A stretch of DNA of 39,264 bases from Peptococcaceae bacterium BRH_c8a (GTDB taxonomy: Bacteria; Bacillota; Desulfotomaculia; Desulfotomaculales; Desulfallaceae): the NCBI GenBank assembly GCA_000961575.1, contig LADP01000036.1, positions 88,283 to 127,546 of the forward strand, written 5' to 3'. Shown here piece by piece: positions 1 to 39,264 of this stretch. The notes below the pieces were generated by a model that did not search any database, had not been told where the DNA came from, and saw only the letters and a list, made by a program, of their open reading frames with translations. A program made the position numbers and the translations under genes. Each line of letters opens with the position of its first letter. The stretch's first letter is position 1.

Positions 1-1
1 C

Positions 2-1021
2 GGCTCGGTGCCTGAGATTGTAGATGTTTTAAATAGAATATCGGCAGGGGAAAGGCCAATGGTGCTGGAAAGCGCCGGGTACGAATATCCCAGTCCCGGA
101 GCCAGAATATTGACTACACCGGTCCATAGTGCTTACCTTAAAATTGCTGAAGGCTGTGATAGCCGTTGTACTTATTGCGCCATACCCGGTATACGTGGCC
201 CGTACCATAGTCGACCCCAGGAGAGTATTATTGCGGAAGCACAGGAATTGTGCGCGCGTGGTGTGCGTGAACTGGTAGTCGTGGCTCAAGAAACCACCAG
301 GTACGGGGTTGACCTTTACGGCCGGTATCAGCTGGCTGATTTGCTGGTGCAATTGGAGAGCATTGAGCAATGCCGTTGGATCAGGCTAATGTACTGCCAC
401 CCTGACTCCCTTACCCGGGAATTAATTGAATTGGTGGCGGGTTCAGAGAAGATTTGCCGTTACATCGACCTACCTCTGCAGCACGCCAATAAGCGTATCT
501 TGCGTATGATGAACAGGAAAGGCACTGGAGAAGAACTGTTGGGTTTAGTGGGGCATTTACGCCGGGCAGTGCCGGGTTTAACACTGCGTACCACTTTCCT
601 GGTGGGATTTCCAGGCGAAACAGAAGCGGAATTTAACGAATTGCTAGAGTTTATGGCTACAGCCAGATTTGAAAGGGCCGGTGTTTTCGGATATTCGCCG
701 GAAGAAGGTACCGCGGCGGCAATGTTGCCGGATCGAATTGATGAGTCAATAATTAAAGAAAGAGTGGACAGGGCCATGGTATTGCAACAGACTATTTCGC
801 TGGAACATAATAAGGCTATGATCGGCCGAGAATTAGCAGTTCTTGCAGAAGGTTGGGATGATGACCAAAGCATGTATTGGGGTAGATGGGAAGGTGATGC
901 ACCGGAAATAGATGGCAAAGTTTATTTTGCATCGGTAGACGAAGTTGCACCTGGTGATTTTGTGCGGGTAAAGGTGCTGGACGCCAGTGAATATGATTTG
1001 ACGGGAGTACAAGTGCAATGA
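2..1021 (+). CDS. rimO: Ribosomal protein S12 methylthiotransferase RimO, 3' part
   Basis: Radical-SAM methylthiotransferase that adds a methylthio group to an aspartate of ribosomal protein S12. The frame is open at the window edge, so the start and most of the N-terminal methylthiotransferase domain lie outside. The radical-SAM cluster motif CxxxCxxC is visible in GCDSRCTYCAIP about 55 residues in. The C-terminal TRAM domain carries the DAPEIDG segment that is typical of RimO rather than MiaB or MtaB, which decides the subfamily. The stop overlaps the pgsA start (ATGA), so the two genes are translationally coupled; rimO-pgsA adjacency is common in Firmicutes. Confidence 0.93.
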   Translation, partial: GSVPEIVDVLNRISAGERPMVLESAGYEYPSPGARILTTPVHSAYLKIAEGCDSRCTYCAIPGIRGPYHSRPQESIIAEAQELCARGVRELVVVAQETTRYGVDLYGRYQLADLLVQLESIEQCRWIRLMYCHPDSLTRELIELVAGSEKICRYIDLPLQHANKRILRMMNRKGTGEELLGLVGHLRRAVPGLTLRTTFLVGFPGETEAEFNELLEFMATARFERAGVFGYSPEEGTAAAMLPDRIDESIIKERVDRAMVLQQTISLEHNKAMIGRELAVLAEGWDDDQSMYWGRWEGDAPEIDGKVYFASVDEVAPGDFVRVKVLDASEYDLTGVQVQ

Positions 1022-1569
1022 ACCTGCCTAATCAGCTAACCCTGCTGCGTATCTTAATGGTTCCGGTACTGCTGGCGGTAATCACGTTGCGCCTGCCAAT
1101 GGGTGACTATATAGCCGCCGGCGTGTTTGTGTTGGCAGCCTGCACTGACGGGTTGGACGGTTATATTGCCCGCAAGAAAAAACAGGTTACCAGCTTGGGT
1201 AAGCTATTGGATCCGCTGGCTGATAAATTGCTCATTTCTGCTGCTTTAATTGCCCTGGTTGAGTTAGATCGACTTTCTGGATGGGTGGCTGTACTGATTA
1301 TCGGCCGTGAGTTCGCTATTACAGGTCTGCGATCCCTGGCTGCGGCAGAGGGGGTTATCCTTTCCGCCAGCAAATTGGGTAAGGTTAAAACCATTACCCA
1401 GATAGTGGCCGTTGTGGCCATGCTGCTTCGCGACCTGTCTTTCACCCTGGTCAATATTCCATTTGGTAATCTGGCTATGGGGGTGGCCGTTTTTTTCACC
1501 CTGTGGTCAGGTATGGATTACTTCCAAAAAGCAGGTTTCCTAATCGGGGCCCAAGATAAAAAAGAATAA
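1018..1569 (+). CDS. pgsA: CDP-diacylglycerol-glycerol-3-phosphate 3-phosphatidyltransferase
   Basis: Integral membrane enzyme making phosphatidylglycerophosphate from CDP-diacylglycerol and glycerol-3-phosphate, the committed step to phosphatidylglycerol. The complete CDP-alcohol phosphatidyltransferase signature D-x2-DG-x2-AR-x8-G-x3-D-x3-D is present at about residues 42-68 (starting DGLDGYIAR). Several hydrophobic segments surround it. The length of 183 residues is usual for PgsA. The ATG overlaps the rimO stop by four bases, and a strong terminator follows, so this ends the operon. I see nothing unusual in the gene. Confidence 0.95.
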   Translation: MNLPNQLTLLRILMVPVLLAVITLRLPMGDYIAAGVFVLAACTDGLDGYIARKKKQVTSLGKLLDPLADKLLISAALIALVELDRLSGWVAVLIIGREFAITGLRSLAAAEGVILSASKLGKVKTITQIVAVVAMLLRDLSFTLVNIPFGNLAMGVAVFFTLWSGMDYFQKAGFLIGAQDKKE

Positions 1570-1587
1570 ATAGAAGTTAATGGCAGG

Positions 1588-1613
1588 CCCTGCTGACTTC
1601 GGCGGGGTTTTTT
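1588..1613 (+). terminator. Rho-independent terminator after pgsA
   Basis: A 6-bp stem CCCTGC/GCGGGG (one G-T pair) with an 8-base loop is followed by six T. It closes the rimO-pgsA operon. Confidence 0.75.
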
Positions 1614-1778
1614 GCATTTATAAGAGGCTTCACACCTATAAATGGGACTGCCACCGGCTATGTAAATAATGGGCAAAATTTGCTGTTAAATGTTTCGCAG
1701 ACCAGTGGTCATGGTGTTAGTGGGCGCAGTCCGGACAGCCAATGGCGACATTTCCCTGAACGTTAAACGGGCGAGGCA

Positions 1779-1787
1779 TGTTATAAT
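1779..1787 (+). promoter_or_regulatory. Candidate extended -10 promoter for the membrane protein/FtsH-like pair
   Basis: TG-T-TATAAT is a perfect extended -10. No good -35 lies 16-18 bases upstream. It sits about 105 bases before the first gene of the next operon. The rest of the 322-base gap (1570-1891) holds only the pgsA terminator; I see no gene in it. Confidence 0.45.
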
Positions 1788-1891
1788 AATTCGTTGTACG
1801 GGCCTTTTAACGAGGAAGTGTTGAATGGCTTGCGCATGTTCACATTGAAATTCATTCTAACTACAGCTACATATATAGAAGGGATGATAAA

Positions 1892-2449
1892 ATGCAGTGG
1901 CAAGGCATTAAAATACATGTAGTCGTAGTAGTGTTGGGTATAGCGCTGGCGACTTTTCTGGGGGCGCATTGGCTGTATAACAGCCTTAATTTTAAAGAGC
2001 CGTTGAAGAAAGAACTGGATAACAACAACCTGGTGACAGAATACAAAATTGAGGATTCGGATACCGGTTTGTATCAGGTTTCAGTTACCATGAAGGAAAC
2101 TAAAAACCTGATGCTTGCCTACTCTCAGATTAATAATGCAGTAAAAGAAGTTATGGGTAATCAGCAGTTTGCAATACAACTGATTGATAAGCGGGACGAT
2201 AAGTTGGTAAATCTATATTACCAAGGGCAATTTGCCATTCAAGAAGCCCTGATGCAGGGTAATTTTCGGGACATGGCTGATGAACTTAACGAGTCTGCCA
2301 CTCTTGAAGGTGTGGAGTCCAAAGTATTTATAGATGAAAACAATATCTACTGGCAGATGAACCACGGGCAGTACTACCTGTATGAAGTAATTCCCAGACC
2401 ACAATTGTCAGGTTACATGCCGGGTGATGCTGCCGCGGGAAGGGGGTAA
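1892..2449 (+). CDS. Membrane-anchored protein of unknown function, upstream of the FtsH-like protease
   Basis: Not recognised as a named family. It has 185 residues. A single N-terminal membrane segment at about residues 8-28 (start IKIHVVVVVLGIAL) is followed by a soluble domain of about 155 residues without cysteines, probably outside the cell. The ATG follows an AAGGGATGAT ribosome binding site. The stop lies 4 bases before the start of the FtsH-like gene, so the two are almost certainly cotranscribed and coupled. Since the protease next door has almost no extracytoplasmic part, this protein could supply an external domain to it, as substrate receptor or regulator. That role is inference from context only. 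Confidence 0.7.
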   Translation: MQWQGIKIHVVVVVLGIALATFLGAHWLYNSLNFKEPLKKELDNNNLVTEYKIEDSDTGLYQVSVTMKETKNLMLAYSQINNAVKEVMGNQQFAIQLIDKRDDKLVNLYYQGQFAIQEALMQGNFRDMADELNESATLEGVESKVFIDENNIYWQMNHGQYYLYEVIPRPQLSGYMPGDAAAGRG

Positions 2450-2453
2450 AACA

Positions 2454-3935
2454 ATGCTGAAAGAAGTTGGCCTGGGTATAGGATTGGCGCTGGTATTATT
2501 TCTGGGGGTGGCCGGTTACGACATTACCCCGGTTTTTATCATTGCTTTGGCTGGCGGGGTACTGTTTTACCTGGCTAGGTCCCGGGGCATGTTAACCAAA
2601 AATTTCAACACCGCACCAATGACAGCCAGACCGAGCATTGGGTTTAGTGATGTCGGGGGGCAGAATACTGCTATCAGCGAACTTAAAGAGGCCCTTGACT
2701 TCATAAAAGATCAAGAAATGATTATCAAGCTTGGTATCAGACCGATTAAGGGAATCCTGCTGACTGGACCGCCTGGAACGGGGAAAACATTATTGGCCAA
2801 GGCTGCAGCCGGGTATACCGATTCGGTGTTCGTGGCCTGCAGTGGCTCGGAATTTATAGAAATGTACGCCGGTGTCGGCGCCCAGCGGGTAAGGCAGCTT
2901 TTCAAGACCGCCCGCACCAACGCCCAAAAACAAAAAAAACGTAGCGCCCTAATTTTTATTGACGAAATAGACATCCTGGGCGGTAAAAGGGGTCAAAACA
3001 CCAGTCATCATGAATATGATCAGACACTCAACCAGCTACTGGTTGAGATGGATGGCATGAAAACAAACGACCGTGTACAGGTACTGGTGGTGGCAGCCAC
3101 CAACCGGGTGGATATGCTTGACCCGGCTCTTTTGCGGCCGGGCCGTTTTGACCGCCATGTTAAAGTTGACTTGCCTGACAAGACCGGTCGATTGGAAATA
3201 CTCAGGCTACATTTTCGTAATAAACCGCTGGCAGATGACGTTATCCTTGAGGATATAGCCAAAGAGACGTTCGGTTTTAGCGGGGCACACCTGGAAAGCC
3301 TGGCCAACGAGGGAGCCATCCTGGCCATGCGTGAGGGTCGAACCGAAATAAAGCAGGTTCATTTTTTAGAAGCCGTGGATAAGGTTATGATGGGTGAAAA
3401 ACTGGACCGGCGCCCGTCAAAGGATGAATTGGAGCGAGTGGCAGTACATGAGGTGGGACATGCCCTCCTTAGCGAAAATATTCGACCGGGCTCGGTTTCC
3501 ATGGTTACCATCACCCCACGCGGCCAGGCGCTTGGTTATATGCGCCAGGTGCCGGAAGATGACACCTACCTGCACACCCGGGAGTATCTGGAGAACCAGA
3601 TTCAGGTTCTGCTTGCCGGGTCTATAGCCGAAGAGCTGATTTTAGGCGGGCGCAGTACAGGTGCCGGTAATGACTTTGAACAGGCAGTGCGCACCGCGGG
3701 GCAAATTATCCGCTGCGGTATGTCCGAACTTGGCGTGGTGGATCCGGATATTCTGCCGGCAGATTTGCGTTACCGGGCTCTTACAGGTATTATTAAGAAC
3801 CAGGAGAAGAAAGTGCGCGAATTCCTTGGGCGAGTCGGAGGAGTTATAAACCAGATGGTGCATATTCTCCTGACAGAGGAGAAAATATCAGGTGAGTATT
3901 TTCGTTCCCTGACCAAAAAACATATTGTCCATTAA
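2454..3935 (+). CDS. Short FtsH-like AAA+ zinc metalloprotease
   Basis: ATP-dependent membrane protease of the FtsH/M41 type, 493 residues from the ATG with a GGAAGGGGG ribosome binding site 7 bases upstream (an earlier in-frame ATG at 2424 lies inside the previous gene). Two membrane segments occupy about residues 5-20 and 25-40. The AAA+ domain has Walker A GPPGTGKT at 105-112, Walker [10 protein letters not shown] at 165-173 and the second region of homology ending RPGRFDR at 228-234. The M41 zinc site is HEVGH at 332-336, with the third ligand expected at D407 in TGAGNDFE. Normal FtsH has about 600-650 residues with a 70-residue extracytoplasmic domain between the two membrane helices. 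Here that domain is missing, so this is a paralogue or special subfamily rather than the housekeeping FtsH. Confidence 0.88.
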
Positions 3936-3939
3936 CCGG

Positions 3940-3981
3940 AAAAAGCCGCGGTGCATGTTAAAGCACTGCGGCTTTTTCTTT
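3940..3981 (+). terminator. Rho-independent terminator after the FtsH-like gene
   Basis: Long stem AAAAAGCCGC plus GTGC pairing with GCAC plus GCGGCTTTTT, separated by single-base mismatches and a short loop, followed by a T-rich tail. The symmetric A and T tracts would let it work in both directions. Confidence 0.85.
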
Positions 3982-4073
3982 TTAATCCTTGCCAATTTGC
4001 AATGAGACTTAAAAATAGAGCATACTTATAAATACCGGCAGGGAATAGCCGAGTTAAACACGAATAAGCACAA

Positions 4074-4079
4074 TATAAT
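4074..4079 (+). promoter_or_regulatory. Candidate -10 box for cinA
   Basis: A perfect TATAAT lies 15 bases before the proposed TTG start of cinA; the -35 region is poor. If it is used, transcription starts around 4086. That would exclude the GTG at 4080 as start codon and leave a very short leader. Confidence 0.35.
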
Positions 4080-4094
4080 GTGGGGTGGGAGAAA

Positions 4095-5345
4095 TTGCAG
4101 GCAGAAATTGTTTTTACCGGCACAGAACTACTGCTGGGGGAAGTTATTAATACGCATGCCCAGTTCCTGGGACGGGAACTAGCCGAACTAGGTATTGAGG
4201 TAACTTTACATACTGCCGTGGGCGATAACCATGAGGCTTTAAAGGCCATACTGCAGGACTCGTTGGCTCGCACCGACCTGCTTATTATTACTGGCGGGCT
4301 GGGGCCTACCGAAGATGACCTGACCAGCGAAACGGTAGCCGCACTGCTGGGTCTGGAAATGGTTCAGGACGATAATACCCTACATAAATTAAACTTAATT
4401 TTCGCCCGCCGCGGATTACCGTTGCCGGTGAGCATAAAAAAGCAGGTGTTTGTTCCTAACGGAGCTATAGTACTACCAAACTCTGCCGGCACCGCTCCCG
4501 GTCTGATAGTGCGGAGCGGGAGAAAAACAATTATATTACTGCCAGGCCCCCCAAACGAGCTTAAAACAGTGTTTGAGAGCCATGTAAAGAGTTACCTAAA
4601 GACAATCGCAGGTTGTGGGGTGGTAATGCATTCCACCGTGCTTAAAGTGACCGGTCTGTCTGAGTCGCAAGTACAGGACCGGTTGCAGCAAATGCACGTT
4701 ACGGGAAATCCGACCATATCATATGTGGCTATTCCCGGAGAAGTACACGTACGGGTAACGGCTCGCGTCAACAGTCATATCGAAGCCAGCCGGATGGCTG
4801 AAGAAACGGCGGTACGGATAACAACAGAACTGAGCGATTATATATTCGGCCAGGACGATGAATTACTAAATGAAACAGTGGGTGCATTGCTTCTTGAACG
4901 GGGCCTTACTATTTCGGCAGCCGAGTCTTGTACCGGAGGCCAGGTTATGAAACTGCTGACTGATGTGCCTGGCAGTTCCCGTTATTTTCTGGGTGGGATT
5001 GTTTCTTATAGTAACGAATTAAAAACTGACTTGCTGGGCGTTCCCGGTGAGGTTATAGCCACTTATGGTGCCGTTAGCGAACAAACTGCCATAGCCATGG
5101 CCGAAGGAATTTGTCGGGTGACTGGTTCATCTCTTGGTCTGGGTATAACCGGTATTGCCGGCCCGGAAGGCGAGACCTCTGAGAAGCCAGTGGGACTTGT
5201 TTTCATAGCCTTGGCTGCCGGCGACAAGATGTTCTGTAAACGGCACATTTTTCCTGGGCAACGTACCGGAGTACGCGTCGGGGCCACCAATACAGCCCTA
5301 AATATGGTCCGGCGTTTTTTATTGGGGCTACTACACCAAGGTTGA
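4095..5345 (+). CDS. cinA: CinA family protein (nicotinamide-nucleotide amidase/damage-inducible protein)
   Basis: Two-domain protein: an N-terminal molybdopterin-binding-like (COG1058) domain beginning QAEIVFTGTELLLGE, and a C-terminal CinA domain with the AAESCTGG motif typical of nicotinamide mononucleotide deamidase (PncC). It probably recycles NMN in the pyridine nucleotide cycle, and the gene is often linked to recA as here. I chose the TTG at 4095, which gives 416 residues and matches the family start just before the conserved AEI-GTELLLG block; GGTGGGAG lies a few bases upstream. A GTG at 4080 would add five residues. recA follows with its own promoter. Confidence 0.92.
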   Translation: MQAEIVFTGTELLLGEVINTHAQFLGRELAELGIEVTLHTAVGDNHEALKAILQDSLARTDLLIITGGLGPTEDDLTSETVAALLGLEMVQDDNTLHKLNLIFARRGLPLPVSIKKQVFVPNGAIVLPNSAGTAPGLIVRSGRKTIILLPGPPNELKTVFESHVKSYLKTIAGCGVVMHSTVLKVTGLSESQVQDRLQQMHVTGNPTISYVAIPGEVHVRVTARVNSHIEASRMAEETAVRITTELSDYIFGQDDELLNETVGALLLERGLTISAAESCTGGQVMKLLTDVPGSSRYFLGGIVSYSNELKTDLLGVPGEVIATYGAVSEQTAIAMAEGICRVTGSSLGLGITGIAGPEGETSEKPVGLVFIALAAGDKMFCKRHIFPGQRTGVRVGATNTALNMVRRFLLGLLHQG

Positions 5346-5354
5346 AAGCGGAAA

Positions 5355-5385
5355 GGGGACACACCTCCTTCGGAGGAATGTCCCC
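5355..5385 (+). repeat. Short palindromic repeat between cinA and recA
   Basis: GGGGACA and TGTCCCC arms enclose a second stem CCTCC/GGAGG with a TTC loop and one 2-base internal mismatch. There is no T-run behind it, so it is not a standard terminator. It resembles the dispersed palindromes of REP type; a larger palindrome of similar layout, also opening GGGG, lies at 10825-10902. Confidence 0.6.
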
Positions 5386-5396
5386 AAAATAGAGTA

Positions 5397-5425
5397 TTGA
5401 CACAAACAGGAAATAAGCATAGAAT
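5397..5425 (+). promoter_or_regulatory. Sigma-A promoter of recA
   Basis: TTGACA, 17 bases, TAGAAT: perfect -35 and spacing and a 5/6 -10. It lies 35 bases before the recA start and just upstream of the LexA box. Confidence 0.85.
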
Positions 5426-5432
5426 GAGATAG

Positions 5433-5446
5433 CGAACATATGTTTT
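5433..5446 (+). promoter_or_regulatory. LexA (DinR) SOS box in front of recA
   Basis: CGAACATATGTTTT matches the Gram-positive LexA consensus CGAAC-N4-GTTCG at all but the last two bases. It lies at about the transcription start of the promoter at 5397-5425, so LexA binding would block recA transcription until DNA damage. Confidence 0.85.
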
Positions 5447-5462
5447 GATTGGAGGCCTGATG

Positions 5463-6506
5463 ATGCAGGAAAAACAGAAAGCGCTAGATAACGCTCTTTT
5501 GCATATCGAAAAACAGTTCGGTAAGGGTTCGATTATGAAACTGGGTGCGGATGCGGCCAAAGCTAACGTGGAAGTCATCCCCACCGGGGCGCTGTCCCTG
5601 GATATTGCTCTGGGGGTGGGTGGTCTGCCCCGCGGGCGGGTGGTGGAGATATTTGGCCCTGAATCCTCGGGTAAAACCACTGTAGCACTGCATGTGATTG
5701 CCCAGGCCCAAAAGGCTGGAGGCACCGCAGCATTTATTGACGCCGAACACGCTCTGGATGCAGCCTATGCAGCCAGAATCGGCGTGGATATAGACAACTT
5801 GTACATATCTCAGCCCGACACCGGCGAACAGGCGCTTGAAATTGCCGAACACCTGGTGCGCAGCGGCGCCATCGATGTGGTGGTAATTGATAGCGTAGCA
5901 GCGCTGGTGCCCCGTGCTGAAATAGAGGGTGAAATGGGCGATGCCCATGTGGGATTACAAGCGAGATTGATGTCCCAAGCACTTCGCAAACTTACCGGTG
6001 TGATTAGCAAGTCCCGTTGTACTACTGTATTCATCAACCAGTTACGGGAAAAAGTAGGCATTATGTTCGGTAACCCGGAAACTACCCCAGGAGGCAGGGC
6101 GCTCAAATTTTATGGTTCCGTTCGCCTGGACGTGCGCCGGATCGAAAGTTTAAAACATGGAAGCGACATCATCGGCAACCGGACCAGGGTCAAGGTGGTT
6201 AAAAACAAGGTGGCCCCTCCTTTTAAACAAGCTGAATTTGATATTATGTACGGCACCGGTATTTCCCGGGAAGGTTGCATTCTGGACATGGCGGTAGAAC
6301 TAGGCATAGTGAATAAAAGCGGTACCTGGTACTCGTACCGGGATGAAAGGTTGGGACAGGGACGGGAAAACGTCAAGGAATTCTTGGCGGAACGGCCCGA
6401 AATGACCGAAGATGTGGAAAACCAGGTGCGGCGTCAGGTAGGATTGCCGTACAAGGAGGATGCCAAACTCCAGACTGCAGCAACAAACACCACCAAGGTG
6501 GAGTAG
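5463..6506 (+). CDS. recA: Recombinase RecA
   Basis: DNA strand-exchange protein and LexA co-protease. Of 347 residues, the Walker A motif GPESSGKTT lies at about 65-73. The [22 protein letters not shown] region and the segment starting [19 protein letters not shown] (loop L2) are intact. I chose the second of two adjacent ATGs, 7 bases behind GGAGG; the ATG at 5460 is equally possible. An in-frame TTG at 5445 overlaps the LexA box and is unlikely. recX starts one base after the stop, forming the usual recA-recX pair. Confidence 0.98.
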
Positions 6507-6507
6507 C

Positions 6508-6975
6508 ATGCCCGAACTAAAACAAGTCAAAGACAGGTGTTACAGGCTGTTGGCCTATCGATCCAGAACTGTACATGAAATGAAAACCCGGCTTGAAAAG
6601 GCCGGGTTTTCAGAGTCGGTTATAGAAGCGGTATTAGCCCAGTTGACGGAGCAAAGATTATTGGACGACGAGTCATTTGCCAGGGACTGGATTAAAAGAC
6701 GCCTGGCAACCAAGCCGGTGGGGGTCAGGTACTTGTGGGCTGAGTTGCTGCAAAAGGGTATAAATAGGGAAATTATTGCCGATGAATTGCGTATATACGA
6801 TGAAGATTGTGAATATGAGGCGGCTATGCGCTTGGCTTATGGTAAAATGAACCGGGGTACGAAAGTCAAATGGCACCGGATAGCTGGTTTATTATCCCGG
6901 CGTGGTTTTTCGGGTTCTGTTATAAACAAGGTATACCGCACCATAGTTGAAGATGGCCGGTTTGATATATCTTGA
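6508..6975 (+). CDS. recX: Regulatory protein RecX
   Basis: Small helical protein that binds RecA filaments and modulates recombination. It has 155 residues built of three-helix repeats; YRLLAYRSRTVHEMKTRL and LTEQRLLDDESFARDWIKRR are the characteristic first repeats. The ATG at 6508 follows AAGGTGGAG, which itself covers the end of recA, so translation is coupled. A longer reading from 6460 would overlap recA by 47 bases and is not needed. Confidence 0.92.
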   Translation: MPELKQVKDRCYRLLAYRSRTVHEMKTRLEKAGFSESVIEAVLAQLTEQRLLDDESFARDWIKRRLATKPVGVRYLWAELLQKGINREIIADELRIYDEDCEYEAAMRLAYGKMNRGTKVKWHRIAGLLSRRGFSGSVINKVYRTIVEDGRFDIS

Positions 6976-7000
6976 CAGGGTACCGGAAAAAAAGTAAAAT
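6972..7000 (+). promoter_or_regulatory. Strong sigma-A promoter overlapping the recX stop
   Basis: TTGACA, 17 bases, TAAAAT. Transcription should start near 7007, almost 290 bases before the next start codon, and a terminator lies at 7220-7247. The first product is therefore probably a short RNA rather than rny mRNA. Confidence 0.75.
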
Positions 7001-7006
7001 TACATT

Positions 7007-7248
7007 CGGGAGAAAGTAGAATTGGATCAATCGGCCTTCGGGTTTTTTATATATATTTTTCTAAAAATATATTATACTGAACAGTTAAGGAAAATGTATG
7101 CCCGTGTTTACTTAACCGGTATATTCTATACTGGCATATTATGCGCAATATGCGGGAATGTATGTTTTCTTCCAACCGTTGGCGGACAAACTATATTACA
7201 GATCCGATTCTTTTTTCTTACCGAGAGTAACGCTCGGTGTTTTTTTTG
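7007..7248 (+). ncRNA. Candidate structured small RNA with 6S-like layout, between recX and rny
   Basis: The region has its own promoter (6972-7000) and its own terminator (7220-7247) and no convincing gene. Directly after the expected start, 7010-7028 pairs with 7201-7219: GAATTGGATC with GATCCGATTC is ten continuous pairs (one G-T), extended by GAGAAAGTA with TTTTTTCTT (one mismatch). Inside are an AT-rich 10-bp hairpin (7051-7072), a GCATATT/AATATGC hairpin (7134-7153), a small CCAA/TTGG hairpin near 7171-7181 and a large AT-rich open area. A long closing stem, central bubble and apical hairpin are the hallmarks of 6S RNA, which binds RNA polymerase. Its identity as 6S is inference; it could also be an rny leader or attenuator. 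Confidence 0.5.
7220..7247 (+). terminator. Terminator of the candidate small RNA
   Basis: ACCGAG/CTCGGT stem with a 7-base loop, followed by G and eight T. It stands 49 bases before the rny start, so it ends the upstream RNA or attenuates rny. Confidence 0.8.
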
Positions 7249-7295
7249 TTGACCCGGCGTAAATAAGCTTATTTTTAAGCATTGGAGGTGAAAAC

Positions 7296-8843
7296 ATGAG
7301 CTCTGATTTAATATTAATGATAGTTATTGCCGGTATTTTGGGCATCCTTGGTTTTGGGGCCGGTTACCTGGTCAGGAAAACGATTGCTGAAGGTAAAATC
7401 GCTTCTGCTGAATTGCAAGCCAAAAACATATTGGATGAAGCGACCAAGGAAGTCGAGCGGAAAAAGCGGGAATCCGTGCTGGAAGCTAAAGAGGAAATAC
7501 TTAGGCAGCGCAACGAAATGGAAAGGGAAAATAAAGAACGCAGGAACGAGTTGCAAAGGCTCGAACGAAGATTGGTTCAAAAAGAAGAATCACTGGATCG
7601 CAAGACTGAAGGCATCGAAAGAAAAGAAGAGCAGCTTAGTCGTAAGGATGCTGAAGCGGAAAAACTTAAAGCAGAGTTATCATCCCTGTGCACCCGCCAG
7701 GTGGCAGAACTGGAAAGGGTATCGGGATTGTCATCCGATGAGGCAAGGCAAATTTTGCTTGCCGATGTTGAAAAAGAAATACAGCATGAAGCAGCAATTT
7801 TAATTAAAGAAATTGAAAACAAGGCCAAGGAAGAAGGCGAGAAACGGGCCCGGGAAGTAATTACCTCGGCCATTCAACGTTGTGCGGCCGACCACGTGGC
7901 GGAGACCACCGTAGCAGTTATTCCGCTCCCCAATGACGAAATGAAGGGGCGGATTATCGGTCGGGAGGGCAGAAACATTAGAGCCTTTGAGACGGCTACC
8001 GGTATAGATTTAATAATTGATGATACCCCAGAGGCAGTAATACTCTCGGGTTTTGACCCCATCCGCCGAGAAACAGCCAGGATCGCACTGGAAAAACTGA
8101 TTGTAGACGGGCGCATACATCCGGCCCGAATCGAAGAAATGGTTGAAAAAGCCCGTAAGGAAGTAGAACAGCAGATTCGTGAGGCTGGCGAACAAGCGGT
8201 ATTCGATACCGGCGTCCACGGATTGCATCCGGAACTGATTATTTTGCTGGGTCGGCTAAAATACCGCACCAGTTATGGGCAAAATGTTTTAAAACATTCC
8301 GTCGAAGTGGCGCATCTGGGTGGGCTGATGGCTGCAGAGCTTGGAGTTGACATTTCTTTGGCCAAGCGGGCAGGACTACTGCACGATATCGGCAAGGCGG
8401 TAGACCACGAGGTGGAAGGGCCTCATGTGACCATTGGGGTAGAACTGGCACAGAAATACAGGGAAAACAAGGACGTTATTCATGCCATTGCTGCTCACCA
8501 CGGAGATGAGGAGCCAAAAACAATTGTAGCCGGACTAATTCAGGCGGCAGATGCCATATCTGCGGCTCGCCCCGGGGCTAGACGTGAAACCCTGGAGGCC
8601 TACATTAAACGACTGCAGAAGCTTGAAGAGATTGCCGGAACATTTGAAGGTGTGGAAAAATCATATGCCATCCAGGCCGGCCGGGAAATCAGGATTATGG
8701 TCAAACCTGATAAGATAGACGATCTTGGTGCGGTTAAGTTGGTCAGGGAAATAGCTAAGAGGATTGAAAATGAGCTGGATTACCCGGGACAAATTAAGGT
8801 CATGATTATCCGGGAAACACGAGTTGTAGATTACGCCAAATAA
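7296..8843 (+). CDS. rny: Ribonuclease Y
   Basis: Membrane-bound endoribonuclease that initiates mRNA decay in Firmicutes. Of 515 residues: an N-terminal membrane helix at about 5-26, a long charged coiled coil from about 30 to 200, a KH domain with [15 protein letters not shown] near 217, and an HD domain with [12 protein letters not shown] near 361. The ATG follows TTGGAGGTGA. The gene order rny-x-ymdB-spoVS resembles the rny-ymdB-spoVS order of Bacillus. Expression may read through the terminator at 7220-7247 or come from a weak promoter-like TTGACC at 7249. Confidence 0.97.
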
Positions 8844-8850
8844 GAAAACA

Positions 8851-8895
8851 AACGATCTCTTACCGAGAATATATTTAAGGAAGAGGTCGTTTTTT
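8851..8895 (+). terminator. Rho-independent terminator after rny
   Basis: Eleven-bp stem AACGATCTCTT/AAGAGGTCGTT with one G-T pair and a 19-base loop, then a run of T. Confidence 0.8.
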
Positions 8896-9025
8896 ATATT
8901 CACCGGACTTTTAAGCGCTGGAAAATTTTTTAATTAGTCAAAGGAATTAATCAGGCAGGAATATATGAAATAACAAAGAAGTTTTACTTGATTATGTGTG
9001 CCTGAGCGGAAGGAAGGTGTGCTTA

Positions 9026-9544
9026 TTGCAAGCCAGGTTAAAGGGCGGGGAAGATGTTAATGACAGCGTAGGACTTTTAATTTCCATACTGGTTAGATAT
9101 CCCGAGGTGGCCGCAATCAATTTTGACCCGGAGGAGCATTTATTAAAATTTAACTTTATTTGTTCACGGGCTGTTGATGAAGAGGAAATGCAGCAGTTTG
9201 AAATACATGTCCTTGACCACATCCGGGCTTTTAATTACCTCGAAAAAAAAGAAGTGCCCCTGGTAGAAATAACACACCAGGCTTTTGACGATCTAACGGT
9301 GATTGAAATTAAGCGAGATGTAGAAACACTGGCTCAGGATGAAATTAATCTGGTAGTTGAGGTATTCTATCAGTATTGGGAAAAGGATTTAATTTCCGAC
9401 CTGGGCGACAACCTGATCGAGGAAGAACTGGTGGTACAAGATGAGATTATTGAACATATGCTGGAGAGTGTAAAGGATTCTGTAGGCAATAAAAAACTTT
9501 ATGCGTTTCGGGAAGAGGGAAGGGTTCTTGTTTTCAACAAATAG
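9026..9544 (+). CDS. Conserved-looking protein of unknown function between rny and ymdB
   Basis: Not recognised. It has 172 acidic residues, no membrane segment and no known catalytic motif. I chose the TTG at 9026 because AGGAAGGTG sits 6 bases upstream; the same frame is open to a GTG at 8996 without a ribosome binding site. The stop is immediately followed by the ymdB ribosome binding site, so the two form an operon. The segment LLISILVRYPEVAAINFDP and an acidic C-terminal half suggest a small globular protein. Its place between an RNase and a phosphodiesterase hints at RNA or nucleotide turnover, which is only inference. Confidence 0.7.
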   Translation: MQARLKGGEDVNDSVGLLISILVRYPEVAAINFDPEEHLLKFNFICSRAVDEEEMQQFEIHVLDHIRAFNYLEKKEVPLVEITHQAFDDLTVIEIKRDVETLAQDEINLVVEVFYQYWEKDLISDLGDNLIEEELVVQDEIIEHMLESVKDSVGNKKLYAFREEGRVLVFNK

Positions 9545-9556
9545 GTGGTTTCTATC

Positions 9557-10342
9557 TTGAATATTAGAATATTGATGATTGGTGATGTTGTAGGGCGTCC
9601 GGGACGTCGGGCAGTCATTGAGAATGTCCCGGGGTTGGTGCGGGACGAAAGAATAAACCTGACGATAGCCAACGGTGAAAACGCCGCCGGAGGCAATGGT
9701 ATTACCAGGGAAGTGGCCGGTGAACTTTTTTCGGCTGGCGTGGAAGTCATTACCATGGGGAACCATGTATGGAATAAAAAAGAAATATATAATCTTATTG
9801 CCAAGGAAGACAGGATCATCAGGCCCTGTAACTATCCTCCGGGTGCACCTGGTGCAGGATACGGACGATATGAAACAAAAAGCGGTATCAAGGTAGGGGT
9901 AATCAACCTGTCCGGTCGTGTCTTCATGCCCGACCTGGATTGTCCGTTTCGCAAAGCAGATGAAGTGTTACCGACGTTACAGGATTGGAGCAATATCATC
10001 TTGTTGGATTTTCATGCCGAAGCCACGTCTGAAAAAATTGCTATGGCTTACCACCTGGAAGGCAAAATATCGGCGGTATGCGGTACCCACACCCACGTAC
10101 AAACCGCCGATGAACGAGTGCTTCCCGGAGGTACAGCTTATATTACCGATGTAGGCATGACCGGGCCACTGGACTCTGTAATCGGCGTTAAAAAGGAAGC
10201 GGTGCTGGAAAAATTCATCACCCAGATGCCAAGAAAATTTGAAGTAGCTGCCGGGCCATACCAGTTCAATGCCGTTATTATTGACATAGACACCCAAACA
10301 GGAATGGCAACAAACATTAAACGGATCCAAAACTATGAGTAA
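9557..10342 (+). CDS. ymdB: YmdB family metallophosphoesterase (2',3'-cyclic-nucleotide phosphodiesterase)
   Basis: Dinuclear-metal phosphoesterase, 261 residues. Metal-binding motifs are complete: IGDVVGRPG near residue 8, NGEN near 36, GNHVWN near 66, DFHAEATSEK near 150 and GTHTHVQTADE near 175. In Bacillus, YmdB hydrolyses cyclic nucleotides and affects biofilm and motility decisions. The TTG at 9557, 8 bases after AGGTGG, gives the family start (NIRILMIGDVVG); the GTG at 9545 is too close to the previous stop. It lies just upstream of spoVS, as in Bacillus. Confidence 0.92.
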   Translation: MNIRILMIGDVVGRPGRRAVIENVPGLVRDERINLTIANGENAAGGNGITREVAGELFSAGVEVITMGNHVWNKKEIYNLIAKEDRIIRPCNYPPGAPGAGYGRYETKSGIKVGVINLSGRVFMPDLDCPFRKADEVLPTLQDWSNIILLDFHAEATSEKIAMAYHLEGKISAVCGTHTHVQTADERVLPGGTAYITDVGMTGPLDSVIGVKKEAVLEKFITQMPRKFEVAAGPYQFNAVIIDIDTQTGMATNIKRIQNYE

Positions 10343-10392
10343 TAATGCTACAAATTAAAAATTCACAAATATTAAAAAAATTTCATCCTGAA

Positions 10393-10421
10393 AAAGGAAT
10401 TTTATATAGGCCGCAGAATAT
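10393..10421 (+). promoter_or_regulatory. Sigma-H-like promoter of spoVS
   Basis: The -35 AAAGGAATT fits RnAGGAwWW; 11 bases later GCAGAATAT fits RnnGAATww. Spacing and both boxes agree with the Bacillus sigma-H consensus, and spoVS of Bacillus is known to be controlled by sigma-H. The start point would be about 50 bases before the ATG. Confidence 0.7.
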
Positions 10422-10475
10422 ATTTTTTAAGGAATGATGTAGCAAGAGTCTTTCCAGTGAAGAAGGAGGTTCGAT

Positions 10476-10736
10476 ATGGAAGTGTTAAAAGTTGCAGCAA
10501 AATCCAACCCAAATTCTGTAGCCGGTGCTCTCGCTGGAGTACTCAGGGAGCGTGGTTGTTGTGAAATGCAGGCCATCGGCGCAGGCGCACTAAACCAGGC
10601 AGTAAAGGCAGTGGCCATTGCGAGGGGATTTGTGGCTCCCAGCGGAGTGGATTTAATCTGCATTCCGGCGTTTACCGACATAATTATCGACGGAGAAGAA
10701 AGAACAGCGATCAAACTAATTGTCGAACCTCGATAA
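10476..10736 (+). CDS. spoVS: Stage V sporulation protein S
   Basis: Small Alba-like nucleic-acid-binding protein, 86 residues, needed for progress through sporulation and spore coat assembly in Bacillus. The sequence is close to the family over its full length: start MEVLKVAAKSNPNSVAGALA, end AIKLIVEPR. A GAAGGAGG ribosome binding site precedes the ATG. It has its own sigma-H-like promoter and its own terminator, so it is a single-gene unit downstream of ymdB. Confidence 0.97.
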   Translation: MEVLKVAAKSNPNSVAGALAGVLRERGCCEMQAIGAGALNQAVKAVAIARGFVAPSGVDLICIPAFTDIIIDGEERTAIKLIVEPR

Positions 10737-10780
10737 GTTTAAAGTAATGTTAACCTAATAATTAATAAATATTTACAAAG

Positions 10781-10818
10781 CCTGTTTGTTCTTCTTAAAG
10801 CGGAATAGACAGGTTTTT
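10781..10818 (+). terminator. Rho-independent terminator after spoVS
   Basis: Eleven-bp stem CCTGTTTGTTC/GAATAGACAGG with two G-T pairs and an 11-base loop, then TTTTT. Confidence 0.75.
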
Positions 10819-10824
10819 AATTTC

Positions 10825-10902
10825 GGGGTCAGGCCCTGCATAACTGCATAACTGCATAACTTTTTAGTTATGCAGTTATGCAGTTATGCAGGGCCTGACC
10901 CC
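10825..10902. repeat. Perfect 37-bp-stem palindrome with internal tandem repeats
   Basis: The two 37-base arms are exact reverse complements around a TTTT loop. Each arm opens GGGGTCAGGCCC and then carries three tandem copies of the unit TGCATAAC (the last extended by a T). It lies between the spoVS terminator and the ribosome binding site of the dipeptidase gene. The layout fits a REP-type or miniature mobile element rather than a terminator. A 12-base piece of the arm (AGTTATGCAGTT) recurs at the last bases of the window. Confidence 0.9.
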
Positions 10903-10917
10903 CTCGGGAGGTGTACA

Positions 10918-11871
10918 ATGGGTACTTCATTCAAACTGGTGGTGGACGGCCACTGTGATACTCTCACAGCGGCTCCAGGTCAAAGCCGGGACATCGGCCA
11001 GCTTTCCCGGCACGGGCAGTTGGACCTGCCGCGCATGATTAACGGAGGGGTCAATGTACAAATTTTTGCTGCTTTTATCTCGCCACGGTTTAAAGACTGG
11101 GCGCTTAAAAAATGCCTTGAATATATAGACTCATTTTACATGCTAATGGAAAAAAACAAGGACACAATTGAGCCCGCCTTTAATGCAGGTGGTATTAAAG
11201 CAATCACAGGTGCAGGGAAGATTGCTGCCCTTTTGGCGGTGGAGGGAGGCGAAGCCCTGACCGGAGATCTTTCCGTGTTGAGGATGCTGCATCGGTTAGG
11301 GGTGCGTTCTATTACACTAACTTGGAACGGGCGTAATGAACTGGGGGACGGAGTTGGTGAGGGCGACATAGCCGGGGGGCTGAGTCTGTTCGGCCGCTCG
11401 GTGGTGCGGGAAATGAACCGGTTGGATATGCTGGTAGACGTTTCTCACCTCAGCGAAAAGGGTTTTTGGGATGTGGCATCAGTATCCGAACAGCCCTTTG
11501 CTGCAACCCACGCCAACTGCTACGCCCTGTGCGACCACCCGCGTAACCTAACCGATGCTCAGATTGAACACCTAACCAAAACAGGCGGTGTGGTAGGCCT
11601 GTCATTTGTTCCGGCATTTGTTCACCCCACGAAACCGGATCTGGAAGCGTTTATCGGGCACATTGACCATATTGCATCGCGTTTTGGAATTAAGTGTATC
11701 GCGCTTGGTTCTGATTTTGACGGTATGGATGAGTATTTACCCGGATTGGAAAGCGCCGACTGCCTTCCCCAACTGGCCGAAGAATTACTGGCCCGGGGTT
11801 ACAGTTATGATAACGTTTCTGATATAATGGGAGGAAATTGGATGCGTCTGCTGGAAAAAGTCTTAAAGTGA
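10918..11871 (+). CDS. Membrane dipeptidase family protein (peptidase M19)
   Basis: Zinc-dependent dipeptidase of the renal dipeptidase family, 317 residues. Metal ligands are recognisable: DGHCD near residue 10, VEGGEAL near 108, then the DVSHLS and THANCYALCDHPRN regions and GSDFDG near 270. The ATG at 10918 follows GGGAGGTG; an upstream GTG-frame extension would start inside the palindrome and is rejected. No signal peptide is present, so the enzyme is cytoplasmic and probably acts on dipeptides or related amides. A PHP gene follows after 38 bases. Confidence 0.9.
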   Translation: MGTSFKLVVDGHCDTLTAAPGQSRDIGQLSRHGQLDLPRMINGGVNVQIFAAFISPRFKDWALKKCLEYIDSFYMLMEKNKDTIEPAFNAGGIKAITGAGKIAALLAVEGGEALTGDLSVLRMLHRLGVRSITLTWNGRNELGDGVGEGDIAGGLSLFGRSVVREMNRLDMLVDVSHLSEKGFWDVASVSEQPFAATHANCYALCDHPRNLTDAQIEHLTKTGGVVGLSFVPAFVHPTKPDLEAFIGHIDHIASRFGIKCIALGSDFDGMDEYLPGLESADCLPQLAEELLARGYSYDNVSDIMGGNWMRLLEKVLK

Positions 11872-11909
11872 ATCTTTGGTGTTAAAAATATTGATATGGG
11901 TGATCGATT

Positions 11910-12776
11910 ATGTTTGCTGACTTGCATGTACATACCAGTGCCTCGGACGGTACAAGTTCTCCGGCGGAAGTTGTCCACCTGGCCGGTTTGGCCGGGTTAC
12001 GTGCTTTGGCCATCACGGATCACGATACAATGGAAGGTATTGATGCCGCTAAAAACGCGGCGGTTTCAATTGGTATAGACGTTCTGGGTGGAGTGGAACT
12101 AAGCACCGATTACGATGGATTGGAAGTGCACGTACTAGGTTACTGTATTGAATCGACCAATACTGTTTTCCAATCATATCTCAGCACTTTCAAGAAAGCC
12201 CGGTTTACGCGCGCAGAAAAAATGGTTTACAAATTACGTCAGTTGGGGATAAACATAAGTTTCGAGAATGTCATGGCGCTGGCGGGCACCGGTTCGGTGG
12301 GCCGGCCGCATATAGCCAGAGCGCTTATGAAAGCCGGCCAGATCAGCAAGATGGCCGAGGCTTTTGACAGGTACATCGGCTTTGGTAAGGTTGCGTATGT
12401 ACCGCGCCTGAAATACAGGCCGGAGGAGATGATTAAGGCTGTAATTGAGGCCGGAGGGGTACCGGTTCTGGCCCACCCGGGCATTAGCTGCAAGGAAGAT
12501 TTGATACTTTCATTAATAGGTGCAGGGCTGCAGGGTTTGGAAGTATTTCACCCCCAACACTCACGGGAGATGGAACGGTATTACCGTGCGCTTTGCCGCA
12601 ACCACGGACTAATTGCCACCGGCGGTTCAGATTATCATGGGGCCGGCGTGGCTGGACACGGATCTTTAGGTGATGCTGTAATCCCATATGCTGCAGTTCT
12701 GCAACTACGGGAACAAGCAGCCATTAACCGCAGCGTAACGGCTAAAAACATTAATAATGGTGCAGGTGAGCGTTAA
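11910..12776 (+). CDS. PHP-domain phosphoesterase
   Basis: Metal-dependent PHP (polymerase and histidinol phosphatase) protein of the YciV/RNase AM-like group, 288 residues. The N-terminus DLHVHTSASDGTSSPAE and ITDHDTMEGI carry the first metal ligands; PVLAHPG near 190 and GGSDYHG near 240 carry the later ones. Relatives remove 3'-phosphates from nucleoside 3',5'-bisphosphates or act as 5'-3' exoribonucleases on short RNA. The ribosome binding site is weak. The end overlaps the start region of the aminotransferase gene, so the three genes from 10918 appear to be one operon. Confidence 0.85.
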   Translation: MFADLHVHTSASDGTSSPAEVVHLAGLAGLRALAITDHDTMEGIDAAKNAAVSIGIDVLGGVELSTDYDGLEVHVLGYCIESTNTVFQSYLSTFKKARFTRAEKMVYKLRQLGINISFENVMALAGTGSVGRPHIARALMKAGQISKMAEAFDRYIGFGKVAYVPRLKYRPEEMIKAVIEAGGVPVLAHPGISCKEDLILSLIGAGLQGLEVFHPQHSREMERYYRALCRNHGLIATGGSDYHGAGVAGHGSLGDAVIPYAAVLQLREQAAINRSVTAKNINNGAGER

Positions 12777-12777
12777 A

Positions 12778-13947
12778 TTGGAAAAAGCGTATAGATTACA
12801 TAAACTGACATCGGCAATATTTAACGAGATGGACGAATTAAAGAAACAGGTAGAGCAAAGGGGAGTACAGGTTATTAACTTGGGTGTGGGTAGCCCCGAC
12901 CAGCCTCCCGCTCCTCATATCATTGAGTCCATGCACAGGGCGTTAGACAGGCTCGATAACTACGATTACCCCCTGGCGGGGAAAATTGAACTGCGCCAGG
13001 CGCTTGCCCGGTGGTACCTGAGGCGGTTCGAAGTTGAACTGGATCCTGTTTCCGAAGTGCTGGTGCTGATGGGGTCCCAAGACGGATTGGCGCATATCGC
13101 TCTGGCCTTTGTCAACCCCGGTGATATTGTACTGGTTCCCGACCCTGGTTACCCCATTTATTATGCCAGTATTCTTTTGGCTGAGGGCGACATTTACCCG
13201 ATGCCCTTGCTTGCCAGAAATGAATTTCTTCCAGACCTAAAAGCCATACCCGAGGATATCGCCCGGCGGGCCAAACTGATGTGGATTAATTACCCTAATA
13301 ACCCGGTAGCGGCGGTGGCGGATGAGAATTTTTTTGCCCGGGTAGTTGAATTCGCCAGGGAGTTTAATATCTTGGTTTGTCACGATGTGGCTTATTCCGA
13401 ACTGGCTTTCGACGGCTATAAACCGGTAAGTTTTTTGGCAACACCTGGCGCAAAGGATGTGGGCATTGAATTTTACTCGTTGTCCAAGACTTACAACATG
13501 GCGGGCTGCCGCATCGGGTTTGCAGTAGGCAACCCAAAAGTACTGTCTGCTTTGAATCAGGTTAAGTCAAACATTGATTACGGTGTGTTCAAGGTAATCC
13601 AAGAAGCGGGTATCGCAGCCCTGGAAGGCCCGCAGGAATGCGTGCGGCAAAACGCCGATACTTACCAGCGGAGGCGTGATGTGCTGGTGCATGGTTTGGC
13701 GGAGCTTGGCTGGTACGTACCCAGTCCGGGTGCGTCAATGTTTCTGTGGGCCCCGCTGCCTCCGGGGTATAAAAAATCGGCCCGTGAATTTGCCCTGGAG
13801 CTATTAAATCGTACCGGAGTATTGGTAATTCCGGGAACGGCATTTGGGGAACAAGGGGAAGGTTACGTGCGCATTGCGCTGGTTAAGGATGAGGATACTT
13901 TAAGAGAGGCAGTGAAACGCATCAGTGAGTTCCTTTGTACCCACTGA
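12778..13947 (+). CDS. LL-diaminopimelate aminotransferase-like PLP enzyme
   Basis: Fold-type I aminotransferase, 389 residues, closest in motifs to DapL (LL-diaminopimelate aminotransferase of lysine and peptidoglycan synthesis). The PLP lysine is in SLSKTYNMAGCRIGFAVGN near residue 237; the NYPNNP and INLGVGSPDQPP motifs are present. I chose the TTG at 12778, 7 bases after CAGGTGAG and one base after the PHP stop; an ATG at 12757 overlapping the PHP gene is the alternative. Several paralogues with other amino-acid specificity share these motifs, so the exact substrate is open. Confidence 0.85.
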   Translation: MEKAYRLHKLTSAIFNEMDELKKQVEQRGVQVINLGVGSPDQPPAPHIIESMHRALDRLDNYDYPLAGKIELRQALARWYLRRFEVELDPVSEVLVLMGSQDGLAHIALAFVNPGDIVLVPDPGYPIYYASILLAEGDIYPMPLLARNEFLPDLKAIPEDIARRAKLMWINYPNNPVAAVADENFFARVVEFAREFNILVCHDVAYSELAFDGYKPVSFLATPGAKDVGIEFYSLSKTYNMAGCRIGFAVGNPKVLSALNQVKSNIDYGVFKVIQEAGIAALEGPQECVRQNADTYQRRRDVLVHGLAELGWYVPSPGASMFLWAPLPPGYKKSAREFALELLNRTGVLVIPGTAFGEQGEGYVRIALVKDEDTLREAVKRISEFLCTH

Positions 13948-14026
13948 CACCGCCATGTCTATTTAAAAGCCACCCGGCATATGCTATTAGTGAGTAAGTG
14001 AAACAATGTGGCATGGTGGTGATGCG

Positions 14027-14287
14027 GTGGAGCCTTATGCGGATCTAAAGTTTTTTCAATACCGGGTCAGGGAACTGGAGGAAAAGGTAGAACAACTCCG
14101 CCTGAGCAGGAGGGTGCTCATGAACCTGGTGGAGAAACTGGAAAAGGAGAAAACGTGCATCCTGGCGCGGTTGGAAACTGAAAACCGCCGTTTGCACCGG
14201 GATAACAACAAATATGCACGTCGGCTGTTAAAGAAGAACAGCCAACTGGTAGAACTAAAATCTAAACTGGAGGAACATACAAATTAA
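14027..14287 (+). CDS. Small coiled-coil protein
   Basis: Not recognised as a named family. It has 86 residues, nearly all predicted helix with heptad spacing of leucines and many Lys/Glu/Arg, so a dimeric coiled coil is likely. The GTG at 14027 is preceded by GGTGGTGAT, almost a perfect anti-Shine-Dalgarno match; the ATG at 14006 lacks one. It stands alone between the aminotransferase and a terminator. The regular composition argues for a real gene, but nothing shows its role. Confidence 0.6.
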   Translation: MEPYADLKFFQYRVRELEEKVEQLRLSRRVLMNLVEKLEKEKTCILARLETENRRLHRDNNKYARRLLKKNSQLVELKSKLEEHTN

Positions 14288-14301
14288 TCTAGTAACTTAC
14301 C

Positions 14302-14329
14302 AGACTCCCGTATCACGAGGGGTCTTTTT
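14302..14329 (+). terminator. Rho-independent terminator after the coiled-coil gene
   Basis: AGACTCC/GGGGTCT stem (one G-T pair) with a 9-base loop and TTTTT. Confidence 0.7.
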
Positions 14330-14409
14330 CTTATACTAATATGGCCATCTGCGAGTGGTGTTTTTGTATCCGCCAAGGAACTGATTGAGCGCGATTTCCT
14401 TGTTGACTA

Positions 14410-14418
14410 TGATATAAT
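14410..14418 (+). promoter_or_regulatory. Extended -10 promoter before the DUF3842 gene
   Basis: TG-A-TATAAT with no good -35. It would start a very short leader for the DUF3842 gene and possibly the cob genes behind it. Confidence 0.45.
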
Positions 14419-14441
14419 ATCCAGGTGAGGTGTTAATTACA

Positions 14442-14855
14442 ATGAAAATTGCCGTAATAGATGGTCAGGGCGGCGGTATCGGCAAGCATATCATGGACAG
14501 GCTCAGGCGGGAACTGCCCGAAGATACTGAGTTTCTAGCGCTGGGAACCAACGCGCTGGCCACCTCGGTGATGCTGCGCTCCGGGGCTAACGAAGGGGCC
14601 ACGGGAGAAAATGCCGTGGTATTTAATGCCCCGCGGGTGGACATTATCGTAGGGCCGGTTAGCATCATGTTTCCCCATGCCATGTCCGGCGAACTGACTC
14701 CGGTTATGGCTGCAGCTGTTTCAGCCAGCCCCGCCCCCAAAGTGCTTCTCCCCCTGGCCCGCGCTGGAGTTATTATTGTAGGGCTAAAGGCAGAGCCACT
14801 GCCCCACCTGGTAGACGAACTGGTACGTAAAGTCAAGGAATTTGTGGTTCGGTAA
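14442..14855 (+). CDS. DUF3842 family protein
   Basis: Conserved clostridial protein of unknown function, 137 residues. The N-terminus KIAVIDGQGGGIGKHI is a glycine-rich, Rossmann-like nucleotide-binding motif; GTNALATSVMLRSGAN and the IIVGPVSIMFP stretch are typical of the family. The ATG at 14442 gives the family start; a GTG at 14430 would add four residues. The gene sits directly before the cobalamin genes (78 bases), with a possible shared promoter. A link to cobalamin is guilt by location only. Confidence 0.8.
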   Translation: MKIAVIDGQGGGIGKHIMDRLRRELPEDTEFLALGTNALATSVMLRSGANEGATGENAVVFNAPRVDIIVGPVSIMFPHAMSGELTPVMAAAVSASPAPKVLLPLARAGVIIVGLKAEPLPHLVDELVRKVKEFVVR

Positions 14856-14933
14856 AACCCACCGGAATTTTAGTCTTTCAGGGAAAATAGTTAGGGATCG
14901 GTCTGTTTTGGCTTCAAGAATGGGGGATGAATT

Positions 14934-15518
14934 TTGACGTCCGGAAAAGTTATTCTAGTTACCGGCGGCGCGCGCAGCGGTAAAAGCGAGGTGGCGGAGC
15001 AATTGGCTGCCGCTTTTTCAGGTCGGGTAATTTACCTGGCTACTGCCGGGGTGCACGATGATGAAATGGTTCACCGGGTAGAAAAACACCAATCACGACG
15101 GCCTGCTCATTGGGCTACAGTAGAGGAGACCCACCGGCTGGCGCAGGCGCTAATGGCTGTCCCACGTGGTTGTTGCGTACTGGTGGACTGTTTAACTTTA
15201 TGGATTACCAATCTATTGCTTGATGACTCCCTGCCTCCCCAAGGGGCAGCGGAAGTGGATAAAGAAGAGTACATCATTAACGAGACACTGCGCATGGTGG
15301 AAACGGCCCGCAGCAGGGAGTTGATCCTGATTCTGGTTAGTAACCAGGTTGGCTGCGGTGTGGTACCGGACAATCGACTGGGCCGGTTGTTCCGTGATGT
15401 TGCCGGGCGGGTTAACCAGCAGGTGGCCGCTCTGGCTGACCGGGTTTATCTGGTTACAGCCGGGATACCGGTAGAGCTTAAATCTATAGCTGCAAAAATC
15501 GGGCGGGAGGAGATATGA
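14934..15518 (+). CDS. cobU: Adenosylcobinamide kinase/adenosylcobinamide-phosphate guanylyltransferase
   Basis: Bifunctional enzyme that phosphorylates adenosylcobinamide and then attaches GMP, activating it for nucleotide-loop assembly. It has 194 residues. The P-loop GGARSGKS is at about residues 11-18; the guanylylated histidine is expected in VEKHQSRRP, and LVDCLTLWITNLL is the usual second block. The TTG start follows GGGGGATGA. Its stop overlaps the cobQ start. It opens the run cobU-cobQ-cbiB-cbiA-cobS-cobD-cobC. I find no cobalamin riboswitch in the 78 bases upstream. Confidence 0.95.
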   Translation: MTSGKVILVTGGARSGKSEVAEQLAAAFSGRVIYLATAGVHDDEMVHRVEKHQSRRPAHWATVEETHRLAQALMAVPRGCCVLVDCLTLWITNLLLDDSLPPQGAAEVDKEEYIINETLRMVETARSRELILILVSNQVGCGVVPDNRLGRLFRDVAGRVNQQVAALADRVYLVTAGIPVELKSIAAKIGREEI

Positions 15519-17050
15519 TGCCGGCTAAAACTATCATGGTGCAGGGGACGGCTTCACATGCCGGTAAGAGTATCCTAACAGCGGCACTGTGCCGAATTTT
15601 TTTCCAAGATGGTTACCGGGTAGCACCTTTTAAGTCGCAGAACATGGCCTTGAACTCTTTTGTTACCGCTGACGGCGGTGAAATGGGCCGGGCCCAGGTG
15701 GTTCAGGCCGAGGCGGCTTGCATTCCACCAACGGTGGAAATGAACCCCATACTACTGAAACCAACTGGTGAGTCGGCTTCACAGGTCGTGCTGCTGGGCC
15801 GCCCGTTGGATAATTACACCGCTCAAAGCTACCATAATGAGCTGGCCGGCAAGTTGTGGGATGTGGTTACCGAAACCCTGGACTCATTACGCCAAAAATT
15901 CGACATAGTAGTTATCGAGGGGGCAGGCAGTCCGGCGGAAGTTAATCTGCAAGATACTGAAATAGTTAACATGCGGGTAGCCCGGGAAGCTGGCGCGCCG
16001 GTGCTGCTGGTGGCCGATATTGACCGGGGGGGCGCCCTGGCCTCTGTGGTGGGTACCCTGGAACTGTTGGAACCGGATGACCGTAAACGGGTAAAGGGTA
16101 TTATTATTAATAAGTTTCGCGGCGATGTCAGACTGTTCCAACCAGCCGTCGAATTTCTGGAAAGCAAAACCGGGGTGCCGGTATTGGGCGTAGTGCCTCA
16201 TTTTCATGATCTGTACATCATGGACGAGGATTCAGTGTCCATGGAAAGAAAGAACTACCAGGCTTCCGGCGCAAGTAACAAGGTGGAAATTGCCGTGCTG
16301 CGCACGCCCCGGATATCTAATTTTACCGATTTTGATCCCTTTGAGAGTGAGCCCGATGTCCACATGCGCTACGTGGGCCGGGATAACCCGCTGGGTGAGC
16401 CGGACATGGTGATTATTCCGGGCAGCAAAAATACCATTGCGGATTTAATGTACCTTAAACAGACGGGCCTAGCGGGAGAAATTGTGCGGTTAGCCCGCCA
16501 GGGGGTGCCGGTGGTTGGTATCTGCGGCGGCTTCCAGATGCTGGGCACCGAACTGTTAGACCCGGATCGCACCGAATCAGCTATCGAGCACATGTCCGGG
16601 CTGGGTCTGTTGGACATGAAGACAATATTTGCCCGGGATAAGGTTACCTCCCAGGTGCGCGCCCGGGTAGCCGGGGCAGGTGATTTCCTGGGTGGTTACA
16701 ATGGTGAACTGGCGGGTTACGAAATACACATGGGACGCACCGACCTGGGCCCCGGCACCAATAACGCCTTTCTGATCAGCACCCGCTCCGGCAAGGAAGT
16801 TAACCTGCCCGACGGGGCCGAAGCCGCCGGAGGTACTGTGTGGGGCACCTATATACACGGTGTATTCGATGAAGACAACTTCAGACGGCATATAATTAAC
16901 TTCTTGAAGCGCCGAAAAGGTATTGACGACATGGCCCATGAGCCTGTGGTAAGTGCGGTGGAAAGGCGGCAGCAGGGTTACGACCAGTTGGCCGATCTGG
17001 TACGCACCAGCCTGGACATCAAAATGGTCTATAATTTGCTTGGATTGTAA
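15518..17050 (+). CDS. cobQ: Cobyric acid synthase
   Basis: Glutamine-dependent amidotransferase (CobQ/CbiP) that amidates adenosylcobyrinic acid diamide at four side chains. The N-terminal dethiobiotin-synthetase-like ATPase domain has GTASHAGKS near residue 10. The C-terminal class I glutaminase domain has the nucleophile in GICGGFQMLG near residue 335 and the histidine in GTYIHGVFD near 450. The length of 510 residues is normal. Of two adjacent ATGs (15515 and 15518) the second is better spaced from GGGAGG. It overlaps cobU and lies 5 bases before cbiB. Confidence 0.95.
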   Translation: MPAKTIMVQGTASHAGKSILTAALCRIFFQDGYRVAPFKSQNMALNSFVTADGGEMGRAQVVQAEAACIPPTVEMNPILLKPTGESASQVVLLGRPLDNYTAQSYHNELAGKLWDVVTETLDSLRQKFDIVVIEGAGSPAEVNLQDTEIVNMRVAREAGAPVLLVADIDRGGALASVVGTLELLEPDDRKRVKGIIINKFRGDVRLFQPAVEFLESKTGVPVLGVVPHFHDLYIMDEDSVSMERKNYQASGASNKVEIAVLRTPRISNFTDFDPFESEPDVHMRYVGRDNPLGEPDMVIIPGSKNTIADLMYLKQTGLAGEIVRLARQGVPVVGICGGFQMLGTELLDPDRTESAIEHMSGLGLLDMKTIFARDKVTSQVRARVAGAGDFLGGYNGELAGYEIHMGRTDLGPGTNNAFLISTRSGKEVNLPDGAEAAGGTVWGTYIHGVFDEDNFRRHIINFLKRRKGIDDMAHEPVVSAVERRQQGYDQLADLVRTSLDIKMVYNLLGL

Positions 17051-17055
17051 AGCAT

Positions 17056-18036
17056 ATGGAAATATTCTTTTGGCAAGCTCTACTTGGATACATTATTGAT
17101 CTTCTTGTCGGAGATCCGCCCCGGCTGCCGCACCCGGTGGTGTTAATCGGCAACAGCATAGCTCGACTGGAAAGTGTGGCCAGAAAAACCTTTAATTCGG
17201 ACGCAGCGCTAAAAATCGCCGGTGTAATACTGGCCGCTACTGTCACGGTGGGCAGTTTTGCGGTCACCGCCCTGCTGCTTTATGCTTTACGGGAGGTAAG
17301 TTATTTGCTGTTCCTGCTGGCAGGTGCCTGGTTGGTGTCTACAACCATTGCTACCAAGGGGCTAGCCACCGCGGCCCGGGACATCAAACAGTTGCTGGCC
17401 GAGGGTGATCTGCCGGGAGCACGCCGGCAGGTGGGCATGATCGTGGGTCGGGATACCGGTGACATGGATAGCGGAGATGTGGCCCGGGCCACCGTAGAGA
17501 CAGTGGCGGAAAATTTTGTCGATGCCGTGGCCGCCCCTCTTTTTTATGCCTGTCTGGGGGGCCCGGCATTGGCTATGGCCTACCGGGCGGTTAACACTTT
17601 GGATTCGATGCTGGGATATAAAAATGAAAAATACATGCACCTGGGCTGGGCTTCAGCCAGGCTGGACGACCTGGCCGGATACGTGCCGGCCCGCCTGGCG
17701 GGCGGCCTCCTTTTGTTCGCCGCCTGGCTTTCCAACCGGGACTGGAGACGTGCTTGGCGGGCCTGGCGCAGGGACGCTGCCGCCCACCCCAGCCCCAACA
17801 GCGGCATTCCGGAATCAGTGATGGCCGGTACGCTGGGCATCCAACTGGGCGGCCGAAACGTATACGGCGGGGTGGTTTCCCACCGCGCATTCATGGGTGA
17901 ACCCGGTGAAGAAATGCGGCCGGATCATATTAACCGGGCGATCGACATGCTTTACCTGGGAGCACTGGTTGCAGTGCTGGTGGTACCGGTTTTTTGGTTG
18001 GCAGTCTGGTGGGGTTGGACAGGCCTGGTGTCCTGA
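17056..18036 (+). CDS. cbiB: Adenosylcobinamide-phosphate synthase
   Basis: Membrane enzyme (CbiB/CobD family) that joins cobyric acid to aminopropanol phosphate to give cobinamide phosphate. It has 326 residues. The start YIIDLLVGDPPRLPHPVVLIG is the family signature; VETVAENFVDAVAAPLFY and HPSPNSGIPESVMAG are further conserved blocks, and several membrane helices are visible. It has no clear ribosome binding site and probably depends on coupling with cobQ, 5 bases upstream. Confidence 0.95.
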   Translation: MEIFFWQALLGYIIDLLVGDPPRLPHPVVLIGNSIARLESVARKTFNSDAALKIAGVILAATVTVGSFAVTALLLYALREVSYLLFLLAGAWLVSTTIATKGLATAARDIKQLLAEGDLPGARRQVGMIVGRDTGDMDSGDVARATVETVAENFVDAVAAPLFYACLGGPALAMAYRAVNTLDSMLGYKNEKYMHLGWASARLDDLAGYVPARLAGGLLLFAAWLSNRDWRRAWRAWRRDAAAHPSPNSGIPESVMAGTLGIQLGGRNVYGGVVSHRAFMGEPGEEMRPDHINRAIDMLYLGALVAVLVVPVFWLAVWWGWTGLVS

Positions 18037-18057
18037 TGCGGAAAGGAGTATTAGCCA

Positions 18058-19443
18058 GTGGGTAATTATCCACGCATACTTATTGCCGGCACCCATAGTG
18101 GAGCGGGCAAAACAACTATAGCTACCGCCGTGATGGCTATGCTGAGCGGCTCGGGTTTAAAAGTACAGCCCTATAAGGTAGGGCCGGATTATATTGACCC
18201 GGGTTTTCACCAGGTGGCCACCGGGCGGATCTCCAGGAACCTGGATACTTTTTTCCTTGGCGCAGCCGGGGTACAAGAAGTTTTTCAACGTGCTGCCGCC
18301 GACGCTGATATCAGTGTCATTGAGGGAGTAATGGGCCTTTACGATGGTATTGGCTCCGGGGGTGAGGGCAGTTCGGCCCGGGTGGCGGAATTACTGCAGT
18401 GCCCGGTATTATTAGTTATGGATGCCCGTTCCATAGCGGCCAGTGCTGCCGCGGTGGTATGGGGTTTCGCTAATTTGCCCGGGGGCGTGCCCCTGGCCGG
18501 CGTAATATTGAACCGGGTAGCCGGGCCGCGTCATCTGGCAGTGCTTAAAACTGCCATTGAGGGCCAAACAGGGGTGCCGGTAGTGGGTGGAATCCCCAGG
18601 GATTTAGACCTCCAGATGCCGGAAAGGCACCTGGGACTGGTGCCCAGTGAAGAAACCGGCACAGTGAAACAACTGGTACAAACACTTGCCCACCGGGTGA
18701 CCCCGCACCTGGCTATGGAAAGTATCATCGGATTAGCCAAAAATGTCCGGCACACCCCGGTCAAGCCCCAAATTTTTGCTGTGCAACCGAGCGAACGCGT
18801 GCGTCTGGGCATAGTCCGAGACAGGGCCTTTAATTTTTATTATCAGGACGGTTTGGACTTGCTTGAGGCTTTGGGGGCCCAGTTGGTTTACTGCAGTGCC
18901 CTTGATGACCAGGCGCTGCCGCCGGATCTGGATGGTTTATACATCGGCGGTGGTTTTCCGGAAATGTTCCTGGAGCAGCTCGGAGACAACCGTTCTTTTG
19001 TAGCTGACCTTAAGTATCATGTTGCTCGGGGTTTACCGGTTTTTGCTGAATGCGGGGGGTTAATGTATCTTTGCAACAGCATCATAGATTTTGCCGGACG
19101 GCAATGGCCAGGTGCGGGTATCCTCCCCGTTAGCTGCCGCATGGAAAAGAAAAGGGTGGCTCTGGGCTACGTAACGGCCACTTCATTACGTAATAACGTA
19201 CTGGTACCCGCAGGGACTAAACTGCGAGGACACGAGTTCCATTACTCCAGAATTAAAGGAACCGGGCTTACGCCGGCTTATAACCTGTGCAAGCCCGGCA
19301 GCAATGATGGACACCGGGACGGCCACGTAGCCGGCAACCTACTGGCCACCTATCTGCACATTCATTTCGCAGGCTCACCCGGGGCAGCCCGGGGGTTTTT
19401 AAAATCGTGTGCTTCGTATCGCCGCCGGAGGATGGAAAATTGA
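18058..19443 (+). CDS. cbiA: Cobyrinate a,c-diamide synthase
   Basis: Glutamine- and ATP-dependent amidation of cobyrinic acid at the a and c side chains. It has 461 residues. The N-terminal ATPase domain has GTHSGAGKTTIATAVMA near residue 9 and GPDYIDPGFH near 43. The C-terminal glutaminase domain has its cysteine in FAECGGLMYL near residue 330. The GTG start follows AAAGGAG. The last four bases overlap the cobS start (TTGA). In strict anaerobes this is the first step after ring synthesis; the ring genes themselves are not in this window. Confidence 0.94.
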   Translation: MGNYPRILIAGTHSGAGKTTIATAVMAMLSGSGLKVQPYKVGPDYIDPGFHQVATGRISRNLDTFFLGAAGVQEVFQRAAADADISVIEGVMGLYDGIGSGGEGSSARVAELLQCPVLLVMDARSIAASAAAVVWGFANLPGGVPLAGVILNRVAGPRHLAVLKTAIEGQTGVPVVGGIPRDLDLQMPERHLGLVPSEETGTVKQLVQTLAHRVTPHLAMESIIGLAKNVRHTPVKPQIFAVQPSERVRLGIVRDRAFNFYYQDGLDLLEALGAQLVYCSALDDQALPPDLDGLYIGGGFPEMFLEQLGDNRSFVADLKYHVARGLPVFAECGGLMYLCNSIIDFAGRQWPGAGILPVSCRMEKKRVALGYVTATSLRNNVLVPAGTKLRGHEFHYSRIKGTGLTPAYNLCKPGSNDGHRDGHVAGNLLATYLHIHFAGSPGAARGFLKSCASYRRRRMEN

Positions 19444-20213
19444 AAAGTTTTTTCTTTGCCCTTCAACACCTAACCAGAATAAGATTATATAAAGGTGCAT
19501 TTGACGACCGGGCCTTCGGCCGTTCACCGGTTTTTTTCCCCATCGTGGGTTTAATCCTGGGCCTGTTGCTATGGCTGGCCAAGGTGTTTTTCGGTTTTGT
19601 TTTCCCCGGCCCGCTGGTGGCCGCACTTTTAGTGGTTACTATGGCGGTGCTGACCGGGGGTATTCACCTGGACGGTTTCATGGATACCATGGATGGCGTT
19701 TTAAGCGGCCGATCCCGAGAAAAAAAATTGGAAATCATGCGGGACAGCAGGGTGGGAGCCTTTGGTGCGTTAAGCCTGGTCTGTCTGTTGCTGCTCAAGT
19801 TTACTGCCCTGATGACCATGCCTGGAGAGTATTTTGGGGTGGCCATAATCATGGCCACGGTTATAAGCCGGTGGGCGATGGTGTACGTAATCGCTCAATT
19901 TCCATATGCCCGGCGGGAGGGTCTGGGCGAACTGGTGGCCCAATACACGGGCAGCCGGGAACTGCTTATAGCAACTGCCTGTACCGTGGTCATTTGTGTG
20001 GCGGCTGCGGGTTTGGCTGGACTGGTATTGCTGCTTGGTGCTTGGTGCTGGGCGCACTTGTTCGGGCGCTGGATGACTGCCGGGTTGGGCGGTGTGACCG
20101 GTGATGTGTACGGGGCTACAGCCGAATTAACGGAACTTTGGATCTACCTGCTGGTGTTTCCCGTGTTCGGTCTGTTACCTGCTGTTTTGCGCCAGCCCGG
20201 ACTGTACTGGTAG
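19440..20213 (+). CDS. cobS: Adenosylcobinamide-GDP ribazoletransferase (cobalamin synthase)
   Basis: Membrane enzyme that joins adenosylcobinamide-GDP to alpha-ribazole (phosphate), completing the cobalamin skeleton. It has 257 residues and several membrane helices. The signature GGIHLDGFMDTMDGVLSGRSREKKLEIMRDSRVGAFG (shown by its opening GGIHLDG and by MRDSRVGAFG) is intact. The TTG at 19440 lies behind GGAGGATG and overlaps the cbiA stop, and gives the usual family start KSFFFALQHLTRI. An upstream GTG-frame start at 19407 is not needed. Confidence 0.94.
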   Translation: MKSFFFALQHLTRIRLYKGAFDDRAFGRSPVFFPIVGLILGLLLWLAKVFFGFVFPGPLVAALLVVTMAVLTGGIHLDGFMDTMDGVLSGRSREKKLEIMRDSRVGAFGALSLVCLLLLKFTALMTMPGEYFGVAIIMATVISRWAMVYVIAQFPYARREGLGELVAQYTGSRELLIATACTVVICVAAAGLAGLVLLLGAWCWAHLFGRWMTAGLGGVTGDVYGATAELTELWIYLLVFPVFGLLPAVLRQPGLYW

Positions 20214-20248
20214 CTTTCCCGACCGCTGTAAGGAGGTAGAAATTTTTT

Positions 20249-21355
20249 ATGATCCATACGGAATACCGACACGGGGGGGATATCTTCGGAGCGGCCCGGC
20301 ATATGGGTGGTTCGGTTGAAGATATTTTTGATTTCAGTGCCAACATTAATCCGCTGGGTCCTCCGCAGGTGGCGTTGGCTGCTATAAAGGATAACCTGGG
20401 TCTAATTCAACATTACCCCGACCCGCGCTGCAGCGAATTAAGGCGGGCACTGGCTCTTTACCTGGGCATACCGGAAGAAAACATGCTGCCCGGCAACGGC
20501 GCATCGGAATTAATTTACCTGTTGGCCAGGGTCATTGGCTGCCGGCAGGTGGTGGTGCCCCAACCCACTTTTATTGAGTATGCCGAGGCAGTCACTGCGG
20601 CCGGGGGCACGGTAACTGCAGTTCCCATGCGTGAGGATAACGGATTTGCGCTGCCGGTAGTGAACCTTAAACAGGAATTAAAAAAGGCTGACGCGATATT
20701 CATCTGCAACCCCAACAATCCCACCGGCAGAGTGGAAAAGAATGCCGTGCTCCGGTCAATTGTCGAAGAAGCCACCCGCGAAGGTAAAATAGTGGTGGTA
20801 GACGAAGCTTTTATGGATTTCGTGACGGATGCCGACCAGTGTTCGGTACTGCCGCTGTTGCAAAAAAATCCGGGTCTGGTGGTGCTGTATTCACTGACTA
20901 AATTCTTTGCCATTCCCGGTCTGCGGCTGGGCGTGCTAATTGGTTCGGTGCCTTTGATTAAGCAGCTGGAGGCTTTAAAAGACCCCTGGAGTGTTAATCT
21001 TCTGGCACAGGTGGCCGGAGCGGCTGCCCTGTCGGACAGGGAATACATGGCCCAAACCAGGCAGTTGGTGAAACGGGAACGGGAATTCCTGTACCGGGCG
21101 ATATCATTAATCCCCGGGCTATCGGCATTTAAAGCAGAAGCTAACTACCTGCTCGTTAAGATTAACCGGGAGCACATAAACTCAATCCAATTAGCAGCTC
21201 AAACCGCCCTCAGGGGAGTGCTGATCAGGGATTGCTCCACTTTCAGCGGTATGGGCGACCGGTTCATCAGAGTGGCGGTCAGGTCGCGCCGGGAGAACGT
21301 GGTGTTGCTTGAAGTCCTGCGAGGGGTAATGGAAGGGGTATCAAATGGGTTGTAG
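20249..21355 (+). CDS. cobD: Threonine-phosphate decarboxylase
   Basis: PLP enzyme that decarboxylates L-threonine O-3-phosphate to aminopropanol phosphate, the linker used by CbiB. It has 368 residues. The start YRHGGDIFGAARHMGG and DFSANINPLGPP distinguish CobD from histidinol-phosphate aminotransferase HisC. The PLP lysine is in YSLTKFFAIPGLRLG near residue 219. A strong AAGGAGGTA precedes the ATG. The end overlaps cobC by 11 bases. Confidence 0.92.
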   Translation: MIHTEYRHGGDIFGAARHMGGSVEDIFDFSANINPLGPPQVALAAIKDNLGLIQHYPDPRCSELRRALALYLGIPEENMLPGNGASELIYLLARVIGCRQVVVPQPTFIEYAEAVTAAGGTVTAVPMREDNGFALPVVNLKQELKKADAIFICNPNNPTGRVEKNAVLRSIVEEATREGKIVVVDEAFMDFVTDADQCSVLPLLQKNPGLVVLYSLTKFFAIPGLRLGVLIGSVPLIKQLEALKDPWSVNLLAQVAGAAALSDREYMAQTRQLVKREREFLYRAISLIPGLSAFKAEANYLLVKINREHINSIQLAAQTALRGVLIRDCSTFSGMGDRFIRVAVRSRRENVVLLEVLRGVMEGVSNGL

Positions 21356-21989
21356 GATCTATTTAATCAGGCACGGTGAAACGATTTGGAACAAGGACGC
21401 CAGGTTTCAGGGCCGGTCGGATATTCCGCTCAGCCCGCAGGGCATGGAGCAGGCCCGGGCGCTAGGTGAACGTCTAAAAGGGCATAAGTTTGCCGCATTT
21501 TTCTCCAGCGGTTTATCCCGGGCTAAGCTAACCGCCGAACTAGTAGCCGAACCGCATGGCCAGTCGGTTGAGGTTGCCAAAGGGCTGGAAGAGCTCAGTT
21601 TTGGTGATTGGGAAGGACTAACCATTAAAGAGATCCGGGAACGTTATAGCGAAGAATCTTCGGCCTGGTGGGCCAGGCCGCTTGATACAAGGATCCCGGG
21701 TGGTGAGACTCTCGCCGAACTGGCGGAGCGTTCCACTGCCGTTTTAAAGCAAATTGTAGACAAACATCCCGATCAGCATGTGGCTGTGGTTGCACACGGA
21801 GGTACCATCAGGAGTGTCGTGGGTACGGTGCTGGGTCTGGATTTAAATCATTACTGGCGTCTGCGCCAGGATAACGCCTCACTGACGATTATCGATTTTT
21901 ACGGTTGGGATAAGGCCATTCTGATGCTGTATAACGATATCAGTCACCTGGGAGCGGGTCTGGTACCTGGTACCCTGAGGAAAAACTAA
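21345..21989 (+). CDS. cobC: Alpha-ribazole phosphatase (histidine phosphatase family)
   Basis: Phosphoglycerate-mutase-like phosphatase, 214 residues. The catalytic motif YLIRHGETIWN is near residue 6 and the second histidine is in VVAHGGTIRSVVG near residue 150. The last position in a cobalamin operon argues for CobC, which removes the phosphate of alpha-ribazole phosphate or of cobalamin phosphate. By sequence alone it could be another broad phosphatase. A terminator follows. Confidence 0.85.
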   Translation: MGCRIYLIRHGETIWNKDARFQGRSDIPLSPQGMEQARALGERLKGHKFAAFFSSGLSRAKLTAELVAEPHGQSVEVAKGLEELSFGDWEGLTIKEIRERYSEESSAWWARPLDTRIPGGETLAELAERSTAVLKQIVDKHPDQHVAVVAHGGTIRSVVGTVLGLDLNHYWRLRQDNASLTIIDFYGWDKAILMLYNDISHLGAGLVPGTLRKN

Positions 21990-21993
21990 TCAA

Positions 21994-22021
21994 GGAGTCG
22001 GAAGTCAGGAGTCAGGAGTCA
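21994..22021 (+). repeat. Four tandem 7-bp repeats after cobC
   Basis: Units GGAGTCG, GAAGTCA, GGAGTCA, GGAGTCA lie 4 bases after the cobC stop. A low-complexity tract of unknown meaning. Confidence 0.7.
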
Positions 22022-22050
22022 GAATGAAAGAACCGTAACTAATTTTTTAA

Positions 22051-22083
22051 AATAACCGGTCTTTGGGCCGGTTTATTATTTTT
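22051..22083 (+). terminator. Terminator of the cobalamin operon
   Basis: AATAACCGG pairs with CCGGTTTATT (one bulged T) around a short loop, followed by a T-rich tail. Confidence 0.7.
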
Positions 22084-22137
22084 AATGGCGTACGGTAACG
22101 GAACTTATTTTATAATGTCTTTCTTGTAATTCACTTG

Positions 22138-22181
22138 CCTCCCGGCACATATATTGGGACAAGGTTATATTTGCCGGGAGG
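22138..22181 (+). promoter_or_regulatory. Hairpin that would sequester the ytrH ribosome binding site
   Basis: CCTCCCGGCA pairs perfectly over 10 bp with TGCCGGGAGG around a 24-base loop. The 3' arm contains GGGAGG, the only ribosome binding site for the ytrH ATG at 22192. It has no T-run, so it is not a terminator. It could hold ytrH translation down until the stem is opened. Confidence 0.6.
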
Positions 22182-22191
22182 TTATTAGCAA

Positions 22192-22518
22192 ATGGAAACT
22201 TTTAGCCATAAGACCGTATTGATTTTCTTTACATCTCTGGGTATGATGCTAGGTGCCTCAGTGGTGGGCTCTCTTGCCGCAGTGTTGGTGGGAGAGCCGC
22301 CGATAGGTACTTTGCTTAAATTGGCCCGGGAGATTAAGATATGGGCCATTGTAGCGGCGATAGGGGGCACTTTTTCCACTTTCGAAGTGTTGGAGACCGG
22401 CCTTTTCCAGGGTGAAGTGCGGGCAGTGGTAAAACAATTACTATATATAATCAGTGCCTTGGCCGGTGCGCAGTTTGGGCACTACCTTTTGCTTACTATA
22501 GCAGGTGAAACAAGATGA
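22192..22518 (+). CDS. ytrH: YtrH family sporulation protein
   Basis: Small membrane protein, 108 residues, with three hydrophobic segments (about 8-30, 45-62 and 80-102). The family is made in the mother cell under sigma-E in Bacillus and is needed for efficient sporulation. The motif LAREIKIWAIVAAIGGTFST is characteristic. It overlaps ytrI by an ATGA, the same pair as in Bacillus. I could not find a convincing sigma-E promoter in the 200 bases upstream, but a hairpin covers the ribosome binding site. Confidence 0.88.
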   Translation: METFSHKTVLIFFTSLGMMLGASVVGSLAAVLVGEPPIGTLLKLAREIKIWAIVAAIGGTFSTFEVLETGLFQGEVRAVVKQLLYIISALAGAQFGHYLLLTIAGETR

Positions 22519-22991
22519 AACGATTAATGCCCAAGGTGGCGATATTTATCTTGGGGATTATCGTCGGCGCTTCTTCCACTAGTGTTTTTTTAGGGGAAAC
22601 GGTGGACGCGCTATATATGGAAAATAGGTTATTAAAACAACAACTTGCAACAGTTGAAGATGATTTAAAACAGTTAGAGGAAAAAAAACAAACGCCAAAG
22701 AGAGTGGTAACCAAAATAAGTACGCGGGTAAATTTTGCTGCGGAATGTGATTTAACTGATTATGAAAAAAGCACTGCCGAACTGAAAGTAGATCAAAACG
22801 TACGGGAATGGTTGAAACTTATTTTAGGTCAGGACCTGGATACGGTTAATTACCAACTGGTACCCCGGATTATTGATAATAGGGAAATTGAAGTGGATGG
22901 TAAAAAAATAGGCCTTCAAGTCGAACTGGTGGTTATTTCTGAAAATCTGATGGTGTTTATTGAAGTGCTCCCGGTTAAGGAACAATTGTAA
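22515..22991 (+). CDS. ytrI: YtrI-like sporulation membrane protein
   Basis: Partner of YtrH, 158 residues. An N-terminal membrane helix (about 7-27) is followed by a short coiled coil (about 33-58) and a soluble C-terminal domain. The sequence is more diverged than YtrH; the call rests on layout, size and ATGA coupling to ytrH. No known catalytic residues. Confidence 0.75.
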   Translation: MKRLMPKVAIFILGIIVGASSTSVFLGETVDALYMENRLLKQQLATVEDDLKQLEEKKQTPKRVVTKISTRVNFAAECDLTDYEKSTAELKVDQNVREWLKLILGQDLDTVNYQLVPRIIDNREIEVDGKKIGLQVELVVISENLMVFIEVLPVKEQL

Positions 22992-23043
22992 ATAATGAAA
23001 GGCTGGTCCGGGCATTCTATTTTCAAAAAGGAGTGTCCGCCAA

Positions 23044-23268
23044 GTGGAAGAATTCATCCGTTCAAGAGTGCCCTGGAGTACCGAGCCTAGTTTGAAATTT
23101 AAGGCTTCCGAAGTTGGCATAGACCATGATGATTTAATTGAAGGGATTAAGGTCGGCAAATCAGATTTCGAAATGGCAGAAGAATTTGACGTAACCGAGA
23201 AACTAATTCAAAATCTGCGTGATCATTTCATGCGTCACGGGCTGGGTTCCATAATGGGACAGGACTGA
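23044..23268 (+). CDS. Small helix-turn-helix-like protein
   Basis: It has 74 residues with a GTG start behind AAAAAGGAG (about 11 bases). The second half (EMAEEFDVTEKLIQNLRDHF) looks like a helix-turn-helix of the kind that senses or binds DNA, but no family is recognised with certainty. It sits between ytrHI and guaB and may be a small regulator. Confidence 0.6.
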   Translation: MEEFIRSRVPWSTEPSLKFKASEVGIDHDDLIEGIKVGKSDFEMAEEFDVTEKLIQNLRDHFMRHGLGSIMGQD

Positions 23269-23330
23269 CAGACCTACAAGAAACAGGTTTTTTTGACAAA
23301 CAAATTATATCCCCTCGTCCCGGCCAGGTA

Positions 23331-23339
23331 TGCTATAAT
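23331..23339 (+). promoter_or_regulatory. Extended -10 promoter of guaB
   Basis: TG-C-TATAAT. The TTGACA at 23293-23298 lies 35 bases upstream and is too far away to be its -35. The start would be near 23346, leaving about a 40-base leader, too short for a purine riboswitch. Confidence 0.6.
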
Positions 23340-23380
23340 TAAAAAATATACTTTGCAAGGCATTAACATGAGGGGAGTGA

Positions 23381-24844
<1,464 letters not shown>

Positions 24845-24871
24845 AGCAATTAACAAATTAACAGTTAAGTT

Positions 24872-24905
24872 AGCCGGTCTCACAGCATATGAGGCCGGCT
24901 TTTTG
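24872..24905 (+). terminator. Rho-independent terminator after guaB
   Basis: Eleven-bp stem AGCCGGTCTCA/TGAGGCCGGCT with one G-T pair, 7-base loop, five T. Confidence 0.88.
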
Positions 24906-25119
24906 CATCTCCTCATGCCTATCCCTTTATAAAAAAAAGTAATGATCAGGCAAAATTTTATATTCAGTAATAGTTGATTTAAAAAAAATGTGTAATATAA
25001 AAAAATAAAGGAAAATTATTACAAATAAATATAAATATGGGAAGGAATTTAAGACCAAAATAATGAAGTATATATATTAGTTAAATATGGTATTTAATAT
25101 TTATTAGGTGGTGGCACGA

Positions 25120-26517
25120 GTGAGCGGCAAACTGAACTCTCTGACGGATGTTCTAAAAAAGACGTTGTTTTTCTTTGAGACGTTGTCGGTAGCAGAATTG
25201 ATTCCATATGTGCACCGACAAATGCTGGCGGATTACAGCCCGGAGCAGGTGCAGGAAAAGGTTCATCTTTGCCTGGTGCAGCACCAGTGTTTCACCAGCG
25301 AAGATCAGTATATCTGGACCTTAAACCTGGAGGGTCAAAGGGACAACGACAAACTCTACAATTTGCTTTTAAAAAAGCAAAAGCCTTTAAGCCTAAACGA
25401 AATGACCCAAAGCGGTACCGGTGGTAAGAAAAAGCGTAAACCGGTTTCCGAGACGGCGAGCCTAATCAGTGACGGAAGGTTCGTGCAACTGGCGAATGGA
25501 TATTGGGGCCTCACCGAGTGGGAAGTAGAAACGGGGCATTATTCGCTAAGGCATCTAATCGTAAAGGCTTTAAAGCTGCATCCCACCGGGCTGTCCCTGA
25601 CTCAGCTGGGTGATGTGGTGGGCAAATGGAGGGGCACAGAAACCGGTGAAATCAGAGGCGTGCTGGCCAAATTTCCATACTTCGAAGAAATTGGCAACGG
25701 CGTCTGGTGTTACAATGCCGAAACCAGGGTCATTCATGACCGGGTTTTGAAACGGTACCTGGAGGCGTTGAAGAGGCAGCGAGAGCGGTGGCACAGGGAT
25801 CAGGAACGTTGGAATCGCCGCGTGGGAGGAATGAAAAAACAACTGGACGAAGTGTCTGCGGCCCAGCGGGAAGCAGCCGCTGCGCTGGCTTTACGCAGAG
25901 AAGATGTAAACCGCTATGACCAGATAGTCACCCAAATGGCCGAAAAAGATTTACTATTGGCGCTGCGTAAAAAAGAAATTTACCGCTACAAAGAGCATTT
26001 ACAAAAGTTGGAGTCAAAAGCCAACGCTATTTTATACCAGTGCCGGCTATGGGTTAGAAGGGCCAGGGACGGTGAGCATGAAAAAAACAATATGCAGGAG
26101 GCATTGCAGAAAAACCAGCAAAGTTTGGAAACGCTGTTCAGCAAATTGCAGCAGTACAAGGAGCGGGACAGGGAAAATAAAACAAAGATTATGGAGATTA
26201 AGGAGCAGCATGCTGAGCGGGTAGCCGAGCTGCAAACTACTATTGTCAATCTGCGGCAAAAAATAGAAAGATTGCAGGATGTCAGAGAACAGGAAGAAAA
26301 AATATGGCGAGAGGAAATTAACACTTTAAGTACCGATTTAAAACATTCCATGTCGGAGACCGAAAGGCTTAACCGGGTGATGAGGCTGGCCCAGCAGGAA
26401 GTGGTGGAAATGAAAAACAGGCATAAGGCCATGGAAGTTCAATTGGCTCACCCGCTGGTGCGGTTTTTTGCCAAACTGGTAGCCAAGTTCAGGCGCAACC
26501 CCCACCAGGCGATATAA
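25120..26517 (+). CDS. Protein with winged-helix-like N-terminal repeats and a long coiled coil
   Basis: Not recognised as a named gene. It has 465 residues. The first 200 hold two helical modules: one near 8-75, and one near 95-200 whose RFVQLANGYWGLTEWE stretch resembles the HARE-HTH domain of the RNA polymerase delta subunit. From about 205 to 440 it is an almost unbroken charged coiled coil, ending in a basic tail (FFAKLVAKFRRNPHQ). The GTG at 25120 is 6 bases behind AGGTGGTG; a GTG at 25108 lies inside that site. It is a single-gene unit with a terminator behind it and an AT-rich 200-base stretch before it. A DNA-binding structural or segregation role is possible but unproven. Confidence 0.75.
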   Translation: MSGKLNSLTDVLKKTLFFFETLSVAELIPYVHRQMLADYSPEQVQEKVHLCLVQHQCFTSEDQYIWTLNLEGQRDNDKLYNLLLKKQKPLSLNEMTQSGTGGKKKRKPVSETASLISDGRFVQLANGYWGLTEWEVETGHYSLRHLIVKALKLHPTGLSLTQLGDVVGKWRGTETGEIRGVLAKFPYFEEIGNGVWCYNAETRVIHDRVLKRYLEALKRQRERWHRDQERWNRRVGGMKKQLDEVSAAQREAAAALALRREDVNRYDQIVTQMAEKDLLLALRKKEIYRYKEHLQKLESKANAILYQCRLWVRRARDGEHEKNNMQEALQKNQQSLETLFSKLQQYKERDRENKTKIMEIKEQHAERVAELQTTIVNLRQKIERLQDVREQEEKIWREEINTLSTDLKHSMSETERLNRVMRLAQQEVVEMKNRHKAMEVQLAHPLVRFFAKLVAKFRRNPHQAI

Positions 26518-26548
26518 GGGATACCGTGAGGTATCCCTTTAGTATTTT
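26518..26548 (+). terminator. Rho-independent terminator after the coiled-coil gene
   Basis: Perfect 8-bp stem GGGATACC/GGTATCCC with GTGA loop, followed by a T-rich but interrupted tail. It begins right after the stop. Confidence 0.7.
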
Positions 26549-26644
26549 GTCACATTATGATATATTGGATGATGACATGAAAAGCTCCTCTTTCAATTGA
26601 TTGGCAGTTTTATAAATCGCATGGAGCATAAAGAGGTGTGACAA

Positions 26645-28231
26645 TTGCCGTTAAAGGACAATACAGAAACCATATTAAAAAACAGAGTCCTGGTGGATGT
26701 AGCACTGGATCCGATAAGCCGCAAGATGTACCTCGAATTAGATCCACCTAGTTTATCAGATAACCAGGGGGATCTGGACAGGGTTTTGGATGTGCTAAAT
26801 AAAAACCATGCCGGCATTTCATGCCCGCTGGGATTGATGAATAAAGTCAGTGCTGTGTTGCGTCAGGCCAACTGGCAGGCTACCTTTACCCTGGCATTGT
26901 TCGGGGGGCAATGGCAGGTCATTGATGTGGAACCGGGAAATCAAACAACCAGCCAGTTCGGACTGGCCGTAGACATTGGAACCACTACCGTAGTCGGATA
27001 CCTGATAGACCTTACAACCGGGGGAGTGCTTTGCACTGCCGCGGATTACAACGGCCAGATCCGTTTCGGTGAAGACATTTTGTCAAGAATTCAGGCCGCA
27101 GGCGACCCATTGGGAAGGCAGGCCATGCAATACGCAGTGGTCGAAACACTTAACGTTATTATCAGGCGTTTGGTTGGACAACAGCAAATAGATAACCAGC
27201 ATATAAGCGCCGTGACAGTGGGAGCCAATACCACTATGGTACACCTGTTGCTGGGACTGGATCCGGAGCGGATTTGTATGGCTCCTTATATTCCGTTGGT
27301 TAACCGGCCCGGATACATAAAAGCGTCTGAGCTCGGCCTGACCGTTAATCCCGAAGCCCCTCTTTATTGCTTGCCTGGCGTGGGTAGCTACGTGGGTGGG
27401 GATATCATTGGGGGTGTGCTGGCCAGCGGTATGCACAAGAAACCCGAAGTGGCCCTTTTTGTAGATATCGGTACCAATGGCGAAATGGTGTTGGGTGGTC
27501 AGGAGTGGCTGACAGCCTGCTCCGGAGCCGCCGGCCCGGCCCTGGAGGGCGGGGTGGCCCGGCACGGCATGCGGGCTGAACCAGGGGCGGTATATCAGGT
27601 GCGCATTGACCAGGAGACCGGTCGGGTGGAATACCAAACGGTAGGCGGTCAACAGGCGGTGGGTATCTGTGGTTCGGGTTTGGTTGACTGCCTGGCGGAA
27701 CTGCTGCTGGCCGGAATTATTAACCGCGCCGGTAAGTTTAAGGATGGGCGTACTGAATTCGTGGTGGTGCCGGCTACTGAAACAGGCACCGGCGCGGATG
27801 TTACATTTACCCAGACGGACATCAATAACATCATGCGTACCAAGGGCGCAGTAAACGCGGCTTTAGAATACCTGTTAGAAAGCGTGGGCTGTGGTATGGA
27901 TGATATTGAGGCCTTTTATGCCGCTGGCGCTTTCGGCCAGTATCTAGACCTTGAATCGGCAGTCACCATCGGCTTGTACCCGGATTTGCCGCGGGAAAAA
28001 ATGATTCGGCTGGGCAACAGCTCGGGTGAAGGCGCCCGGCTGGCGCTGATATCAAACCAGTGTCGCCAGGAAGCCGAAGAGTTATTACGTTCTATCACCT
28101 ACTTCGAACTCAACGCCAGCGAGGCGTTTATGAATAAATTTGTGGGCAGCAAATTCCTGCCCCACACCAACCTCGACTACTACCCCACGGTGAAGGAAAA
28201 GCTAATCCGGCGGGGATTGGTAACCGAGTAA
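26645..28231 (+). CDS. ASKHA-domain corrinoid-activation protein (RACo/RamA-like, DUF4445)
   Basis: ATP-dependent reductive activator of corrinoid proteins: members reduce an inactive cob(II)alamin of a methyltransferase system to cob(I)alamin. Of 528 residues, the ASKHA phosphate-binding motif VDIGTTTVVGY lies at 109-119, FVDIGTNGEMVLGG near 275 and GICGSGLVDCLAELL near 340. Typical members have 600 or more residues with an N-terminal 2Fe-2S ferredoxin domain. Here the first 100 residues have no CxxxxCxxC-type motif, so the electron-transfer domain is absent and would have to be supplied by another protein. TTG start behind GAGGTG. The only corrinoid-related genes nearby are the cobalamin genes 5 kb upstream; no methyltransferase is in the window. 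Confidence 0.85.
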   Translation: MPLKDNTETILKNRVLVDVALDPISRKMYLELDPPSLSDNQGDLDRVLDVLNKNHAGISCPLGLMNKVSAVLRQANWQATFTLALFGGQWQVIDVEPGNQTTSQFGLAVDIGTTTVVGYLIDLTTGGVLCTAADYNGQIRFGEDILSRIQAAGDPLGRQAMQYAVVETLNVIIRRLVGQQQIDNQHISAVTVGANTTMVHLLLGLDPERICMAPYIPLVNRPGYIKASELGLTVNPEAPLYCLPGVGSYVGGDIIGGVLASGMHKKPEVALFVDIGTNGEMVLGGQEWLTACSGAAGPALEGGVARHGMRAEPGAVYQVRIDQETGRVEYQTVGGQQAVGICGSGLVDCLAELLLAGIINRAGKFKDGRTEFVVVPATETGTGADVTFTQTDINNIMRTKGAVNAALEYLLESVGCGMDDIEAFYAAGAFGQYLDLESAVTIGLYPDLPREKMIRLGNSSGEGARLALISNQCRQEAEELLRSITYFELNASEAFMNKFVGSKFLPHTNLDYYPTVKEKLIRRGLVTE

Positions 28232-28255
28232 TAAAAAGTATGGGAGGTTGATTTC

Positions 28256-28495
28256 TTGGATTTTATCGGGCATCAGGCTTTTCCGGGGATCCCTTTTTTC
28301 GCATTTGGCGGGATCCTAATGGTTCTACTGGGTATTGTGGCCCTGCTATTGGTGTTGGCGTTTTTGTTAAATTGGCTTTGGAATATTACCATACCCCAGG
28401 TATTCGGGTTAAAAGAAATTACTTACTGGCAGGCTTTTAGGTTATTAATTATTGCCGGTCTGCTATTCGGCGGTCCGGTGTATTTTGGAAACTGA
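28256..28495 (+). CDS. Small membrane protein
   Basis: It has 79 residues with a TTG start behind TGGGAGG. One long hydrophobic segment at about 18-42 and a second at about 60-75. It follows the ASKHA gene after 24 bases and is probably in the same operon. No family recognised. Confidence 0.6.
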   Translation: MDFIGHQAFPGIPFFAFGGILMVLLGIVALLLVLAFLLNWLWNITIPQVFGLKEITYWQAFRLLIIAGLLFGGPVYFGN

Positions 28496-28574
28496 TAATT
28501 AAAAAGTTAGAATAGATTATAAGGTATATCTTAAAGGTTACTAAAAACGGCAGCATTAACAGCAGTTAGTTTGC

Positions 28575-28611
28575 AAAAAAGCCACTCTCTGGAAAAAGAG
28601 TGGCTTTTTTT
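28575..28611. terminator. Bidirectional terminator between convergent genes
   Basis: Perfect 14-bp stem AAAAAAGCCACTCT/AGAGTGGCTTTTTT with an 8-base loop. The A and T tracts make it a good terminator on both strands, fitting the convergent genes on either side. It also marks the border between the ordered core region and the accessory region. Confidence 0.9.
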
Positions 28612-28631
28612 AGCTTGTAATGCAGGATTTG

Positions 28632-29045
28632 TTAATGTTCAGGTAGTTCGTAGGTTTTTAAATGGTCGTATTCTTTTAGTTCAACTATATTCGGGGAAAT
28701 TAAAAAGGTTAATCTTTCTTCTCCTACTGCAAAGTGAGCTCCAACAACTGGGGTAACTTTAACCGTTATTAAAAACTTATAACTACGGTATCCACCCAGC
28801 CTTTTGGCATTTACGATACTTACTTGGTATGGATAGACTGAGGGACTATAAATTAATAAATTGGAGTAATAATTTTTTACTGCGGCATCAATATGTGGAT
28901 ATAGCAATGAATTAAACAAATCATAAACCAGTTCTTCTTTTGATTTTTCAGGGGGGGTATAATAAATACTTTCTGCTTGACAAGGGGACTGTAGAGTTAA
29001 AACAATTATAAACGTTATAAAAACCTCTGCAACATGACTTTTCAA
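28632..29045 (-). CDS. Secreted DUF3888 family protein
   Basis: It has 137 residues. A signal peptide is clear: Lys near the start, hydrophobic run FITFIIVLTLQSPC and probable cleavage after CQA. The mature part, with LYPHIDAAVKNYY, the VNAKRL stretch and VGAHFAVGEERLTFLIS, agrees with DUF3888, a family of unknown function in spore formers. The start is uncertain: a TTG at 29045 lies about 11 bases after AAGGAG, while a GTG at 29057 overlaps that site. Confidence 0.75.
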   Translation of the reverse strand: MKSHVAEVFITFIIVLTLQSPCQAESIYYTPPEKSKEELVYDLFNSLLYPHIDAAVKNYYSNLLIYSPSVYPYQVSIVNAKRLGGYRSYKFLITVKVTPVVGAHFAVGEERLTFLISPNIVELKEYDHLKTYELPEH

Positions 29046-29149
29046 GATAATTGCCACTCCTTTTCGTATAATATGCTTTCCTTAAACTAAGTTTTGTATG
29101 TTCTATATTTACTGACTAACGGAGTGGTAGTAGTTAAGTGCGGTCATTT

Positions 29150-29225
29150 GTGGCGTAGTACAGCTTTCTTTTATAATTACCATAATATATCTTGGCGTGA
29201 TTTTACGTTTATGTTGGCGGTACCA
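29150..29225 (+). repeat. Degenerate direct repeat, copy A
   Basis: About 76 bases that align with copy B at 29538-29614 without large gaps. Shared blocks include TGGCG at the start, TACCATA, CTTGGCGT, GATTTT and TGTYGGCG. The small stem around GATTTT changes sequence between the copies but can form in both. Confidence 0.4.
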
Positions 29226-29244
29226 TTTTTGAATAGCACAATAA

Positions 29245-29282
29245 AATCCAATATTCCTTAGCGTAGGAGTATTGGGTTTTTA
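29245..29282 (+). terminator. Strong terminator without an assigned gene
   Basis: Fourteen-bp stem AATCCAATATTCCT/AGGAGTATTGGGTT (two G-T pairs), loop TAGCGT, T tail on the + strand. No + strand gene ends just before it, so it implies an unannotated transcript in 29058-29245, perhaps containing copy A. Confidence 0.75.
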
Positions 29283-29320
29283 ACTACCCTGAAAATACTC
29301 AAAAAGTTGGTTGTAGTGGT

Positions 29321-29514
29321 GCGGCGTTCCGGTGATATCGCTCCGCTCTCTCTTGCAATTCTTATTGTTGTGCTCGGAGCGGGTTATTGTTACCGCATGA
29401 CACAAACTGCATACCCGTTTAGCTACGCCCTAAGCAGCTATGAATTCGGGGCTATGACGGGCTAATCAACGCATCCAGGTGCACCGTTCGCTCCGGATAT
29501 CACCGGATCGCCGC
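29321..29514. other. GC-rich structured stretch bounded by a 19-bp inverted repeat
   Basis: GCGGCGTTCCGGTGATATC at 29321-29339 is the reverse complement of 29496-29514 with one mismatch. Inside, CGCTCCG (29339) pairs with CGGAGCG (29375). The stretch is clearly richer in G+C than the AT-rich DNA around it. One frame is open over much of it (29283-29459), but it lacks a start codon with a ribosome binding site. It could be a structured RNA, a miniature mobile element or a decayed gene. Confidence 0.45.
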
Positions 29515-29537
29515 GAAGGTGGTTTTTTATCCTACTG

Positions 29538-29614
29538 CTGGCGCCGCATAGCGGCACGGTGGTCTACCATATAATGACTTGGCGTACGATTTTCGCGTTT
29601 TGTCGGCGCTTCCA
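29538..29614 (+). repeat. Degenerate direct repeat, copy B
   Basis: Partner of copy A (29150-29225). It also carries a strong GCCGC-ATA-GCGGC hairpin and is enclosed by CTACTG/CAGTAG and GCGCCG/CGGCGC pairing, so the whole copy could fold into one long stem. Confidence 0.4.
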
Positions 29615-29662
29615 GTAGACATAAATTTCGTTTCTTGTTCCTAAATTAAGTTTGGCTAGCAT

Positions 29663-29686
29663 GGCACTCTAGCAGTGCTCTTTTTA
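29663..29686 (+). terminator. Probable terminator downstream of the structured stretch
   Basis: GGCACT/AGTGCT stem (one G-T pair), loop CTAGC, then C and TTTTT. It supports the view that the structured stretch before it is transcribed. From 29687 to 29916 I see nothing further. Confidence 0.55.
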
Positions 29687-29916
29687 TTCCCCTTGTTACT
29701 CTTCCTGTCTTTTATCCTTCCTTTTCTGCAGGCACACTTCTTACCCTTAACCTTTTTATTGGGTACAACGTGGGTTATTAGTTTTCTACGTTATGCAACC
29801 CGGGTCAGATAACATTTTTTAAAACTCCCACCCCTAAATAAAATATGCCAAACATTGGAGGAAACAGGAAATAGATTGTAGAATTATGGACTTATAACTA
29901 ATATTAGGTGATTTTT

Positions 29917-30075
29917 ATGCCTATTCGTATCGTATCATGGGATGAACGTACGCGGGAAAAGTTTAGTAAGAACAAAGATTGGAATTTGGTGAGTAAAGTG
30001 GGGTTAGACCGGTCGTACCCGCGGCGGCTAAGAGTTTGTGAGGGTATGGCAGCAAAGAAGCGGCTGAGGATGTAA
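29917..30075 (+). CDS. Small basic protein, 52 residues
   Basis: ATG four bases behind TTAGGTGAT. The product begins MPIRIVSWDERTRE and is rich in Arg and Lys, ending AAKKRLRM. No family recognised. It lies 163 bases upstream of the SIR2-NTPase gene on the same strand. G+C is higher than in the SIR2 gene. It may be a real small gene or the N-terminal remnant of a larger one. Confidence 0.35.
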   Translation: MPIRIVSWDERTREKFSKNKDWNLVSKVGLDRSYPRRLRVCEGMAAKKRLRM

Positions 30076-30238
30076 AAAAGACGTTTTAATCAGGGAAAGA
30101 ACCTGGGCGGTTAACAAGAACAAGTACCGGCAGGGGGTGTGGTTTTTTATTTTTAGAATTAATAAGCGTATTTTGCCCGCATACTTGGTGCTATGCAAAT
30201 GTTATTAGTGGAAGTTAATTAAAAGGGAGGCTTGTTTT

Positions 30239-32602
30239 ATGAATGCAGATAAAATCCAGTCCGTAAACTTATTGAAGCAAAAAATAAAAGAAGGTATAAG
30301 TTTGTTTCTTGGCTCAGGTTTTTCCGTTTTAGCTTCGAACAGTGAAGGTAAAAAACTTCCTGTTGGTTCTGCGCTTTTAAAGGAATTAAAAATAAAGTTT
30401 CCAAAAATAAATAAATTTCCTGATTTGGCAAAAGCAAGCACAGTATTAGAAGCTAATGCAAAACAAGAATTTTATAATTTTCTTGTTAATAGATTTACAG
30501 TAAAAGAATATCATAACTCCTATGAAATACTTAATGAAATGAAACTAAAAAATATATATACAACAAATATAGATAATTTAACTCATGAAATATTTAGTAA
30601 ATCCTTAAAATATTATATTAATGACACTTCTATTAAAGGGCAAGTTGTAGGGGACAAACGCACTATAAATTACTACCCATTGCATGGGTGTGTTCTTAAT
30701 CCAGAAAAAGGATTTATATTTTCAAATACAAAAATTGCTTCAGCTTATTCTGATCAAAAGGACGATTGGCAAGGATTACGCCGTACAATATTTAAAGATG
30801 CTATTCTTTTTTGGGGTTGGAGTTTTAGTGATTCGGATGTTATAGAGGCCATATATAGTTCTAGCCGTGGTGCAACCGACGATAATGTGCTTAAATGGAT
30901 AGTTTTATATGATGCAGAAGATTATGAAATAGATTTTTATCGTGCTTTGAATTTTAATATTATTAGGGCAAATACATCTGAAATGTTAGATTTTATAAAA
31001 GATGTTATAGCGGAAAGTGGTACAAGTCAAGTAAACACAAAACAACTAGATATTCCCCGAGAATATTTAGTACCTCAAATTGGTTCTGTACCATTGTACC
31101 CTCTCAGGAATTTTTATGAGGGCGATACCCCAAGATGGTCATACATTTTTTCCGGAGACATAGTTAAAACTCATTATTATAATATAATAAGCGATTTAAT
31201 AGCAACCAATAGGAATATTTTTATAATAGGTGTTCCTGCTGCTGGCAAAAGCACATTAATGATGCAACTAGCATCTGAATATAAAACAAGTAAGCATAAA
31301 CATATACTTAACGCTCCCACAAAAGAAAATGCCCAATATTATGCTAACATAATAGGAAGTGAACCATGCCTAATTTTTATTGATGAATGTTTAAGTGATT
31401 TTTTATCAATGAAAATACTATTAGAAAAATCTAATATTCAGGTTGTGGGTTTTGATAGGGATTATAGATATGAGGGCGTGTCACACAAGCTACGTAGTTT
31501 TTGTAAAGATTATGAATTATGTGACATTAGTGCTATTAATGATTTAGACATTCAAAAATTGGTTGATAAAATTCCAAGTGGATTAAGGAAAACGAGTGCT
31601 TTTGGTGTTAAAATTAAAGATAATACTATATTTGAAGTGTTGCGAAAGAATGTACAAATACCAAGATTGGAAGATCGTTTTTCAAAAGTTGTTCCACAAT
31701 TGTATGAATCTAATCCTGTAGCTACCGAGCTATTTGTTATGATATGCTATGTGCATTCATGTGGCGTGCCTGTGTCATATGATATGGTATATTCTTATTT
31801 AAGAGATGTCACTACAGACTATAAAAAGGTATATAAAATAATTGGCCAAATCGGTAGCATAATTAAAGAATACTATGGAGATTCATCTTATTTTTTAACA
31901 GGTATTAATTTTGATGAACAGGACTACTATAAATGTAGATCAAATTATCTAGCAGAACTAATTATTAGAAACATTCCTGTTTATACCGGTATTGTAAAAA
32001 ATGTTTTGAATAAATTTATTGAAAACGTACCGCCCTTTAAAATAAGTAGATTTGATATATTTAAGAAACGTGCTTTTGACGCTGATATAACAACTAGAGT
32101 ATTTAATAATTATAAAGAAGGTTTAGATTTTTATAAGGGATGTTTAATAATTGACGAATCTGAATTTTTATATCAACAAGCAGCAATATACTTTAATAGA
32201 AAAAAGAAATATAGTTTAGCTTTTGAGTGGATAGATAAAGCAAAAAACAATTCGCCTTTTAATTCATTTTCTATTCGAAATACTCACGCTATAATATTAT
32301 TTAATGCTAACTTTGAGATTGAAGATAAAGATGGTTCTGTTTTACAGTTGCTATGCGAAAGCCTTAATATATTAAAGGAGTGTTATAATAACGATAAAAG
32401 AAAAGGATTTCATGCTAAAATATTTGCGGATTTGTCCCTAAAACTTTATAGCGTCTATCCAGAAGTTGCTTATGAGTATATAGAACTTGCATATAATTGG
32501 CTAAGTAATGAAAAAGGAAATCCCGATAATGGATACACTATTCGCAAAGAAATTAACGAACTTTATAATAAAGTGAGTATTATTATCAACTATCATAACT
32601 AA
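30239..32602 (+). CDS. SIR2-domain P-loop NTPase with TPR-like tail (Avs5-like defence candidate)
   Basis: It has 787 residues; ATG 8 bases behind AAAAGGGAGG. The N-terminal SIR2 domain (about 1-260) shows the NAD-binding elements LFLGSGFS at 23-29, TTNID at 108-112, HG at 149-150 and GWSFSDSD at 193-200, so NAD cleavage looks possible. The central P-loop NTPase domain (about 290-560) has Walker A GVPAAGKST at 331-339 and Walker B LIFIDE at 378-383, in a STAND-like arrangement. The C-terminal part is helical with TPR-like repeats (about 620-780). This SIR2-STAND-repeat layout is that of Avs5-type antiphage proteins, which sense a phage protein through the repeats and then deplete NAD. The gene is very AT-rich compared with the core genes and sits beside an integrase and an IS, so it was probably acquired. 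The exact family is inference. Confidence 0.82.
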   Translation: MNADKIQSVNLLKQKIKEGISLFLGSGFSVLASNSEGKKLPVGSALLKELKIKFPKINKFPDLAKASTVLEANAKQEFYNFLVNRFTVKEYHNSYEILNEMKLKNIYTTNIDNLTHEIFSKSLKYYINDTSIKGQVVGDKRTINYYPLHGCVLNPEKGFIFSNTKIASAYSDQKDDWQGLRRTIFKDAILFWGWSFSDSDVIEAIYSSSRGATDDNVLKWIVLYDAEDYEIDFYRALNFNIIRANTSEMLDFIKDVIAESGTSQVNTKQLDIPREYLVPQIGSVPLYPLRNFYEGDTPRWSYIFSGDIVKTHYYNIISDLIATNRNIFIIGVPAAGKSTLMMQLASEYKTSKHKHILNAPTKENAQYYANIIGSEPCLIFIDECLSDFLSMKILLEKSNIQVVGFDRDYRYEGVSHKLRSFCKDYELCDISAINDLDIQKLVDKIPSGLRKTSAFGVKIKDNTIFEVLRKNVQIPRLEDRFSKVVPQLYESNPVATELFVMICYVHSCGVPVSYDMVYSYLRDVTTDYKKVYKIIGQIGSIIKEYYGDSSYFLTGINFDEQDYYKCRSNYLAELIIRNIPVYTGIVKNVLNKFIENVPPFKISRFDIFKKRAFDADITTRVFNNYKEGLDFYKGCLIIDESEFLYQQAAIYFNRKKKYSLAFEWIDKAKNNSPFNSFSIRNTHAIILFNANFEIEDKDGSVLQLLCESLNILKECYNNDKRKGFHAKIFADLSLKLYSVYPEVAYEYIELAYNWLSNEKGNPDNGYTIRKEINELYNKVSIIINYHN

Positions 32603-32701
32603 ATTAAAGGCACAATTGTGACCCCCTCCCATGAAAAACTTCTAGTTATTCATAAAGAGGGCAGGCAAAGAACATAGTGTTGAGGTAGGGGGTTAAATAA
32701 T

Positions 32702-32894
32702 TTGAAGCAAACTACTCATCCAGGATATATAAATAAAAACAATCAAATGACAATTAGACGATAGTGAACCAGGTTCAGACTATATGCAATGGTTTTACAT
32801 AATTGAATGTAGGAATTGTAATTTTAAGTACAAGGCAAATGGAACAGATATATGGCAACGAAAATGCCCCAATTGTCAAGGCGGGCGACCGTAA
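32702..32894 (+). pseudogene. Frameshifted small zinc-ribbon protein gene
   Basis: A TTG behind AGGTAGGGGG opens a frame beginning KQTTHPGYINKNNQ that stops at 32762-32764. From 32763 the next frame continues SEPGSDYMQWFY, then ECRNC and later KCPNCQGGRP up to the stop at 32892. The two parts together read like one small protein with two CxxC pairs (zinc ribbon). The start THPGY and end GGRP recall a widespread family of small zinc-ribbon proteins. One extra base near 32762 explains the break. It follows the SIR2-NTPase gene by 100 bases and may once have been its partner. Confidence 0.7.
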
Positions 32895-32924
32895 TTTATA
32901 GGATTATTAAATAAGAGTTGGAGA

Positions 32925-33770
32925 TTAATTAAACATTATTGCAAGCGGATTTGAATTAACGGCTGATTGCAACTGATGTTCATCTATATGTGTATAGATT
33001 TCAGTTGTGGCAACACTCTCATGCCCCAGTATTTGCTGAAGTGACCGTATGTCAACTCTGCCATACTTGTACATCAGTGTAGCAGTCGTATGGCGAAGTT
33101 TATGCGTAGATATATATTTAGGATCAAGTCCCGAAGCCATCACATATTTCTTAACTACGTTTTGGATAGCCCTGGTCGTCATACGTCTATTATTTCTTGA
33201 AATAAACAACGCCTTTGACGGGACATCAAGAGAATTTCTAATTTGAAGCCAATCGTTAATTGACCTTTTAGCGGCAGGGGTCAAAAAGACCTTACGCTCC
33301 TTATTTCCTTTGCCAACGATACTGATTACCTCATTATCTACTTGGTCTATGTTTAAGCTGGCCAGTTCGGATAACCGCAAAGCACAATTGAGGAAAATCG
33401 TGATTATACAATGATCCCGAGGGGAATTATTACAAGCAATTAACAGCTTGACGGACTCCTCAAGGCTAAGGTATTTAGGTATCCTTTTTGGAAGTTTTGG
33501 TGTTTCCAGTTCTTCTGCAAATTGTTTTCTATTAGATGAGCCTTGGTTTTGAGGTATTTCCAAAATTGGCGGATGGATACGATTTTTCTTGCTCGTGTAC
33601 CAGCAGAAGCATGCAGCTCAGTTTGGCAATAGGCAATGAAAGCATACATATCGTTAATAGAAATAGTTTGTATGAATTCCAAATCTACACTAGCAAAATT
33701 TTTGTTTTGTATAGGTTTATTGCTTGAGAGCATCACAAAATCAAAAAACATAAGCAAATCTGTCCGATAC
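32925..33770 (-). pseudogene. Tyrosine recombinase, C-terminal part (interrupted by IS21 and frameshifted)
   Basis: XerC/D-like phage-type integrase. The catalytic domain is complete: Arg in CALRLSEL, Lys in GKGNKERKV, HKLRH, LGHESVATTEIYTH with the active tyrosine. Two lesions break it. A one-base deletion near 33521 separates the core-binding domain (through KTKAHLIENN) from the catalytic domain (from AEELETPKLPKRIP). An IS21-family element is inserted at 33770. The missing first 30 residues are at 36317-36410. Joined across one copy of the target duplication, the frame reads ENTIKEY-RTDLLMFFDFV without a gap. It is presumably the integrase of the mobile element that brought the neighbouring genes. 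Confidence 0.9.
33766..33770. repeat. Target-site duplication, left copy
   Basis: GATAC, identical to 36317-36321 on the other side of the IS. It shows insertion by transposition into the integrase gene. Confidence 0.85.
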
Positions 33771-33868
33771 TGCATATACCGGCACATCCGGACAGCAAAC
33801 CGGCTTTATCCGGACACCTTGTCGATTGGTTAGATTGTACAGTATTGGTTTGAGACAAATCAACATTA

Positions 33869-34614
33869 CTAGCAATCGGTCTTAATGTTTTTTGCCATAA
33901 CCTCTCGCATTGACTTCTTCGAGTCGAGGGCCAGAATGTATGCATTATGAATAACACGGTCCATGATGGCATCTGCAATCGTAGGGTCAGGAAACAATTC
34001 ATACCATTTGGTATAGGCAATCTGACCGGACATACGGTAGAGGCTTTGTTATACCTGCTTTCAGCTATCTCAAGGATATCCCTGCTTTCCTCAAGAGTGT
34101 ATGATTTGAGGCCGATATCATCCAGTATCAATAATTTGATATTCTGAAGCTGAGCCATAAACTTTGTATATCGGTTTTCCTGTTTGGCATCCTGTATTTC
34201 CAGTAGGAGTTCCGGGATTCTAAAATATTTGACGGTATACCCATGACGGCAGGCACCGTTTCCAAACGCACAAGCAAGGTATGTTTTACCGCTGCCGGTT
34301 TTTCCGGAAATAACAATGTTCAGCTTCTGCTCGATAAAAGAACAGGTTGATAAAGTTTGGATTGTTTTTTTATCAATGGTCCTGTCGGCCGAGTAATTAA
34401 TATCTTCAATACAAGCGTTCAAGCCCAGGGAAGCGGCAGTCAACAGCTGCTTGATTCTTGAATTTTTTCGTGACAACCATTCCTTCTCAACCATGATACC
34501 CAGCCGTTCCTCAAAGGACAGCTCTCGCAAAGAGTGATCCGGTTCAGCCATCATTTGAGCCATCACCTTCAACTTCATGTGCCGGAGTTTCTCTACAGTA
34601 GGATTGTTAAGCAT
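33869..34614 (-). pseudogene. istB: istB, IS21 helper ATPase (frameshifted)
   Basis: DnaC-like ATPase that assists the IS21 transposase. Start LNNPTVEKLRHMKLKVMAQM behind AGGTGGTGG; Walker A SGKTGSGKT and Walker B LLILDDIG are intact. A one-base deletion near 34030-34040, after ESRYNKAST, moves the frame. The true C-terminus (GQIAYTKWYELFPDPTIAD, then LDSKKSMREVMAKN) is in the other frame and ends at 33869. If the frame is not followed, a false C-terminus runs out of the IS into the integrase remnant. Confidence 0.88.
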
Positions 34615-36161
34615 TGATACCACCACCTGAATAAGCACTGCTTCCTCTAAGGTTGTCATGTGTGATGATTCTCTCGACCTGGCTGGTTGTTGCTTTTGCC
34701 GTCAATTGTTTGAGAATGATGCTGAGATATTTGAACGAACAGGTCTTTTTATCGAGAGCTTCTCGGCTGGCTCTTTCCATGAGCTCATTGGGATGGGTCT
34801 TGGCAAGCCTCATAATCCCCATACAGGCCCGGTATGTCTGAACGGGATTCACGGCTTTCAAGGATGTGTTTGACAAGCTCACGGGTGCTAGGGCCGATTT
34901 TATCCGCCCAGGACAAGAAGCGTTCCGAACTCCAGCCGGATACAGCCTTGTGTCCTTCCGGCATATGCTCGGATAGGGTGATATACCGCTTAAAAGTATT
35001 GTAGTTTCTTGGATATGCCGCCACTCGTTCATTCTCGATATGGATCTCCACAGTTTTTGTAGTAGCCCGGATCGAGCACCGACGGCCAACATATGAGTAA
35101 TGGACGCTGTAAAAAAATCCAGCATATTCGACATGATAGTTAAACTGTACCTTTGCTTCTTTCCATTCGGAGTATTCATATTCCGTTGCAGGAAGCGGTT
35201 GCAGTGAGGGCTTGTCTATCTTTTGAAATGCAGTTAATCTGTTGCCTTCCATCTTTTGAAAGGGGCGGTTGAGCAACTTTAACAGTTCTTCCTTGATGGC
35301 CTGATTGATTTCATATAGGCTAAAGAACTGTCTGTTTCTAAGGGCGGCAAGAATCCTTCTGGACACATGGCCAACCATGTTTTCATCTGCTGCCTTATCC
35401 TTTGGTTTTCTGGCCCTTGCAGGCACCAGTGTGGTTTTGTAATGTTGAGCCATTTCGTTGTAGCTTTTATTTAAAACAGGATCAACGAGGTCGGGCGTGA
35501 TGACAGCTGTTTTGGTGTTATCGGGGATGGTGATTCTAGGAACGCCTCCAAAGTACTCATACATCCTGACATGGGCATCAATCCAGCTTGAAAGCTTCAT
35601 ATCGCTGTACGCATAGACAAACGGATAGGCACTTGCAGGCAGGACGGCAACAAATATATATGCAGGCTGGATTTCCCCGGTTCCAGGTTCCATGAAGGAC
35701 ATTTTCTGGCCGGCCCAATCGACCTCGACTTCCTCGCCTGCTTTGTGTTCCTTGTGCATAGTAATGTTGTTGACCTTTTTGAAATTCCTATAACGCTCAC
35801 AGAATTGAGTGTACATGATACCGTCAGGATGTTTTGCCTTGTATTCTTCCCACAGGAGCATCAGGGTGACACTTTTTTTCTTCATTTCACAGAAAACATA
35901 GTCCATGTCGGGCTCCGGGGGTGAGTTCTTGTTTGCTACCGGAGGATAGAGCAATGACATCAATTGCTTGTCGCTCATCTCTGTCGGCCAGACTATTTTT
36001 GCCCTTTCTGCTCGTTCAAGCACCTCTGAAACGGTGCTTTTACCACAATTGCATGAATTGCCGATTTCTCTCAGAGACAAGCCTAGCTCGTTTTTGAGCC
36101 TTAGAACTTCTCTTGCTTTTAGCATGTCGAGCCTCCTCATCTTCTGGCCCCCTTTACGCAT
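34607..36161 (-). pseudogene. istA: istA, IS21 transposase (frameshifted near the end)
   Basis: DDE transposase with N-terminal helix-turn-helix (AREVLRLKNELGLSLREIG, then STVSEVL), catalytic core with D in EVDWAGQKM, D in IPDNTKTAV and E in DKAADENMV, and C-terminal beta domain. A one-base deletion near 34845-34852 shifts the frame after LVKHILESRE. The true end continues PVQTYRACMGIMRLAKTHP in the next frame to a stop at 34607, overlapping the istB start as usual. About 517 residues when restored. Start could be 36161, 36140 or a later ATG. Confidence 0.88.
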
Positions 36162-36202
36162 TCTGCTACAAGGGTACCAGTAATTTGATTATCTCGACAA
36201 GG

Positions 36203-36300
36203 TGTCCGGATGTGACCGAAATGCTGTCCGGATAATTCCGTTATACTGTCCGGATGTTCCCGTTACGCTGTCCGGATGCTGCCGGAATCAGTGTCCGGAT
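36203..36300 (-). repeat. Multiple terminal repeats at the right end of the IS
   Basis: Five copies of TGTCCGGAT start at 36203, 36225, 36247, 36269 and 36292, spaced 22, 22, 22 and 23 bases. This is about two helical turns, so bound transposase subunits would line up on one face of the DNA. They lie upstream of istA and may also regulate it. Confidence 0.85.
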
Positions 36301-36316
36301 GTGGCCGAAATATGCA

Positions 36317-36410
36317 GATACTCCTTAATTGTGTTTTCAGAACGACCCTTTATTACGGTAAGATACCCTAAGTACTGCTCAACTAGTGGACAGGTTCTAT
36401 TAGATTGCAT
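36317..36410 (-). pseudogene. Tyrosine recombinase, N-terminal fragment
   Basis: First 31 residues of the integrase continued at 33770-32925. ATG behind AAGGAGATGATTTC; the sequence QYLGYLTVIKGRSENTIKEY is a typical SAM-like core-binding start. It includes the right copy of the GATAC duplication (36317-36321), after which the IS begins. Confidence 0.88.
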
Positions 36411-36499
36411 GAAATCATCTCCTTGCAAATAGTTTTGACATAATTTGCAGAAGATAACAATGTCTAATAATGTGAACTCATGTTTAATGGGGATATGAT

Positions 36500-37240
36500 A
36501 TGGATAATTTTTTTGAAACAATTAGCCAATATATAACCGCCGATTACATAGCGTTAATATCCGTTATTATTACGGTTCTGATTTTTGTGTTTAGCAGAAA
36601 ATCAGAGTTAAAATACAAAAAGCATGAAGACAAAAAAAACCAATATGTTAAGTTGATAAAACTAATGGAAGACATATTCACAAACGCTTCAAAAAATAAA
36701 AAGAACGACTTTAAAATTACTAGAGAAATTCAGAAGCAGTTTTTTGATGCCGGTTCATCTTTGTTATTATATGGTTCAAAAAAATTGTATAAAAATTATT
36801 TGTTCTTTAGGGAATTTAGTACGAATCCTTTGATACCACTATGCAAATATTACCAAGAAAACCTTATCATTTATTTAATAGCTGATATTTTAACAACTAT
36901 GAGAAAAGAAGTGGGGTTAAGTAATTTTAACAATATCCCCTCACATGAAGCTTTAGGTTTTTTCGTTAACGATATTTCAAATAATCCAATAGCAAAAGTT
37001 AATGCGTATGATGCAATATACAGAATTAAGATGATCAAACTGGAACTATTGATGATTGATATGGTGAAGTTTATAGGAGCAAAGTACATATTTTATAAGT
37101 TAATAAAACCCATATGGGGATTCTTTTCTATTACGTTCAAATATTTATTTATGATTCCCTTGGGTAAGGCTCTAATTTGGCTATTTCCCAAATTCGCAGC
37201 GAAATGTCAAAACGAAAACCAAAATAATCACAGTATATAA
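36500..37240 (+). CDS. Membrane protein of unknown function
   Basis: It has 246 residues. An N-terminal membrane helix (about 14-31, start YIALISVIITVLIFVF) is followed by a Lys-rich cytoplasmic-type stretch, a helical middle with MRKEVGLSNFNN, and a hydrophobic C-terminal region (about 190-235). AT-rich like the SIR2 gene. No enzyme motif. It lies divergently beside the integrase start and so probably belongs to the same acquired element. A defence or membrane-effector role is conceivable but not shown. Confidence 0.65.
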   Translation: MDNFFETISQYITADYIALISVIITVLIFVFSRKSELKYKKHEDKKNQYVKLIKLMEDIFTNASKNKKNDFKITREIQKQFFDAGSSLLLYGSKKLYKNYLFFREFSTNPLIPLCKYYQENLIIYLIADILTTMRKEVGLSNFNNIPSHEALGFFVNDISNNPIAKVNAYDAIYRIKMIKLELLMIDMVKFIGAKYIFYKLIKPIWGFFSITFKYLFMIPLGKALIWLFPKFAAKCQNENQNNHSI

Positions 37241-37375
37241 TATACAGATTATTCATATACCATGGGCAAATTCAATGCTATTGATTAGGCTAATAATCAG
37301 CAATTCATGAACTGAATGTTTTGGTAATGATATGGGTGAATGAAATTAATATTAATAAAGCTAGAGGCAAAACAA

Positions 37376-37810
37376 ATGATTATACGTAAAATGACTGCAG
37401 ATGACATACCTGAATTAGCACAGTTATATAAAGAGTTTTGGAATGAGGACTCCTGTCTTGATTTCATGTATAAACAGTTTGGTAAATTGTGCACAACACA
37501 TACTCATGTTTTTTTAAGTGCTATTAAAAAAGATAGGTTAGTCGGTTCGGTTATGGGTGTTATTTGTGAAGAACTATATGGCGATTGTAAACCATTTATG
37601 GTTTTAGAAAATATGATTGTTGATAAACGGTACAGAAATAAAGGGGTTGGCAGGGCACTAATCACAGAGCTTGAAAGAATTGCTGCTGAAAAAAACTGTA
37701 CTCAAATAATATTTGTAACAGAAACCAATAGGAATGATGCTTGTAAATTTTATGAGTCCGCAGGATATAACCCAGAAAAATATAAAGGTTTTAAAAAGAA
37801 ACTAATTTGA
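37376..37810 (+). CDS. GNAT family N-acetyltransferase
   Basis: It has 144 residues; the ATG at 37376 gives the usual GNAT start IIRKMTADDIPELAQLY, with GAGG upstream; an ATG at 37340 would add 12 atypical residues. The acetyl-CoA loop is ENMIVDKRYRNKGVGRALI near residue 80 and the last strand FVTETNRNDACKFYESAGY fits the fold. The substrate cannot be told. Intact, unlike the acetyltransferase that follows. Confidence 0.85.
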   Translation: MIIRKMTADDIPELAQLYKEFWNEDSCLDFMYKQFGKLCTTHTHVFLSAIKKDRLVGSVMGVICEELYGDCKPFMVLENMIVDKRYRNKGVGRALITELERIAAEKNCTQIIFVTETNRNDACKFYESAGYNPEKYKGFKKKLI

Positions 37811-37880
37811 TTATCCGGGGTAAACATTTGTGATGAGTGTTTGAAATAAGTATTAGCACTTATACAGAGAGGGAAAAAAC

Positions 37881-38291
37881 ATGCAAAACTTCGAATACAG
37901 TTATGAAAAAGATTTAAACGAACACGAAGTGATATCCCTGTATAAGTATCTACTGGTCATGTAGTGAAAAACCTAAAGAATTGCTTAATGCATTAAATAA
38001 TTCTCATACTTTGATTACTGCATGGGACGGAAAACAATTAATAAGGCTTGGTAATGCAATTTCGGATGGTTATTTAGTTGTTTATTATCCACATCTTTTA
38101 GTTCACCCAAACTATCAACAGATGGGGGTTGGAAAAGAAATTGTAAGAAGGATGAAAGTAATTTATTCTGGTTTTCATCAACATATCGTAGTTGCAGATG
38201 GAAAGCCATAGATTTTTATAAAAAATGCGGATTTATTAAATCTGGTAGTTGTGAAGCTTTATGGATTTATATGGGAAATGATCACGATTAG
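37881..38291 (+). pseudogene. Broken GNAT family acetyltransferase
   Basis: ATG behind AGAGAGGG. The first frame (QNFEYSYEKDLNEHEVISLY) ends at a stop at 37962. The second frame carries most of the domain (SCSEKPKELLNALNNSHTL, then LVHPNYQQMGVGKEIVRRM, the acetyl-CoA loop). The third frame carries the end IDFYKKCGFIKSGSCEALW to a stop at 38289. Two single-base shifts near 37945 and 38205 explain this. A different subfamily from the intact acetyltransferase just before it. Confidence 0.85.
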
Positions 38292-38448
38292 GATTACACA
38301 ACTTCCAGTTATACATATTACCAATTGTTGGTTATAAAGGTTTTTTTGATTTGATCGAACAAGACCTAGCCTCATTACTTAAACCGGAGGAACATTAAAC
38401 CTGGCCTGTAATCATTAACAAAACATATTTAGCAAAGGAGTAAAAGCA

Positions 38449-38961
38449 TTGCTAAAGCTAAGTTTAGGTGGGCAAAAAATCTTAAAATCTATACATATCA
38501 TCTTGGTTTGTACGTGGATAGGTGCTGGAGTCTCCATGATAATCCTGGGGTTTGCAAAAGAGCATATAACTAACGGTGATGAACTCTACGCCTTTAATGC
38601 ATGCATAAAGTTCATTGATGATTTCATTGTAATACCTGCTGCAATTGGTACATTATTAACCGGTCTTCTTTTCTCCTGGTTAACCAACTGGGGATTCTTT
38701 AAATTCAATTGGGTAGTTGTAAAATGGGTTGCTACCGTTGCCCAAATATTGTTTGGAACCTTTTTTCTTGGACCGTGGACCAATGGTTCTACAGCGATAG
38801 CGGATGCGGAACGCCTACAGGCTTTACAAAACCCGACATATTTGTATTTTAGTCAAATGAATCAATATTTTGGTGTTCTACAGGTTTCCTTATTAATAGC
38901 GGTTGTATTTGTCTCGGTCTTTAAGCCTTGGGGTAAAAATACAAAAAAAATAAACTTCTAG
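38449..38961 (+). CDS. DUF2269-like membrane protein
   Basis: It has 170 residues; TTG start 8 bases behind AAAGGAG. Four hydrophobic segments at about 12-32, 55-75, 82-105 and 142-160. The first helix, with ILKSIHIILVCTWIGAGV, resembles the DUF2269 group of small membrane proteins. Function unknown. Confidence 0.65.
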   Translation: MLKLSLGGQKILKSIHIILVCTWIGAGVSMIILGFAKEHITNGDELYAFNACIKFIDDFIVIPAAIGTLLTGLLFSWLTNWGFFKFNWVVVKWVATVAQILFGTFFLGPWTNGSTAIADAERLQALQNPTYLYFSQMNQYFGVLQVSLLIAVVFVSVFKPWGKNTKKINF

Positions 38962-38982
38962 TTATTCTAAGTCAATTATACG

Positions 38983-39055
38983 AAGTTAGGCCGCGAAAAA
39001 GCTCAACCTAAAAAGATAGCTTGAGCTTTGGAATGGCAGAAAAGTAGCCTAACTT
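38983..39055. other. Nested stem-loop after the DUF2269-like gene
   Basis: AAGTTAGGC (38983) pairs with GCCTAACTT (39047); inside, AAAGCTCAA (38998) pairs with TTGAGCTTT (39021). Both stems are perfect over 9 bp. There is no T-run. It may act as a 3' structure of the preceding mRNA or be part of a small repeat element. Confidence 0.6.
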
Positions 39056-39081
39056 TGGATAATTCGGATAGCACGAAACTG

Positions 39082-39130
39082 CGGAGGGTGAGGCAACAAT
39101 TTATGGAGTTTCGATTGTTTTTGTCCTCCG
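39082..39130. other. Second stem-loop near the window end
   Basis: CGGAGG (39082) pairs with CCTCCG (39125) and AACAAT (39095) with ATTGTT (39114). After it (39131-39264) there is no gene. I note two direct copies of AAAACGGGCAT at 39205 and 39231 and, at the very end, AGTTATGCAGTT shared with the palindrome at 10825-10902. Confidence 0.5.
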
Positions 39131-39264
39131 TAAAAATACGATGTTCAAAGTTTTAGAGCAGTACTTTCTAATACAATAATGCCAAAAAATCTTAAAATGT
39201 ATTAAAAACGGGCATAGCTTCCCCCTCCCCAAAACGGGCATGATTTTAGAGTTATGCAGTTTGA

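What the first reader, a model, noticed from the sequence alone, without database searches (positions are those of the whole stretch)
30239..32894. Acquired SIR2-NTPase-TPR gene with a broken zinc-ribbon neighbour: possible variant antiphage system
The large protein combines an apparently active SIR2 domain (GSGFS, TTNID, HG and GWSFSDSD all present), a P-loop NTPase with intact Walker A and B, and TPR-like repeats. SIR2-STAND proteins of this layout (Avs5) are known antiphage NAD depleters. Here the gene is strongly AT-rich, lies beside an integrase and is followed by a small zinc-ribbon gene in the same direction. A two-gene version with a zinc-ribbon partner would be new to me. The big gene is intact while almost everything around it is broken, which suggests selection or recent arrival.
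Basis: partly seen in the sequence, partly recalled or inferred. Interest (0 to 1): 0.72.

Follow-up and report, generated by a model that had tools for sequence, protein, structure and literature searches.

The report
Lone Avs5-type NAD-destroying defence gene
The large gene is an intact, probably acquired relative of the known bacterial antiphage protein Avs5, which senses infection and destroys the cell's NAD; the small zinc-ribbon gene beside it is the broken end of an unrelated recombinase unit, so this is not a new two-gene system.

Summary
The 787-codon gene at 30239-32602 is real, intact and AT-rich (29% G+C; first 28 kb 50%). Its family profile aligns with Avs5-type proteins over 668 columns (hhalign E 2.6e-30); the predicted structure's best Foldseek matches are the two solved Avs5 filaments (9jap, 9nc9). 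Catalytic, Walker and hinge residues agree. I found 20 relatives, three of them fragments, in four phyla, on one plasmid and on two viral contigs; no neighbour gene recurs. The zinc-ribbon partner is not supported: window 32784-32894 is the end of a 64-aa gene, broken here, that belongs to a 1.25-kb tyrosine-recombinase unit found 92-93% identical in two relatives lacking the SIR2 gene; none of 21 homologue loci shows it (three hold under 600 bases downstream). Most likely function, inferred and untested here: a one-gene Avs5-like sensor that depletes NAD on infection. Verdict: new member of a known kind, on its own branch apart from the Avs5 proteins I could compare; its place in the published four-clade Avs5 tree was not tested.

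The parts
30239..32602 (+). SIR2-STAND (Avs5-like) gene, 787 aa, intact
30239..31015 (+). SIR2 (NADase-type) domain, about residues 1-259
   Evidence: Pfam SIR2_2 105-240, E 1.3e-11; VIA matches to ThsA, KomC and DSR2 SIR2 domains over about residues 1-260
31109..31711 (+). STAND P-loop NTPase domain, about residues 291-491 (Walker A 331-338, Walker B-like 378-383, N399/R407); the far border is an estimate
   Evidence: nSTAND_NTPase5 1.9e-7, nSTAND3 3.7e-6
32051..32599 (+). helical-repeat (TPR-like) C-terminal region, about residues 605-787, with Y632/Q647/A649/A661/A668
   Evidence: helices of the model; spacing shared with Avs5-type set
Not a partner of the SIR2 gene
32668..36476 (.). 1.25-kb tyrosine-recombinase + zinc-ribbon unit (recombinase on - strand from 32925), split by an IS21-type element
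   Evidence: 92-94% identity to G008 and G006 blocks; Pfam Phage_integrase
33772..36316 (-). IS21-type insertion (IstA-like 34785-36161, istB apparently broken) inside the recombinase gene

Best explanation
P0001 is a one-gene antiphage receptor of the Avs5 (SIR2-STAND) kind. Shown here: an N-terminal SIR2 domain with the NAD-binding and catalytic residues in place, a STAND NTPase with Walker motifs, and a C-terminal helical tail joined to it by the same conserved Tyr/Gln hinge as in Avs5-type proteins; the order and fold of the domains match the Avs5 filaments. Inferred from Avs5: the tail holds the protein inactive until it binds a phage protein, nucleotide-bound NTPase domains then assemble (Avs5 forms filaments), and the clustered SIR2 domains hydrolyse NAD+, stopping the infection. 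The trigger is unknown. The gene acts alone; the neighbouring recombinase/zinc-ribbon unit is a separate, decayed element.
For: Pfam: SIR2_2 in 16 of 16 aligned members, nSTAND_NTPase5 in 15 and nSTAND3 in 13 of 16 at E 0.01. Family profile against PDB sequences: best hit 9jap, E 4.6e-18, profile 14-500 (SIR2 and NTPase); 9nah 1e-7. hhalign of 15 family members against 6 plasmid proteins, one of them 97.5% identical to the 9jap stretch: probability 99.8, E 2.6e-30, 668 columns. Model mean pLDDT 83, pTM 0.66; Foldseek rank 1 is 9jap 'EfAvs5(SIR2-STAND)', E 1.2e-22, next 9nc9 'AVAST5 filament', 6.6e-16; VIA-align 9jap Z 21.1, rmsd 22.1, 695 residues aligned over 2-787. N110, D112, K337 and Y632 in 18 of 18 members (the 16 of A2 plus two viral-contig relatives; the three fragments not counted), Q647 16 of 18, R407 12 of 18; in the 8 other SIR2-STAND proteins N110, K337, R407 and Q647 8 of 8, Y632 7 of 8. 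The matching positions are reported as essential or conserved in PaAvs5-1 (PMC12931631, sections 11, 12, 13); I matched them by motif and spacing, not by an alignment with PaAvs5-1, whose sequence I did not have. Two viral-contig relatives lie among terminase/portal or baseplate/P2-type tail genes.
Against: Identity to the seven comparison proteins is only 13-19%, though published Avs5 clades share 18-21%. nSTAND3 sits exactly on Pfam's cut-off, 27.2 bits, and nSTAND_NTPase5 below its cut-off, 31.4 against 34; an E. coli protein of the 9jap type behaves alike, 33.2 and 32.8. Whole-chain superposition is poor: Foldseek TM-scores 0.30/0.29 and rmsd about 22 for 9jap, which I read as a different domain arrangement. 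By VIA Z alone seven chains (ThsA, KomC, one DSR2 chain; 242-252 residues, SIR2 domain only) rank above 9jap. No close relative of the gene was found, so selection to keep it could not be measured. No contrast of PADLOC hits near versus far from homologues. PADLOC names the SIR2 part only as ThsA-like, but it does not name the 9jap stretch as Avs5 either, so that is uninformative.
Confidence: 0.82

Rival explanations
1. Two-gene antiphage system: SIR2-STAND effector plus zinc-ribbon partner.
For: The zinc-ribbon ORF follows in the same direction, 181 bases after the stop.
Against: The zinc-ribbon gene is broken here, while intact 64-aa copies sit convergent with an intact recombinase in G006 and G008, which have no SIR2-STAND match. 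In two draws of 398 genomes of the phylum (probably the same set; the lists are cut) the zinc-ribbon gene is in 3 and the SIR2-STAND gene in 2, with only the window genome in both. No relative of the 64-aa protein in 21 homologue loci, best E 0.49; L011, L018 and L021 hold under 600 bases downstream of the gene, so they say little. No short two-CxxC ORF downstream in the same direction within 2.5 kb in the 18 loci.
Confidence: 0.03
2. A SIR2 effector of the ThsA or DSR2 kind that merely carries an NTPase: activation by a small signalling nucleotide (ThsA) or by direct tail-tube binding without nucleotide-driven assembly (DSR2).
For: SIR2 domain matches ThsA by PADLOC and by fold with the highest Z; DSR2 entries are among the Foldseek matches.
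Against: The ThsA match stops at residue 213; the Walker A lysine is kept in 18 of 18 members; the VIA alignments to DSR2 entries that reach past the SIR2 domain cover 317-362 residues, against 695 for 9jap.
Confidence: 0.07
3. A relic: intact by chance after recent transfer, not expressed or useful in this host.
For: Neighbouring mobile unit is decayed; strong AT bias against the host; no full homologue in 3 same-genus genomes, one of which has a weak match to the SIR2 part.
Against: 787 codons without a lesion, ribosome-binding-like site, catalytic residues kept.
Confidence: 0.15

Closest known systems
Avs5 (AVAST type 5, SIR2-STAND), e.g. EfAvs5 (9jap), AVAST5 filament (9nc9), PaAvs5-1
   Same: SIR2 + STAND NTPase + helical repeat tail in one gene; catalytic, Walker, R407-type and Tyr/Gln hinge residues; profile and fold match over nearly the whole length
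   Different: 13-19% identity to the comparison set; separate side of an unrooted 23-protein tree with support 100/99; Walker A is mostly GxPxSGKTT-like rather than the xxLGNGKS/T of six of the seven plasmid proteins; HG in 15 of 18 members and NG in 3, whereas the published set is about one to one
ThsA (Thoeris)
   Same: SIR2 domain fold and motifs
   Different: NTPase and repeats in place of the ThsA C-terminal part; the PADLOC match ends at residue 213
DSR2
   Same: N-terminal SIR2, long helical C-terminus (general layout recalled)
   Different: the VIA alignments to DSR2 cover under half of the model; the P-loop is invariant here
Human SAMD9
   Same: VIA Z 15.7-15.9 over 645-649 residues; also noted for PaAvs5 in PMC12931631 section 9
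   Different: eukaryotic, longer, about 12% identity

Membership tests
Avs5 / AVAST type 5 | N-terminal SIR2 domain (PF13289) with GxGxS, TTNxD and HG or NG | tested here: met
   SIR2_2 45.2 bits, cut-off 24.5; motifs
Avs5 / AVAST type 5 | STAND NTPase (nSTAND3, PF20720) | tested here: met
   just met: 27.2 bits at cut-off 27.2 for P0001; 13 of 16 members at E 0.01; an E. coli protein of the 9jap type scores 33.2, the L. rhamnosus one has no nSTAND3 match at 0.001; hhalign covers the domain
Avs5 / AVAST type 5 | C-terminal helical repeats with the conserved Tyr/Gln hinge | tested here: met
   model helices; Y632 18 of 18 and Q647 16 of 18; Q then A at +2, +14, +21 in both groups; the Tyr-to-Gln distance varies
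Avs5 / AVAST type 5 | near full-length homology to a solved or tested Avs5 | tested here: met
Avs5 / AVAST type 5 | acts as a single gene | tested here: inconclusive
   consistent: no neighbour family (ORFs of 50 aa or more) is in more than 2 of the 19 regions compared; single-gene action itself needs experiment
Avs5 / AVAST type 5 | place inside the published four-clade Avs5 tree | not tested
Avs5 / AVAST type 5 | phage-triggered NAD+ hydrolysis, filament assembly | not testable with these tools
   needs experiment
ThsA (Thoeris) | SIR2 followed by the ThsA C-terminal (SLOG-type, name recalled) domain | tested here: not met
   PADLOC ThsA match covers 10-213 only; a STAND NTPase follows
DSR2 | SIR2 with long helical C-terminus, tail-tube sensing | tested here: inconclusive
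   partial fold match; sensing not testable here
SIR2-STAND + zinc-ribbon two-gene system | regular co-occurrence of the two genes | tested here: not met

The most novel reading that the evidence does not exclude
The window gene and its relatives form a distinct Avs5 branch, spread through Bacillota (many from gut or rumen samples), Bacteroidota, Spirochaetota and phage regions with P2-type genes, that is not covered by the tested Avs5 clades and recognises a different, still unknown phage protein.
Probability: 0.4. Interest if true: 0.45.

Novelty: new member of a known kind. Interest (0 to 1): 0.3.

Why it matters
It extends Avs5-type NAD-depleting receptors to several phyla beyond the proteobacterial ones that have been tested and to phage-borne cargo, offering diverse sensor tails for finding new phage triggers. 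It also removes a false lead: the zinc-ribbon 'partner' is a recombinase-linked neighbour, a reminder that adjacency in a degraded mobile region is weak evidence for an operon.

Tried and rejected
Single-sequence scans for relatives in genome and viral contigs found none; the three-row alignment found 16 loci in genomes and none in viral contigs; the fifteen-row one found three viral loci. PADLOC was rejected as a membership test because it does not name the 9jap stretch as Avs5 either. NCBIfam gave only weak P-loop matches. The three plasmid searches with family members (one with the window protein, two with other members) gave one full-length family member, plus one partial Acinetobacter match with the window protein only; phage records gave none. 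A search of G426's family found the gene in 1 of 9 genomes, G426 itself. PADLOC hits near (99 genes within 3.5 kb) and far (85 genes, 3.5-8 kb) from 15 homologue loci: 84 and 71 families matched at 1e-10, no clear contrast; the tool counts families, not genes, so this is a weak test. L011, L019 and L021, the window, the viral loci and genes under 100 aa were left out of it. The ten neighbours scanned were picked by eye, so they illustrate and do not measure. No Rfam match in the window at gathering scores. Promoter-like sites are not above chance (17 against 18.4); terminator-like sites 4 against 1.4 expected, none read as meaningful. Fold families not listed are not excluded by it. Papers: PMC12931631 was seen as outline, sections 8, 9, 11, 12, 13, 17 (with its limitations part), 31 and passages of a term search; other papers only as search listings. 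I make no claim that this branch is absent from print.

Full report
The gene. Window 30239-32602 encodes one intact 787-aa protein, found once in its genome, 29.4% G+C against 49.9% for the first 28 kb. Pfam gives SIR2_2 (45.2 bits), nSTAND_NTPase5 (31.4, below its cut-off of 34) and nSTAND3 (27.2, at its cut-off).

Relatives. They are sparse. In the phylum 2 of 398 genomes had a match at 1e-12: the window genome and G426. In the class 1 of 113, the window genome itself. Among 60 relatives 4 matched at 1e-3: the window genome and three weak matches over the SIR2 part. Plasmids: 2 of 72,556 records, one covering most of the query. With a three-row profile, 16 loci came from the genome collection, by their titles Bacillota, Bacteroidota, one Treponema and one Chloroflexi MAG; three (L018, L019 of the Chloroflexi MAG, L021) hold only a fragment. 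With fifteen rows, three viral contigs were found. Two hold 786-aa members, 27-28% identical to the window protein, one with terminase and portal genes upstream, the other with baseplate and P2-type tail genes downstream. The third is a more distant 1063-aa SIR2/nSTAND5/TPR protein. Leaving that one out, this makes 20 relatives: the plasmid, G426, 16 loci, two viral contigs.

What it is. A profile of 16 members hits 9jap (E 4.6e-18, SIR2 and NTPase) ahead of all other PDB sequences. hhalign of 15 members against six plasmid SIR2 proteins of the 9jap type gives probability 99.8 and E 2.6e-30 over 668 columns, reaching into the C-terminal repeats. The AlphaFold2 model (mean pLDDT 83, pTM 0.66) finds 9jap (EfAvs5 SIR2-STAND helical structure) first and 9nc9 (AVAST5 filament) next by Foldseek, with low whole-chain TM-scores of about 0.3. 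VIA-align gives 9jap Z 21.1 with 695 aligned residues and rmsd 22.1, which I read as the same chain of domains in a different arrangement. Seven chains with higher Z (ThsA, KomC, DSR2 8ygc) align 242-252 residues, the SIR2 domain; the DSR2 chain 8wyc_B (317 residues) ties with 9jap.

Residues. Across 18 members (16 plus two viral) N110, D112, K337 and Y632 are invariant, Q647 is kept in 16, R407 in 12; position 149 is H in 15 and N in 3. In the eight other SIR2-STAND proteins N110, K337, R407 and Q647 are kept in all, Y632 in 7. For PaAvs5-1 the paper reports N110, D112, Walker A Gly362/Lys363 and Arg438 as needed for immunity, Tyr661, Trp675 and Gln677 as conserved, and NG in place of HG about as often as HG (PMC12931631, sections 11, 12, 13); I matched these by motif and spacing only. 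After the hinge glutamine, alanines at +2, +14 and +21 are invariant in both alignments. In an unrooted tree of 23 proteins the 16 members stand on one side of a branch with support 100/99; four long branches (L041-L044) make finer placement unsafe.

The zinc ribbon. The 36-codon ORF is the end of a gene that is intact, 64 aa, in G006 and G008 (92 and 94% identical over these 36 residues). There it lies convergent with an intact 317-aa tyrosine recombinase. The block is 92-94% identical to window 32668-33771 plus 36317-36476; the gap between is an IS21-type element. The flanking sequence differs in all three genomes, so the block looks mobile. G006 and G008 gave no SIR2-STAND match. In 398 genomes of the phylum the 64-aa gene occurs in 3. 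A tblastn of the 64-aa protein against 21 homologue loci found nothing (best E 0.49), while it finds its known copies at 2e-41, 1e-38 and, in the window, 2e-26; L011, L018 and L021 hold under 600 bases downstream. In the 18 loci, four short two-CxxC ORFs turned up within 2.5 kb; none is downstream in the same direction. The partner hypothesis fails.

Context. No neighbour family (ORFs of 50 aa or more) recurs in more than two of the 19 regions compared. Some loci carry restriction genes (MvaI/BcnI and Vsr in L007, GmrSD-type in L018), FRG and KAP NTPase genes (L017), or a NYN gene (L006), but these were picked by eye, and the near-versus-far PADLOC tally shows no contrast. In the window itself the left neighbours with a Pfam name are IMPDH, a RACo-type protein and DUF3888, not defence genes.

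How it most likely works. Shown: domain order, intact active-site motifs, Avs5-type fold. Inferred from Avs5: infection sensed by the repeat tail, nucleotide-dependent assembly, NAD+ hydrolysis by the clustered SIR2 domains, arrest of infection. The trigger cannot be predicted. Verdict: new member of a known kind; the interest lies in its taxonomic reach and phage carriage rather than in a new mechanism.

Noticed in passing
window 29283-29568: A roughly 285-bp repeat with a palindromic core (DNA fold z-score -2.1): 17 further matches at 87-92% identity elsewhere in the genome (only 17 of 90 candidates were scored), more diverged matches in relatives. In G006 (L072) the flanking sequence is continuous without it, with a short CTACC overlap, so it looks like a small mobile (MITE-like) element. 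No Rfam match.
   Followed up: partly
window 32668-36476; L027 9540-10795; L028 8367-9627: A 1.25-kb unit of tyrosine recombinase plus convergent 64-aa zinc-ribbon gene in three different genomic places; in G008 it adjoins a 560-aa AAA_15-type (OLD-like by eye) ATPase gene. Possibly a small mobile unit of its own.
   Followed up: partly
L069 5992-8352, L070 5995-8355: SIR2-STAND family members on viral contigs: in L069 downstream of terminase and portal genes, in L070 upstream of baseplate and P2-type tail genes.
   Followed up: partly
L006 722-1327: A NYN-domain gene lies 164 bases upstream of the SIR2-STAND gene in the same direction; not found as a shared neighbour in the other regions.
   Followed up: no
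L014, L017, L022 (SIR2 genes): A subgroup has NG for HG in the SIR2 domain and Q for the Walker B aspartate, and lacks R407: possibly altered nucleotide handling.
   Followed up: no
window 38315-38967 and 38954-39264: Repeated sequence at the contig end: a 98% identical copy on C37, and further copies of the last 300 bases on C1 and C4.
   Followed up: no
L005 5938-7745: On the Oscillospiraceae plasmid the SIR2-STAND gene follows genes annotated as Ku and DNA ligase.
   Followed up: no
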